Position numbers and translations under genes: made by a program
The notes under the pieces: generated by a model
Databases searched by the model: none
Seen by the model: only the letters and a program-made list of their open reading frames with translations
What the model was told of the DNA's origin: nothing
Shown here: positions 1-64,000 of the stretch, piece after piece
How the letters are laid out: each line of letters begins with the position of its first letter
Numbering within the stretch: the first letter of the stretch is position 1
Origin: Rhodovulum visakhapatnamense
GTDB taxonomy: Bacteria > Pseudomonadota > Alphaproteobacteria > Rhodobacterales > Rhodobacteraceae
Direction: 5' to 3'
Length of the DNA stretch: 64,000 nucleotides
Assembly (NCBI RefSeq): GCF_004365965.1
Contig: NZ_SOEB01000003.1
Location: forward strand, 102,322-166,321

Positions 1-1
1 C

Positions 2-91
2 GCAACCGAAGCAACCGAAGCAACCGAAGCAACCGAAGCAACCGAAGCAACCGAAGCAACCGAAGCAACCGAAGCAACCGAAGCAACCGAA
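2..91 (+). repeat. 9-bp perfect coding tandem repeat (Ala-Thr-Glu)
   Basis: Ten perfect copies of the 9-mer GCAACCGAA run from the second base, with a partial eleventh copy to about base 96. In the open frame they encode (Ala-Thr-Glu)n. The unit is a multiple of three, so copy-number change by slippage would keep the frame. The base before the first copy does not fit the repeat, so this may be its true left end. Confidence 0.95.
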
Positions 92-1870
92 GCAACGTCC
101 GATGCCCCGGCCGCCCCTGTCAACGGTCTTGTCGCACTCCCCGGCACCAGCCGCGTCCCCGTCCTCGCCCCGTCGGTGCCATCGACGCCCGACCCCGCCC
201 CCTCTTCGCGCAACGTCCCTGAGGGGGGCACCGCCTCGACCTCATCGACCGGCAGGGGCGATGCCCGGGCAAGGGCCGCGGGCCAGAGGGCAGACCGGAC
301 AGCCACCGTCCTTGAGGCAAAGACCGGCGGCCCGGCCGACGCAATCCCGGGCCCGCCCCGCGCCGGCAGTCCGGGCGCCCCCGCGCCATCAGGGTCCGCG
401 GCATCGCCAGACGCTGTCGGCCGGGACATCCCGACCTCGGCCAAAGCCGCAGCCAAGGTGCCGATGGCTCGAACCGCCCCGTCCGGCGACGTCTCCGGCG
501 CAGCCTCGATCGAAGGCCCGGCCGCTGTCACCCGACCGGCCGAGCCGGGCCAGAACCGGGCGCCGTCCGGCCCCTCGACCGGGGCGATCCCAACGGCAAA
601 TCCCCTGTCGGAAGCCCCCGAGACCACGCCAGAGGCGACAGGCGCAGCCCCCCAGACTTCTGCGACGCAAACGGAAAGCGGTTCGGCAAGCGCCCTCGGG
701 GGGCATCCGCCCGAAGGCGCCTCGGCACCGCCCGACCTGCTGTCGTCCGGCGCTCGGCTTGGGGGACCGCCACCGGACAGCCGATCCCTGAGCCGCGAAA
801 GCCCGGACCCTCCTGCGCCCACGAAAAGCCCCGTGCCGGACCGGCCTGACACAACCGGGCCGAGAAATCTGCCCGGGGACCGATCCGCGCCGCCGCGGCA
901 GGCGCCGCCGGAGCGGCCGGAGCAGGACGACGCAATGCGGATCGACGGCGCGAAGACGGCCGGTCTTGCGGCGGCGACCTCGCCGAAACCGTCGACGGGC
1001 GCCGCGACCGCGCAGGCGCAGGCCGGAAGCGGCGGGCAATCCGCCGCCAGCCCCGCGGCGCAGGAGGCTTTCCGGTCTCCGGTGGCCCCCCGCGCCCCGA
1101 CGACCGATGCGGCGCGCGACATGTGGGCCGCCGCCCCGGGTCCGGCCCCCGATGGGGCAGACGGCATCGGCACCGCCCCCGCGACAGAGGCGACGACGGG
1201 CACCGGGCAGCAAACCGAAATCCCGGCCCCCGTCGGCCGCGCCGCACCGGCAGCCCCGCCCCGCGAAGCACCGCCCAACGAAGCCCCGCCCAACGAAGCC
1301 CAGTCCCGCGAAGCACCGCGCGAGGGCGGGCCGATCCCGCACGCCCGCCATCGGCAAGACCGTGAGGCGGACGCCGAGGACGCATCGGAAAGACCGTCGC
1401 AGCCTGCCTTCGCGGAGGCCGCCTCCGATGCCCCCGCGGCACCGGACAAAACCGCCCCCGCCGCATCGGCAACGCCCCGGACGGCCGCGCGCCAAAGCGC
1501 GGCCCGGCGGCTGGTTCCCGCTCTTGTCGGGACCCGCATCGGCGGCAGCGACAGCGCCCGGGTCACGCCTGAAACGCTTGACCGGATCGCGGCGCAGCTG
1601 ACATCCGTCCCGCCGCCCGAGATATCGGCCGCACTTGCCTCCGGGGGTGGGGCCGCCCGGGCCGCGGCGCAGGGGCTGCGGCAGGCTGCGCTCGACCATC
1701 CGGGCGGGACCGCTCAGATACTGGCCGGGCTCGCGCCGGAGGACATCGCGCGGCTGATCGCGGCGCTTCTGCCAGAGGGGGCGCAGGCCCTGTCGGACGC
1801 GGTAGCGGCACTCGAGCGCACCGCGCGCGATCCGGTCTCGGCCCGGCGCGCCGTGGCGCGCCCTCCTTGA
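2..1870 (+). CDS. Ala/Pro-rich eCIS tape-measure protein, N-terminal part (5' end outside window)
   Basis: The frame is open from the left edge, so the true start lies upstream. It opens with an Ala-Thr-Glu repeat, runs through about 470 residues of Pro/Ala/Arg/Gly-rich low-complexity sequence, and ends in about 110 ordered, helical-looking residues (VTPETLDRIAAQL, ILAGLAPEDIARLIAALLP). That helical part resembles the short helical modules of contractile-injection-system tape-measure proteins. The frame stops at 1868-1870. The +1 frame continues seamlessly (WRALLEARPVDLEAARALAP) into the gene at 1914, so the two probably form one tape-measure gene broken by a frameshift near 1850. They could instead be two cistrons. 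Family assignment is inferred from that continuity and from the neighbouring ATPase. Confidence 0.6.
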   Translation, partial: ATEATEATEATEATEATEATEATEATEATEATSDAPAAPVNGLVALPGTSRVPVLAPSVPSTPDPAPSSRNVPEGGTASTSSTGRGDARARAAGQRADRTATVLEAKTGGPADAIPGPPRAGSPGAPAPSGSAASPDAVGRDIPTSAKAAAKVPMARTAPSGDVSGAASIEGPAAVTRPAEPGQNRAPSGPSTGAIPTANPLSEAPETTPEATGAAPQTSATQTESGSASALGGHPPEGASAPPDLLSSGARLGGPPPDSRSLSRESPDPPAPTKSPVPDRPDTTGPRNLPGDRSAPPRQAPPERPEQDDAMRIDGAKTAGLAAATSPKPSTGAATAQAQAGSGGQSAASPAAQEAFRSPVAPRAPTTDAARDMWAAAPGPAPDGADGIGTAPATEATTGTGQQTEIPAPVGRAAPAAPPREAPPNEAPPNEAQSREAPREGGPIPHARHRQDREADAEDASERPSQPAFAEAASDAPAAPDKTAPAASATPRTAARQSAARRLVPALVGTRIGGSDSARVTPETLDRIAAQLTSVPPPEISAALASGGGAARAAAQGLRQAALDHPGGTAQILAGLAPEDIARLIAALLPEGAQALSDAVAALERTARDPVSARRAVARPP

Positions 1871-1913
1871 GGCCCGGCCGGTCGATCTCGAGGCGGCCCG
1901 GGCGCTTGCCCCA

Positions 1914-4187
1914 ATGGATGAGAGAACCCGCGCCCTGATCGACCTTGTGGCGCTTGCCGACGCGTCGCCGCGCCGGGCGGCCCCGCCCCCCCCGGCCTTG
2001 CCAGAGACCGAGGCGCCCACGGCATCTGGCCGCGACCGCGCCGCACCTGTCGGCGCCTTCCCTCGCACGCCCCCCGATGCGGCACAGTCCGGCCGGGTGC
2101 CAGAGACGCGGCACGCCACAGCCGCCCCCGAGGCCTCCGCGCCGCAAGCCGGCTCCCCCAGGCGGGCGAAGGCTGCCGCAGACATGCGCCCCGAACCGCC
2201 TGCGTCCGGGCCAGCCGTGGAGGCGCCGCTTGCGGCGCCTCCCGAAGCGGCGCGGCAGGCTGTCTCGGACCGCGCGGCATCCAGGGCCAGCCCAGCCGGT
2301 GGCATGGACGCAGCCGAGCATCCGGACCAACGCCCGCATGCACCGCAGACCGACCGGGCTGGCCCGAGGCCCCGCGAGGCGATGGGGGCACCGGATGGCG
2401 CCGCGCCGGGCGTGACGGGCGTCACGACAGACCTCGTCCCCCCGCCGGGTGGACGGGCGCCGCGCAAGGCGGTCAGCGACAACACCGGGGCCGGCGCAGG
2501 CACCGTGGAGCTTGGCGGCAGGGAACCGCCCGATCGGATGCCGGCTACCGCTACGGACCGCGCAGGGCGCGCGACCGGAACCAGCCCCGGCAGTGCTGCA
2601 TCGCCCGGGCCGGAGAGCGGCCCCGATGTGGTAACTCGCGCGCTTGAGCCCGAGGGCAACATGCCCCGGCATCGCCCGGACGGCAGCTCCGGGACCGACC
2701 GGACAGCGCCGCCCGTTGGCGCGGCACCCGACGGATGGCCCGGCCACCGGCCCGGTGGCGATGCCCGGCCCGCGCCCGAGCCGGCCGGTCCGGCGGACCG
2801 CGGGGACCGGTCCGCTCCGGCCGGACCGGCCGGACACGCCCCTGCGGAGGATCGGCCGACCGCGCCGCCGCAAGGAACCGCCTCCGGATCCCTGCGGGGG
2901 GGCGGCGAAGCGGACCCGTCGCGGACCGAGATCTCCACCGCACCGGATCTTGCCGGATCGCCCTCAGACAAACTGCATGCCGGACCGACCGATCCGGCCG
3001 CGCCGGGGGCGGCCGAAACCGCAGCGCCGGGTCCGGCGACCGATCGCGCGCCAGGCAAGACCGGCAAGGCCCCCGCCGAGGCGGAGAACGCCGCCCTGCC
3101 CCGGGCAGACGCTCCTTCGGAGACGGCAGTCAGATCGGCCGCTGCCCCCCCAGACCCCGACCGTCCCGATCCGGAGGGGGCAGACCGGGACAGCCCCGCC
3201 GAGGCCGCGATGGGCACAGCCAGATCGGCAGAATCGCCCCCGCAGCCGGGCGCGCGGGAGGTGGCGCTGGCCGGGCTTTACGAGGCGGCGCTTGGCGATG
3301 CGGCCGCAACGGTGCGCGGCATGCTGGACCAGATCGCCGAAGCGCTGCCCGCAAGCCTCAAGGGTCCTCTGGACCGCGATGGCCTCGACGCCGCCAAGCT
3401 GGCCGCTGCCGCGGTCGCCGGGCCGGGGCCGGGCGCGGCCGGGCGGGCGGCCGGGGCCTTCCTTGAGGCGCTCGCCTCCGACGATGCAGAGCGGATCGTG
3501 CTGTTGCGCGGTCTGGCCGCCCGGCTTGGCTATGCCGCACCCGCGCCCGGACCGCAGGGCACGCTGCGCCGAACCGCCCGGGCGGCGGTCGAGGATCTGT
3601 TGAGGGCCGCCGGGGCCACGCCCGCCCCCGCACCGGCCCGCGCCGCGCCGCCGGCCGGGATCGCCCGCGAGGCGGCCACGCACAGCCTCACCGAGCGCGC
3701 CGGACTTGTGCTGTTTCACCCCTATCTGCGGATGCTCTTCGACCGGCTCGGGCTGATCGAGGCCCGGCAGATCCGCGCCGATGGCCTGCCCCGCGCCGCT
3801 GCCCTGCTGGCCGCCCTGGCCGAGGCCGCGCCCGCCCCGCGCCTGCCCGACCCGCTGGAACGGCTGCTGCTGGGGCTGCCCGACGGCACCCGGCCCGAGC
3901 CTTGCCCCACGCTGGCCCCCGCGGAAATCGCCCTGATCGACAGCCTGATCCGCAGCGTCATCGGGCAATGGACCCGGCTGGGCAAGACCTCGCCCGAGGG
4001 CCTGCGCGCCACCTTCATCCGCCGCCGCGGGCTGATCGGGACCGACGCGCGCGGCGCGCCCCGGCTGACGGTCGCGCCGGGACCCTTCGACATGCTGCTG
4101 GACGGGCTGCCCTGGGCGCTGGGGCCGATCCGGCTGCCCTGGATGCCCGAGGCGCTGAGCGTGATCTGGAGAAACGCCGATGACTGA
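1914..4187 (+). CDS. eCIS tape-measure protein (Afp14/CIS_TMP type), C-terminal part
   Basis: 757 residues from the first ATG in frame. The frame is open further upstream and joins the preceding ORF by a +1 shift, so the ATG may be internal to a larger gene. Residues 1-440 are Pro/Ala-rich and presumably disordered. From about 440 the sequence becomes helical. The last ~170 residues match the conserved C-terminal module of contractile-injection tape-measure proteins: RAGLVLFHPYLRMLFDRLGL, then the TSPEGLRATFIRRRG block, then PFDMLLDGLPW and the LPWM ending. Such proteins set the inner tube length in phage-tail-like particles. The stop overlaps the start of the AAA+ ATPase by 8 bases, the usual eCIS order. 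The call is firm for the C-terminus, less so for the gene boundaries. Confidence 0.8.
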   Translation: MDERTRALIDLVALADASPRRAAPPPPALPETEAPTASGRDRAAPVGAFPRTPPDAAQSGRVPETRHATAAPEASAPQAGSPRRAKAAADMRPEPPASGPAVEAPLAAPPEAARQAVSDRAASRASPAGGMDAAEHPDQRPHAPQTDRAGPRPREAMGAPDGAAPGVTGVTTDLVPPPGGRAPRKAVSDNTGAGAGTVELGGREPPDRMPATATDRAGRATGTSPGSAASPGPESGPDVVTRALEPEGNMPRHRPDGSSGTDRTAPPVGAAPDGWPGHRPGGDARPAPEPAGPADRGDRSAPAGPAGHAPAEDRPTAPPQGTASGSLRGGGEADPSRTEISTAPDLAGSPSDKLHAGPTDPAAPGAAETAAPGPATDRAPGKTGKAPAEAENAALPRADAPSETAVRSAAAPPDPDRPDPEGADRDSPAEAAMGTARSAESPPQPGAREVALAGLYEAALGDAAATVRGMLDQIAEALPASLKGPLDRDGLDAAKLAAAAVAGPGPGAAGRAAGAFLEALASDDAERIVLLRGLAARLGYAAPAPGPQGTLRRTARAAVEDLLRAAGATPAPAPARAAPPAGIAREAATHSLTERAGLVLFHPYLRMLFDRLGLIEARQIRADGLPRAAALLAALAEAAPAPRLPDPLERLLLGLPDGTRPEPCPTLAPAEIALIDSLIRSVIGQWTRLGKTSPEGLRATFIRRRGLIGTDARGAPRLTVAPGPFDMLLDGLPWALGPIRLPWMPEALSVIWRNADD

Positions 4188-5538
4188 GCCGCGCCCGACC
4201 GATCCCCATGCCGAGGCGCTGAAGGCCGAACTGGGCTGGCTGGCAGAGACCGTCACCGCGCGGCTGACCCATTTCTTCGAGGGCACCGCCACGCCCTTCG
4301 TCCTGCCCGACCCGCCCGCGCTGCCCGGAGACTCGGCACTGGCGCGGCTGATCGACAGCGCGGGCCTCGATGCGCCCGCGCGGCTGGTTCTGGCGCTGGC
4401 GCTGGCACCGCATCTGGCACCCGCGGCGCTTGACCCGTTCTTCGTCAAGAATTCGGCCATCGACCGGGTCTTTTCCGAATTCGGTGCCGCGCGGGGCGAG
4501 GCGCAGGCAGGCGGCCCGGGCTTTGCCCCAAGCGCTGTCACAGCCCTGTTCCTGCTGGGTGGGACCGATGCCGCGGCGCGGATCTCGGCGATGGCGCTGT
4601 TCGCGCCCGACCACCCGCTGCGCGCGGCGGCCGGGCTGACCGTCGGCGCGGTCGCAGAGCCCGGCGGCGCCACGCTTCTGTCGGGGCCGCTGACCCTGCC
4701 GCCGCACCGGGTGCTGACACTGTGCGCGGGGCGCCCGCCCCGGCCCGATTATGCGCCGGGCTTTCCGGCCAAGCGCCTGACCACCCGGCTTGACTGGGAC
4801 GAACTGATCCTGCCGCCAGGCGTCAAGCACAGCATCGAGCATCTGGTCGCCTGGTACGCCCATCGCCACCTGATCCGCGAGGAGTGGGGGCTCGCGCGCC
4901 GCGTCGGCGCCGGGTTCAAGGCGCTGTTCTACGGCCCCCCCGGCACCGGCAAGACGCTGACCGCGGCGATGCTGGGCAAGCGTACCGGGCTCGATGTCTA
5001 CCGGATCGACCTGTCGATGGTCGTGTCGAAATATATCGGCGAGACCGAAAAGAACCTCGCCCAGGTCTTCGACATGGCCGAGATGAACGACTGGATCCTG
5101 TTCTTCGACGAGGCCGACGCGTTGTTCGGCACAAGGGGCCCGTCCGGTTCGGCCAATGACCGCTATGCCAATCAGGAAGTGGCCTATCTGCTGCAGCGGA
5201 TCGAGGACTGCCCCGGTCTGGTGATCCTCGCCACCAACCTGCGCAACAATATCGACGACGCCTTCTTCCGCCGGTTCCAGACGGTTGTGGGCTTTCCCCG
5301 CCCCGATGCGGGACTGCGCCGCGCGCTCTGGGCCAGCATCCTCGACCGGGTGCCGCTGGCGCACGATGTCGATCTCGATGCGCTGGCGCGCGGCCACGAG
5401 ATGGCGGGGGGCGCGATCACCAATGTCGTGCATCACGCCACGATCAGCGCGCTCCGGCGCGGCGCCGATACGGTCAGCGCACATGATCTCGCGCAGGCGA
5501 TCTCGACCGAGATGCGCAAGGAAGGACGCACCGCATGA
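4180..5538 (+). CDS. eCIS AAA+ ATPase (Afp15/Pvc15-like)
   Basis: 452-residue AAA+ ATPase. An N-terminal helical part (1-240) precedes the AAA module. The Walker A motif GPPGTGKT sits near residue 252, Walker B ILFFDEADALFG near 307, sensor 1 in ILATNLRNN, and Arg-finger candidates in DDAFFRRFQ. Together with the preceding tape-measure C-terminus this is the signature pair of extracellular contractile injection systems (Afp, PVC, MAC type), where the ATPase is needed for particle assembly or effector loading. Its start lies inside the tape-measure gene. Its stop overlaps the next start by 4 bases (ATGA), implying a co-translated operon. Sheath, tube and baseplate genes would lie left of the window. 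Confidence 0.88.
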   Translation: MTEPRPTDPHAEALKAELGWLAETVTARLTHFFEGTATPFVLPDPPALPGDSALARLIDSAGLDAPARLVLALALAPHLAPAALDPFFVKNSAIDRVFSEFGAARGEAQAGGPGFAPSAVTALFLLGGTDAAARISAMALFAPDHPLRAAAGLTVGAVAEPGGATLLSGPLTLPPHRVLTLCAGRPPRPDYAPGFPAKRLTTRLDWDELILPPGVKHSIEHLVAWYAHRHLIREEWGLARRVGAGFKALFYGPPGTGKTLTAAMLGKRTGLDVYRIDLSMVVSKYIGETEKNLAQVFDMAEMNDWILFFDEADALFGTRGPSGSANDRYANQEVAYLLQRIEDCPGLVILATNLRNNIDDAFFRRFQTVVGFPRPDAGLRRALWASILDRVPLAHDVDLDALARGHEMAGGAITNVVHHATISALRRGADTVSAHDLAQAISTEMRKEGRTA

Positions 5539-8500
5539 CCAAAGCCCCGCTTCTTTGCCGTCTGGCCCTGATGGCCGCGCTGGCCTGGGCGGCACCCGGC
5601 CCGGCGCGGGCCGATTGCACCGATCTTGCGGCCCTGACCGAGCTGCCGCCCGAAGCGGGCAGCATCGACCAGATCCAGCGCGGGCTGCGCAGCGCGCTGC
5701 GCGACCCCAGCAGATACCTGCGTGACGGCAAGCTTGGTCCCTATACCAAACAGGCGCTGGTGCGGCTCTGCCGGGCGGTGCCGCTGGGGCTGGGGCGCGA
5801 CAGCGTCGCGGGCACGCTGGAACTGGCGGCCGATTATGGCGCGCTGGCGCGGTCCGACGCGCATTGGCAGCCGCGCGCGGTGGCCCCGGCGCTGGCCGCA
5901 CGGCTGGGCGCGATCCCCGAGACCGGCGCGAACCGGCTGGCGCTGCAACTGGCCGGGCCGCCCGCGCTGGCCATCAGCGCGCTTGAGGACTGGCAGAAGG
6001 GTGCGGCCTGCGCAGGCCTGTCCGAGGCCGCCCTGTCGGACGAGGCCCGCGCCGGGCTGGCCGCGCTGACCGCGGTCGGGGCCTGGCCCGACACCGATGC
6101 GCTTTGCACCGGGCTGACCCCGGTCCCGAATGCGCTGGGCGATCGGGCGGTGGCCGCGGCGCTGGCCGCCTATGGCCGGATCGAGGCGGGACTTCCCGGC
6201 GCCGTCGCGCGGCTGGTCTCGCCCGGATTTTCCGACTGGCTGGTGGCCGGACAGGCGACGCGGGTGCCGCGCCTGATGGGCTCGGACGCGGCGGCGGTGG
6301 CGCTGATCGCCGAATACCGGCCGAGCCTCTCGCCCGCCACCCAGGCCGATGAGACCGTCGAGGCGGACGAACCGGCCTCCTGCGCGGAACCGGTCAGCCG
6401 CACCGTGCTGGACTATACCGCCTTCGACGCGGCCGATTACCAGACGCTGATCGCGCCCGTTGACGTCAAGACGGCGCTGGCCGGGCTCGACGGCAAGACC
6501 TTCGCCAGCGCCGAGGACCTCGGTGCCGCCATCGACGCGGCGCTTGGCGGACAGCTCACGCGCTGCGCGCTGGACGAGATCCGCGCGCTGGTCACCGGGT
6601 CCTCGCATCTGGGCCTGCGCTTCGGGCTCGATCCGGCGGCGGCCGCGAACATGGCGCTGAACCCAGATCTGGTCGCGGCCTCGGGCGCGGTGGCGCCCTT
6701 GGTCGGGCTCTCGACCCCGGTGCGCAAGACGCTCGAGGCGGCCGCCGAGGCCGCGATCCGCAAGGCCGTCCGCGCCGAGTTCGAGGTCGAGATCGAGCTG
6801 GCCGCAGACACGCTGGCGGGCGCCGCCGAAGAGATCGTGCCCGGGCTCGACACCCGGCCCGAGGGCGTGCCGGAATTTCCCGAGCTTCCCCTGGGCGCGC
6901 CGCTGGGCGTGACCGACGCCACCGACAGCGCGGTGCAGGCCGCGGTCAAGGACACCGATTTCCAGCAGGCGCTGCTGAATGCCGAGTACGCGCCCGCCCC
7001 CAATGCCGAGGTGCTGAAGGGCGATGTGCGCCGGTTGCTGGACCCGATCGCCGCGCGCAAGGTCGAAGAGATCGTCAGGACCGCGATGACCGAGGTCGAG
7101 GCCGCGATCGACGCGCGCTGGCTTCTGACCCCCGACCTGAGCGCCGCAATCCTCGGGCTCGACGCGGTTGCCGCCGCACAAAGCCTCGACATTCCCGAGG
7201 CGACGGCGCTGGCGCTGGAACAGCTGGTCGGTCTGACCTACCCCAATCAGCGGCTCTTCGCGGCGGCGGTCGAGGCGGTGCCGCCGCCCGTCCCTTATGG
7301 CCAGTTCGAGGCGGTCAAGCGGCAGGCGCGGCAGGCCGCCTTCCGCACCGTGACCCGCGCCGAGGCGCAGGCCGCGCGCTCGGCCGAGGCGCTGGCGCTG
7401 CCGGGCTGCGGCTGCGTCGAGCCGCGGCTCGATCATGCCGAGGTCTATGCCTTCTACCCGTTCTGGATGCTGCCCCGGACGCCCGCCGCCCCCAAGACGG
7501 CGGAGGCAGACAGCGCGCCCGCCGCACCCGACCCGCTGAACCAGGTCGATTTCGGTCTGGTCAGCCGGGTCGCGCTTTACGGCTACGAGATCGCCTATGG
7601 CGAGGGGTCCCGGCGGGCCGACTTTCCCGACGAGTCCGAATGGAGCGCGATGCGGCGCGACTTCGTCCAGGCCGCGCATCGCCACCGTGCCCGCGCCGAT
7701 CTGGCGATCACCCTGACCGGCTGGCAGGACTGGACCGATTTCCAGATCGAGACCGCGGTGCAGCAGATCCTGCGCTTCTCGGCGCCGTTTCCCCGGATCG
7801 CCGACAATACCTTCAAGGCGCTGGCCGAGGGCTTTCCCACGATCTTCGACGCGCCCCGCCCCGACGGGGTGACGCTGATCTTTCGCGGCTATTCCGGCAG
7901 CAAGGACAACGACCCGGCGGCCGGACGGCTGCAGCAGATCGTGTCGCGGGCCCATGAGGGCCTCGCGGCGCGCGGGCAAGGCGTCAATCTGGGGCTCGAT
8001 CTGGACCTGATCGGCAGCGGCATCGACACGCCGCTGATGAACGACCTGCGCGCGATCCTGGTGCCGCCGACCCCGGTCGCGGAACCCGACGACCCCGATG
8101 ACGGCGCCGAGTCCGCCGCCAGCGCCGCGCGCGGCCCCAAGCCGCCGGTCGAGCGCATCCTGATCTTCATGGAACGCCCGACCTCGGACGCCAAGAAGAC
8201 GCTGCGCGCGCGGCTGGAGCATGGCGATTTTCGCGGCCCCGAACGCACCGAGGTGCTGCGCCGGATCGTGCCGGTGCTGCCACCGACCGGCCACCGCGAG
8301 GTCGAGCGCCAGCCGCGCAGCGATCTGGACCCCAACGACCATCCCGAGGATTTCAGCCAGTTCCGGGACGATCTTGTCTATTTCCAGGACAATTTCGGCG
8401 GCATCGGCTTCTGGCCCGCGCCCGACCCGACCGCGGGGGAAAGCGCGGCGCTGCGGCGGATCTTCAACGAGCTCTGGATCGAGCCGGTGCTGCCGGGCTT

Positions 8501-8819
8501 CCTGGCCTCGCTGAGCGTGCTTTGCGCCTGGATCTGCCCGCACCGCGCGGTGCTGCTGACCGGCGCGGCGCTGATCGCGCTGGCGACGGCGGGGCTGGTC
8601 TGGCGGTCGTTCTACAGCGGTGTCGCCGACCGGCTGGCCTTCGGCTGGAAGCTGGCCTGGATCGGCACCGGGCTGGTGATCCTGATCCTGACGGCGCTGA
8701 CGGTCTGCGACCCCGACGCGGTGGTGGCGCCCACGGGACTGGCGGCGACGCTTCTGGGTCTGGCGCTGCTGATCGGCTTCACCGCCTATCAGCGGGCGCG
8801 GAACGGACCGAAGCCCTGA
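5535..8819 (+). CDS. exported eCIS-linked protein: PG-binding-like, GH18-like and C-terminal membrane segments
   Basis: 1094 residues, not recognised as a known eCIS component. It starts with a signal peptide (hydrophobic core LALMAALAWAA, cleavage near ARA-26). Residues 44-80 resemble the peptidoglycan-binding-1 fold (DGKLGPYTKQALVRLC). A long helical middle part follows. Residues about 625-880 look like a degenerate GH18-type TIM barrel (EVYAFYPFWML, VALYGYEIAYGE, GVTLIFRGYSGS, NLGLDLDLIG) without a clear DxxDxDxE catalytic motif. Residues about 990-1090 form three or four hydrophobic helices, so the C-terminus is in the membrane with a large periplasmic body. The 4-base start/stop overlap with the ATPase argues that it works with the injection system, perhaps as an envelope anchor or exit factor. 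That role is inference. Confidence 0.75.
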   Translation: MTKAPLLCRLALMAALAWAAPGPARADCTDLAALTELPPEAGSIDQIQRGLRSALRDPSRYLRDGKLGPYTKQALVRLCRAVPLGLGRDSVAGTLELAADYGALARSDAHWQPRAVAPALAARLGAIPETGANRLALQLAGPPALAISALEDWQKGAACAGLSEAALSDEARAGLAALTAVGAWPDTDALCTGLTPVPNALGDRAVAAALAAYGRIEAGLPGAVARLVSPGFSDWLVAGQATRVPRLMGSDAAAVALIAEYRPSLSPATQADETVEADEPASCAEPVSRTVLDYTAFDAADYQTLIAPVDVKTALAGLDGKTFASAEDLGAAIDAALGGQLTRCALDEIRALVTGSSHLGLRFGLDPAAAANMALNPDLVAASGAVAPLVGLSTPVRKTLEAAAEAAIRKAVRAEFEVEIELAADTLAGAAEEIVPGLDTRPEGVPEFPELPLGAPLGVTDATDSAVQAAVKDTDFQQALLNAEYAPAPNAEVLKGDVRRLLDPIAARKVEEIVRTAMTEVEAAIDARWLLTPDLSAAILGLDAVAAAQSLDIPEATALALEQLVGLTYPNQRLFAAAVEAVPPPVPYGQFEAVKRQARQAAFRTVTRAEAQAARSAEALALPGCGCVEPRLDHAEVYAFYPFWMLPRTPAAPKTAEADSAPAAPDPLNQVDFGLVSRVALYGYEIAYGEGSRRADFPDESEWSAMRRDFVQAAHRHRARADLAITLTGWQDWTDFQIETAVQQILRFSAPFPRIADNTFKALAEGFPTIFDAPRPDGVTLIFRGYSGSKDNDPAAGRLQQIVSRAHEGLAARGQGVNLGLDLDLIGSGIDTPLMNDLRAILVPPTPVAEPDDPDDGAESAASAARGPKPPVERILIFMERPTSDAKKTLRARLEHGDFRGPERTEVLRRIVPVLPPTGHREVERQPRSDLDPNDHPEDFSQFRDDLVYFQDNFGGIGFWPAPDPTAGESAALRRIFNELWIEPVLPGFLASLSVLCAWICPHRAVLLTGAALIALATAGLVWRSFYSGVADRLAFGWKLAWIGTGLVILILTALTVCDPDAVVAPTGLAATLLGLALLIGFTAYQRARNGPKP

Positions 8820-8830
8820 GCCCGAGACGC

Positions 8831-8857
8831 AAAACGCCCGGCCAGAGTGGCCGGGCG
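8831..8857 (-). terminator. Rho-independent terminator of guaB
   Basis: A perfect 9-bp stem (CGCCCGGCC / GGCCGGGCG) with a 5-base loop is followed on the minus strand by TTTT. It lies 33 bases past the guaB stop. It also ends just after the convergent eCIS operon, so it may work weakly in both directions. Confidence 0.85.
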
Positions 8858-8889
8858 TGTCGGGTCAGAGTCTCAGGCCGCCGCAGCGG

Positions 8890-10374
<1,485 letters not shown>

Positions 10375-10433
10375 CTATTTCACGCAAGGGAAGAAAAGAA
10401 AAGGGGCAATCGCCAGGGCACACCGGGCTCGTC

Positions 10434-10489
10434 CCCGACTGGCTGAACCCGACAGGCTGAGCCCGACTGGCCGCGCCCAACTGGCCGCG
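10434..10489. repeat. 14-bp imperfect tandem repeat, four copies
   Basis: Four contiguous 14-mers of the form CCCGACTGGCTGAA occur upstream of guaB. Copies 2 to 4 differ by one to four bases. They lie in the 228-bp gap between guaB and cowN. No function is evident. Confidence 0.8.
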
Positions 10490-10504
10490 CCCTGGCGGGC
10501 GCGG

Positions 10505-10541
10505 TGCCTCCGGCGGGGGTATTTCCACCAAGAAGAAAATG
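10505..10541. repeat. putative recurrent intergenic element (GCCTCCGGCGGGGGTATTT type)
   Basis: A G-rich block is followed by TATTTCCACCAAGAAGAAAA, just past the cowN stop. Elements of this shape (CCTCCGGCGGG, then TATTT, then a purine run) are familiar from intergenic spaces of Rhodobacteraceae genomes. That familiarity is recollection, not a computed result. It could be a termination or mRNA 3'-end element. Confidence 0.4.
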
Positions 10542-10566
10542 CAGGGGCGGCGTGTGGCGGGCCGGG

Positions 10567-10845
10567 TCAGCAGCAGTTCTGTTCGAGATCGTACAGAAGC
10601 TCTTCGGCGGCGCTGTCGCCCAGTTCCTCGAAGAAGGCGTAGAGGCTGTTCACCTGGCTGCCGACGAAATGCAGGTTGTCATTGCCCATGCGGGCCTTTT
10701 CGGCCAGCTTCTTTTCGAAATAGCCGACCCAGCGGGACTGGCTGGTCGCCATATGCGCGGCCAGCATCGCCAGCAGGCGGTCGGCCTTGCGGTCGCAATC
10801 GATGCCGCAGAAGGTCACGTAGCGGTCGGGGGTCTGGTCGGTCAT
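10567..10845 (-). CDS. cowN: CowN, N2-fixation sustaining protein under CO
   Basis: 92-residue small acidic cytosolic protein. It matches CowN from the opening (DRYVTFCGIDCD) through the central VGSQVNSLYAFFEEL to the C-terminal Cys pair (EQNCC). CowN lets Mo-nitrogenase keep working in the presence of the inhibitor carbon monoxide. The start at 10845 is chosen because the AGGAG motif lies 9 bases upstream; an ATG six bases earlier is only 3 bases from it. Upstream lies the CO-sensor gene cooA, and a CooA operator sits 73 bases before the start, so expression should be CO-induced. This matches the CooA control of cowN reported for Rhodobacter capsulatus. Confidence 0.92.
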   Translation of the reverse strand: MTDQTPDRYVTFCGIDCDRKADRLLAMLAAHMATSQSRWVGYFEKKLAEKARMGNDNLHFVGSQVNSLYAFFEELGDSAAEELLYDLEQNCC

Positions 10846-10888
10846 GGCCATGCGCTCCTCTTCCGGGGCCGGAACTTGGGGGACCGGG

Positions 10889-10896
10889 TGCTGATA
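10889..10896 (-). promoter_or_regulatory. candidate -10 element of the cowN promoter
   Basis: TATCAG on the minus strand (about 10891-10896) lies so that a start point near 10884 would put the centre of the CooA site at about -41. This is class II activator geometry. No good -35 hexamer is present, as expected for an activator-dependent promoter. Confidence 0.4.
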
Positions 10897-10917
10897 GGCG
10901 AGCGCGGGCCGCAGTTC

Positions 10918-10933
10918 TGTCAGCCAGCCGACA
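10918..10933. promoter_or_regulatory. CooA operator (TGTCA-N6-CGACA)
   Basis: The sequence is TGTCA, six bases, CGACA. This is an exact match to the CooA recognition pattern as known from Rhodospirillum rubrum. It overlaps the cooA stop codon and lies 73 bases upstream of cowN, whose transcription it should control. Confidence 0.75.
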
Positions 10934-11549
10934 GTTCGGCCAGCTCTTCCAGCCGGGCGATGTCGCACAGCGTCAGATGGCGGCGGTCGGGACGCGCCAG
11001 AACCCCCTCGCGGATCAGCTTGTTGATCAGGGTCGAGAGCGTCTGGCGCGAGGTGCCCAGCGCCGAGGCGAGGGATTCGGTGCTGTCGATCAGCCGGATC
11101 CGGTCGCTGTCCTGCAGCCGCCGTTCGCCCAGCAGGAACCGCGCGAGCCGGGATTCGACCGGGCGGAAGGCCAGATCCTCGATCAGGTTCATGGCGCCGT
11201 GCAGAAGCTGGCCCACCTCGCGGAAGGCCGCGAGCCCCAGCGCGGGCTGGCGGGTGACCAGCGCCAGCATCTCGCTGACCGGCCAGGAGACCACCGTGCT
11301 GGGCGCCAGCGCCTCGATCCAGGCGCGGGTATGGGTGACATAGATCCCGCCCGGGCGCAGATAGCCGATGGTCAGCTCGCGCGCAGCACCGTTCAGGCAG
11401 ATCCGCGCCAGCCCCGCATCCAGCACGAACAGCCGGTCGGGCCCGTCGCCCGGGCGCGCGATGGCCTCGCCCGGCTGGAACCGGCGGCGCAGCCCGCCGG
11501 GCAGTTCGGCCAGCCAGGCGGAATGGGGAAAGGGCGCGGACTCGGTCAT
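10920..11549 (-). CDS. cooA: CooA-type CO-sensing CRP/FNR family activator
   Basis: 209 residues. An N-terminal cNMP-type beta-roll (about 20-110) and dimerisation helix precede a CRP-type helix-turn-helix (SLASALGTSRQTLSTLINKLI, about 160-182). Aligned by eye to R. rubrum CooA, the haem-ligand His77 is kept (His73, in GGIYVTH). The redox ligand Cys75 is replaced by Val71, and the N-terminal Pro2 is not kept. The recognition helix closely matches that of CooA (SSRQTTSTALNSLI). Adjacency to cowN and a perfect CooA operator support the call. No clear Shine-Dalgarno precedes the ATG. It is transcribed in the same direction as the transporter gene 43 bases upstream. Confidence 0.85.
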   Translation of the reverse strand: MTESAPFPHSAWLAELPGGLRRRFQPGEAIARPGDGPDRLFVLDAGLARICLNGAARELTIGYLRPGGIYVTHTRAWIEALAPSTVVSWPVSEMLALVTRQPALGLAAFREVGQLLHGAMNLIEDLAFRPVESRLARFLLGERRLQDSDRIRLIDSTESLASALGTSRQTLSTLINKLIREGVLARPDRRHLTLCDIARLEELAELSAG

Positions 11550-11592
11550 GGCAGGAGCCTAGCGCGGGCGGGCGGCGCGTGGCCAGAGTGGC

Positions 11593-12570
11593 TCAGACCC
11601 GCGCGGCATTGGTCTGCGCGCCGAGCATGCCCTTTGCCCAGGCCTGCATCACCCACAGAAGGATCGGCGGAATCGCAAGCGTCGCCGCAACCAGGCTGAC
11701 GCCGCCCGCGATGCGGAAAAGATCGCCCGGCGCCCCGAGCCCGGCCGCCCCGGCCAGTGCCAGCATCAGGCTCGCGAAGGCCGCCATCGGGAAGGTGAAG
11801 GCCCCCCAGAGCGGCGAGATCCCCGCAGCCAGGATCCAGCGCGCGCGCGCCAGCATGACCACCAGCAGAGCCGCAGCCAGCGCAGAGGCGGCCAGCGCCA
11901 GCGGCATCAGGCCAAGCGACGCGGCCACGGTGCCGATCAGGCAGGCGGGCGCCAGATGGATCGCCAAAAGCGGACGCAGCGGCGCGGGCACGGTCAGGCG
12001 CCGCGCCTGCACGAGGCTGGCCGCCCAGATCGCCAGCGCGACCCCGGTCGTGCCGTAAAGCAGGACGGTCGCAAGCCCGGCATGGCCCAGCGGCACGGCG
12101 GGCAGGCAGGCGACGATGAAGCCCACGAAATGCAGATGCCAGACCGGCGTGACGCGGCGTTGCTCGGCCGGGCCGGTGGCCAGCCCCCGGATCAGAACCG
12201 CCAAAAGCGCCAGATGCAGCCCGAGCCCGGCCCAGAGCAGCGCCTCGGCCAGCGGGCGGGCCAGCGGCACCAGCGCGGCCGAAAGAACATAGACCGACAG
12301 CACCGCCGCCGACAGCCCGGCGCGCCCCGGAAGCACCCGCAGATCCTCGGCCAGAACGCCCGGACGGCGCCCGAACTTCAGCGCGTAAGCTATAACCATG
12401 AAAAGAAAAAGGAGCGTGATCGCCCCCAGGATCAGATCGCCCGCGGCGCCCGGCACCCCGAAGGGATCGACCGCCCGGCGCCAGGCCAGCCCCAGCCCCA
12501 GCGCGCCGAGAACCGGCGGGAAGATCGCGGGCGGGGTCTGGGTGGCGAAACGCGGGCGCGGGGTGAACAT
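11593..12570 (-). CDS. TDT-family (TehA/SLAC1-like) membrane transporter
   Basis: 325-residue polytopic membrane protein with about ten hydrophobic helices. The opening PPAIFPPVLGALGLGLAWRRA is typical of the TehA / tellurite-resistance and dicarboxylate-transporter family, whose SLAC1-like members act as anion channels. The ATG at 12570 follows AGGAG at a 9-base spacing. An in-frame upstream ATG would add a charged, non-conserved 19-residue tail. It is the first gene of the run leading to cooA and cowN. The substrate cannot be told from sequence. Confidence 0.75.
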   Translation of the reverse strand: MFTPRPRFATQTPPAIFPPVLGALGLGLAWRRAVDPFGVPGAAGDLILGAITLLFLFMVIAYALKFGRRPGVLAEDLRVLPGRAGLSAAVLSVYVLSAALVPLARPLAEALLWAGLGLHLALLAVLIRGLATGPAEQRRVTPVWHLHFVGFIVACLPAVPLGHAGLATVLLYGTTGVALAIWAASLVQARRLTVPAPLRPLLAIHLAPACLIGTVAASLGLMPLALAASALAAALLVVMLARARWILAAGISPLWGAFTFPMAAFASLMLALAGAAGLGAPGDLFRIAGGVSLVAATLAIPPILLWVMQAWAKGMLGAQTNAARV

Positions 12571-12711
12571 ATCGGGTCTCTCCTGGCGGCTCGGTCCCGG
12601 TGTGCCATGCCTCCGCCGCCCCGGCAAGCCGAACGCCGCCGCGCGAGTTTTTGCTTTACCGGCGCGCCGCGCCCGTTACTCTGAGCCGGGGAGATCAGGG
12701 AGGATCCACCG

Positions 12712-13716
12712 ATGAAAACCGCGATCGGCGCCGTGGCGCTGGCCGCCTTCGGCTGCTGTCTTGCGGGCGAAGCGCTGGCCGAGACCTGGAATGTCTCGCT
12801 TTGGGGCAAGCGGCGCGCCTTTACCGAGAATGTCGAGAAACTGGCCGAGCTGGTCAGCGAGAAGACCGGGGGCGAGTTCACGCTGTCGCTGTCCTATGGG
12901 GGGCTGTCGAAGAACACCGAGAACCTTGACGGCATCCAGATCGGCGCCTTCGAGATGGCCCAGATCTGCGCGGGCTATCACCGCGACAAGAACCCGACGC
13001 TGACCGTTCTGGAGCTGCCCTTCCTCGGCGTCGACAGCCTGGAACAGGAACGCGACCTGTCGATGGCGCTGTATCGGCACCCGGCGGTGGTGGCGGATCT
13101 GGCGCGCTGGAACGCGACGCTTCTGATGCCGACGCCGATGCCGCAATACAATTTCGTGGGTGTCGGCGAGCCGCCCCGCAAGCTGGCCGATTTCAACGGC
13201 ATGACCGTGCGCGCGACCGGCGGCATCGGCGAGGCGATGCAGATCATCGGCGCGGTGCCGACCTCGATGGACGCGACCGAGGTGCGCCAGGCGCTGGATT
13301 CCGGCGTGGTCAAGGCGGTGTCCTTCGCGCCCCATGCGCATATGTCCTTCGGCACCATCGACACCGGTACCTGGTGGACGACGAACCTGAACCCCGGCAC
13401 GGTGAACTGCCCGGTGGTGGTCAACAGCGACGCGCTGGCGGCGCTGTCGGACGCGCATCGCGAGGCGCTGCTGGGGTCCGTCGACGAGGCGCTGGCGCAT
13501 TACATCGCCTATTACAACAGCGAGACCATGGCGCGCTGGGGACCGGCGCTCGACGAGCGCGGGATCGAGCGGATCACCTTCGCGCCCGAGGCGATGGCCG
13601 AGTTCCGCGCGGCAGCGGCAGGCCCCGTGGCCGCGGCCTGGATCGAAGAGATGAGCGCCCGCGGCCTGCCCGCGCAGGAGCTTTACGACACCGTGACCGG
13701 GCAGATCGGGCAGTAG
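12712..13716 (+). CDS. dctP: TRAP transporter periplasmic solute-binding protein (DctP family)
   Basis: 334 residues with a signal peptide (cleavage near EALA-24). The mature part follows the TRAP solute-receptor pattern: LWGKRRAFTENVEKLAELV, then GAFEMAQICAGYHRDKNP, ELPFLG, and GMTVRATGGIGEAMQIIGAVPTSM in pieces, with the DATEVRQALDSGVV ligand-hinge segment. It captures an organic acid or similar solute in the periplasm for the membrane pair encoded next. The start has a GGGAGG motif. A strong hairpin separates it from dctQ, fitting higher expression of the binding protein. The dctP/Q/M symbols are used generically, since the ligand is unknown. Confidence 0.9.
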   Translation: MKTAIGAVALAAFGCCLAGEALAETWNVSLWGKRRAFTENVEKLAELVSEKTGGEFTLSLSYGGLSKNTENLDGIQIGAFEMAQICAGYHRDKNPTLTVLELPFLGVDSLEQERDLSMALYRHPAVVADLARWNATLLMPTPMPQYNFVGVGEPPRKLADFNGMTVRATGGIGEAMQIIGAVPTSMDATEVRQALDSGVVKAVSFAPHAHMSFGTIDTGTWWTTNLNPGTVNCPVVVNSDALAALSDAHREALLGSVDEALAHYIAYYNSETMARWGPALDERGIERITFAPEAMAEFRAAAAGPVAAAWIEEMSARGLPAQELYDTVTGQIGQ

Positions 13717-13743
13717 CCCGAAGACCTGCCCGGAGCGCGGGCC

Positions 13744-13771
13744 GGGCCGGGCGGCGCACCCTGCCCGGCCC
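13744..13771 (+). terminator. hairpin between dctP and dctQ (partial terminator / mRNA stabiliser)
   Basis: A 9-bp perfect stem (GGGCCGGGC / GCCCGGCCC) with a 10-base loop lies 28 bases after the dctP stop. No U-tract follows. It more likely protects or attenuates the transcript than ends it. Confidence 0.6.
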
Positions 13772-13843
13772 GGTGTGCCTTGCACCGCCGCCTGACCGTC
13801 CGGGCCTGCGCCCGAACCGTCCCCCCAAGCCAAGGAGAGCCCC

Positions 13844-14476
13844 ATGGCCATCCATGCCCCGGTGCTGGAGGATGACAGCCCGCTCTCGCGGCTCGACCGC
13901 GGGCTTTACCGGCTTGAACGCCAGCTGGCGCTGCTGGCGGGGCTGGCGGTCTTTGCCCTGATGCTGCTGGCCGTGGTGTCGGTCGGCGGGCGGCAGGTCT
14001 TCAACCAGCCGCTGGCGGGCTATGTCGACTGGATCCAGCAGGGCATGCCGCTGATCGCCTTTCTGGGCATCGCCTATACCCAGCGGGATGGCGGCCATAT
14101 CCGGATGGACATTCTGGTGGCCCGGCTGTCGGGCCGGGCCTTGTGGGCGGCCGAGGCGGTGACGACGCTGGCCATGCTGATCGTGATGGCGCTTCTGGTC
14201 TGGGGCAGCTTCGCCCATTTCCAGCGCAGCTTCGACTGGGGCGCGCCGCTGTTCAGCCGGGACAGCTCGATCGACATCAACCTGCCGCTCTGGCCCGCCA
14301 AGCTTCTGGCGCCGGTCGCCTTCTCGGTCCTGTGCCTGCGGCTTGCGGTCCAGCTCTGGGGCTTTGGCCGGGCCTTCGTTCTGGGGCTGGCGGCGCCCGT
14401 CGCGGTGCCGCTGGTGGTGTCGGTGGCCGATCAGGCGGCGGCCGAGGCGGGCCATGTCTCGGGCGCGGACGACTAG
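13844..14476 (+). CDS. dctQ: TRAP transporter small permease subunit
   Basis: 210 residues with four hydrophobic helices (LALLAGLAVFALMLLAVVSV, then PLIAFLGIAY, VTTLAMLIVMALLVWGS, and a helix around 150-170) as in DctQ small subunits. The Q-signature RQVFNQPLAGYVDWIQQ follows the first helix. It pairs with DctM in the inner membrane. The C-terminal tail contains an extra hydrophobic segment. The start is preceded by AAGGAGAG, and dctM begins 9 bases after its stop. Confidence 0.88.
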   Translation: MAIHAPVLEDDSPLSRLDRGLYRLERQLALLAGLAVFALMLLAVVSVGGRQVFNQPLAGYVDWIQQGMPLIAFLGIAYTQRDGGHIRMDILVARLSGRALWAAEAVTTLAMLIVMALLVWGSFAHFQRSFDWGAPLFSRDSSIDINLPLWPAKLLAPVAFSVLCLRLAVQLWGFGRAFVLGLAAPVAVPLVVSVADQAAAEAGHVSGADD

Positions 14477-14485
14477 GGGGCGGGA

Positions 14486-15886
14486 ATGGAACCGATCGAC
14501 ATCGGCCTTGCGGTCACGGGCATCCTCTTCGTCGTGGTCCTGCTGGGCATGCGGGTGGCCTTTGCCGCGGCGCTGGCGGGGCTTTTGGGGCTGATCTGGA
14601 TCTTCTGGTCGAAGAAGGGCTATGACCCGGAGGCCTTCGGCTGGGCGCTGACGGTCGCGGTCAAGACCGCCGGTCAGGTGCCGCATTCGAAGGTGGCCAG
14701 CCAGGCGCTGAGCCTGATCCCCACCTTCATCCTGATCGGCTATCTGGCCTATTACGCTGGGCTCACCCGCGCGCTGTTCGACGCGGCGAAGAAATGGTTC
14801 GGCTGGCTGCCGGGCGGACTCGCGGTCTCGACCGTCTTTGCCACGGCGGGCTTTGCCGCCGTTTCGGGCGCCTCGGTCGCGACCTCGGCGGTCTTCGCCC
14901 GGATCGCCATCCCCGAGATGCTGAAGATCGGCTATGACAAGCGCTTTGCCGCGGGCGTCGTCGCGGCGGGGGGCACGCTGGCCAGCCTGATCCCGCCCTC
15001 GGCGATCCTTGTCATCTATGCCATCATCGTCGAGCAGGATGTGGGCAAGCTGCTGCTGGCGGGCTTCGTGCCGGGCATGGTCTCGGCCTGCATCTATGCG
15101 CTTCTGATCGTCGCGATGGCGCTGGCCCTGCCCCGCTTCGGCCCGGCCGTCCGGGGCTTCAGCTGGGGCGAGCGGCTGCGCGCCCTGCCCAAGGCGCTGC
15201 CGATCCTCTTCGTGGTCTGGACCATCGTCTTCTTCGTCTACAACCCCTTCGGCGGAGACGCCTGGGGCACACCGACCGAGGGCGGGGCCATCGGCGCCTT
15301 CGTGATCTTCCTGATGGCGATCTGGCACGGCATGCGCTGGCCGCAATTCAAGGACGCGCTGCTGGAGACCGCCAAGCTGTCGGCGATGATCTTCACCATC
15401 ATCTGGGGCGTGCTGATCTATGTGCGCTTCCTGGGCTTCGCCGATCTGCCGGGCGCGTTCTCGGACTGGATCACCGGGCTGAACCACCCGCCGATGCTGA
15501 CCCTGGTGATGATCCTGCTGGCCTATGCGGTGCTGGGCATGTTCATGGACGCGATCGGGATGCTGCTGTTGACGCTGCCCGTGGTCTATCCGGCGGTGAT
15601 GGCGCTGAACGGGGGCGAGTATGTCTCGGCCGCGGACAGCGCCTTCGGCATGTCGGGGCCGATGTGCGCGATCTGGTTCGGCATCCTCGTCGTCAAGATG
15701 GCCGAACTGTGCCTGATCACGCCGCCTATCGGGCTCAATTGCTTCGTCGTGGCGGGCGTGCGCGACGACCTGACGGTGCAGGACGTGTTTCGCGGCGTCG
15801 CCCCCTTCTTCGTGGCCGACGCCATCACCATCGCCGTGCTGATCGCGGTGCCCGGGATCGTCCTGTGGCTGCCAAGCTTCGCCTGA
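14486..15886 (+). CDS. dctM: TRAP transporter large permease subunit
   Basis: 466-residue polytopic inner-membrane protein of the DctM family, the sodium-coupled translocating subunit of TRAP carriers. Recognisable blocks are AGFAAVSGASVATSAVFARIAIPEM in pieces, GGTLASLIPPSAILVIYAI, MFMDAIGMLLLTLPVVYP and PPIGLNCFVVAGV. Length is normal for the family. It is the last gene of the dctPQM operon and runs convergently toward the lipoprotein genes, with only 9 bases between stop codons. Confidence 0.92.
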   Translation: MEPIDIGLAVTGILFVVVLLGMRVAFAAALAGLLGLIWIFWSKKGYDPEAFGWALTVAVKTAGQVPHSKVASQALSLIPTFILIGYLAYYAGLTRALFDAAKKWFGWLPGGLAVSTVFATAGFAAVSGASVATSAVFARIAIPEMLKIGYDKRFAAGVVAAGGTLASLIPPSAILVIYAIIVEQDVGKLLLAGFVPGMVSACIYALLIVAMALALPRFGPAVRGFSWGERLRALPKALPILFVVWTIVFFVYNPFGGDAWGTPTEGGAIGAFVIFLMAIWHGMRWPQFKDALLETAKLSAMIFTIIWGVLIYVRFLGFADLPGAFSDWITGLNHPPMLTLVMILLAYAVLGMFMDAIGMLLLTLPVVYPAVMALNGGEYVSAADSAFGMSGPMCAIWFGILVVKMAELCLITPPIGLNCFVVAGVRDDLTVQDVFRGVAPFFVADAITIAVLIAVPGIVLWLPSFA

Positions 15887-15895
15887 ACGGGGCGG

Positions 15896-16441
15896 CTAGG
15901 AAACGTCCGCGACACCCCCGGCCCGGGCCTCGGCGCCAAGCGCGCGCAGGAAGGCCGCGATGTTCTCGCGCGCGGCGCCCTCATTGGCATAGCGCAGCCG
16001 CTCGGAGCCGAGAAACGACTCGCCCAGCCGCGCGGTATGGCGGGTGACGATCCGCCGTTCCCATCGGGTCTTTCCGGCGCGGTCCTGCAGCCGGTAGCGC
16101 ACGGTCAGCCCGACCTGCATGTCGAGCCCGAACAGCGGCTGGGTGATCTCCTCGATCTCGGCCCTCAGCACATAGCGGCCCGAGGCGGAATAGGCCCCAG
16201 ACAGCAGAAGCGCACTGCGCAGCGCAGCCTTGAAATCGGCATCGGCAATCTGCGAGGCCAGCGCCGGATTGGTATCCTTGCCGCCAGCGGTCTCGATGCC
16301 GGAAATCGCGCCGCGATGAGGGTTGCCTGCGGGCAGCGGCGCGATGGCGGCCGGGATCATCGCCGTTTCGTCCGCCCCATGGGCGCAGGCAGAAAGCAGC
16401 GCGCAAAGCGCGAGTGCGCCGAACGGGCGGGGCATCGGCAT
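15896..16441 (-). CDS. putative lipoprotein, paralogue of the upstream gene
   Basis: 181 residues. A signal sequence ends in the lipobox LLSAC, so the mature protein should be lipid-anchored and periplasmic. The start at 16441 is chosen because GGGAGG lies 6 bases upstream; a second ATG directly abuts that motif. The C-terminus (SERLRYANEGAARENIAAFLRALG) parallels that of the next gene (VDRLRIASENAAKDNIALLLRSLG), so the two are tandem paralogues. I do not recognise a family function. The beta-rich middle (YVLRAEIEEITQP, VGLTVRYRLQD) suggests an envelope-associated beta domain. Confidence 0.75.
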   Translation of the reverse strand: MPMPRPFGALALCALLSACAHGADETAMIPAAIAPLPAGNPHRGAISGIETAGGKDTNPALASQIADADFKAALRSALLLSGAYSASGRYVLRAEIEEITQPLFGLDMQVGLTVRYRLQDRAGKTRWERRIVTRHTARLGESFLGSERLRYANEGAARENIAAFLRALGAEARAGGVADVS

Positions 16442-16549
16442 GGTCATCCTCCCAAAGGCTCCCAGAGCGGCGGCGCCGGGCGGCGTCCCGGGAAGCATGC
16501 CAGACCTTCGCGGTCCCGCAGGGCGACCCGTTGCCGCAACCGCCCCGGC

Positions 16550-17104
16550 TCAGAGCGGCCCGCCGGTCGGCGCGCCCTCGGCGCTGGCGCCGAGGCTGCG
16601 AAGCAGCAGCGCGATATTGTCCTTGGCGGCGTTTTCGCTGGCGATCCGCAGCCGGTCCACGCCCCGCACCGCCTGGCCCAGCGGCGAGGTGTAAGAGGTC
16701 GTCACGGTCTGGTCGAAGACCGCGAGGCCGGTCGCGTCGTGGATGGTGTAATGCACCACCATCGCCACCTGCACCCTGGTGCCGGTCTGCGGCTGGGTCA
16801 CGCTTTGCACATCGGCATTCAGCCGGTAGGTCCCGCCCGCGGTCAGGATCCCCGCCCGGCTCAGCGACTGCGCCAGATCGGACCGGAAGCCCGGCCCCGA
16901 GAATTCGGCGTTCCACATCGGGTTCGCAACCAGACCGTCGGTGCCGGTGACGGTGCCGACCGCATTCGCCCAGGCGCTGCCGGGCGCGACCGGGCCGATC
17001 ACGCCGGGCGCCATCGAGCCCATCGGACCGGTCTGGACACAGGCCCCCAGAAACAACAGCGGAAGCGCGACAAGCAGGGACCGGCGGGCCATCGAACGCG
17101 GCAT
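16550..17104 (-). CDS. putative lipoprotein, paralogue of the downstream gene
   Basis: 184 residues with a signal peptide and lipobox FLGAC. It shares its middle region (YRLNADVQSVTQP, VAMVVHYTIHD) and C-terminal helix with the lipoprotein 108 bases downstream. An ATG at 17104 gives a normal lipoprotein signal with an AAGGAAGG motif about 10 bases upstream; earlier ATGs are less likely. The paired arrangement suggests two related envelope lipoproteins made from one transcript. Function unknown. Confidence 0.75.
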   Translation of the reverse strand: MPRSMARRSLLVALPLLFLGACVQTGPMGSMAPGVIGPVAPGSAWANAVGTVTGTDGLVANPMWNAEFSGPGFRSDLAQSLSRAGILTAGGTYRLNADVQSVTQPQTGTRVQVAMVVHYTIHDATGLAVFDQTVTTSYTSPLGQAVRGVDRLRIASENAAKDNIALLLRSLGASAEGAPTGGPL

Positions 17105-17224
17105 CGGAGGGCATCCTTCCTTCATGGGCGCCCGTCCCGGGCAGAACCGGCACCCGGAGGGCTGTGGCGCCTTTCTCGGCCCTGCCCCGCGCCCCGTCAA
17201 GCGCCGCCCGCGCGCCCCGGCGGG

Positions 17225-18318
<1,094 letters not shown>

Positions 18319-18319
<1 letters not shown>

Positions 18320-19953
18320 CACGCCCCCTTCCGCCGCAGCATCAGCGAGGGCTGCCACGGTCCCAGATGCACCAGCCCGTCGGCCCCCGGCCGGGCGGCG
18401 TTGATTTCGGCACCCAGCGGCCGCCAGTCGCCCCCGGGCGGGACCAGCGCGGCGGGCGTCTCGCCCAGATTGATCGCCACGAACATCTCGGCCGTCGCGT
18501 CGCGGCGCCGGAAGGACAGCACATTGCCCTCGGCGCGCACCCTGTCCATCGCGCCGCGCGCCAGCACCGGATTGGCATGGCGAAAGGCGATGGCGCGGCG
18601 GTAATGGTGGATCGGCGCCTCGGGCGCATGCTCCTGCGCCGCCACGGCCAGCCCGATATGGGTCTCGGGGATCGGCAGCCAGGTGCGCGGCGCGAGGGAA
18701 AACCCCGCATGCAATTCCTCGGCGGCCCAGACCATCGGCGTGCGACAGCCGTCACGTCCCTTGAATTCGGGCCAGAAGGCGATGCCGTAAGGGTCCTGCA
18801 GCGCCTCGAAGGGCACATCGGCCTCGGGCAGGCCCAGCTCTTCGCCCTGATAAAGACAGACCGAGCCCTTGAGGCAGAGCGTCAGCGTCAGAAACCCGCG
18901 CAATGCCGCAGGCGACAGGCCCCAGCGGGTCGGGTGGCGCACGACATCGTGGTTGGACAGTGCCCAGCAGACCCAGCCCTCGGCCGCGACCCGGTCGAGC
19001 CGCGCATAGACCGCGGCGATGCGCGCGGCGGTCAGCGGCGCGCTGCCGAGAAAATCGAAGGCATAGCACATCTGCACCTTGTCGCCGCCCGAGGTATATT
19101 GCCCGAGGATTTCCAGATCGCTTTGCGCGTCGCCCACCTCGCCCAGCGCAACAGCGCCGTACTCGTCCCGAGTGGCTCTGAATTTTCTCAGGAAATCAAT
19201 ATTTTCTGGCTGGTTCTTGTCGTAAAGGTGAAGCTGGTGATTGTAGGGGTTCACCCGGGGCGCGATATTGTCGTTGCGCTCTTCGACCGGCAACGGAGGA
19301 TTGGAGCGTAACTCCTTGTCGCAAAAGTAGAAATTGATGGTGTCCAGGCGAAACCCGTCGACGCCCCGATCCAGCCAGAACCGCGCGGTGTCGAAGATGG
19401 CCTGCTGCACCGCCTTGCAATGCAGGTTCAGATCGGGCTGCGAGGCCAGGAAATTGTGCAGGAAATACTGCTCGCGCCCCGGGTCCCAGGCCCAGGCCGG
19501 GCCGCCGAAGATCGACAGCCAGTTGTTGGGCGGCGTGCCGTCGGGCCTGGGGTCCGACCAGACATACCAGTCGGCCCTTGGGTTGGTGCGGCTCGACCGG
19601 CTTTCGACGAACCAGGGGTGGCGGTCCGAGGAATGCGACAGAACGAGGTCGATCATCACCCGCAACCCGCAGCCATGGGCGGCCGCGACCAGCGCGTCGA
19701 AATCGGCAAGGCTGCCGAACAGCGGATCGACATCGCAATATTCCGAGATGTCGTAGCCGAAATCCTTCATCGGCGAGGGGAAGAAGGGCGAGATCCAGAT
19801 CGCGTCCACCCCCAGCGAGGCGACATGCGGCAGCCGCCGGATGATGCCCGGCAGATCGCCCACCCCGTCATTGTTCGAATCCTGAAAGCTGCGCGGGTAG
19901 ATCTGGTAGATCACCGCGCCGCGCCACCAGTCGGGATCGTCGTTCAGGGCCAA
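18319..19953 (-). CDS. aglA: alpha-glucosidase, GH13
   Basis: 544 residues, a normal length for oligo-alpha-glucosidases. It hydrolyses imported alpha-glucosides such as sucrose, maltose or trehalose in the cytosol. The GH13 motifs are visible in order: DAIWISPFFPSPMKDFGYDI, MIDLVLSHSSDRHPWF, the nucleophile in VDGFRLDTINF, the general acid in VALGEVGD, and SNHDVVRHPTRWG. It lies inside the agl transport operon between aglG and aglK, which ties uptake directly to hydrolysis. Confidence 0.93.
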
Positions 19954-19963
19954 ACCCGCCTCC

Positions 19964-21103
19964 TCATTTCACCGACCCGGCCAGAAGGCCGCGCACCAGA
20001 TACCGTTGCAGCGCGAAGAAGACCGCCAGCGGCACCGCCATCGAGATGAAGGCCGCGGCCGCCAGGATGCCCCAGTCGCCCCCGTGCGAGCCCAGAAGGT
20101 CGTCGGCGATCTTGACCGTCATCACCTTGGTTTCCGAGGCGGCGGGCAGGAAGACCTTGGCGACCAGCAGGTCGTTCCAGGTCCAGAGGAACTGGAAGAT
20201 CGCGAAGCTCGCCAGTGCCGGAAAGCTCAGCGGCAGCACGATCCGCGTGAAGACCTGGAAATCGGTGGCGCCGTCGACCTTTGCGCTTTCGATGATGTCG
20301 CGCGGCAGCCCGGCCATGTAGTTGCGCAGAAGATAGACCGCCAGCGGCAGGCCGAACCCGGTATGGGCGAACCAGATGCCCATGAAGCTCTGGCCGATCC
20401 CCACCGCCTCATGCAGCCGCAGAAGCGGCACCAGCGCCAGTTGCAGCGGCACCACCAGCAGCCCCACCACCGCCGCGATCAGCAGGCCCCGGCCCGGGAA
20501 CTCCATCCAGGCCAGCGCATAGGCCGCGAAGGCCGCGATCAGGATCGGAATGACCGTGGCCGGGATCGTCACCGTCAGCGTGTTGACGAAGGCCCGGTCC
20601 ATGCCGTCGGCGCCCAGAACCATGCGGTAATTGTCGAGCGTGACCTTGGGCGGGGTCTCGGCCTCGAAATAGATCGTGGGGCCGCGCCGGCCGAAGGGCG
20701 CGTCCGCCTGCGCCGTGAAGCTGCCATCGGCCGCCACCGTCAGCCGGCCGCCGCCGCGCAGATCGGCGGTCGCACCCGGCGCGAATTCGGCCGGCGCGCG
20801 GCCCGTGACGCCAAAGCCCGTGACCGTGCCCGTCCCGGCGCTGTCCCCGCTGTCGAAGACATTGCCGCTGAGGACGAACCGCCCGTGGCGTTCGACTGCC
20901 GCGCCCGGATCGGTGCGCAGCCGGTAGGTCTGTTCCACCGGCAAAGGCGCCTCCCACCAGCCCGAGGCCGAGATCTGGTCGCGGTCGCGGAAGGACGACA
21001 CCAGAAGCCCCACGGTCGGCACCAGCCACAGCACGACCAGCGCCGCCACCGTCAGATGCACCGCCCAGGTCAGCCGCGATTTCGCTCCGGCATGGCCGTC
21101 CAT
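19964..21103 (-). CDS. aglG: alpha-glucoside ABC transporter permease AglG
   Basis: 379 residues. One N-terminal helix is followed by a ~110-residue soluble insert (FVLSGNVFDSGDS, PPKVTLDNYRMVL), characteristic of AglG and longer than in ordinary MalG-type permeases. Five membrane helices carry the EAA loop (ESAKVDGATDFQVFTRIVLPLS), the ATPase contact site. It pairs with AglF in the inner membrane. The ATG overlaps the aglF stop by one base, and aglA begins 10 bases after its stop. Confidence 0.9.
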   Translation of the reverse strand: MDGHAGAKSRLTWAVHLTVAALVVLWLVPTVGLLVSSFRDRDQISASGWWEAPLPVEQTYRLRTDPGAAVERHGRFVLSGNVFDSGDSAGTGTVTGFGVTGRAPAEFAPGATADLRGGGRLTVAADGSFTAQADAPFGRRGPTIYFEAETPPKVTLDNYRMVLGADGMDRAFVNTLTVTIPATVIPILIAAFAAYALAWMEFPGRGLLIAAVVGLLVVPLQLALVPLLRLHEAVGIGQSFMGIWFAHTGFGLPLAVYLLRNYMAGLPRDIIESAKVDGATDFQVFTRIVLPLSFPALASFAIFQFLWTWNDLLVAKVFLPAASETKVMTVKIADDLLGSHGGDWGILAAAAFISMAVPLAVFFALQRYLVRGLLAGSVK

Positions 21104-22083
21104 CAGCGCATCTCCTTGCGGGCCTGAAGGATGTTCCAGACCATCACCGGCAGCACGATCAGCATGATGACGAAGGCCACCGCGGTGGCGCGCCCGTCAT
21201 CCTTGAACATGTAGCTCATCATGTAGCTGGGCAGGATCTGGGTGCCGAAATTGCCGCCCGTCATGGTGTAGACGATGTCGAAGACCTTCAGCACGAGGAT
21301 GGTGATGGTGGTCCAGACCACGACGATGGTGCCGGTGATCTGCGGCACCATCACCCGGAAGAAGATCTGGAACGGGTTGGCGCCGTCGAGGATCGCGGCC
21401 TCGATGGTCTCGTCGGGAATGCCGCGCAGCGCCGCCGACAGGATCACCATGGCAAAGCCGGTCTGGATCCAGATCAGGATCGCCATCAGGAAGAAGGTGT
21501 TCCAGAACGGGATCTGGATCACGTCGATGGGGTCCTGAAACCCGAGCCCGGCCCGGATCGCGTTGATCAGCCCGATATCGGCCTCGTTCGCGTAGACGAA
21601 TTTCCAGATCAGCGAGGCACCGACGAAGGAGATTGCCATCGGCATGAAGATCATCGACTTGGCGATGTTGCCCCAGCGGATGCGGTCGGTCAGCTGCGCC
21701 GCGATCAGCCCCAGGAAGGTCGAGGCCGCGGGCACCACCAGCACCCACAGAAGATTGTTGAAAAGCGCGGTGCGGAAGGCCGGATCGGCCGCCAGATCGG
21801 TGTAGTTGCCCAGCCCGATGAAGCTGCCGCCATCGCGGTTGTAAAGCGAGCGCCAGAACGAGCCCACGACCGGATAGACGAGGTAAAGCCCCAGCGCCGC
21901 CATCGCGGGCGCGAGGAACAGCCAGGGCCGGACCGCATTGGCGCGCGAGATGTTGCGCCCCGGGTCGCGGCCCGAGGGCGGAAAGATCACCCGGTCGAGC
22001 AGCAGGTTCGCCGCGTAGAAATACCCCACGCAACCCCCGACCCCGATCAGGATCGTCACCATCCCCTGCAGCAAGGGCGACAT
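21103..22083 (-). CDS. aglF: alpha-glucoside ABC transporter permease AglF
   Basis: 326 residues with an extra N-terminal helix (MVTILIGVGGCVGYFYAANLLLD) ahead of the usual MalF-type core. The EAA loop is EAAILDGANPFQIFFRVMVPQ. The FNNLLWVLVVPAAS and MIFMPMAISFVGASLIW segments are typical of sugar permeases. It forms the membrane channel with AglG. It follows aglE by 75 bases in the same operon. Confidence 0.9.
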   Translation of the reverse strand: MSPLLQGMVTILIGVGGCVGYFYAANLLLDRVIFPPSGRDPGRNISRANAVRPWLFLAPAMAALGLYLVYPVVGSFWRSLYNRDGGSFIGLGNYTDLAADPAFRTALFNNLLWVLVVPAASTFLGLIAAQLTDRIRWGNIAKSMIFMPMAISFVGASLIWKFVYANEADIGLINAIRAGLGFQDPIDVIQIPFWNTFFLMAILIWIQTGFAMVILSAALRGIPDETIEAAILDGANPFQIFFRVMVPQITGTIVVVWTTITILVLKVFDIVYTMTGGNFGTQILPSYMMSYMFKDDGRATAVAFVIMLIVLPVMVWNILQARKEMR

Positions 22084-22158
22084 TGGCGGTCCTCCCGTTC
22101 CGGCCCGATCGTCGGGGCCGGATCTTCGCCCGGCCCCGGCTTGCCCTCCTCCGGCGCG

Positions 22159-23523
22159 CTAGCGGATCGAGCTCCAGCGTTGCTCGATGTCATGCGCCGC
22201 GGTCTCGGCGTCCTTCCGGCCGGTCGTGTAATCGACCATGCCCTTCCAGAACGCATCCGCCCCGACTTCGCCCGGCATCAGGTCGGACCCGTCGAAGCGG
22301 AAGGTCGTGGCGCTGGTCAGGATCTCGCCCTGGGCGCGCATGCTGTCGGTCGCGTAGGCCTCGGGACTGGCGCCGGTGAACGGCGTCAGAAAGCCCGACT
22401 GCGCCATCCAGACCTCATGGGCGATGGGCGTCTTCAGGAAATCGATGAAGGCATGCGCCGCCTCGCTGTCGCGGGTGATCGCCCAGAGCGTGCCCGCCCC
22501 CAGAACCGGTGTGCCCAGATCGCGCTCGGCCGAGGCCGGGAAGTAGAAGAAATCGACATCGAGCCCGATTTCGGTGCCAGCGGGGAAATAGGTGTCGATG
22601 AAGCTGGCCTGCCGGTGCATGTAGCAGCCCGGCGGAAAGCTGAAGAGCCCGGCCGGGCTTTCGCGGAAATCGGTGGTCGCGACCGCCTGCGACCCGCCCT
22701 CGACGAAGGCGTCGTTCCGCGCGAACCAGCCATAGGCCTCGATCGCCCCGACCACGGCCGGGTCGTCGAAGGGGATCTGGTGGCTGACCCAGGCATCGTA
22801 GGTTTCGGGCGGCTCGCGGCGCAGCATCAGGTCCTCGACCCAGTCGGTGGCGGGCCAGCCCGTGGCCGCGCCGGACCCGAGCCCGATGCACCAGGGCGTG
22901 CCGCCGTCGTCCGCGATCCGTTCGGTCAGCGCCTTCAGATCCTCCAGCGTCCCGGGGATCTCGTAGCCTGCCTCGGCGAAGGCATCGGGCGCGTACCAGA
23001 CCAGGGACTTCACGTCGACCTTGTAGAAGAAGCCATATAGCGCCTCGGTGCCGCCTTCATCGGCATAGGTTCCGAGATCGACCCAGCTGTCGCCCGCGGC
23101 GTAGTTCTCGCGCACCCAGTCGGCGGTCTCGGGGCCCAGCGGCGTGAGAAACCCGCGCCGCGCCATGTCGGCGGCCAGCCCCGGCTGCGGGAACACCGCG
23201 ATATTGGGCGCAGACCCCGCCTGGGCGGCGATGACGATATCCTGTTCGAAACTGTCGGACCCCGAATAGCGCACGCGCGCGCCGGTCGCGGCCTCGAAAT
23301 AGGCCAGCACGCTTTCGACCAGATCCTTGTCGGGGCCGATCCAGACCCCCGAAATGTCCAGGATCTGGCCGCTCAGATCGTGGCTGTCGGCAAACGCCTC
23401 GTAGCTGTCCCACGAAAACCGCGCATCCTCGCCCGGCGTGAATTTCAGCGCCTGCGCCCCGGCCGTGCCCGCGAACAGGGCCAGCGCGGCGGCCGTGGCA
23501 CCGGCCATCCTGATAAGTTGCAT
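22159..23523 (-). CDS. aglE: alpha-glucoside-binding periplasmic protein
   Basis: 454 residues with a signal peptide ending at about residue 24 (AGTAGAQA). The mature protein fits the extracellular solute-binding family 1: LSGQILDISGVWIG, FEAATGARVRYSGSDSFEQD, a PNIAVFPQPG segment, and the GYEIPGTLEDLKALTERI hinge region. It delivers alpha-glucosides to AglFG. The start at 23523 follows GGGGAGG at a 5-base spacing; upstream in-frame Met codons lack this. It is the first gene of the operon. No LacI-type AglR regulator is in the window, so its regulator must lie elsewhere. Confidence 0.9.
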   Translation of the reverse strand: MQLIRMAGATAAALALFAGTAGAQALKFTPGEDARFSWDSYEAFADSHDLSGQILDISGVWIGPDKDLVESVLAYFEAATGARVRYSGSDSFEQDIVIAAQAGSAPNIAVFPQPGLAADMARRGFLTPLGPETADWVRENYAAGDSWVDLGTYADEGGTEALYGFFYKVDVKSLVWYAPDAFAEAGYEIPGTLEDLKALTERIADDGGTPWCIGLGSGAATGWPATDWVEDLMLRREPPETYDAWVSHQIPFDDPAVVGAIEAYGWFARNDAFVEGGSQAVATTDFRESPAGLFSFPPGCYMHRQASFIDTYFPAGTEIGLDVDFFYFPASAERDLGTPVLGAGTLWAITRDSEAAHAFIDFLKTPIAHEVWMAQSGFLTPFTGASPEAYATDSMRAQGEILTSATTFRFDGSDLMPGEVGADAFWKGMVDYTTGRKDAETAAHDIEQRWSSIR

Positions 23524-23823
23524 GTCGACCTCCCCTCGGACCCGCCCGCCGGCCGGCCCAGTCGTTGTCCAGTCATTCTTCCGACGTTCTCTGTCGTCGT
23601 GGTGCACCCGTCCGGGGGCAGGCACGCCCCCGGGGGAGTCGTCCTCGAACGGTGGCCGATGGCTGCCGGGCTGTCAACCGAGGCGCGAGGCAGGGCCTCT
23701 GCGCACCCCCGAAACCGCCGTTCGGGACGGATGCTTGACGCCTTGGCCCTGTCACGCAAGCATGGGGTCAGCCCCGCCCGAATAGCCCCGCCCGCCGCGA
23801 CCGATCCCGCCCCGGAGGAGCCC
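23524..23823. other. divergent promoter region between aglE and the beta-glucosidase gene
   Basis: 300 bases with no gene. It holds a strong GC hairpin (8-bp stem CCGGGGGC / GCCCCCGG at 23612-23633). No convincing LacI-type operator or sigma-70 promoter was picked out by eye, although transcription must leave in both directions. Confidence 0.6.
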
Positions 23824-25161
23824 ATGCCGCCCACCCGCGCCGATTTTCCGCCCGGCTTCCTGTTCGGAACGGCGACCTCCGCCTATCAGATCGAGGGCAC
23901 GGGCGGCGCCGGGCCCTGCCATTGGGACAGCTTTGCCGCGACGCCCGGCAATGTCGCGGGGGCCGCCGACGGGCGGCGCGCCTGCGGCCATCTCGACCGC
24001 TGCACCGAGGATCTCGATCTGGTCGCGGCGGCCGGGTTCGACATCTACCGGTTCTCGACCTCCTGGGCGCGGGTCCTGCCCGAAGGCGCGGGCACGCCCG
24101 ATCCCGAGGGGCTCGATTTCTACGACCGGCTGGTCGACGCGACGCTGGCGCGCGGACTGAAACCGGCGCTGACGCTGTATCACTGGGAGCTTCCGTCCGC
24201 GCTGGCCGATCTGGGCGGCTGGACCAATCGCGACACGGCGCTGCGCTTTGGCGATTTCGCGGCGCTGATGGCCGAGAGGCTGGGCGACCGGGTCTGGTCC
24301 TGGGCCACGCTGAACGAGCCCTGGTGCGCCGGGTGGCTCGGGCATTTCACGGGCGTCCATGCGCCCGGCCTGCGCGACATCCGCGCCACGGCCCGGGCGA
24401 TGCACCATCTGGCGCTGGGCCACGGGCTGGGCCTGGCAGCGCTTCGGGCCGCAGGCGTCGGCCAGATCGGGATCGTGCTGAATTTCGAGCCCGCCTTCCC
24501 GGCCGAACCCGGCGAGGCGGCGCGCGCCGCGACGCTGCGCTATGACGCGGTCTTCAACCGGTTCTTCCTCGGGGGCGTGGCGCGCGGGGCCTATCCCGAG
24601 CTTGCGCTCGAGGGGCTCGGCCCGCATCTGCCGCGCGGCTGGCAGGCCGATCTCGACGCCATAGGGGCGCCGATCGACTGGCTCGGCGTCAACTATTACA
24701 CCGTCAAGCGTATCACCCATGCCCCCGGCCCCTGGCCCAACTGGGTCGAGGTGCCCGGCCCTGGCCGCAAGACCGACATGGGCTGGGAAATCGCGCCGAT
24801 GGCCCTGCCCGACCTTCTGCGCTGGATCAGCGGAAGCCATACCGGCGATCTGCCGCTTTACGTCACCGAAAACGGCATGGCCGCGCCCGATACGCCGGTC
24901 GCGGGCGCGACCGGTCCCGAGATCCATGACGAGGACCGCATCGCCTTTCTGTCCAGCCATCTGGCCGCCGCGCGCGAGGCCATTGCCGAGGGCGTGCCGC
25001 TGAAGGGCTATATCGTCTGGTCGCTTCTGGACAATTACGAATGGGCCTTCGGCTACGGCAAGCGCTTTGGCCTCGTACATGTCGATTTCGAGAGCTTGCA
25101 GCGCACCCCCAAGGCGTCTTACCACGCGCTGAAACGCATGCTGGAGGACCGAAGGCCGTGA
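23824..25161 (+). CDS. bglA: beta-glucosidase, GH1
   Basis: 445 residues, standard for GH1. It cleaves beta-linked glucosides with retention. The N-terminal GH1 signature FLFGTATSAYQIEG is intact. The acid/base Glu is in TLNEPWC and the nucleophile Glu in LYVTENGMA, and the C-terminal YIVWSLLDNYEWAFGYGKRFGL is canonical. The ATG at 23824 has GGAGGAG just upstream. The stop overlaps the glucokinase start (GTGA), so hydrolysis and phosphorylation of the freed glucose are coupled in one transcript, divergent from aglEFGAK. Confidence 0.95.
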   Translation: MPPTRADFPPGFLFGTATSAYQIEGTGGAGPCHWDSFAATPGNVAGAADGRRACGHLDRCTEDLDLVAAAGFDIYRFSTSWARVLPEGAGTPDPEGLDFYDRLVDATLARGLKPALTLYHWELPSALADLGGWTNRDTALRFGDFAALMAERLGDRVWSWATLNEPWCAGWLGHFTGVHAPGLRDIRATARAMHHLALGHGLGLAALRAAGVGQIGIVLNFEPAFPAEPGEAARAATLRYDAVFNRFFLGGVARGAYPELALEGLGPHLPRGWQADLDAIGAPIDWLGVNYYTVKRITHAPGPWPNWVEVPGPGRKTDMGWEIAPMALPDLLRWISGSHTGDLPLYVTENGMAAPDTPVAGATGPEIHDEDRIAFLSSHLAAAREAIAEGVPLKGYIVWSLLDNYEWAFGYGKRFGLVHVDFESLQRTPKASYHALKRMLEDRRP

Positions 25162-26099
25162 CCGCGCTCGTCGCCGATATCGGAGGCACCAATACCCGCG
25201 TCGCGCTGGCCGAGGGGCCGGTGCCGGTGCCGGGCTCGGTCCGGCGCTTTCGCAATGCCGACCACCCGGACCTGACCGATGTGCTGGCGGCCTATCTGGC
25301 CGAGGCGGGCTCGCCCGAGATCGACGGCGCCTGCGCGGCGCTGGCCGGGCCGGTGCGGCACGGGCGCGGCAAGCTGACCAATCTCGACTGGATCATCGAG
25401 GAAGCGGCCATCGCCCGGGTCGCCGGGACCGGGCGGGTCAAGCTGCTGAACGACATGGCCGCACAGGGCCATGCGCTGGACCATATCGCGCCCGCGGCGC
25501 TGGAAACGGTGCTGGAGGGCCCGGCGCAGCCCGGCGGCCCGCGTCTGGTGATCGGGATCGGCACCGGCTTCAACGCGGCCGCCGTCCATGCCCTGCCCCA
25601 TGGCACCCTCGTCACCGAGGCCGAGGCCGGGCAGGTGTCGCTGCCGGTCGGCGATGCCGAAACGCTGTCGCTGGCGCGCTTCCTCGCCGAACCCGACGGC
25701 TTCGCCCCGGTCGAGGAGGCGCTGTCGGGGCGCGGGCTGGGCCGGCTTTACGACTGGGCGACGGCCGAGGCGGGCGCGCCCCGCCGGCTGGACGGCCACG
25801 GCGTACTGGCCGCGCTGGACACCGATCCCGAGGCACGCCGGGCGGCCGAGACTTTCGTGCGGCTTCTGGGGACGGTGGCGGGGGATCTGGCGCTCAATCA
25901 CCTGCCCTATGGCGGGATCTACCTGATCGGCGGCATGGCCTGTGCGGTCACGCCGCTTGCAGACCCCATGGGGTTTGCCGACGCGTTCCGCCGCAAGGGC
26001 CGGTTCGCGGAGCTGATGCGCGCCTTTCGGGTGTTAACCGTGACCGACGATTCCGCCGCCCTGACGGGCTGCGCGGGATATCTGGCAAGTGCCGAGTGA
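25158..26099 (+). CDS. glk: glucokinase
   Basis: 313 residues starting with GTG, overlapping the beta-glucosidase stop by 4 bases. It phosphorylates glucose released by the two glucosidases to glucose-6-phosphate. The ATP-binding phosphate-1 motif VADIGGTNTRVAL is at the N-terminus. The glucose-binding LLNDMAAQGHAL carries the catalytic Asp, the second phosphate loop is IGIGTGFNAA, and the adenosine motif is YLIGGMA. Length and motif order match the proteobacterial ATP-dependent glucokinase family. Confidence 0.93.
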   Translation: MTALVADIGGTNTRVALAEGPVPVPGSVRRFRNADHPDLTDVLAAYLAEAGSPEIDGACAALAGPVRHGRGKLTNLDWIIEEAAIARVAGTGRVKLLNDMAAQGHALDHIAPAALETVLEGPAQPGGPRLVIGIGTGFNAAAVHALPHGTLVTEAEAGQVSLPVGDAETLSLARFLAEPDGFAPVEEALSGRGLGRLYDWATAEAGAPRRLDGHGVLAALDTDPEARRAAETFVRLLGTVAGDLALNHLPYGGIYLIGGMACAVTPLADPMGFADAFRRKGRFAELMRAFRVLTVTDDSAALTGCAGYLASAE

Positions 26100-26110
26100 G
26101 ACGACTGACC

Positions 26111-26146
26111 GCGTTTGCCGACGGCCTGCGGGCAGGCCAAAACGCA
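26111..26146 (+). promoter_or_regulatory. leader stem-loop before mtnA
   Basis: An inner palindrome GGCCTGC-GG-GCAGGCC is enclosed by an outer GCGTTT / AAACGC pairing. The structure sits between glk and mtnA, about 40 bases before the mtnA start. It does not match a riboswitch class I can recall. It could be an attenuator or a processing site. Confidence 0.35.
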
Positions 26147-26183
26147 ACCGGGGTGGAAGGGTGAAGGAAAGGATCCAGGGGCC

Positions 26184-27287
26184 ATGAAGATCGACGGGAC
26201 CCATTTTCGGTCCATCTGGCGCGAGTCCGATGGAGCGGTGAAGATCATCGACCAGCGCTGGCTGCCGCACGAACTGCGGATCGTCGCGCTGACCAACCGG
26301 CGCGACTTCGCCTCGGCGATCCGCGACATGTGGGTCAGGGGCGCGCCCCTGATCGGGGCCACGGCCGCCTATGGGGTGGCGGTGCAGATGGCCCATGACG
26401 CGTCCGACGCGGCGCTGGCGGAAACCTGGGAGGTGCTGCACGCCACCCGGCCGACCGCGATCAACCTGCGCTGGGCGCTGGACGAGATGACCCGGGTGCT
26501 GAAGCCGCTGCCGCCGTCCGAACGCGCCGCCGCCGCCTTCCGACGCGCCGCCGAGATCTGCGACGAGGATGTCGAGATCAACCGCCGGATCGGGCTGAAC
26601 GGGCTCGAGCTGATCCGCGCCATCTCTGCGCGGAAGGGCGGCAAGCGGGTCAACGTGCTGACCCATTGCAATGCGGGCTGGCTGGCGACCGTCGACTGGG
26701 GCACCGCGACCTCGCCGATCTATCACGCGATCGAGGCCGGGATCGACGTGCATGTCTTCGTCGACGAGACCCGGCCGCGCAACCAGGGCGCCCAGCTGAC
26801 CGCCTGGGAGATGAACCATCACGGCGTCAGCCACGACCTGATCGTGGACAACGCGGGCGGCCATCTGATGCAGCATGGCGAGATCGACCTGTGCATCGTC
26901 GGCACCGACCGCACCACGGCGCAGGGCGATGTCTGCAACAAGATCGGCACCTATCTGAAGGCGCTGGCCGCCAAGGATAACGGCGTGCCCTTCTACGTGG
27001 CCCTGCCCTCGCCCACCATCGACTGGACGGTGCGGGACGGGGTGAAGGAAATCCCGATCGAGGAACGCGACGGCGGCGAGGTGACCCATGTGCAAGGCCG
27101 CATGCCCAGCGGCGTGGTCGGGCTGGTGCAGATCTCGCCCGACGGCACGCCCGCGCGCAACCCCGCCTTCGACGTGACGCCCGCGCGGCTGGTGACCGGG
27201 CTCATCACCGAACGCGGCGTGGCCGAGGCCAGCCCCGAGGGCCTGGCGCGCCTGTTCCCGGACCGCGCGACCGTCGCTGCCGACTGA
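26184..27287 (+). CDS. mtnA: methylthioribose-1-phosphate isomerase
   Basis: 367 residues. It converts 5-methylthioribose-1-phosphate to the ribulose form in methionine salvage. It belongs to the eIF2B-like isomerase family, with intact motifs: [14 protein letters not shown] near the N-terminus, [11 protein letters not shown] with the catalytic Cys, and [18 protein letters not shown] with the catalytic Asp. The ATG at 26184 follows the purine-rich stretch AAGGAAAGGATCC. No other mtn genes are nearby. Confidence 0.95.
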
Positions 27288-27311
27288 GCACCTGCATCGC
27301 GACGCATCTTC

Positions 27312-27342
27312 AAGGGGCGTGCCTGCCGGGCGCGCCCTTTTT
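27312..27342 (+). terminator. Rho-independent terminator of mtnA
   Basis: A stem of about 9-11 bp (AAGGGGCGTGC against GCGCGCCCTT, one G-T wobble) with a 6-base loop is followed by a run of five T. It lies 25 bases past the mtnA stop. Confidence 0.85.
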
Positions 27343-27419
27343 CCTTTGCAGACGGGCCGCTCCCGGGCGCGCGATTTTCGGCCCGGCCACGCCCGCCGGA
27401 CGCGTATCCGACCAAAAAA

Positions 27420-27445
27420 CTCAGGTTGACTTATCCGAGCATTTT
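27420..27445 (+). promoter_or_regulatory. possible iron-responsive promoter element
   Basis: An AT-richer island holds TTGACTTATCCGAGCA upstream of the iron cluster. The left half resembles both a -35 hexamer and half of an iron-responsive box of the kind described for Rhodobacterales. The right half is a poor inverted copy, so this is only a candidate. Confidence 0.3.
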
Positions 27446-27586
27446 CGTCAGCTTTGGCGCGACGCGAACACGACCCGAACCCACCTGCCGGAAGGCCCGG
27501 GCATTCTGACCGACCAGTTCAAGACGGCATCGACGACGGGGCTTGGCCCCCGTCCGCCATGGCCGGATGCCAAGGAGACCCGAGAG

Positions 27587-28060
27587 ATGACTGCCGATCC
27601 CAATCGACGTGGCGGAACCGCCGTGGGCTATCTGACCGATCTCGATCCGGTCGAGGCCGGGGCGGTGCGCTGCCTTCGGCTCTGGGCCGATGGCGACGCC
27701 GCGCAGCGCGAGTTGCGGCGCGAGCTGACCGACCGTCTGGGGCCGCTGCAGGGGCGCGCCGCGGCCGAAAGCCTGAACACGATCTGCACGCTCTGCGCCA
27801 TGTACGGGCGGCGCCCGCTGATGCGCCATTCGGCCTCCTGCCCCTGCCTCGGGGCGGACGAATCCTGTTTTGCAACCTTCGTCGCCGCCGCCGGCGCGGG
27901 AGATCGCGAGGACGCGATGCTGATGGCGGCGATGCTGGTCCGGGCCGATCTGGCGCCCGGTCTGGTCGATCCGGCCACCCGGCTGGGGCTGGCGCTCCGG
28001 CGCCTTGCGACGGGCGTGGCGCCGCAGCCGTCGCGACCGCCCGCGGAAAAACTACACTGA
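27587..28060 (+). CDS. conserved hypothetical Cys-rich protein, first gene of the iron/imelysin cluster
   Basis: 157 residues, cytosolic, no signal peptide. I do not recognise the family. The central part has a Cys cluster (TICTLCAMYG, then SASCPCLGADESCF) that could bind a metal or Fe-S centre. The rest is helical (GAVRCLRLWADGDAAQRELRRE). The ATG is preceded by AAGGAGACCCGAGAG. The imelysin gene starts 14 bases after its stop, so it probably belongs to the same iron-linked operon. Confidence 0.75.
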   Translation: MTADPNRRGGTAVGYLTDLDPVEAGAVRCLRLWADGDAAQRELRRELTDRLGPLQGRAAAESLNTICTLCAMYGRRPLMRHSASCPCLGADESCFATFVAAAGAGDREDAMLMAAMLVRADLAPGLVDPATRLGLALRRLATGVAPQPSRPPAEKLH

Positions 28061-28074
28061 AAGGACGGGAACGC

Positions 28075-29346
28075 ATGATGAAACCAACGCTCGCCACCTG
28101 CTCGCTGGCCCTCGGGATGGCCGGGACCGCCGCTTTGGCCGAGGCTCCGGCCGCCGATGCGGTGCTGACCACCTATGCCGACATCGCGGCCGCCACCTAT
28201 GGCGACGCGCTGACCGGGGCCGAACGCCTGCAGGCGGCGGTCGACGCGCTGGTGGCCGAGCCCTCGCCGCAGGCGCTCGACGCCGCGCGCCGCGCCTGGC
28301 TGGCCGCCCGCGTGCCCTATCAGCAAAGCGAGGTGTTCCGCTTCGGCAACCCGATCGTCGACGACTGGGAAGGCAAGGTGAATGCCTGGCCGCTGGACGA
28401 GGGGCTGATCGACTATGTCGATGCGGGCTATGGCGGGCCGACCGACGAGAACCCGCTGGCCGCGGTCAACGTGATTGCCTCGCCGCAGTTCGAAATCTCC
28501 GGCGCGACCGTCGATGCCACCGAGATCACGCCCGACTTCCTGGCCGAGACGCTGCACGAGGCCGACGGGATCGAGACCAATGTCGCGACCGGCTATCACG
28601 CCATCGAATTCCTGCTTTGGGGCCAGGATCTGAACGGCACCGGGCCGGGCGCGGGCACCCGGCCCTGGACCGACTATGCGACAGGCGAGGCCTGCACCAA
28701 CGACAATTGCGACCGGCGCGGCGCCTATCTGAAGGCCGCGACCGACCTGCTGGTGTCGGATCTGGGCTGGATGGCCGCGCAATGGGCCGAGGACGGCGAG
28801 GCCCGCGCGGCGGTGATGGCCGACGGTTCGGCCGGGCTGTCGGCGATCCTGACCGGCATGGGGAGCCTGTCCTACGGCGAACAGGCGGGCGAGCGGATGC
28901 GGCTGGGGCTGATGCTGAACGACCCCGAGGAAGAGCATGACTGCTTCTCGGACAACACCCATAACAGCCATTACTATGACGGGCTCGGCATCCGGAACGT
29001 CTATCTGGGCAGCTATACCCGGATCGACGGCACCGAGGTCGCGGGGCCGTCGGTCTCGGATCTGGTGGCGGCGAAGGATGCGGGTCTCGATACCGAGATG
29101 AAGACCAGGCTCGACGCCACCATGGCCGCGCTCGCCCGGCTGAAGACCGCCGCCGAGGCGGGATTCGCCTATGACCAGATGCTCGCGCGCGGCAACGCCG
29201 CCGGCGAGGCGTTGATCATGGGCGGCGTGAACGGGCTTGTTGCCCAAACCGCAAGCATCGAGCGGGTCGTCGACACGCTCGGGGTGGGCGGTGTCTCGGT
29301 CGAGGGGTCCGACAGCCTCGACAACCCGGCCGCCGTTTTCCAATGA
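28075..29346 (+). CDS. imelysin family iron-regulated protein (peptidase M75-like)
   Basis: 423 residues with a signal peptide (cleavage near AALA-20), so periplasmic. It has the imelysin GxHxxE motif intact at residues 173-178 (GYHAIEFLLWGQD), plus RVPYQQSEVFRFGNP and SDNTHNSHYYDGLGI, typical of the IrpA/IcmP branch. Imelysins are thought to act in periplasmic iron or haem handling; the peptidase activity of the family is doubtful. The start at 28075 follows AAAGGA. In Pseudomonas its homologue icmP directly precedes the di-haem oxidoreductase gene; here bfd and bfr lie between. Confidence 0.9.
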   Translation: MMKPTLATCSLALGMAGTAALAEAPAADAVLTTYADIAAATYGDALTGAERLQAAVDALVAEPSPQALDAARRAWLAARVPYQQSEVFRFGNPIVDDWEGKVNAWPLDEGLIDYVDAGYGGPTDENPLAAVNVIASPQFEISGATVDATEITPDFLAETLHEADGIETNVATGYHAIEFLLWGQDLNGTGPGAGTRPWTDYATGEACTNDNCDRRGAYLKAATDLLVSDLGWMAAQWAEDGEARAAVMADGSAGLSAILTGMGSLSYGEQAGERMRLGLMLNDPEEEHDCFSDNTHNSHYYDGLGIRNVYLGSYTRIDGTEVAGPSVSDLVAAKDAGLDTEMKTRLDATMAALARLKTAAEAGFAYDQMLARGNAAGEALIMGGVNGLVAQTASIERVVDTLGVGGVSVEGSDSLDNPAAVFQ

Positions 29347-29358
29347 TGTCCTGAACCC

Positions 29359-29383
29359 GGAGCCCCGTCAGCACCGGGGCTCC
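29359..29383 (+). terminator. hairpin between imelysin and bfd
   Basis: An 8-bp perfect stem (GGAGCCCC / GGGGCTCC) with a 9-base loop, followed by ACGCTTTCC. There is no real U-tract, so partial termination or 3'-end protection is likelier than full termination. Confidence 0.5.
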
Positions 29384-29408
29384 ACGCTTTCCGGAAGGAG
29401 GGTCCCGC

Positions 29409-29684
29409 ATGATCGTCTGCCACTGCCAGTGCATCACCGACCGCGACATCCACGCCGCCATCGACTGGATGCGCGCAGCGGACCCGGCGACCATCGTCAC
29501 CCCCGGAAAGGTCTTTCGCTCGCTGGGCAAGCGCGCAGATTGTGGAGATTGCATGACACTCTTTCTAGACACGATGCGCGCGAACGCTAATCTTGAGGTT
29601 CCATCGGACCTACAGAACCTCAGGCCCCAGCACAGAAAGGACAAGACCTCATGCAAGGCGACCCCAAGGTCATCGACTACCTGA
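29409..29684 (+). CDS. bfd: bacterioferritin-associated ferredoxin
   Basis: 91 residues. The N-terminal ~58 residues are a BFD-type [2Fe-2S] domain, with ligands in the opening MIVCHCQC (CxC) and in the later DCGDC (CxxC). Bfd reduces the iron core of bacterioferritin to release Fe(II). The C-terminal ~30 residues are charged and atypical because the frame runs 34 bases into bfr. The ATG follows GGAAGGAGG, a strong ribosome site. Confidence 0.9.
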
Positions 29685-30136
29685 ACAGCGCGCTTCGCAG
29701 CGAATTGACCGCCATCAGCCAGTACTGGCTGCATTATCGCCTGCAGGACGACTGGGGGCTCGGCCACATGGCCAAGAAGAGCCGCGAGGAAAGCATCGAG
29801 GAGATGACCCACGCCGACAAGCTGATGGCGCGGATCCTGTTCCTCGAGGGCCACCCGAACCTGCAGAAGCTCGACCCGCTCCGCATCGGGCAGACCCCCA
29901 AGGAGACCCTCGAATGCGACCTGGCCGCCGAACAGGATGCCCGTGCGCTGTACAAGGAAGCGCGGGAATACTGCGCGGGCGCCGGGGATCACGTCACCAA
30001 GGAGCTGTTCGATGAGCTTCTGGCCGACGAAGAGGGCCATATCGACTTCCTCGAAACCCAGCTTGACCTCTACGACCGCGTCGGCGCCGAGAATTACGCG
30101 CTGCTCAACGCCTCGAAGATGGACGAGGCCGAGTAA
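29651..30136 (+). CDS. bfr: bacterioferritin
   Basis: 161 residues, full length. It forms the 24-mer haem-containing iron store. The diiron ligands are visible: Glu18 ([10 protein letters not shown]), Glu51 and His54 (EMTHADKL), Glu94 (AEQDARALY), and Glu127/His130 ([10 protein letters not shown]). The haem-ligand Met is in the [11 protein letters not shown] segment. The start lies inside bfd, with AAAGGACAAG upstream. The stop is directly followed by the signal-like sequence of the di-haem oxidoreductase, so bfd-bfr is embedded within the imelysin operon. Confidence 0.95.
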
Positions 30137-31607
30137 GGCCGCCCTTTTTCTGGGACTGTGTCTGGGGTCGGCGGCCGCCGCCGGCCCCATGACAGGCCCG
30201 GGCGCCGCCGCCCTGCCCTTCACCCCCGCCGAAGAGGCCCGCATCGCGGAGGCGACCGCCCTGCCGCGCGATTTCACCCGACCGCAGCCTTTCGAGGCGC
30301 TGGCAGGCGGCGCGGGCACCGTCGCGGGCGCGGCCGCCTTCTCGGCGCCGCTGGCGAACCTGCCCCGCGCCGAGGGGCTCGATTTTCGCGGCGGGCAGGC
30401 GCTTTTCGACCGGACCTGGGTCTCGGCCCCGTCCTCGACCATCGCCTCTGACGGGCTCGGGCCGCTCTTCAACGCGCGGTCTTGCTTGGCCTGCCATCCG
30501 GGCGGCGGGCGCGGCGCGGCGCCTGCGGGCCCCGGCGATCTGCCGGTCGCGCTGATGCTGCAGCTTGCGGTCCCCGATCCATCCACCATCGAGGGCTATC
30601 TTTCTCAGCCCGATCCGGTCTATGGCCGCCAGATCCAGCCCGCGAGCCTGCCGGGCCTGACCGCCGAGGGCCGCCCGACGGTCGCCTATGACGCGGTCGA
30701 GTTCGCTCTGTCCGAAGGCGAAAGCGTCACCCTGCGCCAGCCCCGCTACGCGCTGGCCGATCCGGGCTATGGCCCGCTGGACCCGGACACGGTCCTAAGC
30801 CCGCGCCTCGCGCCGGGGCTGGCGGGGCTCGGGCTGATCGAGGCGATCCCCGAAGAGGCGATCCTGGCGCTGGCCGACCCCGACGACGCCGATGGCGACG
30901 GCATTTCCGGCCGGGCGCGCCTGTTGCCCGGCCCCGAGGGGCGCCCGGTTCTGGGCCGCTTCGGCTGGACCGCCGCGCAGCCGACGCTGGAGGCCCAGAT
31001 CGCCCATGCCTTTGCCCATGACATCGGGCTCAGCTCGCCGCTTTATCCCGAGGGCCATGGCGACTGCACCCCGGCCCAGACCGCCTGTCGCGCCGCGCCC
31101 GATGGCGGCAATCCGGAACAGGACGGCTTCGAGATCTCGGCCACCGCGCTCGATCTGGTGACGCGCCATGCGCGCCACACCGCCGTGCCCGCCCGCCGCG
31201 ACGCGGACGCCCCCGAGGTGCTGGCCGGCAAGCGGGTGTTTCACGACACCGGCTGCGCCGCCTGCCACCGCCCCGCCTTCGTCACCCGCCGCCTGCCCGA
31301 GGCGCCCGCGCTGAGCTTTCAGCTGATCTGGCCCTATAGCGACCTGCTGCTGCACGACATGGGCGCGGCGCTAAGCGACGGCGGCGCCGGGGCCGAGGGG
31401 CGCGAATGGCGCACGCCTCCGCTTTGGGGGCTGGGCCTCGCCCGCGCGCTGGAACCGCAGGCGGGCTATCTGCATGACGGCCGCGCCCGGACCCTGCTGG
31501 AGGCCGTGCTCTGGCATGGCGGCGAAGCCGCCCCCGCCCGCGACCGCGTGGCGACGATGCCCGCGGCCGACCGCGCCGCCCTGATCCGCTTCCTGGAGAG
31601 CCTATGA
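30135..31607 (+). CDS. di-haem cytochrome c oxidoreductase (DHOR / thiol-oxidoreductase-like)
   Basis: About 490 residues, periplasmic. Two haem-c sites, SCLACH (about residue 117) and GCAACH (about residue 373), and the C-terminal TPPLWGLGLA / YLHDGRARTLLEAVLWHGGEA blocks define the DHOR family found next to imelysins. A signal-like stretch ([17 protein letters not shown]) begins right at the bfr stop, but no ATG, GTG or TTG sits in front of it in this frame. The coordinate given is where the coherent frame leaves bfr, not a proven start. Alternatives are ATG 30189 (loses the signal), CTG 30150, or codons inside bfr (TTG 30063, ATG 30012). The stop overlaps the next start (ATGA). Confidence 0.85.
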   Translation, partial: KAALFLGLCLGSAAAAGPMTGPGAAALPFTPAEEARIAEATALPRDFTRPQPFEALAGGAGTVAGAAAFSAPLANLPRAEGLDFRGGQALFDRTWVSAPSSTIASDGLGPLFNARSCLACHPGGGRGAAPAGPGDLPVALMLQLAVPDPSTIEGYLSQPDPVYGRQIQPASLPGLTAEGRPTVAYDAVEFALSEGESVTLRQPRYALADPGYGPLDPDTVLSPRLAPGLAGLGLIEAIPEEAILALADPDDADGDGISGRARLLPGPEGRPVLGRFGWTAAQPTLEAQIAHAFAHDIGLSSPLYPEGHGDCTPAQTACRAAPDGGNPEQDGFEISATALDLVTRHARHTAVPARRDADAPEVLAGKRVFHDTGCAACHRPAFVTRRLPEAPALSFQLIWPYSDLLLHDMGAALSDGGAGAEGREWRTPPLWGLGLARALEPQAGYLHDGRARTLLEAVLWHGGEAAPARDRVATMPAADRAALIRFLESL

Positions 31608-32614
31608 TCCGAAGATCCGTCCTTGCCCTCGCCCTGGCGCTGGGCGCCGCCCCCCTTGCCGCGGCCCCCGCAGATATCGCCGAGGCGGTGATCGACCGCC
31701 ATGTGCTGCCCGGTTTCGCCCGGTTCGAGGCGGCGGCCGCCGATCTTCAGGCTGCGGCCGAAGCCGATTGCGACCCCGGATCGGACCCGCTCCGCGCCGC
31801 CTGGGGGGCCGCCTTCGATGCCTGGCTTGGCGTCAGTCATCTGCGGCTCGGGCCGACCGAGACCGACAACCGCGCTTTCGCGCTGGCCTTCTGGCCCGAC
31901 CCGCGCGGGATGACCCCGAAGGCGCTGGCAGGCCTGATCGCCGAGGCCGACCCGGTGGTCGAAAGCCAGGCCGGGTTCGCCACCGTCTCGGTCGCGGCGC
32001 GGGGCTTCTACGCGCTCGAATACCTGCTGTACGATCCGCAATTCACACCCCCCACGCCCTATGGCTGCGCCCTGATCCGGGCCGAGACGCGCGACATCCA
32101 CGCCCTTGCCGCCGCGATCCTCGCCGACTGGCAGGACGGTTATGCCGATCTGATGCGCCAACCCGGCCCCGAGGCCCCCTACAAGGACGAGCGCGAGGTG
32201 CTGAAAGCCCTCTTCACCGCGCTTCACGAAGGGCTGCAGGTCGATGTCGACCTGAGGCTCGGCCGCCCGCTTGGCACCTTCGAGCGTCCGCGCCCGACCC
32301 GCGCCGAAAGCTGGCGGTCGGGCCGGTCGCTGCACAATGTGACGGTGACGCTGACGGCGCTGCGGGACCTGGCCATGCTGATGGCGGCCGAGGACCCCGC
32401 CAGCGCCGCCGCGCTGAGCGCCGATTTCGACCGGGCCGACCGGCTTGCCGCGGACCTCGACGATCCCGTCTTCGCCGGGGTCGCGACGCCGCAAGGGCGG
32501 CTAAGGGTCGAGATCCTGCAACAGGCGATCCACGAGATCGCCGAGGAAACCCGCGCCAGCCTCGGCCCCGCGCTTGGCGTCGCCGCCGGGTTCAATTCGA
32601 GAGACGGAGACTGA
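31604..32614 (+). CDS. second imelysin family protein
   Basis: 336 residues with a signal peptide (MIRRSVLALALALGAAPLAAA). It is the shorter imelysin type that follows DHOR in the conserved cluster. The motif equivalent to GxHxxE reads GFYALE at residues 134-139, so the His is replaced by Tyr while the Glu is kept. Downstream, SWRSGRSLHNVTVTL is typical of the family. It overlaps the DHOR stop by 4 bases and is followed 1 base later by the DUF1513 gene, a tight operon. Confidence 0.88.
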   Translation: MIRRSVLALALALGAAPLAAAPADIAEAVIDRHVLPGFARFEAAAADLQAAAEADCDPGSDPLRAAWGAAFDAWLGVSHLRLGPTETDNRAFALAFWPDPRGMTPKALAGLIAEADPVVESQAGFATVSVAARGFYALEYLLYDPQFTPPTPYGCALIRAETRDIHALAAAILADWQDGYADLMRQPGPEAPYKDEREVLKALFTALHEGLQVDVDLRLGRPLGTFERPRPTRAESWRSGRSLHNVTVTLTALRDLAMLMAAEDPASAAALSADFDRADRLAADLDDPVFAGVATPQGRLRVEILQQAIHEIAEETRASLGPALGVAAGFNSRDGD

Positions 32615-32615
32615 C

Positions 32616-33704
32616 ATGACCGACCGCCGCAGCTTCCTTGCCGGGGCGCTGGCTGCCTCGCTTTCCCCCCGGATCGGCTGGGCCGATGCGGGCAGCCCGG
32701 CCTTTCTCAGCGCCGCGCAGGAGAAGAACGGCAACCAGATGCTGGTCGGGCTCGATGCCCAGGGGGCCGAACGGTTCCGCCTGCCCCTGCCCCAGCGCGG
32801 CCATGCCGCCGCCGCCCATCCCATCCGCCCCGAGGCCACCGCCTTTGCCCGCCGCCCCGGCACCTTCGCGCTGGTGATCGACTGCCGCGAGGGCCGGGTG
32901 ACTGCCGTGCTGGACGCGCCCGAGGGGCGGCATTTCTACGGCCATGGCGCCTATTCCGCCGACGGGCGCTACATGTACACTCCCGAAAACGACTATGACG
33001 CGGCGCGGGGTGTGATCGGGGTCTGGGATACCGAGGCGGGCTACCTGCGGGTCGGCGAATTCGACAGCCACGGCATCGGCCCGCATGACATCAAGCTGAT
33101 GCCCGACGGGAAAAGCTTCGTCATCGCCAATGGCGGGATCGAGACCCATCCCGACAGCGGCCGGGCCAAGCTGAACATCCCCTTCATGGAACCGAACCTC
33201 GCCTATCTCGGCGCCGAAGGCACGCTGCTGGAAACCGTCGCGCCGCCCGCCGAGTGGCACATGAACTCGATCCGGCATCTGGCGCTGGGACCGGGCGGCA
33301 CCGTCGCCTTTGCCATGCAATGGGAAGGCCCCGAGGCCGAGGCGCCGCCGCTTCTGGGTCTGCACCGGCGCGGCGCGGCGCCGGTCTGGCTGGACGCGCC
33401 GGGCGCCGAACATGCGGCGATGCAGGGCTATGCGGGGTCGGTCGCGATCTCGCAGGACGGGGCCGAGGCCGCGATCTCGTCGCCGCGCGGCGGGCGGGTG
33501 CATGTCTTCGACATCGCGGGCGCGCGGTTTGCGGGCGCCATCGAGGCCCGGGACGTCTGCGGCCTTGCCCCGGCGGCGGGCGGCGGCTTCGTCGCCACGA
33601 CCGGCACCGGCGACGTGCTGGGGCTGCAGGGCCTGCGCCCGGTCTGGACGGCCCGGCACGGCCGCGCCTTCGACAACCATCTGGTGACGGTGGGCGCCGC
33701 CTGA
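32616..33704 (+). CDS. DUF1513 beta-propeller-like protein with Tat signal
   Basis: 362 residues. The N-terminus TDRRSFLAGALAASLSPRIG carries a twin-arginine motif, so it is exported folded. The mature part has WD/YVTN-like propeller repeats (GHGAYSADGRYMYTPEND, GIGPHDIKLMPDGKSFVIANGG, RHLALGPGGTVAFAMQ) as in DUF1513. It is the fourth member of the imelysin-DHOR-imelysin-DUF1513 set conserved in proteobacteria (for example PA4370-PA4373 of Pseudomonas aeruginosa). The biochemical role is unknown; the context implies periplasmic iron or haem handling. Confidence 0.9.
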   Translation: MTDRRSFLAGALAASLSPRIGWADAGSPAFLSAAQEKNGNQMLVGLDAQGAERFRLPLPQRGHAAAAHPIRPEATAFARRPGTFALVIDCREGRVTAVLDAPEGRHFYGHGAYSADGRYMYTPENDYDAARGVIGVWDTEAGYLRVGEFDSHGIGPHDIKLMPDGKSFVIANGGIETHPDSGRAKLNIPFMEPNLAYLGAEGTLLETVAPPAEWHMNSIRHLALGPGGTVAFAMQWEGPEAEAPPLLGLHRRGAAPVWLDAPGAEHAAMQGYAGSVAISQDGAEAAISSPRGGRVHVFDIAGARFAGAIEARDVCGLAPAAGGGFVATTGTGDVLGLQGLRPVWTARHGRAFDNHLVTVGAA

Positions 33705-33713
33705 GCCCGCCGC

Positions 33714-34541
33714 TCAGCCCAGTTCCAGCGTCGCCACCGCCGAGATGAGCGGGCCGGGCTGCGGCGCGGGTCCGCGATACATCCGCGCCGTGCCGAAGAC
33801 CGGGCTCAGGCCCAGCCCCGTGCAATGCCCGGCCAGCCAGGGGCTGGTCCCGGGCACGTCGATCATCGCGGGTGCGCCATGGGCGACGCGGCCGCAGGTC
33901 TCGATCAGCGCCGCCGCGACCGCCCCGTCCCCGGCCACCAGAGGCCCGATCTTCCAGCCCTCGCGGCAGGCCCGGATCGTCGCAAAGCCCGCGATCTCGC
34001 CCGCCGCGCGGCAGACCAGCGTGCGCCGGGTCTCGCAATCGCGCGTCCAGGCCGCGAGGAACGCGCGCTTCTCATAGCCCGTGGCCTCGGCCTCCATCGC
34101 GATCAGCGTCCCGATATCGTCCTTCAGCACCGGCCCGATGCCGGGATGGGCGCGGCCGGGCAGCACGCCCGCATAGCGCACCGTCCGCCCGGCCAGCGCG
34201 AACCCGCTCTTGCGATAGTTGTCCTGCTGCGCCTCGACCCCGTCGAGCCCCACCGTCCGCGCCCCCGCATGGTCCAGCGCATGGGTCCAGAGCGCATAGC
34301 CGATGCCCCGCCCGCGCCAGTCCGGGCGGCAGAGATAGAGGCCCAGAAAGGCAACGTCATCGGTATGGTTCACGACCGAGATTGCCGCCACGATCCGGCC
34401 CTCGGCCTCGGCCACGAAGAACCCTTCGGGATCGGCGGCATGGAAGGATACCGCATCGTCGAGGCCCGGGTTCCAGCCTTCGTCCGCGGCCCAGTCCAGC
34501 ACCGCGGGCAGTTCTTCGGCCGTCATGCTGCGCAGTTTCAT
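33714..34541 (-). CDS. GNAT family N-acetyltransferase with C-terminal acetyltransferase-like domain
   Basis: 275 residues. The N-terminal ~140 form a GNAT domain with the acetyl-CoA loop RPDWRGRGIGYALW. The C-terminal half (PLVAGDGAVAAALIE, DVPGTSPWLAGHCTGLGL) resembles the second GNAT-like module of YitH/HolE-type acetyltransferases. The acceptor is unknown. The start overlaps the stop of the GntR regulator gene by 4 bases, so the two are co-translated. It ends 9 bases from the convergent DUF1513 gene. Confidence 0.85.
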   Translation of the reverse strand: MKLRSMTAEELPAVLDWAADEGWNPGLDDAVSFHAADPEGFFVAEAEGRIVAAISVVNHTDDVAFLGLYLCRPDWRGRGIGYALWTHALDHAGARTVGLDGVEAQQDNYRKSGFALAGRTVRYAGVLPGRAHPGIGPVLKDDIGTLIAMEAEATGYEKRAFLAAWTRDCETRRTLVCRAAGEIAGFATIRACREGWKIGPLVAGDGAVAAALIETCGRVAHGAPAMIDVPGTSPWLAGHCTGLGLSPVFGTARMYRGPAPQPGPLISAVATLELG

Positions 34542-35248
34542 CGGCCTGTCAGAGCCTCCTTCAGCGATTGCGGCACCGGCACCGGGTCCTGCAGATCGAG
34601 AAGCGACAGCAGGTCCAGCAGATGGCCCTTCATCACCTCTTCGGCCCGGTCGCCGTCACGGTCCTCCATCGCGCGCATGAGCGCGTGATGGGCATGACTT
34701 TCGCACATCGCCTGCGGCCGCCGCCAGTACAGCGCGATCACCAGCGACGAGCGCGAAACCAGCTGCGCGATGAACCCTTCGATGGTGGCCTGATCGGCGA
34801 TCCGCGCAATTTCCAGATGGAACTGCCCCGACAGCCTGAGCGCCAGACCGTTCTGGCCCGCCGCCAGCGCCTCGTGCTCCTGGTCCATGTGACGCTTGAG
34901 CAGGCCGATGTCGCGGGGCGTGGCGCGCAGCGCGGCCGAGCGCGCGGTGCGCGGTTCCAGAAGCGCGCGCGCCTCGAACACCTCGCGCGCCTCGCGCACG
35001 GTGGGCTGGGCCACGAAGGCGCCGCGATGGGGCTCGATCGCGACAAGGCTGTCATGGGCCAGCTGTTGCAGCGCCGCGCGCACGATGGTCCGGCTGACCC
35101 CGAAGATCTCGCCCACCTCGTCCTCGGACAGCTTCATCCCCGGCCCCAGCCGGCGCTCGTGAATGGCGCGGGTCAGATGCTCGACCACGTCGCGGGCACG
35201 GGTCGCCCGCTTGCCCTCCTGGCGCGCTGTCGGAATCTGATCGGTCAC
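34538..35248 (-). CDS. GntR family regulator, FadR/FCD subfamily
   Basis: 236 residues. An N-terminal winged helix-turn-helix (about 20-85: LSEDEVGEIFGVSRTIVRAALQQL) precedes an all-helical FCD ligand-binding domain with metal-ligand candidates (FHLEIARIAD, HAHHALMRAM). It is divergent from the ABC-transporter / racemase operon, with two palindromes in the shared gap. It is probably the local regulator of that operon and of itself. The ligand is unknown. Confidence 0.9.
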   Translation of the reverse strand: MTDQIPTARQEGKRATRARDVVEHLTRAIHERRLGPGMKLSEDEVGEIFGVSRTIVRAALQQLAHDSLVAIEPHRGAFVAQPTVREAREVFEARALLEPRTARSAALRATPRDIGLLKRHMDQEHEALAAGQNGLALRLSGQFHLEIARIADQATIEGFIAQLVSRSSLVIALYWRRPQAMCESHAHHALMRAMEDRDGDRAEEVMKGHLLDLLSLLDLQDPVPVPQSLKEALTGR

Positions 35249-35332
35249 GGCTCTCTCCTCGTTGCCCCCCTGTCATCGCGCGACTCAGGCGGCCGGACAA
35301 GAATCGTCAGAGTTGTGAGAGATCGCAGACCT

Positions 35333-35346
35333 GATCGTATACAATC
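35333..35346. promoter_or_regulatory. candidate GntR operator (GATCGTATACAATC)
   Basis: A 14-bp inverted repeat with one mismatched pair is built on the core GTATAC, fitting the GT-N2-AC pattern of FadR-type regulators. It lies between gntR and the divergent ABC operon. Confidence 0.55.
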
Positions 35347-35362
35347 TGCGATGATGTGCCGG

Positions 35363-35372
35363 ACAATATTGT
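35363..35372. promoter_or_regulatory. second palindrome in the gntR/ABC gap (ACAATATTGT)
   Basis: A perfect 10-bp palindrome starts 16 bases after the first. It could be a second operator half-site for the same regulator or part of an AT-rich promoter. Confidence 0.4.
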
Positions 35373-35401
35373 TCACATCTGCTTAAATTTACGGCACGTA
35401 T

Positions 35402-35440
35402 CGAAAAGCCGGGGGCGGATCTGGCGGCCGGGGCTTTTCG
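35402..35440 (+). promoter_or_regulatory. 5' leader stem-loop of the ABC operon
   Basis: A perfect 9-bp stem (CGAAAAGCC / GGCTTTTCG) closes a GC-rich 21-base loop about 50 bases before the ATP-binding gene. It does not match a known riboswitch by eye. Confidence 0.4.
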
Positions 35441-35489
35441 CGGCCAGTCCCGCCCGGAAAGGTGAGGCAACAGCTTCTGGGGGAGCGAA

Positions 35490-36473
35490 ATGCGCACTGA
35501 ACTCGATCTGGAACTCGTGGCCCTGACGAAACGCTACGGCGAAACCGTCGCGGTCGATGGCATCCAACACCTGTTTCGCGGCGGCACCTATGCCTGTCTG
35601 CTGGGGCCGTCGGGCTGCGGCAAGTCCTCGACGCTGCGGATGATTGCCGGGCATGAAGAGGTCTCGGACGGGGCCATCGTGCTGGCGGGCCAGGACATCT
35701 CGCGCCTGCCGCCCGCCCGGCGCGGCACCGCGATGATGTTCCAGAACTACGCGCTGTTCCCGCATCTGTCGGTCGCCGATAACGTGGCCTTCAGCCTCAA
35801 GATGAAGGGCGTCGACCGCGAGACCCGCCGCAAGCGCGCGATGGAGCTGCTGGAACTGGTTCACATGACGGCCTATGCCGAGCGCCTGCCCGCCCAGCTT
35901 TCGGGCGGCCAGCAGCAGCGCGTGGCGCTGGCCCGCGCGCTGATCACCAATCCGCAGGTGCTGCTGCTGGACGAGCCGCTTTCGGCGCTCGACCCGTTCC
36001 TGCGCGTGCGGATGCGGTCGGAACTGAAGAAGCTGCAGCGCGAGCTGGGCATCACCTTCGTCCATGTCACCCATGGCCAGGACGAGGCGCTGGCACTGGC
36101 CGACGAGATCGTGGTGATGAACAACGCGGTGATCGAACAGGCGGGACCCGCGCGCGAGGTCTTCAACACGCCGCGCACCGAATTCGTGGCGCGTTTCATG
36201 GGCGGGCACAATGTCATCGCGCTGCCGCGCGGCCATTTCGCGATCCGCTCCGACCAGATCGCCGTGACCGAGGCCGCGCAGGGCAAGCTCGACGGCCATG
36301 TCACCGGCATCGAATACCAGGGCACCAGCGTCGCGCTGACGCTGATGACCGCGGGCGATCAGGAGGTCACCGCGATCGTTCCCGAAGACCGGTATTTTGC
36401 CCAACCCATCCAGCCCGGCGACGGCGTGGGGCTGAGCTGGGACGAAGACCACCTCCACGCCCTCACCGCGTGA
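35490..36473 (+). CDS. spermidine/putrescine-type ABC transporter ATP-binding protein
   Basis: 327 residues of the PotA/FbpC class. The Walker A motif is GPSGCGKSS, the Q-loop is MFQNYALFPHL, the signature LSGGQQQRVALARAL, and Walker B LLLDEPLSALD. A short TOBE-like C-terminus follows (FAIRSDQIAVTEA). It is the first gene of an operon with a binding protein, two permeases and a racemase. The ATG follows GGGGGAG. The substrate class (polyamine, hydantoin, amino acid derivative) is not settled by sequence. Confidence 0.9.
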   Translation: MRTELDLELVALTKRYGETVAVDGIQHLFRGGTYACLLGPSGCGKSSTLRMIAGHEEVSDGAIVLAGQDISRLPPARRGTAMMFQNYALFPHLSVADNVAFSLKMKGVDRETRRKRAMELLELVHMTAYAERLPAQLSGGQQQRVALARALITNPQVLLLDEPLSALDPFLRVRMRSELKKLQRELGITFVHVTHGQDEALALADEIVVMNNAVIEQAGPAREVFNTPRTEFVARFMGGHNVIALPRGHFAIRSDQIAVTEAAQGKLDGHVTGIEYQGTSVALTLMTAGDQEVTAIVPEDRYFAQPIQPGDGVGLSWDEDHLHALTA

Positions 36474-36501
36474 TCCCGACAAGTCCACCATGGAGAGAAA
36501 G

Positions 36502-37776
36502 ATGACCGAAGCCACCAAGACCGGCCTGAGCCGGCGCAGCCTGCTGAAGGGCGCCGCCGCGGGCGTTGCGGCCAGCGCTTTCCCGGCGCCGATGATCTGG
36601 GCGCAGAACATCAAGGACGTGACGCTGCGCCAGTTCGGCACCGGGGTCTCGAACATCAACGAAGTGGCGCAGAAGGTGAAGGAGGATCTGGGCTTCACGC
36701 TGGAGATGACCGCGCTTGACAGCGACGCGGTGACCCAGCGCGCCGCGACCCAGCCCAAATCCTTCGACATCGCCGATATCGAATACTGGATCTGCAAGAA
36801 GGTCTGGCCGACCGGCAACCTGCAGGGCATGGATGTCAGCAAGATCAGGAACTACGACAAGATCGTCGGCATCTTCAAGGACGGCAAGCTGACGCCCGAC
36901 TCGACCATCGCCCAGGGCACCTCGCCCAACAGCGTGGGCTTCACCGACGGCCCGGACGGGACCAGGTTCGCCGATCAGGAAACCGGCTGGATGACCCTGA
37001 TCCCGACGATCTACAACGCCGACACGCTGGGCATCCGCCCCGATCTGATCGGCCGTCCGATCGACAGCTGGGCGGAACTGCTGAACCCCGAATTCAAGGG
37101 CAAGGCCTCGCTTCTGGACATTTCGGCCATCGGCATCATGGATGCGGCCATGGTCTGCGAGGCGATGGGCGAGATCACCTATGGCAACAAGGGCAACATG
37201 ACCCGCGACGAGATCGACAGGACGCTCGCGATCATGACCGAGGCCAAGAAGGCCGGCCAGTTCCGCGCCTTCTGGAAGACCTTCGACGAAAGCGTCAATC
37301 TGATGGCCTCGGGCGAGGTGGTGATCCAGTCGATGTGGTCGCCCGCCATCACCGCGGTCAAGTCGCGCGGCATTCCCTGCGTCTACCAGCCGCTGAAAGA
37401 GGGCTACCGCGCCTGGGGCGGCGGCATCGGTCTGTCGAAGAACCTCAGCGGGCTCGAGCTCGACGCGGCCTATGAATACATCAACTGGTATCTCGACGGC
37501 TGGGTCGGCGGCTTCCTGATGCGGCAGGGCTATTATTCGGCCGTTCCGGAAACCTCGAAGAATTACATGACCGAGAACGAATGGGGCTACTGGTTCGAGG
37601 GCAAGCCCGCGACCGAGGTCATCACCAACCCCTATGGCGATGCGATGGCGCAGCCGGGCGAGACCCGCGACGGCGGGTCCTTCGAGGAACGCATGGGCCA
37701 TATCGCCTGCTGGAACGCGGTCATGGACGAGAACCAGTACATGGTCCGCAAATGGAACGAGTTCATCGCCGCCTGA
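36502..37776 (+). CDS. PotD/F-type extracellular solute-binding protein with Tat signal
   Basis: 424 residues. The N-terminus GLSRRSLLKGAAAG is a canonical twin-arginine signal, unusual among PotD-like proteins, which mostly use Sec. The mature part follows solute-binding family patterns (AQNIKDVTLRQFGTG, TGWMTLIPTIYNADTLG, DSWAELLNPEFKGKASLLD). The ATG at 36502 is chosen for the GGAG motif 6 bases upstream. It lies between the ATPase and the two permeases, and a 128-base gap separates it from the first permease. Confidence 0.9.
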   Translation: MTEATKTGLSRRSLLKGAAAGVAASAFPAPMIWAQNIKDVTLRQFGTGVSNINEVAQKVKEDLGFTLEMTALDSDAVTQRAATQPKSFDIADIEYWICKKVWPTGNLQGMDVSKIRNYDKIVGIFKDGKLTPDSTIAQGTSPNSVGFTDGPDGTRFADQETGWMTLIPTIYNADTLGIRPDLIGRPIDSWAELLNPEFKGKASLLDISAIGIMDAAMVCEAMGEITYGNKGNMTRDEIDRTLAIMTEAKKAGQFRAFWKTFDESVNLMASGEVVIQSMWSPAITAVKSRGIPCVYQPLKEGYRAWGGGIGLSKNLSGLELDAAYEYINWYLDGWVGGFLMRQGYYSAVPETSKNYMTENEWGYWFEGKPATEVITNPYGDAMAQPGETRDGGSFEERMGHIACWNAVMDENQYMVRKWNEFIAA

Positions 37777-37904
37777 CGTCCGACGCGACGGCCTGAGCCC
37801 GACACAGATGGGGCCGGCGCGGGTTTCACGCCTTCCGTGGCGCCCGGCCCCAGCCCTTCCCCCGCCCCGGGGGAAGGGCCCCCTTTCCCGCCGAGAGGCC
37901 CTGC

Positions 37905-38834
37905 ATGACCGCCCTATCGAAGAACCGCCGCCTTTCGGGATCGCGTCCGGCGTCGCTACTGGCGCAGCTCGTGACCGGCCGGACCAAGAACCGCCATCTC
38001 ATGGGCTGGCTGCTGGCCTCGCCGCTGGCGCTGGTGCTGCTGGTCTTTCTGGTGCTGCCCATCGTGATGATCGTGATCGTCAGCTTCTGGGGCGCGACCG
38101 AGTTCTCGATCTATCCGGCCTTCCAGTGGGACAATTACCAGTTCCTGCTGACCTCTCCCGTCACCTACAAGGTCTTTCTCAACACCTTCAAATACGCGGT
38201 GCTGACCTGGGCTTTCACGCTGACCATCGGCTTTACGGTGGCCTATTTCCTGGCCTTCCATGTCCGCAGCCTGACCTGGCAGATCGCGCTGTTCCTGCTG
38301 TGCACCATTCCGTTCTGGACCTCGAACATCATCCGGATGATTTCCTGGATCCCGTTCCTGGGGCGCAACGGCATCGCCAATTCGACGCTGATGTCGATGG
38401 GGGTGATCGACGAGCCGCTGGACTGGCTGCTGTATTCCGATTTCTCGGTGATCCTGGCCTTCGTCCATCTCTACACGCTGTTCATGGTGGTGCCGATCTT
38501 CAACACCATGATGCGGATCGACCGCTCGCTGATCGAGGCGGCCTACGATTCCGGCGCGACCGGCTGGCAGACGCTGACGAACGTCATCATCCCGCTGTGC
38601 AAGCCCGGCATCATGATCGGCTCGATCTTCGTCGTCACGCTGGTGATGGGCGACTTCATCACCGTGCGCTTCATGTCGGGATCGCAATCCGCAAATGTCG
38701 GGCGCCTCATCTCGAACGATATCGGGCTTCTGCAATACCCCTCGGCCGCCGCCACCGCCGTCATCCTGCTGATCACGGTGCTGATGGTGATCGGTATCCT
38801 GCTGCGCTTCGTCGACATCCGGAAGGAGCTTTGA
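37905..38834 (+). CDS. ABC transporter permease, PotB type
   Basis: 309 residues with about six membrane helices. The PotB-type pattern is clear: LVLLVFLVLPIVMIVIVSFWG, PFWTSNIIRMISWIPFLGRNG, and the EAA loop EAAYDSGATGWQTLTNVIIPL. It forms the inner-membrane channel with the next permease, whose TTG start follows its stop at once. Confidence 0.9.
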   Translation: MTALSKNRRLSGSRPASLLAQLVTGRTKNRHLMGWLLASPLALVLLVFLVLPIVMIVIVSFWGATEFSIYPAFQWDNYQFLLTSPVTYKVFLNTFKYAVLTWAFTLTIGFTVAYFLAFHVRSLTWQIALFLLCTIPFWTSNIIRMISWIPFLGRNGIANSTLMSMGVIDEPLDWLLYSDFSVILAFVHLYTLFMVVPIFNTMMRIDRSLIEAAYDSGATGWQTLTNVIIPLCKPGIMIGSIFVVTLVMGDFITVRFMSGSQSANVGRLISNDIGLLQYPSAAATAVILLITVLMVIGILLRFVDIRKEL

Positions 38835-38835
38835 C

Positions 38836-39675
38836 TTGGACCGCCGCCCCCGTTCCTTCTATGTGCTGGCCACCGTCTTCACGCTGTTCCTGCTTTTTCT
38901 GTACGGCCCGACCTTCACCATCGCCATTCTCAGCTTTCAGGGCCCCGAGGGCGGGCTGACCTTCCCGATGCGAGGGGTTTCGCTGCACTGGTTCCGCGAC
39001 CTGTTCGAGCAGCAGGCCGTGGGCGACATCTGGGGCAGCTTCGGGCGGTCCTTCGTGCTGGGGCTGATGGTGATGGTGACGACCGTCGTCGTCTCGGTGA
39101 TGGGCGGGCTTGCCTTCCGCAAGCGCTTTGCCGGGTCGGGGGTGCTGTTCTATCTGGTGGTGACCTCGCTGGTGATCCCCTCGATCCTGGTCTCGCTGGG
39201 GGTCGGGCTGATCTTCAGCCAGTCGGGGCTCGACGTGCACTGGGCCACCTCGGGCTTCGGGTCGCAGTTGACATGGACCCTGCCCTTCGGCCTGCTGATC
39301 ATGTTCGCGGTCTTCAACCGCTTCGACAAAAGCTATGAAGAGGCCGCGCGCGATCAGGGCGCCAGCGCCTGGCAAACGATCCGCCATGTGGTGCTGCCGA
39401 TCATCGCGCCCTCGCTGATCGGGGTGGCGCTGTTCGGCTTTACCCTCTCTTACGACGAATTCGCCCGCACGCTGCTGACCGCGGGCAGCTACAACACCCT
39501 GCCGCTGGAGATCTATGGCATGACCACCAATGTCACGACGCCCGTCATCTTCGCGCTCGGCACGCTGACCACCGCCTTTTCGCTGGTCGTGATCGGCGTG
39601 TTCCTCGCCTCGGTCTGGGCGATGAACCGCCGCCGCGCCCGGCAGGGCTCGGATGCCGGTCAGGGGATGGTCTGA
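38836..39675 (+). CDS. ABC transporter permease, PotC type
   Basis: 279 residues starting at TTG, 1 base after the previous stop and preceded by AAGGAGC. Six helices with the PotC-type pattern: LYGPTFTIAILSFQGPEGG, the EAA loop EEAARDQGASAWQTIRHVVLP, and SYDEFARTLLTAG. It completes the transporter. The racemase-like gene begins 3 bases after its stop. Confidence 0.9.
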   Translation: MDRRPRSFYVLATVFTLFLLFLYGPTFTIAILSFQGPEGGLTFPMRGVSLHWFRDLFEQQAVGDIWGSFGRSFVLGLMVMVTTVVVSVMGGLAFRKRFAGSGVLFYLVVTSLVIPSILVSLGVGLIFSQSGLDVHWATSGFGSQLTWTLPFGLLIMFAVFNRFDKSYEEAARDQGASAWQTIRHVVLPIIAPSLIGVALFGFTLSYDEFARTLLTAGSYNTLPLEIYGMTTNVTTPVIFALGTLTTAFSLVVIGVFLASVWAMNRRRARQGSDAGQGMV

Positions 39676-39678
39676 GCC

Positions 39679-40317
39679 ATGGCCTTCATCGTCATCAACC
39701 CCAATTCCACCGCGGCCATGACCGACTCGATCCTCGCCATGGCCCAGGCCGCGGCCCCGGGCGCAGCCTTCGAGGGCTGGACCTCGACGCTGGCGCCGCC
39801 CGCGATCCAGGGCCCCGCGGATGTCGCCGCCGCGACGCCGCCGCTGCTGGAGCTGGTCACCCAGGCCGCCCGGCGCGGCGCCGAGGGGGTGATCGTGGCC
39901 TGTTTCGACGACCCGGCGCTGGCCGAGGCGCGGGCCTGCGCGCCCTGCCCCGTGATCGGCATCGGTCAGTCCGCCTTTCACAAGGCGGCGCTGCGCGGCT
40001 GGCGGTTTTCCGTCGTGACGACGCTGCCCGCAGCGATCCCGACGGTCGAGGGCAATATCCGGGGCTATGGCCTGTCGCAGCATCTGGGCCGGGTGCGGGC
40101 CAGCAATGTGCCGGTTCTGGCGCTGGAAGAAGACACCGAGGCGGCCTGCGCGCGCGTCGCCGAAGAGGCCGAACGCGCGGTCGCCGAGGATGGCATCGAC
40201 GCGGTGATCCTCGGCTGTGCCGGGATGGCCCGGGTCACCGGACATCTGCGCACCCGGCTGCCGGTGCCGGTGATCGACGGCGTCGAGGCCGCCGCCCGCT
40301 TCATCTCGGTGCTGTGA
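39679..40317 (+). CDS. Asp/Glu/hydantoin racemase family protein
   Basis: 212 residues. The fold is marked by FIVINPNSTAAMTDSI at the N-terminus and two candidate catalytic Cys residues, in VIVACFDDPA (about residue 75) and VILGCAGMA (about residue 179), as in hydantoin racemase and allied enzymes. It racemises or otherwise acts on a chiral amino-acid derivative in the cytosol. As the last gene of the ABC operon it suggests that the imported solute is a hydantoin or related amino-acid derivative rather than a polyamine. Confidence 0.88.
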   Translation: MAFIVINPNSTAAMTDSILAMAQAAAPGAAFEGWTSTLAPPAIQGPADVAAATPPLLELVTQAARRGAEGVIVACFDDPALAEARACAPCPVIGIGQSAFHKAALRGWRFSVVTTLPAAIPTVEGNIRGYGLSQHLGRVRASNVPVLALEEDTEAACARVAEEAERAVAEDGIDAVILGCAGMARVTGHLRTRLPVPVIDGVEAAARFISVL

Positions 40318-40561
40318 GGCGCCAAGAAAAGATCCCTGCCCGCGATCCTCGCGCCGCAGATCGAGGCCGGACCCCGGCGCTGCCCGGCCCCGCTTTCGAA
40401 GGCCGAAGACCGGCGCTCAGTCCCCGGGATAGGGCGGCCTGTCCGGTCCGGGCAGTCCGGGGTGCGTGCCCTGTCCTGGCCGACGGCCGCCACCGCGCGG
40501 TCACAGGCGGTCCGCGCGGCCTCCGGGGCGGCAATGCCGTCCCGACCGAGGGGATGCCGAC
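40318..40561. other. spacer at the start of the pseudogene region
   Basis: No gene or clear signal was seen. This GC-rich stretch links the racemase gene to the first decayed LysR fragment. Confidence 0.6.
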
Positions 40562-40902
40562 CCGTCTAGGATCGGCGCCATTCGGCGGCGGCAGGACGCC
40601 GCAGCGCCATGCGGTTGTGGCCGCGCCCGGATGGGTCGCGCGTCGTGCGGTGCCGCCGACCCCGGCCGATCTGCCGCCTCACGCCTGTCCGCGCGCGCTT
40701 GCCGAACGGGGCGCTCTTCCGCCAGACGCCCGGGCGTGATGGCGAGACCGCGCAACGCGCTGCCAGGGGGCGGCGGCCCCTCGACCGGACCGCAATCGCC
40801 CGGACTGCCGTACCGGACGGCGCGGGCATAGGGGCCTTCATCCGGCAGGACGTCGCCGGGGGTGTCGCCGCAGGCCGGATGGTTCGCCTGCCGGACGACT
40901 GA
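40562..40902 (+). pseudogene. decayed LysR-type regulator, effector-domain fragment
   Basis: Pieces of a LysR ligand-binding domain appear in order but in different frames. First comes VVAAPGWVARRAVPPTPADL with HACPRALAERG (frame ending at 40739). Then GAGIGAFIRQDVAGGVAAGRMVRLPDD (frame ending at 40902) matches the usual GlGI...aaGrLvrlLpd ending. No DNA-binding domain remains upstream. At least one frameshift is needed. Confidence 0.55.
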
Positions 40903-41135
40903 ACCCCGTTTCGGCCTGTACTGTCCCGGCAGGCGCTCCCCTCTGCGGGCGTCACGGCATTTCGCGCCCCGGTCCGCGACGCGACGCGGCGCGGGCAAAC
41001 GGCAATGGCGTGACATGAGGGGCCGCCAAAGGCCGTCGCAATCACGGGAAACATCGAGGCAAAGCCCCATATGACCCGGCGCGGCCCCCGATGAGATGCG
41101 GCGGGCGCCAGGTCCGACCGCCGCCATCCGTCGCC

Positions 41136-41584
41136 TCAGCGCCGCGCGCCCCGGCTGGCCCAGATCACCCCTCCGACAGCGATCGCCACGCCGAGAAGCT
41201 GCGGGACGGCCGGCATGCGTCCGAAGCCCGCGACGATCAGCAGCGCGGCCACCGGCACGAGGTTGAAGAGCACCGATGTCGCGCCCGGGCCCCGCACGCG
41301 GATGCCGATCTGCCAGACGGCGACGGCCAGGGTCGAGCCCGGCCAGCGCCCTCCGGTTCCGGCGCAGCGCCCGCAGCCCCGGGCCATCCGCAGGCCACAT
41401 CCAGACCAGTGTCGCAGAGGCTGCGATGGCAATGCGCCCCGCGACCGCCGTCCAGGGCGGCAAGGTCCCCAAGAGCGATCCGCATCGCCTCGAAATTCGA
41501 GCCCCGGAAAAGCCCGGCCATGGCGCCCAGCCCAAGGGCGCGGCGATCGGCCCGAGGGCGGAAAAAGCTGGCGATGTCGGTCAT
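41136..41584 (-). pseudogene. decayed DMT/EamA-family transporter
   Basis: The start MTDIASFFRPRADRRALGLG runs for about 50 residues, then the reading moves to another frame (TAVAGRIAIAASATLVWMWPADG). The C-terminal part (VLFNLVPVAALLIVAGFGR, LLGVAIAVGGVIWASRG) is a classic EamA ending. The total span is about half a normal EamA gene, so there is an internal deletion as well as frameshifts. It is divergent from the LysR remnant at 41682, a usual regulator/transporter pair. Confidence 0.65.
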
Positions 41585-41681
41585 CGACAGGCTCCGTTCC
41601 AGGTCGCGGACGCTCGGCCATTCCATTTCGATCCAGGATACAGCAAGATCTGCCGACCCGATTTCCAGAAACGGAAAGCAC

Positions 41682-42197
41682 ATGGATCGGCTGAACCGGG
41701 ACGATGTCCGCCTGTTTCTGGCGCTGGCGCGCGAGGGCACGTTGTCGGGCGCCGCGCGGCAACTGGGCCTTGGCGGGGTCGCGATGTCCCGGCGGATCGA
41801 GCGGATGGAACAGGTGATGGAGGTGCCGCCTTTCTTGCGGCATCGGCAGGGGCTCGATCTGACCGATCGGGGCGCGGCCCTTCGTCGGCCGCAAAGCTGG
41901 GCGCGGGCGTCCGGCGGCGACGGACGGCTGATGCTCGGCACTCTCGAGGCGCAGGTCGCGGCGGTCAGGGACGGAACGGGGACCGGCGTGCTGCCGCATT
42001 TCCTGGCACGGCGGCCCGGATTGCGCGTGCTGGCCCCGCCTCTGCCGGACGGAACGAAGATGGAAAGGCCGCTTTTGCCGGTTTCGCACGCCGATCTGGC
42101 CGCGTCCGGGCCGTCGCCGACGCGGTCACGCAGGGCATCGCCAGGGCATCGCCAGGGCATCACCAGAGCCAGGGCGGATCTTGCCGGAAAGGCATGA
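41682..42197 (+). pseudogene. decayed LysR-type regulator with internal deletion
   Basis: The N-terminus is an intact LysR helix-turn-helix (LNRDDVRLFLALAREGTLSGAARQLGLGGVAMSRRIERME in two pieces). After about 70 residues the middle of the gene is missing, and the frame resumes near the C-terminus (AVRDGTGTGVLPHFLARRPGL). A further frame change follows near 42090, where RVRAVADAVTQGI continues in another frame. The length is about 170 residues against about 300 for the family. Confidence 0.65.
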
Positions 42198-42358
42198 TCG
42201 CCGCCCCGCAGCAGCGCCCCTCCTTCCCGAGCCACATGCCGGAAGGCGGGCCGGATCGCAGAGGCCCGCCCATTGAAGAGAGCGGCTCGCGGGGGGGCGG
42301 CGCGCGGGACAGGGTCCGTAACCTTCGGCGGTGTCGAAATGCGTCCCCCCGAGATCGA

Positions 42359-42445
42359 AGGCGCCGCGCCATGGGTCGAGGCCAAGCTCATCGTGCCGAA
42401 GCCGATCTTCGAGACGTCCATCGTACCGGGTTTGCGGGGGTTCAT
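42359..42445 (-). pseudogene. aldo/keto reductase N-terminal fragment
   Basis: About 29 residues (MNPRKPGTMDVSKIGFGTMS and on) match the start of aldo/keto reductases (RKLG..EVS.IGFG.MG). Nothing beyond is recognisable. It is a short relic at best. Confidence 0.4.
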
Positions 42446-42449
42446 GCGG

Positions 42450-43156
42450 GTCGCCTTCACGAATGCGCGGGTCAGGCCCCGCGACGGCCGGCGGCGCCCG
42501 GCACGGCCCGCCAGGCGCGTTTCACGATCCGATCGGCCGGGCGCATGCCTGCGATGCCGCGGCCGGACGTGCCGTCGCGCCCGCCTGCCCAACCGGTGCC
42601 CGACCTGTCCCGGATCGCAGACGGTCCACGCGCAAGGACCCGCGCCGATGATCGCCCGAAAGCAGAAGAGCCTCATCTCCCTGACATATGAATGGCCACG
42701 GCACGCGCAGGATACCCGCCGCGCCGCTCCCGCCCGACCGGTACTTTCTGGAAATCTTCCCTATCTGCCATCTGTCGATGATGAGATCTCAGGGGCTCTT
42801 CGGACTGGACCCGGGACCGGCAAGCGGAGCCGCGCTTTCCTGAACCGGCCGGGGCATCTCCGCGGCCGGGCAAGGTTTCGCCCCGGGACCGATCCTGCCC
42901 CGCCCGCTGCTCTTCTCCCGGCCGAGGACCGGACCCGCCAGCGGCGCGCGGTCCTTGCCGTCGTACCGGCCACCCGCAGGACGATCATCCCGGACACCTC
43001 CCTCGTGATCACCCGCCGTCCCGGTCTCCGCGATGGCCTCGGCTGCGCGCCGACCGGGCTCAGCCGGGTGCAGACCGCCTGCAGGCCAGGCTTCGGCAGC
43101 TTCATGACGGTCGGCGCGCGGGCGGGCGCCACCTGCCACAGCCGAAGCCCGGGCAC
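42450..43156. other. GC-rich stretch without a recognisable gene
   Basis: Open frames exist on both strands but none shows a protein motif or normal composition. It lies between recognisable pseudogenes and is probably older debris. Confidence 0.5.
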
Positions 43157-44384
43157 TCAAGGTCCTGAAAGCGGGGCCGAACCAGCGGACCGGCGGAAAA
43201 TCGACCGCCGGATCGTCCCATGCACCCCGAAATCTCCGTCGGCGACCTGGGTGACGCTGAAATCGGCGGCGACGGACAACAGGGCATGGGCGTCGTCTTC
43301 AGTCAGTCCGTGGACGTCCATCGGGAAACGCCGCCCCTGGCGGAAGGCAGTGCGCAAGGCATGATCCACCGAAGAGCGCGTGTAGACATCGGTCTGGGCG
43401 CTGCGGCCGAGAGCGCGCAGGTGGTTTCAGAAACCGAAGCTCTGGATCGCCCAGGCCTCGGGCGTCTCGATGACGGGCGCGGTCAGGCCGCGCACCTCGG
43501 GGACCGTGTCGGTTCCTGCCTTGTGCAATCTCAGGCGGATCGTGCCGGTCAGCGACATCTCGAGCCCGATGCCGTTGCTCTCGCCCTGGCTGAAATGGCC
43601 CTCCCCGATGGACCGCAGCGCGCCCTCGACCGCGACGGGCAGATGGATGCGGGCGCCGGGACCGGCGCGCCGGTTGTCGATTTTGCCGCCGAAATAGCCC
43701 GGCGACATCGCTCGGGGCAGGTCCTGCATCGCCAGCCGCGTGTCGGTGGCGGCCGTGACCCGCCGGAAATGCATGACCTGGACGGGCGTCATCCTGCCAT
43801 CGTCGAAATCCGCCTCCTGCAAGAGCGCCCCGCACAGCACGTCCAGCAAGGTGCCTTCGCTGGCGGCAAGATCCTGCGGCGTCAGCGCGCCGAACTGCGC
43901 GCCGAGAACCGACAGCACCGTCCGCGTCCTATTGGCGGCCACCGACCCGCCCGGCACCAACGGCCGCGCCAGCCGCTGTCGGCCGAGCCGGGTCGAGACG
44001 CAGTCGGGCGGCAGATCGAGAAGGACCGCCCTGGCATCGCCCGACCGGCGCAGGCACCGGTCGACGCCCGGGTCGAGCACCGCAAGATCGTTCCGGGCGA
44101 AGTCCTGTATGCGGGGCCCACGGAAAGGACGCCCCGGCTGCGCAGCGTCAGCACCGCAAGCAACGCCCCGGACCGCGACCGGACCGCACCGGACCGCACC
44201 GGGGCGGATCTCCTGCGCGGGGGCGACGAGCCGCGCGAGACGCTCGCCGCTTGGCGGCCTCGGGACGCCGAGCGTGGCGGTCAGCGCAGCCATGCCGCGC
44301 ACGCCAAAGCGCCGCGCGCGCCGCCTCGGCAGCCTCGGGCAGCGTCGACGGATTCAGATGATCGGGGTCCAAAGCCCTGTCCAT
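43157..44384 (-). pseudogene. chimeric pseudogene: AraC-type regulator fused to formamidase C-terminal half
   Basis: Reading leftward on the minus strand, the first part (start near 44384, MDRALDPDHLNPSTLPEA) is an AraC-type regulator with several frameshifts. Its best segment is LLDVLCGALLQEADFDDGRM with TPVQVMHFRRVTA. Its DNA-binding domain is gone. At about 43710 the same frame switches to acetamidase/formamidase: GYFGGKIDNRRAGPGARIHL, GLEMSLTGTIRLRLHKAG, VIETPEAWAIQSFGF. After another frameshift near 43427 it ends with DDAHALLSVAADFSVTQVADG and DFGVHGTI. A deletion joined two genes, then the product decayed. Confidence 0.7.
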
Positions 44385-44721
44385 TCCGCGACCGGCCTAG
44401 CGCAGCAGCGGCCGCCCGCTGCCGGAAATCCGGGGGGAGGCGGGCCGGTTTCCGTCCATATTCCTCGGTTTTATGCGGCTGTGTCGGCAAGCGCTTTCCC
44501 GCATGGGCACAAACTGTCGCCCGGAGGCGCAGCCCTCCTGCGGCGGCGGTCCGGCAGGGCGGCGGGCAGCCCCCGCCCCCCCTTGCGATGGCGCGGCTTT
44601 CCGCCGCCCGGAGCGGAAGGCCCGGGCGCCCTGCCCCCGGCCGGGCGCGCTTGCCAAAACCGGGCCGCCGCCGCCAACCGAGCCTGCCCGCGCCAGACAT
44701 TCCCCAACAGGAGAGACGATC

Positions 44722-45857
44722 ATGTGTCGTGGAGCCGATGTGACCTGCCCCGATTTCAAGGCGCATTTCCGGCAGTTCAAGGAAGAGATCACCCCCGGAC
44801 GGCGCGGGCTGCTGGGCGCAGGCATGTTCGGCGCGCGCGGGCCGATCGCGGCGGGGGCGACCGGCGAAGGCGACCGGCGGGCTTTCGCTGGTGACGCCCG
44901 CGCTGGCGCAGACGAGTGCCGGAAAGGTGCCCGCGCCCCCCTCCTATCGCCATCTTCCGGCCAATGCCGATACGGTCCGCTGGGGATGTTTCAGCACGAC
45001 GCTGACGCCCCGGGTCGAGATCGACAGCGCCGGCATCGTGACCATCGAGACGCTGACCCATCCCGCGGCCGACGACCTGGAACGCATGGTTCAGGGCGAT
45101 CAGGGCGCGGAAAGCGTCTATCTCTGGACGACGGACAGGAAGGGCGTCGACCGCCGGGGCGCGGGATCGACCGATCCGGCGGTCTGCAAGGTGGGGTCCG
45201 GCGACGGTCGGGGCGTGCATATCCTTACCGGCCCGGTCCATGGGCGGGGCGCCAAGCCGGGCGACGTTCTCGAGCTCCGCATCCTCGATTGCGTGCCGCG
45301 TCCCGGCGCCAATCCGGATTTCGCGGGCAAGAGCTTCGGGTCGAACGCGGCCGCCTGGTGGGGCTATCATTACAACGACATGCCGGGCGGCTCGAAACGC
45401 GAGGTCATCACGATCTATCGGGTCGATGCCACCGGCGACAAAAGCCGGGCCAAGGCGGTCTGCAATTTCAGATGGGGTCCCCAGACCGACCCGTTCCGCG
45501 TCACCCGTCCGACCATCGACTATCCAGGCGGGCCGGTCGACCATGCGCTGACCGACTTCACTTTCAACGTCCTGAAAGGCATCCGCATTCCGATCCGGCC
45601 GTATTTCGGCACGCTCGGCGTGGCCCCGGCCGAGGCCGATTTCGTCGACTCGGTGCCGCCCAGCCATACCGGCGGCAATGTCGACAAATGGCCCATCGGC
45701 AAGGGCGCGATCATGTATTCCCCGGTCTCGGTCGAGGGCGCGCTGCTGTCGGTCGGCGTCGATTTCGGGATCACGCCGGTGGCCGACGGCAACTGGGGCG
45801 TCCATGCCATCGTGCCATGCCATCGTAAAGAAGGACACCTTCTCGGGCCGCGCCTGA
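44722..45857 (+). pseudogene. acetamidase/formamidase family pseudogene
   Basis: It starts at an ATG with AGGAG upstream and a Tat-like ITPGRRGLLGAGMFGA. A +1 frameshift near 44870 leads to GGLSLVTPALAQTS and a long, well-conserved formamidase body (YRHLPANADTVRWG, GVHILTGPVHGRG, GKSFGSNAAAWWGYHYND, RIPIRPYFGTLGVAP, PIGKGAIMYSPVSVEGALLSVG). About 110 residues are then missing: the first LLSVG runs directly into VDFGITPVADGNWGVHAIV, which normally follows a second SVG far downstream. A 13-bp tandem duplication at 45802-45826 shifts the last residues out of frame; the old stop is 45855-45857. Confidence 0.8.
45802..45826 (+). repeat. 13-bp tandem duplication disrupting the formamidase 3' end
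   Basis: CCATGCCATCGTG is followed directly by CCATGCCATCGTA. Removing one copy restores HAIVKKDTFSGRA and the stop, so this is a recent slippage mutation. Confidence 0.8.
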
Positions 45858-45912
45858 TCGGCGCCCGCCCCCCCCCTTTCCGAACGATGGCCCGGCACGG
45901 GGGGGGCTTGCG

Positions 45913-45994
45913 GCGGGTCCGCCTGCCGCAAGGATGCCCCCGGGACATGGCCGATATACTCGGCCGCCCGCGCAATGCGCCGGCCGTCCCTGTC
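45913..45994 (-). pseudogene. possible AraC helix-turn-helix fragment
   Basis: DRDGRRIARAAEYIGHVPG followed by ASLRQAD resembles the start of an AraC DNA-binding domain (DpRIarAleYIhaHpgepLsladLA). Only about 27 residues are recognisable. It may be the domain missing from the AraC chimera or an unrelated relic. Confidence 0.35.
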
Positions 45995-46146
45995 GCCGAT
46001 GCCGGGCCTGCTGTGCCCGCGGACCGACAGGCGAGGCCCTGCCCGCCCGACTGCAGCCCCGTCCCCAAAGCCCGGCGCAGGACGGAGCGGTCGGTCCCCG
46101 GCGGTCGCGGCACCAGGCATGCCGCGCATCCGCCGCAAGGCCCCTG

Positions 46147-47939
<1,793 letters not shown>

Positions 47940-48650
47940 ATGCCTGAAACGCCGAACCTCGTTGACGCGCTGTTGCGCCTGCCCGATCCCGACGCGCTGG
48001 TCCCGGCCAGGCGCAGCTCCCATGCGCCGCGCATCCTGATCCTTTATGGCTCGCTGCGCGAGCGCAGCTACTCGCGCCTCGCCGCCGAGGAGGCCGCGCG
48101 CATTCTCGAACGTTTCGGGGCCGAGATCCGGGTCTTCGACCCGCGCGACCTGCCCTTGCCCGACAGCGTCGAGGCCGACCACCCGAAGGTCGCAGAGCTG
48201 CGCGCCCTGGTCGAGTGGTGCGAGGGCATGGTCTGGTCCTCGCCCGAACGCCATGGCGCCATGACTGCCATCATGAAGGCGCAGATCGACTGGATTCCGC
48301 TGTCGCTGGGCTCGGTGCGCCCGACCCAGGGCAAGACGCTGGCGGTGATGCAGGTTTCCGGCGGCTCGCAAAGCTTCAACACGGTCAATCAGCTGCGCGT
48401 GCTCGGGCGCTGGATGCGCCTGCTGACCATCCCCAACCAGTCCTCCATCGCCAGGGCCTGGGCCGAATTCGACGAGGCCGGACGGATGAAGCCGTCGCCC
48501 TATTACGACCGCATCGTCGACGTGATGGAGGAACTGATGAAGTTCACGCTTCTGACGCGCGACATCCGCGGCCATCTGGCCGACCGCTACTCGGAGCGCA
48601 AGGAAAGCCATGCCGAGCTGTCGGCCCGGGTGAACCTGAAGACCCTTTAG
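47940..48650 (+). CDS. arsH: ArsH, NADPH-dependent FMN reductase (organoarsenical resistance)
   Basis: 236 residues, the usual ArsH length. ArsH oxidises trivalent organoarsenicals and reduces quinones with NADPH and FMN. The FMN phosphate loop [18 protein letters not shown] and the second FMN segment [20 protein letters not shown] are ArsH-specific. The C-terminus [15 protein letters not shown] fits. The start at 47940 has AAGGA 8 bases upstream; an earlier in-frame ATG at 47892 lacks one. No arsR, arsC or arsenite pump is nearby, so it stands alone. Confidence 0.93.
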
Positions 48651-48985
48651 GCCGGCACCGGCGGAAACGGTCGGTTCCGGCAGGTTCGCCGGTCGGCCGA
48701 AGGCGCGACGGAAAGGGGTCGATGCGTCGGGAGTCCCTGCGAGGCAAAGCGCCCCCCCCCCGGCGCCCCGGATGGCTCGGCTTCCCCCGGGGGCTTCCAG
48801 CGGACAGAGGCCCGGGGATCTGTGCGATCCGACGCGGCAGTCGCCCGCTGCGCCGATCGGCGATCCGCCGGTCCGCGGCGCCTTCGGACAAAGAGGCGTT
48901 ATATCGGACGCCAGGCATTCAACGGGCAACCGCAGTGCCGTTCGCCGAGACGGCCCGATGCAAGATCCCGAAAGCCCTTGCGGCC
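48651..48985. other. gap between arsH and the convergent NDUFS4-like gene
   Basis: 335 bases with no gene or clear terminator. It is GC-rich, with a run of C near 48751. Confidence 0.55.
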
Positions 48986-49297
48986 TCAGTGGGTCCAGGC
49001 GCCGCGGCGGTTGACCGCGAAATTCTCGGAATAGCCCATCGGCCGGACATTCGGCGCACGCTTCTTCGGGCGCAGCACCACCGCGTCGATGCCATGGCGG
49101 CGGGCGTAATCCTCGGCGGCCCCGCGGGTTTCGAAGCGCAGGCGCACCTGCGACTGGGTGTCGTCCGAACTGGTCCAGCCCATCAGCGGATCGAGCTCGC
49201 GCGGGCTTTGCGGGCCGAAATCCAGCACCCAGTGATGGGTTTTGGCCTGACCCGACTGCATCGCGGTCTTGGCGGGCTGATAAATGCGGGCACGCAT
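48986..49297 (-). CDS. complex I accessory subunit, NDUFS4-like (ETC complex I subunit)
   Basis: 103 residues, the alphaproteobacterial homologue of mitochondrial NDUFS4, bound to the hydrophilic arm of NADH dehydrogenase. Family hallmarks are [51 protein letters not shown] and the C-terminal [14 protein letters not shown]. The start at 49297 is chosen because GGGAG lies 8 bases upstream; an ATG two codons earlier is only 2 bases from it. It is divergent from uvrB. Confidence 0.92.
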
Positions 49298-49453
49298 CGG
49301 CATGTCTCCCTTCCGGGTTCTCTCTTCGTTGCTGTTATGGGGGCTCGGACGGCGCCTTGCAAGAGCCTGCATACCGCAGGATACCGCCCTGCCCCCTTGA
49401 TCCCCGCCCGGCCCGGGACAAATCTGGGAAGCCAGTTCCCGGGAATCGCCGCC

Positions 49454-51639
<2,186 letters not shown>

Positions 51640-51643
<4 letters not shown>

Positions 51644-54081
51644 CCCGGCACCCGCCGCGAGAAGACCAGCGCCATGGAATCCGTCAGCGTGATCGGCCCG
51701 CCCAGATAATCGGCCCCGATCGAGGGCGTGCGCAGGGCCAGTTCCCAGCCCGCGCCCTCGATCCCCGGCACCGGCAGGCTCAGCGGGTCGATCTCGGCCG
51801 TGGGCTTGCCCTCCATATGCATGACCGCGAAGATCTGTTCGCCCTCGGGCCCGTGCCGGAGCGCGGTGAAGAGCGTCCGCCCGGCAATCGGCCGCTGATA
51901 GTCGAACCGGTCGCGCGGCCCGTAATTCGCGGCCAGCCAGGGCCGCTTGCGGCGGAACCCGCGCAGCGACAGACAGAACGCCGCCTGATCGGCATCGAGC
52001 GTCGGCAGCGAGTTCGACACGTTGCAGTATTCGTGCATGTCGTCCATCCAGGCCCGCGCCATGTGCTTGAGCGCGGCCACGGTATAGACCTCGGGGCCGG
52101 CCAGCGGCGGTTCGGCCTTGTTCAGCAGCCGGGCGATTTCATCGAGATCGTATTCGGTCACCTCGACCAGCGCGGGCAGGAATTCGAAGAACCGCACCAG
52201 ATCGGCCCGGGTCTCGAAGCCCATCTCTTTCAGGCGGCGGAAATTGGCGGGCACCGAATAGCTGTATTCGTCGACCTGCCATTTCAGGCTGATCGCCTCT
52301 TCGGCCACGACCTTGACGCCATAGCGGTCGTCCTGGTTGCGGATGAAGCCCCAGGAGGCCCGCGCCATGGCATTGAGGAAATCCATCGGCACGCCCGGCA
52401 ATGCGACATAGGTCAGCACATGGTTGGCCGGGTTGTCATAGGCCTTGTCGAGGATCTCCATCCGGGTGCGGCCAAGCCGGGTATTGACGTTCAGCTTGGG
52501 GCTGACCTGGGTGCCGCGCCTGAGCGTGTCATGGTTCGAGGTGCCGGAAATCCAGTTGGCGCCGACCTCGAGGATCTCGCGGATGCGCCAGAACTTCGAC
52601 ATCCAGAAGGTGTAGAGAAAGGGCGTGTTATGGGCGAAGGTCAGCGGCCCCCACTGGAACACGTCGTCATCGGTCTGCGCCTCGATCACCGCGCGGTAAT
52701 CCGAGGACAGTTCCCAGTCTTCCTCGGGCCAGGGGCGCCCGTCCTCGAAGATGAACCAGGGCCGGTAGCGGGTGCCCGCGGCCTCCTGCACCAGATCGGC
52801 CATGGATTGCAGATAGTCGTCGTCATGGCGCATGGTCTGGGTCGCGGTATCCCACCACTTGAAGTCCTGCGCCCCGTCGACCCGCACCCCGTCGGCACCG
52901 AAATTCACCTTGCGCCGCTGCATTTCCAGCAAGATCGCCCGCACCGCCGGGTTCGGATAGTCGAGGTTCTGGCCATACATGTTCGGCCCGGCGAAGAAAT
53001 GGCTGTTCAGCGCCAGAAGCCCCTGATTGTCGGCATGGCCGAAGACCACATCGAGGATCAGCTTTTTCGGCGAGCCGGGGAAGTTGTGCAGCTCGGCCGC
53101 GAAATCGACCAGCTCGTCGGGGCGGCCGGTTTCCAGCAGCACGGGATTGACCGTGCCCATGCCGGAAATGACGATGTCATAGCCCCAGTTCGTCGTATCG
53201 GGGCGCAGCAGCGAAACCGTCACGCCGTCTTCGTCGCCACCGACCTCCTGCCAGAAATCGGGTCCCGCCTCATGCACGGTCGTCGGTTCCACCGGCAAAA
53301 GCTGCACGGCGTCATAGCCAAGGAACAGCTTGTCCGCGGGTTCCAGCGGCAGCTCGCGCGCGACGCGTTCCGCGAGGCGATGGTAATGGCGGGTCAGGCT
53401 GGCCAGCGTACCCCCCGCCGTCGCGGTCGGCACATGGACCTGCAGGATGTTCGCGGGCGGGCCGAACTTGTGCGGCGCCTCGCCCGCGAAGGCCCGGAAA
53501 TACTCGGCATCGCCCCGCGCCGCCAGCATCGCCTCGACATCGTACAACTCGGCCGGGGCCATCGCGCCGAAGGGCAGCGACATCGCCAGCGGGTCGAGAA
53601 TGCGGTGCCAGCCGCCCTCGGCATCGCGCCAGGCCAGCGCATAGAAATCGCCCAAGCGCTCGCGCGTGCCCGCGCGCATGCCGGTGACGGCGGTGAAGCA
53701 ATGCGCATCCTCGCGAATGACCGGCACCCAGGCGCGCTCGAAGCGCACATCCTGATGCGCGCGGGTCAGGTCCAGCGGCTCGACCGGGGTCAGCACTTCG
53801 AGGAAGATGTCGCCCGAGGGCACCCGCGCATCCTGCAATTCGGGCGTCCAGAAGCCGAAACAGGCGCGCCCTTCCTCGACCCGGCCGCCCAGCCTACGGG
53901 CGATCCGGCATTGCGCCTCGAAGGCGGTCTCGGCCGTGGTCAGCGCATGGGTCGCGGCCTCGGCTTCCGCCCGCGCGGCGGCCTCGTCGAATTCGATCCG
54001 GTCCCTCAGGGCCACGTGGTCGTCCTTTCCGTCGAAGGGGTTGTCGATCGGGCCGTCGCGGTCTGTGGCATCGTCCCTCAT
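51640..54081 (-). CDS. GH13 alpha-amylase superfamily enzyme, possibly glucosylglycerol hydrolase-like
   Basis: 813 residues. The central (beta/alpha)8 barrel has GH13 landmarks: [19 protein letters not shown], the nucleophile region [18 protein letters not shown], the general acid in [14 protein letters not shown], and [11 protein letters not shown]. The long N-terminal part (1-270) is non-catalytic and a C-terminal beta domain follows. It is not GlgX or a standard amylase; the overall layout reminds me of cyanobacterial glucosylglycerol hydrolase, but this is uncertain. The ATG overlaps the glgB stop (ATGA), so it is made with the branching enzyme. Confidence 0.7.
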
Positions 54082-56288
54082 GCGCCCGGCTCGTGCACGA
54101 GGATGACGGTCGAAAGCGGCGGCAGGCAAAGCCGGGCGCTGGCTGCCTGTCCGTGACAGGGCCGGACCTCGGCGGTGACGCCGCCCATGTTGCCGCGCCC
54201 CTGCCCGCCATAGATCCCGGCATCGGTGTTCAGCGCCTCGCGCCAGCGTCCGGGCGCAGGCAGGCCCAGCCGGTAGGCCGGTTGCTCGACCGGCGAGAAG
54301 TTGCAGACAACGACCGCGTTCGGGTCCTGAGGCCCGCCGCGGCGGAGCCAGGCATAGACCGAGCGGTCGGCATCGTCGGCCTCGATCCACTGGAACCCCT
54401 CGGGGCTGAAATCCAGCGCATGGAGCGCGGGCGTGCCCCGGTAAAGCGTGTTCAGATCGCGCACCAGCCGCTGCATCCCGGCATGGTCGGGCCTGTCCAG
54501 CGCCGCCCAGTCGAGACTGCCCGCATAGGCCCATTCGGCCTCCTGGGCGAAGTCCTGCCCCATGAACAGCAGCTTCTTGCCCGGCTGCGCCCACATGAAC
54601 CCGTAGAAGGCGCGCAGATTGGCGAATTGCGCCGCGCGGTCGCCGGGCATCTTGGTCAGCATCGAGCCCTTGCCGTAGACCACCTCGTCATGGCTGATCG
54701 GCAGGATGAAATTCTCGGAAAACGCGTAGGTCAGCCCGAAGGTCATCTTGTTGTGGTGATGGCGCCGATGCACCGGGTCCTCGGCCATGTAGCCCAGCGT
54801 GTCGTGCATCCAGCCCATGTTCCACTTGAAGCCAAAGCCCAGGCCCCCCTGATCGACAGGCCGGGTCACGCCGGGATAGGCCGTGCTTTCCTCGGCTGCG
54901 GTCAGCGTGCCGGGATGGGTGCCATAGGCCAGCGTGTTCATCTGCTGCAACAGCGCGATGGCTTCGTAATTCTCGCGCCCGCCATCCTTGTTCGGGACCC
55001 ATTCGCCATCTTTCCGCGAATAGTCGCGATACAGCATCGAGGCGACGGCATCGGCCCGAAGCCCGTCGATATGGTATTCCTCCAGCCAGTAAAGCGCGTT
55101 CGCGATCAGGAAATTCGCGACCTCGGTCCGGCCGAAATTGTAGATCAGCGTGTTCCAGTCCTGATGGAAGCCCTCGCGCGGGTCGGCATATTCGTAAAGT
55201 GCTGTGCCGTCGAACCGGCCCAGCCCATGCGCATCGACCGGGAAATGCGCGGCGACCCAGTCGAGGATCACGCCCAGCCCCTTCCTGTGCGCCGCATCGA
55301 CCAGATCGCGGAATTCGTGCGGCGGCCCGTGGCGCACGGTGGGCGCGTAAAGCCCGACCGGCTGATATCCCCAGGACCCGTCGAACGGGTATTCGCTGAC
55401 CGGCATCAGCTCGATATGGGTGAATCCCATCGCGGCGACATAATCGACCAGTTCCTCGGCCGCCTCGACATAGGAAATCTCGCGGCCATCGGCGCGGCGC
55501 TTCCAGGAGGCCAGATGCACCTCGTAGATCGAGATCGGCGCGCTGCGGGCATTGCGGCCCGCGCGGTCCTGCATCCAGGCGTCGTCCGACCAGCCATAGC
55601 CGCGCAGATCGTGCACGACCGAGGCATTGGCGGGCGGATGTTCGGACCCGAACCCCACGGGGTCGGCCTTCAGCGGCTGCAATGCCCCGTCCGGCCCCAG
55701 AATTTCGTACTTGTAGCTGGCGTTCTCCCCGATGCCCGGCAGGAAGATTTCCCAGACACCGCTGACCCCGCGGCGCCGCATCACATGGCGCCGCCCGTCC
55801 CACTGGTTGAACGGCCCCACCACCGAGACGCGGCGGGCATTGGGCGCCCAGACCGCGAAATGGGTGCCCGCCACGCCCTCATGGGTCATCGCATGGGCGC
55901 CCAGCGCCTCCCACAGCCGGTGATGGTCGCCCCGCCCGATCAGATGCTCGTCGAGCGCGCCCAGAACCGGGCCGAAGCGGTAGGGATCGTCGGTCTCCCA
56001 GACCGTGCCTTTGGCAGCGGCGCGCAGCCGGTAGGCGCCCTCACCCGGTACCGGCCCCGTGAAAAGACCGGCGCAGCCCGGCACCTGGGACAACAGGTGG
56101 GCACCGCCCGGGTCGGCCAGCGCCTCGACGGTTTCGGCCCCGGGGATCAGGGCGGTGACATGGCGGACGCCGGCAACGGCATGCGGGCCCAGAACGGCGA
56201 ACGGATCGCCGAAAGTGCCCGACGCGATCCGGTGCAAGACGTCCTGCGGGGCGACGGGCCCCGTTCGGGATTGGATATCGGAAAGCAT
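54078..56288 (-). CDS. glgB: 1,4-alpha-glucan branching enzyme
   Basis: 736 residues, full length. It introduces alpha-1,6 branches into glycogen. An N-terminal CBM48-type region ([20 protein letters not shown], about 145-165) precedes the GH13 barrel: [36 protein letters not shown], the nucleophile in [18 protein letters not shown], and the general acid in [12 protein letters not shown]. No other glycogen synthesis genes follow; the only partner is the GH13 enzyme it overlaps. Confidence 0.96.
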
Positions 56289-56569
56289 GTCCTAAACCCT
56301 AGGGACGCTCGGCCATTCTTCAACCGCCGGGGCGAAATCCCGCCGTCACGGCGGGGGTCGGCGCCCAATGCGGGGGCATCTGCCCCGATTTTGGGCTTTT
56401 ATCCGGGGGTTCGGGGGGCGACCCCACGCCGCCTGCCCCGCGCCCGCCTTCCGTCCGGTCGCCTGTGGCGTGCCGGAAGACCTTCCGGTATACCCGGCAG
56501 GAGGGCCGGGCCGCGGTCCTGAAACAGGCCGCTCCGGTCCCCGGCACGGCCCCGAAGCGGAAGGGTGCC

Positions 56570-58123
56570 ATGGCAATTTCCCGATCCCTTGCGGATGAAC
56601 TGGACAAGCGGCGCGCGGCCGCGCTCGAGGGCGGCGGCCCGGCCAAGGCCGCGGACCGCCATGCCAAGGGACGGCTGACCGCGCGCGAACGGATCGAGGC
56701 GCTCTATTCTCCTGGGACGTTCCAGGAAACCGGGCTGCACGCCCAGCACGCCACCCGCCATTTCGGCATGGAGAAGAAGTCGATCCCGGCCGATGGCGTG
56801 ATCACCGGCACGGGCTTTGTCGACGGCCGCCCGGTCGCGGCCTTCAGCCAGGATTTCGGCGTCGTGGGCGGCACGCTGGGCGAGATGCATTCGCGCAAGA
56901 TCTGCCTCGTTCTGGACCATGCGCTGAAAGCGGGCGTGCCGGTCGTGGGCTTCAACGATTCCGGCGGCGCGCGGATCCAGGAGGGCGTGGGCGCGCTTTC
57001 GGCCTATGGCCAGGTCTTCTACCGCAACGTGCAGCTGTCGGGCGTGGTGCCGCAGATCTCGGTCATTGCCGGACCCTGCGCGGGCGGCGCGGCCTACAGC
57101 CCCGCCCTGACCGATTTCGTGATCATGACGCGCGAACATGCCCAGATGTTCATCTGCGGCCCCGAGGTGATCCGCGCGGTCACCGGACAGGCCACGACCA
57201 TGGACGAGATCGGCTCGGCCGAGGCCCATGCCTCGGTCGCGGGCAACATCCATTTCATCGCCGAGGACGACGCCCATGCGGTGGCGCTGGTCCACCGGCT
57301 CTTGTCCTTCCTGCCTTCGAACAACATGATGGACCCGCCGCACCGGATCGAGCCGGACCTGACGGTCGAGGACGACCCCGCGCTTGACGCGCTGATCCCC
57401 GAAGACCCGAAATCGGCCTATGACGTGCGCGAGGTGATCGCGCGGCTCGCCGACGAGGACGATTTCCTCGAGGTGATGGCAGGCTTTGCCGCCAATATCG
57501 TGGTAGGCTTCGGCCGGATCGGCGGCGTGGTGGTGGGCTTTGTCGCCAACCAGCCCATGGTCAAGGCGGGCGCGCTTGACATCGACGCCTCGGACAAGGG
57601 CGCGCGTTTCGTGCGGCTTTGCAACGTCTTCAACATTCCGCTGGTGACGCTGGTCGACGTGCCGGGCTTTCTGCCCGGCGTGGCCGAGGAACGGCGCGGC
57701 ATCATCCGGCATGGCGCCAAGATGCTGTTCGCCTATGCCTCGGCGACGGTGCCGAAGATCACCGTCATCATGCGCAAGGCCTATGGCGGCGCCTATCTGG
57801 CGATGTGCAGCCAGGACATGGGGGCCGACCGGGTGATCGCCTGGCCCACCGCCGAGATCGCGGTGATGGGGGCCGAGGGCGCGGTCAACATCCTCTACCG
57901 CAAGGATCTGGCCGAGGCCGAGGACCGCGCCGCGCGCGCCCGCGAGCTGGCCGCCGAATACCGCGCCGAATTCGCCTCGCCCTATCTGTCGGCCGGGCGG
58001 CTCTTCGTGTCGGATATCGTCCAGCCGCGCCAGACCCGCAGCGCCATCGCGCTGACCCTGCGCGGGCTGTTGTCGAAACGCGAGACCCGGCCGCCCAAGA
58101 AACACGGCAACATCCCGCTTTAG
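56570..58123 (+). CDS. mmdA: acyl-CoA carboxyltransferase, alpha subunit of a Na+-pumping decarboxylase
   Basis: 517 residues of the PccB/MmdA carboxyltransferase family, which moves CO2 from an acyl-CoA to biotin. The acyl-CoA oxyanion loop is GFNDSGGARIQEGVGALSAYG and the biotin-side loop AYGGAYLAMCSQDMGAD; the GPCAGGAAYSPAL segment is also canonical. On its own it could belong to propionyl-CoA carboxylase. The following gamma, biotin-carrier and beta genes show that it is the alpha subunit of a membrane decarboxylase, most likely for methylmalonyl-CoA. The symbol is by analogy. Confidence 0.85.
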   Translation: MAISRSLADELDKRRAAALEGGGPAKAADRHAKGRLTARERIEALYSPGTFQETGLHAQHATRHFGMEKKSIPADGVITGTGFVDGRPVAAFSQDFGVVGGTLGEMHSRKICLVLDHALKAGVPVVGFNDSGGARIQEGVGALSAYGQVFYRNVQLSGVVPQISVIAGPCAGGAAYSPALTDFVIMTREHAQMFICGPEVIRAVTGQATTMDEIGSAEAHASVAGNIHFIAEDDAHAVALVHRLLSFLPSNNMMDPPHRIEPDLTVEDDPALDALIPEDPKSAYDVREVIARLADEDDFLEVMAGFAANIVVGFGRIGGVVVGFVANQPMVKAGALDIDASDKGARFVRLCNVFNIPLVTLVDVPGFLPGVAEERRGIIRHGAKMLFAYASATVPKITVIMRKAYGGAYLAMCSQDMGADRVIAWPTAEIAVMGAEGAVNILYRKDLAEAEDRAARARELAAEYRAEFASPYLSAGRLFVSDIVQPRQTRSAIALTLRGLLSKRETRPPKKHGNIPL

Positions 58124-58131
58124 GTCCGATC

Positions 58132-58518
58132 ATGCTGGAAAACCTGTCCCTGATCGGAACCGGCTTTGCGGTGGTGCTGCTGGTCCTGGCCTCGCTTTGG
58201 GGCGCCTGCGCGCTGATCGGGCGGGCCTTCATCCGGGCCGCGCGCAAGGCCGAGAGGCCCGTTGTCGCGCCCCGGCCGCCCGTCGCGCCGGGCGTGCCCC
58301 CCCATCACCTCGCGGCCATCGCGGCGGCGGTGGCCGAAACCCTCGGGCCCGGCCATCGCATCACCCGCGTCGCCGCCCCCGCCCATCGTGTCGATGGCTG
58401 GCCGCTGGAAGGCCGGATCGAGACCTTCGCCGCCCATCGCATCCGCACCGGATGGGGCCCGACCCTGCCGCGGCTGGGCGGCAAGACCCCGGACATCATG
58501 AGAGGACCCAAGCCATGA
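58132..58518 (+). CDS. mmdC: OadG/MmdC-type gamma subunit
   Basis: 128 residues. One N-terminal membrane helix (LIGTGFAVVLLVLASLWGAC) is followed by a Pro/Ala linker and a cytosolic tail with HHLAAIAAAVAETLG, the pattern of sodium-pump decarboxylase gamma subunits that tether the alpha subunit to the membrane. It starts 8 bases after mmdA and overlaps the biotin carrier by 4 bases (ATGA). The C-terminal ~40 residues resemble the OadG-like ending GRIETFAAHR. Confidence 0.8.
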   Translation: MLENLSLIGTGFAVVLLVLASLWGACALIGRAFIRAARKAERPVVAPRPPVAPGVPPHHLAAIAAAVAETLGPGHRITRVAAPAHRVDGWPLEGRIETFAAHRIRTGWGPTLPRLGGKTPDIMRGPKP

Positions 58519-58910
58519 AGCGCCTGCGGATCACCGTGGACGGCACCGCCTATGACGTGACGGTGGAAGAGATCGAAACCGGCGCGGCCGAAACCCCGCC
58601 AGCGCCGTCCCGTCCGGCCACGGCCACGGCCCCCGCAGCCGCCCCGCGCGCGACCGCCCCGGCCGTCGCCGCCGCCGCCCCCGCAGCCCCGGCCGAGCCC
58701 GGCGCGGTGCTGAGCCCGCTGGCGGGCACCACGGTCAGCGTCGCGGTGTCGGTAGGCCAGAGCGTCGCCGCGGGCGATCCGCTGCTGGTGCTGGAGGCGA
58801 TGAAGATGAACACCGATATCCGCGCGCCGCAGGCCGGGACCGTCAGCGCGCTTCACGTGGCCCCCGGCGCGACCGTGACCGAGGGGCAGGTCCTGCTGGT
58901 GCTGTCCTGA
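58515..58910 (+). CDS. mmdD: biotin carrier subunit of the decarboxylase
   Basis: 131 residues. An N-terminal [19 protein letters not shown] strand set and a flexible Ala/Pro linker (about 30-62) precede the biotinyl domain. The lysine in EAMKMN is the biotinylation site. It shuttles CO2 from the alpha to the beta subunit. It lies between the gamma and beta genes, the usual order for methylmalonyl-CoA or glutaconyl-CoA decarboxylase. Confidence 0.92.
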
Positions 58911-58923
58911 GGAGGCGCGTCCG

Positions 58924-60072
58924 ATGCAGCCCGATCCGCTGAGCGCCCGGCTCGAAAGCCTTGTCGGCATGACCGCCCTGCCCGATGTCACCTGGCAGAT
59001 GGCGGTGATGTGGCTGATCGTGGCGGGGCTTTTCTACCTCGCCATCTTCCGCAAGTTCGAGCCGCTGCTGCTGGTGCCCATCGCCTTCGGCGCCCTGCTG
59101 GCGAACCTGCCGACCGAGGGGCTGGTGAACCCGCCCGGCGACGGCGTGGCGGGGGGGCTCTTTCATTACATCTCGCTCGGCGTCGATCTGGAGCTGTTCC
59201 CGCCGCTGATCTTCCTGGGCGTGGGCGCGCTGACCGATTTCGGGCCCCTGATCGCCAATCCGCGCACGCTGCTTCTGGGGGGCGCGGCGCAATTCGGGGT
59301 CTTCGCCACCTTCCTCGGGGCCACGCTGATCGGCTTTTCCCCGCAGGAGGCCGGCGCCATCGGCATCATCGGCGGCGCCGACGGTCCGACCTCGATCTTT
59401 CTGGCCAACAAGATGGCGCCGCATCTGCTGGCCCCCATCGCGGTCGCGGCCTACAGCTACATGGCGCTGGTGCCGCTGATCCAGCCGCCGATCATGCGCG
59501 CCCTGACCACCGAGGCCGAACGCAAGATCCGGATGCAGTCGCTGCGCCCGGTCTCGCGGCTGGAAAAGCTGATCTTCGCCGGGCTGGTGACGGTGGTGGT
59601 GATCCTCCTGGTGCCCGCGGCCTCGGCGCTGATCGGGATGCTGATGCTGGGCAATGTGCTGCGCGAAAGCCTGGTGACCGAGCGTCTGGCCAAGGCCGCG
59701 CAGAACGAGGTGATCAATGTCGTGACGATCCTGCTGGGCACCTCGGTCGGGATCACCATGACCGGCGAGCGGTTCCTCAATGCCGACACGCTGAAGATCC
59801 TCGGGCTCGGGGTGATCGCCTTCGGGATCGCCACCGCCGCGGGCGTGCTGATGGCCAAGGCGATGAACCTGGTCAGCCGCACCAAGATCAACCCGCTGAT
59901 CGGGTCTGCCGGGGTCTCGGCGGTGCCGATGGCCGCCCGCGTCAGCCAGATCGAGGGCCAGCGCGCCGACCCGGGCAACTATCTTCTGATGCATGCCATG
60001 GGCCCGAACGTGGCGGGCGTGATCGGCACGGCGGTGGTCGCGGGCTATTTCATCGCCCAGTACGCCGGTTGA
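58924..60072 (+). CDS. mmdB: Na+-translocating decarboxylase beta subunit
   Basis: 382 residues with about nine to eleven membrane helices. It decarboxylates carboxybiotin and exports Na+. The family blocks are [20 protein letters not shown] (loop after helix 2), [34 protein letters not shown] in pieces (ion-path Asp), and [20 protein letters not shown]. It is the last gene of the four-gene operon and is followed by a good terminator. Confidence 0.93.
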
Positions 60073-60092
60073 AGCAGAGGCCTCTTGTCGCA

Positions 60093-60119
60093 GGCGGGGC
60101 GCTGCCGCCCCGCCGTTTT
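60093..60119 (+). terminator. Rho-independent terminator of the decarboxylase operon
   Basis: An 8-bp perfect stem (GGCGGGGC / GCCCCGCC) with a 6-base loop is followed by GTTTTC, 21 bases after the mmdB stop. Confidence 0.85.
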
Positions 60120-60290
60120 CGCTGGCCCCTTGCCAACCGGCGGGCAATCCCGCCTGCCTTTGCGTCCGGCCCGGCAAGTTGCCGTTGACCGCCCGGCCGC
60201 AACCGGATTTGCTGTCGGGGCCTTCGACAACGAACAGATCACCGGCATGACCGATGGGACAGGGTGCCGGGATCCCATGAAAGGTACAAA

Positions 60291-61886
60291 ATGACCCTAC
60301 ACACGTTTCTCACCACCTCGGCGCTTGCGCTGACCATGGCCACGGCCGCCGCCGCGCAACAGACGCTGGTCTATTGCTCGGAGGGCTCGCCCGAAGGGTT
60401 CGACCCGGCGCTCTATACCTCGGGCACGACCTTCGACGCCGCCGGACAGGCCGTCTATGCCCGCCTCGTCGAGTTCAAGACCGGCACCACCGAGGTGATC
60501 CCGGGGCTTGCCGAAAGCTATGACATCTCCGAGGACGGCAAGACCTACACCTTCCATCTGCGGCCGGGCATCAAGTTCCAGACCACCGATTTCTTCACGC
60601 CGACGCGCGACATGACCGCCGATGACGTGATCTTCAGCTTCATGCGCCAGCTCGACCCCGAGAACCCGTTCCACGACGCCTCGGGCGGCACCTTCGAGTA
60701 TTTCAACGCCATGTCGATGCCCGACCTGATCGAGAGCATCGAAAAGGTCGACGACCTGACCGTCGCCTTCAAGCTGACCCGGCCCGAGGCCCCCTTCATC
60801 GCCAACATGGCGATGGATTTCGCCTCGATCATGTCCAAGGAATATGCCGATCAGCTGCTGGATGCGGGCACGCCCGACATGCTGAACCAGCAGCCGCTGG
60901 GTGCCGGCCCCTTCGCCTTCGTCGCCTATCAGAAAGACGCGGTGATCCGGTACCGCAAGCATGAGGGCTTCTACCGCGAGGGGCTGCCGAAGCTCGACAA
61001 CCTGATCTTCGCGATCACCCCCGACGCCTCGGTCCGCTACCAGAAGCTGAAGGCGGGCGAATGCCATGTCATGCCCTTCCCGAACCCCGCCGATGTCGCG
61101 GCGATGAAGTCCGAGGACGGCATCACCGTGCAGGAGCAGGAAGGCCTGAACGTGGGCTACATGGCCTACAACACCCAGCAGCCGCCCTTCGACAATCCGA
61201 AGGTGCGCCGCGCGCTGAACATGGCGATGGACAAGCAGGCCATCATCGACGTTGTGTTCCAGGGCTCGGGCGAGATCGCCAAGAACCCGATCCCGCCGAC
61301 CATGTGGAGCTATAACGACGCGGTCGAGGACGATGCCTACGATCCCGAAGCCGCCAAGGCGATGCTGGAGGCCGAGGGCGTCACCGATCTGTCGATGAAG
61401 GTCTGGGCGATGCCGGTGCAGCGGCCCTACAACCCCAACGCCCGCCGCATGGCCGAGCTGATCCAGGCCGATTTCGAGAAGGTCGGGGTCAAGGCCGAGA
61501 TCGTGTCGTATGAATGGGGCGAATATCTCGACCGCTCGAAAGACGTGGACCGCGACGGCGCGGTGCTGCTGGGCTGGACCGGCGACAACGGCGACCCGGA
61601 CAACTTCCTGGCCACGCTGCTCAGCTGTGACGGCGTCGGCGGGGCGAACCGGTCGCAATGGTGCTATCAGCCCTTCGAGGACCTGATCCAGAAGGCCAAG
61701 ACCCTGCCGACCCAGGCCGACCGCGCCAAGCTTTACGAAGAGGCTCAGGTCATCTTCAAGGAGCAGGCCCCCTGGGCCACCATCGCGCATTCGAAGGTCT
61801 TCATGCCGATGCGCGACGAGGTGCAGGGCTACAAGGTCCACCCGCTCGGGCTGCACATCTTTACCGAGGTCAGCCTCGAAAATTGA
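60291..61886 (+). CDS. dppA: dipeptide-type ABC transporter periplasmic binding protein
   Basis: 531 residues with a signal peptide (SALALTMATAAAAQ). It belongs to the DppA/OppA solute-binding family 5: LVYCSEGSPEGFDPALYTSG, GLAESYDISEDGKTYTFHLR, DMTADDVIFSF, and NVGYMAYNTQQPPFDNPKVR in order. The dipeptide-binding Asp region LLGWTGDNGDPDNFLATLLSC is characteristic of DppA. It is the first gene of a dpp operon and is separated from dppB by a strong hairpin. Confidence 0.9.
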   Translation: MTLHTFLTTSALALTMATAAAAQQTLVYCSEGSPEGFDPALYTSGTTFDAAGQAVYARLVEFKTGTTEVIPGLAESYDISEDGKTYTFHLRPGIKFQTTDFFTPTRDMTADDVIFSFMRQLDPENPFHDASGGTFEYFNAMSMPDLIESIEKVDDLTVAFKLTRPEAPFIANMAMDFASIMSKEYADQLLDAGTPDMLNQQPLGAGPFAFVAYQKDAVIRYRKHEGFYREGLPKLDNLIFAITPDASVRYQKLKAGECHVMPFPNPADVAAMKSEDGITVQEQEGLNVGYMAYNTQQPPFDNPKVRRALNMAMDKQAIIDVVFQGSGEIAKNPIPPTMWSYNDAVEDDAYDPEAAKAMLEAEGVTDLSMKVWAMPVQRPYNPNARRMAELIQADFEKVGVKAEIVSYEWGEYLDRSKDVDRDGAVLLGWTGDNGDPDNFLATLLSCDGVGGANRSQWCYQPFEDLIQKAKTLPTQADRAKLYEEAQVIFKEQAPWATIAHSKVFMPMRDEVQGYKVHPLGLHIFTEVSLEN

Positions 61887-61910
61887 TCGCAGATTGATCG
61901 AAAAATAGGC

Positions 61911-61933
61911 GGCGGGGCTTTACAAGCCCCGCC
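61911..61933 (+). terminator. hairpin between dppA and dppB
   Basis: A perfect 10-bp stem (GGCGGGGCTT / AAGCCCCGCC) with a TAC loop, followed by TCTC. It is a likely attenuator or RNA-protecting hairpin that raises binding-protein mRNA over the permeases. Confidence 0.65.
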
Positions 61934-61998
61934 TCTCAGGGCAATGGGCGCGGCCATGACACACGCCCGCCCCCAGAGCTGACACGGGTTTTCCCAAC

Positions 61999-63006
61999 AT
62001 GCTCAAGTTTTTCCTCGCAAGACTTCTCACCTTCGTCCCGACCTTCATCGGGGTCACGCTGATCTCCTTTGCCTTCATCCGCGTCCTGCCCGGCGATCCG
62101 ATCATCGTCATGGCGGGCGAACGCGGCCTGTCGGAGGCCCGCTATCAGGAACTGCGCGAACAGTTCGGCTTCGACCAACCGCTGATCGTCCAGTTCTGGG
62201 ACTACCTGACCGGTATCCTGCACGGCAATCTCGGCATGAGCTACGTCACCAAGAAGCCGGTCTGGGACGAGTTCTTCGCCCTCTTCCCGGCCACGGTCGA
62301 GCTGTCGCTCTGCGCCATCGTCATCGCCATCTGCCTCGGCATCCCCGCGGGCGTGATCGCCGCGGTGAACCGGGGCAAGTTCTTCGACCGGGCGCTGATG
62401 TCGACGGCGCTTGTGGGCTATTCGATGCCGATCTTCTGGTGGGCGCTGCTCTTGATCATCGTCTTCTCGGGCAACCTGGGCTGGACCCCGGTCTCGGGCC
62501 GGATCGACCTTCTGTACTACTTCCCCGACACGACCGGCTTCATGCTGATCGATTCGCTTCTGTCGGGCCAGAAGGGCGCCTTTGCCTCGGCGGTCGATCA
62601 CCTGATCCTGCCCTCGATCGTGCTGGCGACGATCCCGCTGGCGGTGATCGCGCGGCAGACCCGGTCGGCCATGCTGGAAGTGCTGGGCGAGGACTATATC
62701 CGCACCGCCCGCGCCAAGGGTCTGGCCCCGATCCGGGTCAGCGGCCTGCATGCCCTGCGCAACGCCCTGATCCCGGTGGTGACGGTGATCGGGCTTTCCG
62801 TCGGCGTGCTGCTGGCGGGCGCGATCCTGACCGAGACGATCTTTTCCTGGCCCGGCATCGGCAAGTGGATGGTCGACAGCATCTACCGGCGCGACTACCC
62901 CGTCGTGCAGGGCGGCCTGCTGCTGATCGCCGGCATGGTGATGATCGTGAACCTGATCGTCGATCTGCTTTACGGCGTCATCAATCCCAAGATCCGGAAA
63001 CGCTGA
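61999..63006 (+). CDS. dppB: dipeptide ABC transporter permease DppB
   Basis: 335 residues with six helices. The opening FLARLLTFVPTFIGVTLISF and RVLPGDPI are standard for DppB. The EAA loop is RTARAKGLAPIRVSGLHALRNAL, and the FSWPGIGKWMVDSIYRRDYPVVQG segment is conserved. It works with DppC in the inner membrane. dppC starts 1 base after its stop. Confidence 0.94.
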   Translation: MLKFFLARLLTFVPTFIGVTLISFAFIRVLPGDPIIVMAGERGLSEARYQELREQFGFDQPLIVQFWDYLTGILHGNLGMSYVTKKPVWDEFFALFPATVELSLCAIVIAICLGIPAGVIAAVNRGKFFDRALMSTALVGYSMPIFWWALLLIIVFSGNLGWTPVSGRIDLLYYFPDTTGFMLIDSLLSGQKGAFASAVDHLILPSIVLATIPLAVIARQTRSAMLEVLGEDYIRTARAKGLAPIRVSGLHALRNALIPVVTVIGLSVGVLLAGAILTETIFSWPGIGKWMVDSIYRRDYPVVQGGLLLIAGMVMIVNLIVDLLYGVINPKIRKR

Positions 63007-63007
63007 C

Positions 63008-63913
63008 ATGGTTGACGCGACCGCCGATGCGCCCCGCGCGCCCCATCACCGCCCCGGCCGCCTGAAGGAGTTCTGGCGCTATTTCCGCGAGAACCGCGGC
63101 GCCGTGATCGGGCTTTACGTCTTCGCCTTCTTCGTCGTGCTGGCGCTGGGCGCGGACATCTTCGCCCCGCACGACCCGACCCAGCAGTTCCGCGACCACA
63201 CGTTGCTGCCGCCGTTCTGGACCGCCGAGGGCAGCTGGAGCTTTCCGCTGGGCACCGACCCGCTGGGCCGCGACATCCTCTCGCGGCTCCTGCACGGGGC
63301 GCGCTATTCCTTCTTCGTGGGCCTCGTCGTCGTGGTCCTGGCCGCCTCGACCGGCATCCTGATCGGGCTGGTCGCGGGGTTCGCGCCGAAATGGCTCGAC
63401 ACCGTCATCATGCGGCTGATGGACATCATCCTGTCCTTCCCCTCGCTTCTGCTGGCGCTGGTGCTGGTGGCGATCCTGGGCCCCACGCTTCTGAACGCGA
63501 TGATCGCCATCGCCGTCGTGCTGCAGCCCCACTATGTGCGCCTGACCCGCGCCGCGGTGATGAGCGAGCGGACCCGCGACTATGTCACCTCGGCCAAGGT
63601 CGCGGGCGCGGGGCTGGGGCGGCTGATGTTCATCACCGTGCTGCCCAATTGCCTGGCGCCGATCATCGTGCAGATGGCGCTGAGCTTCTCGAACGCGATC
63701 CTCGACGTGGCGGCTCTGGGCTTTCTGGGCATGGGCGCGCAGCCGCCGACCCCGGAATGGGGCACGATGCTGGCCGAGGCCCGCGAATTCATCCTGCGCG
63801 CCTGGTGGGTCGTGACCTTCCCCGGCCTCGCGATCCTGATCACGGTGCTGTCGATCAACCTGATGGGCGACGGGCTGCGCGACGCGCTCGATCCCAAACT
63901 GAAGCGGAGCTGA
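63008..63913 (+). CDS. dppC: dipeptide ABC transporter permease DppC
   Basis: 301 residues with six helices. Its hallmarks are the ENRGAVIGLYVFAFFVVLAL first helix, PLGTDPLGRDILSRLLHGARYS, MRLMDIILSFPSLLLALVLV, the EAA loop TSAKVAGAGLGRLMFITVLPN, and the ending PPTPEWGTMLAEAREFI. It partners DppB. The ATPase gene follows 4 bases after its stop. Confidence 0.94.
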   Translation: MVDATADAPRAPHHRPGRLKEFWRYFRENRGAVIGLYVFAFFVVLALGADIFAPHDPTQQFRDHTLLPPFWTAEGSWSFPLGTDPLGRDILSRLLHGARYSFFVGLVVVVLAASTGILIGLVAGFAPKWLDTVIMRLMDIILSFPSLLLALVLVAILGPTLLNAMIAIAVVLQPHYVRLTRAAVMSERTRDYVTSAKVAGAGLGRLMFITVLPNCLAPIIVQMALSFSNAILDVAALGFLGMGAQPPTPEWGTMLAEAREFILRAWWVVTFPGLAILITVLSINLMGDGLRDALDPKLKRS

Positions 63914-63917
63914 TCCC

Positions 63918-64000
63918 ATGGCGCTCCTGTCCATCCGCAACCTTTCGGTGGAGTTCTCGACCGCGGGCGGCCCGTTCCGGGCCGTCGACGGGGTCGACGT
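63918..64000 (+). CDS. dppD: dipeptide ABC transporter ATP-binding protein DppD (3' end outside window)
   Basis: Only the first 27 codons are present (MALLSIRNLSVEFSTAGG, then a VDGVD segment). This is the usual opening of DppD/OppD ATPases before the Walker A motif. It continues the dpp operon past the right edge. Confidence 0.88.
   Translation, partial: MALLSIRNLSVEFSTAGGPFRAVDGVD

Follow-up and report, generated by a model that had tools for sequence, protein, structure and literature searches.

The window, a 64,000-nucleotide stretch of Rhodovulum visakhapatnamense DNA (positions 102322-166321 of contig C3, in a genome of 4.43 Mb), begins inside a CIS locus, and the genes described here within it lie on the plus strand. 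Its first frame (1..1870) opens before the window (L021:3595), has no Pfam match and, judged by position, is probably the N-terminal part of a tape-measure protein; the C-terminal part follows in a different frame (open frame 1806..4187, ORF from the ATG at 1914) and matches CIS_TMP (PF19268, E 3.8e-41). This ORF is overlapped by that of a CIS-type AAA ATPase (4180..5538), identified as Afp15/Pvc15-like by PF00004 (E 1.8e-27), phrog_3757 (E 1.1e-61) and its place in the operon. The ATPase ORF in turn overlaps, through an ATGA (5535..5538) that holds its own stop and the ATG of the next gene, an ORF for a CIS-linked membrane protein of 1094 residues (5535..8819). Upstream of the window, Pfam identifies gp25, a spike (Phage_base_V), a CIS_tube protein, a sheath and Pvc16, while further tube genes, PAAR, and Afp11-like, short fibre-like and Afp12-like genes were placed by locus comparison and by eye (PAAR and two of the tube genes by eye and conserved place). 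The parts of the Afp/PVC/AlgoCIS kind are all present: sheath, tube, spike, PAAR, gp25, Pvc16, tape measure and ATPase.

A sequence-only reading had proposed the frame at 5535..8819 as a gene, and it is a genuine one, because it shows third-codon GC bias and its protein has homologues of the same length in 17 other loci, with 34-96% identity (96% in Rhodovulum kholense DSM 19783). Long chance ORFs are common in this high-GC genome, and one of 1036 residues lies on the opposite strand (5433-8543). The membrane protein matches no Pfam family, even at E 1, and no PHROG, in agreement with the earlier remark that no classical Afp/PVC component has its layout. Searches with the window protein and a distant homologue from genome G702 found no homologue on plasmids or phages (tblastn), and no confirmed homologue on viral contigs.

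The Rhodobacterales loci share a recurrent gene order: pvc16, a small ORF, sheath, tubes, cap7, spike, PAAR, gp25, ORF312, Afp11-like, fibre-like, Afp12-like, tape measure, ATPase and membrane protein. This order was seen whole or in fetched stretches, with some genes uncalled (cap7 in L125, the tape measure in L010), and the structural block is inverted in the window genome, L010 and L125. Most of it is kept in G774, G536 and G702, where ORF312 was not called. In G571 the calls comprise gp25, the Afp11-, fibre- and Afp12-like genes, tape measure, ATPase and homologue only, with no sheath or tube called in the 20 kb upstream. The operon end, from tape measure through ATPase to membrane protein, recurs across the loci compared. 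G702 departs from this, with a divergent ATPase and with the membrane-protein gene following the tape-measure gene. The length of the tape-measure ORF was considered as a marker of the presence of the membrane protein. Long ORFs (about 1100-1570 residues) occur in the homologue-positive genomes G439, G006, G016, G774, G571, G536 and G702, and short ones (about 440-580) in the homologue-negative G455, G237, G621, G600 and G218, but the rule is broken by G582 (about 1480, negative) and by G184 and G457 (positive, with open frames of 665 and 692), and was rejected.

The membrane protein is co-inherited with the ATPase. The overlap of four bases with the ATPase stop, already pointed out from the sequence, is kept in all 21 loci in which it was counted, as ATGA in 20 and GTGA in one; these comprise 18 Rhodobacterales loci and the more distant L099, L100 and L101, include two near-identical pairs, and leave aside G702 (L102) and G005, whose copy is broken. 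The tree of the protein and that of the upstream ATPase have 16 of 18 splits in common (the ATPase of L052 entering as a 106-residue fragment cut by the locus edge), and the distances of the two proteins are strongly correlated (Mantel r 0.93, or 0.84 within Rhodobacterales, with none of 5000 permutations reaching the value in either case). Such constant overlap would suit a membrane partner of the ATPase, serving effector loading or assembly rather than the baseplate. This we consider improbable, given the divergent ATPase of G702 and how little of the protein is predicted to be cytoplasmic.

The gene is also tied to CIS far beyond the window, a conclusion supported at three levels of sampling. 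Among 101 relatives, matches to the window protein occur in five genomes and CIS_TMP in six, namely the same five and G050; in the order sample a five-member profile found the homologue in 16 of 390 genomes and CIS_TMP was found in 21, all 16 included; in the phylum sample an 18-member profile found it in five of 398, and CIS_TMP in ten (nine above the family cut-off, G524 below), all five included. Every homologue-positive genome thus carries CIS_TMP (5/5, 16/16 and 5/5, respectively), with one-sided Fisher values of 8e-8, 2e-24 and 3e-9 that are descriptive, as the samples share genomes (the window's own among them) and related genomes are not independent, and that presuppose one set of genomes for both searches at a level, to which counts and listed handles point. 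In every case the homologue comes just after the tape-measure match in the same orientation, usually with a gap that fits one ATPase gene. The coupling to an eCIS that had been claimed for this protein is therefore borne out, with homologues confined in all three samples to genomes with CIS_TMP rather than widespread away from CIS genes.

The converse does not hold. CIS_TMP occurs without the gene in one of six relatives (G050), five of 21 genomes of the order sample (G218, G237, G401, G425, G455) and five of ten of the phylum sample (G524, G582, G600, G621, G675), and an 18-member profile search of these 11 genomes found no homologue. In G401 the contig ends inside the ATPase, and G425 has a short tape-measure frame and no ATPase in the 20 kb fetched. 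Genomes of this kind, which in the phylum sample make up half of those with CIS_TMP, count against a docking role as considered below.

The layout of the protein was read from hydropathy profiles. A signal peptide at residues 1-26 (5535..5612), as had been claimed, is indicated by a peak at residues 6-24 (mean hydropathy 1.83 in the 18-member alignment), with a putative cut after A-R-A judged by eye. Three membrane helices are predicted near the C-terminus, at residues 1005-1023 (8547..8603), 1040-1058 (8652..8708) and 1067-1085 (8733..8789), with mean hydropathies of 2.21, 2.38 and 2.36, respectively. Where "three or four" had been proposed, three are preferred, because a further peak at 982-1000 appears in the single-sequence plot and is missing from the 18-sequence mean. 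A positively charged tail ending in N-G-P-K-P follows (8790..8816), in which G1091, P1092 and P1094 are invariant among the 18 members. In single-sequence plots, three of the four more distant homologues have the same features, a signal-like segment and three helices near the C-terminus; only two helices are called in that of L101.

In four members whose charges were counted, the tail and the loop joining helices 1 and 2 are basic, and the loop joining helices 2 and 3 is without positive charge. The positive-inside rule thus predicts that most of the protein, about 960 residues, is periplasmic, and that the first loop and the tail are cytoplasmic. The argument from charge is only moderate, because by eye the second loop carries one or two basic residues in at least five of the 18 members (L010, L024, L042, L043 and L045). 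Nine cysteines are conserved in 18/18 members and two more in 17/18, which would suit an oxidising periplasm.

Two regions of the predicted periplasmic part may bind the cell wall or a glycan. A peptidoglycan-binding-like segment had been proposed near the N-terminus, and the candidate, at residues 44-84 (5664..5786), is supported indirectly: the window protein does not match PG_binding_1 (PF01471) at its cut-off, and among the proteins scanned only the distant homologue in L101 passes, at this very segment (25.9 bits against a cut-off of 23; profile alignment of the segment to that homologue, 88.7% probability). The second is the putative degenerate GH18-like (beta/alpha) barrel at residues 642-963 (7458..8423), also proposed earlier, for which a low-confidence model weakly suggests the fold. 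Whole-protein AlphaFold2 prediction with three sequences (window, L009, L010) was poor (pLDDT 33.7), as was prediction of the barrel alone from a single sequence (confidence 37). A Foldseek search with the model of the barrel alone gave 599 matches at E up to 10, and none among the 50 listed reached 0.001. A further fold list (VIA, first 50 rows), likewise from a low-confidence model, has as its best rows for about residues 642-963 chitinase-type barrels including YdhD (3cz8) and 4wiw; row 9 is unrelated, and from rank 14 barrels of other kinds (Old Yellow Enzyme, amylase, mannanase) appear as well. The window protein has no GH18 match (PF00704), and GH18 is absent from the seven families weakly matched by the 18 members. 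Among 11 genomes scanned for GH18 only G702 was positive, at places other than the homologue, and a profile of the barrel did not match the two G702 chitinases (0.1% probability).

The catalytic motif of GH18 enzymes is DxxDxDxE. At the corresponding strand of the window protein, DGVTLIFRGY (residues 777-786, 7863..7892), both inner aspartates are missing in 18/18 members, and the position of the catalytic glutamate holds E in just eight of 18. YdhD and 4wiw are among the best fold rows of the putative barrel, which has lost the catalytic motif, has no Pfam GH18 match, is predicted to be membrane-anchored, and looks ligand-binding rather than catalytic. These losses bear directly on the suggestion, made in the sequence-only reading, that the protein opens the wall so that particles can get out. 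The peptidoglycan-binding-like segment of the distant homologue and the likeness to chitinase-type barrels, the spore glycosylase YdhD among them, would suit such a release factor, and the gene-negative CIS locus of G050 has a GH25 muramidase gene nearby. With the inner aspartates gone from every member, and with a membrane tether that would be odd for a lysin, cutting of peptidoglycan by this barrel is nonetheless disfavoured and appears a poor prospect.

The family is not wholly new, as a relative along its whole length has a solved structure. In a search of the PDB with the 18-member profile, one chain was found at E up to 1, 9r9a_B (E 2.4e-21), which has 864 residues and is labelled only "Uncharacterized protein". 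The match falls into four pieces lying within profile positions 40-1084: the first (40-142, PG-binding-like) is non-significant alone, positions 731-939 (the later half of the barrel) are unaligned, and the last piece spans the three helices. The G702 homologue, with 20% identity to the window protein, matches the same chain over residues 40-886 (E 9.9e-183). Although shorter and distant, 9r9a_B shares with the window protein the PG-binding-like start, the CGC and Y-G-F-Y-P-Y-W motifs and the C-terminal three-helix part. The window protein itself shows the signal peptide and three helices (by hydropathy), and its family is encoded next to CIS genes. 9r9a is not among the first 50 rows of the VIA fold list, which is uninformative.

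Neighbouring PDB codes hold CIS parts. The G702 Afp12-like ("SalCis12"), Afp11-like, gp25, LysM-type cap7, tube5 and "SalCis10" proteins all have 9rce as best match; the G702 tube matches 9r9h and 9r9n, and the cap 9r9n ("SalCis16b - cap"). The entry 9r9a itself was never retrieved by the G702 CIS parts searched, comprising the Afp12-like, Afp11-like, short fibre-like and seven other proteins. The short fibre-like protein has only a weak match, Bd2133 (8ond); for the window ATPase no SalCis chain is among the best 60 of 316 matches, and the C-terminal tape-measure ORF has no match in the PDB. Judged by how close the accession codes are and by the shared kind of CIS, 9r9a presumably belongs to the study that produced the SalCis entries, and since those nearby codes hold SalCis parts, others are probably studying the family already. 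The literature covered, without preprints and with few subscription journals, yielded no paper about 9R9A or SalCis. The finding points to a structure already solved, interpretable at once.

Taken as a whole, the protein is best read as an inner-membrane partner, most likely a dock, of a CIS branch in Rhodobacterales and some other Pseudomonadota, a reading held with about as much doubt as confidence. It is put forward because this is a CIS-linked membrane protein with its mass predicted at the wall and few, conserved, residues in the cytoplasm; we infer its topology, its binding to the wall, its contact with the baseplate and the firing of particles from within. The signal peptide would export the protein, placing its large, cysteine-conserved part in the periplasm, and the three C-terminal helices would hold it in the inner membrane, leaving a cytoplasmic loop (RSFYSG) and the tail (NGPKP) inside. 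Grip on the cell wall or a glycan ligand may come from the PG-binding-like segment near the N-terminus and from the dead, chitinase-like barrel. On the inner side, loop and tail would touch the baseplate of a particle built in the cytoplasm, which would stand at the envelope and fire upon a signal from the dock. Of the three roles first suggested, anchoring is the best supported: anchoring or signalling would fit the anatomy and a solved relative near the PDB codes of CIS parts.

Against a dock stand, besides the gene-negative CIS genomes, the small cytoplasmic share of the protein, the basic residues between helices 2 and 3 in some members, the G702 ATPase that is not adjacent in the same direction, the lack of any match in 9r9a to the CIS parts searched, and features that would suit released particles. 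Among the genes of the window locus, the short fibre-like gene, kept in the loci compared, and an eCIS_core frame are eCIS-like; eCIS_core frames occur in 27 of the 28 genomes searched, many outside the CIS locus. A broader proposal is tentative and may well prove wrong: a whole "extracellular" CIS branch of Pseudomonadota would be unreleased, stand on the inner membrane with a dead chitinase-like, peptidoglycan-gripping dock as its hold on the wall, and fire outward from inside. Alternatively, the protein could protect the cell against its own CIS, for example by guarding wall or membrane where a stray tube hits. Its predicted envelope location and CIS linkage would fit, but the portions of the literature covered hold no precedent, one long layout across distant genomes would exceed what is usual for immunity proteins, and we regard this as very improbable.

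Whether a CIS works as a released toxin syringe, as a contact weapon or for self-destruction depends on how it is tied to a membrane, and one marker gene separating the CIS loci of Pseudomonadota with a membrane partner from those without would make mode of action predictable from sequence. Docking from inside, if true, would alter the view of how a CIS branch fires.

Membrane partners of CIS are already known as a kind. CisA of Streptomyces coelicolor is described, in the sections available of PMC12237407, as a bitopic, single-pass protein with a disordered cytoplasmic N-terminus and an SBP-like C-terminal domain, encoded with a CIS and needed for firing while not itself part of the particle. 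This precedent suggests another role for the window protein, as a trigger or stress sensor of free particles, whose periplasmic domain would sense wall damage or a glycan and prompt firing at the membrane, possibly killing the producer, with no stable docking. A barrel that looks ligand-binding would suit such a sensor. Compared by layout, the window protein differs from CisA in its signal peptide, large and almost wholly periplasmic predicted mass and three C-terminal helices, and has no SBP family match in Pfam; the sensor is accordingly rather unlikely, though worth keeping in mind beside the dock.

Other published cases concern anchoring. In the haloarchaeal T6SS, Hbor_38620 (PMC11566945, available in part) is likewise a conserved membrane protein of one CIS-cluster branch and itself a putative anchor; going by its description, it differs in its six predicted helices and in a domain of about 150 residues on the cytoplasmic side. 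Cis13, the membrane-inserting anchor of the Anabaena thylakoid CIS, is, as far as the text available of PMC8894136 describes it, tail-fibre-like, lies inside the particle and has one putative helix. T6SS subtype iv attaches to the inner membrane at Alg11-like cages, and AlgoCIS particles were never seen anchored, according to the parts available of PMC8894135; Geller et al. 2021 (PMC8213781), in the main text available, use neither "transmembrane" nor "membrane protein". The window protein matches no TssJLM Pfam family, and none is among the seven weak families of the 18 members. The family, already represented in the PDB, would, if its branch is indeed unreleased, add one more separate way of reaching a T6SS-like mode to those of TssJLM, T6SS subtype iv, the archaeal anchor and the thylakoid fibre.

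The membrane-protein gene is followed on the opposite strand by an IMP dehydrogenase-like gene, recognised by eye (window 8890-10338, minus strand). On its other side, the tape-measure reading frame (window 1-4187) is seemingly split around 1806-1914 in the window genome, while the same region of R. kholense holds a single open frame of 2100 codons. Between the two genomes the flanks align at 85-89%, and the interior only patchily, at 70-77%. Upstream of the window, the sheath protein (L020:4879-7062, minus strand) carries cadherin-like/Ig-like domains (PF16184, PF17963) N-terminal to its sheath domains, and because of these domains the surface of the contractile injection system (CIS) particle may be decorated.

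An eCIS_core (DUF4157) frame also lies upstream of the window, inside the CIS locus (contig C3, 92389-92586, minus strand). In genomes with the membrane protein, eCIS_core matches near the locus on the CIS contig score ~34-54 bits, compared with 101-110 bits in three genomes lacking it (G218, G237 and G455); this difference perhaps reflects two loading types. Strong matches do occur in some genomes with the membrane protein, but on other contigs, and in G050, a further genome lacking it, they lie ~100 kb off.

The G050 CIS, lacking the membrane protein, has nearby a gene for a GH25 muramidase whose N-terminal part includes a hydrophobic segment (L037:11060-11998, minus strand). The distance to the ATPase is ~1.7 kb, an arrangement that would suit release of this system by lysis. 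Neither the ATPase nor the membrane-protein homologue is intact in genome G005 (L027:6156-9416), each being fragmented into several frames; possible causes are decay of this CIS and a faulty draft assembly.

Solute-binding domain (SBP_bac_3) genes lie close to pvc16 in several Rhodobacterales CIS loci: directly upstream of the window (L020:8641-9969, minus strand), joined to a methyltransferase-like part at L026:6404-9768, and at L117:44-2256 and L125:18359-19561. They are often accompanied by a short ABC-permease-like membrane protein, whose match falls below the NCBIfam cut-off. These genes are reminiscent of the SBP-like C-terminal domain of the Streptomyces coelicolor membrane protein CisA (PMC12237407), and they could constitute a second sensor module.
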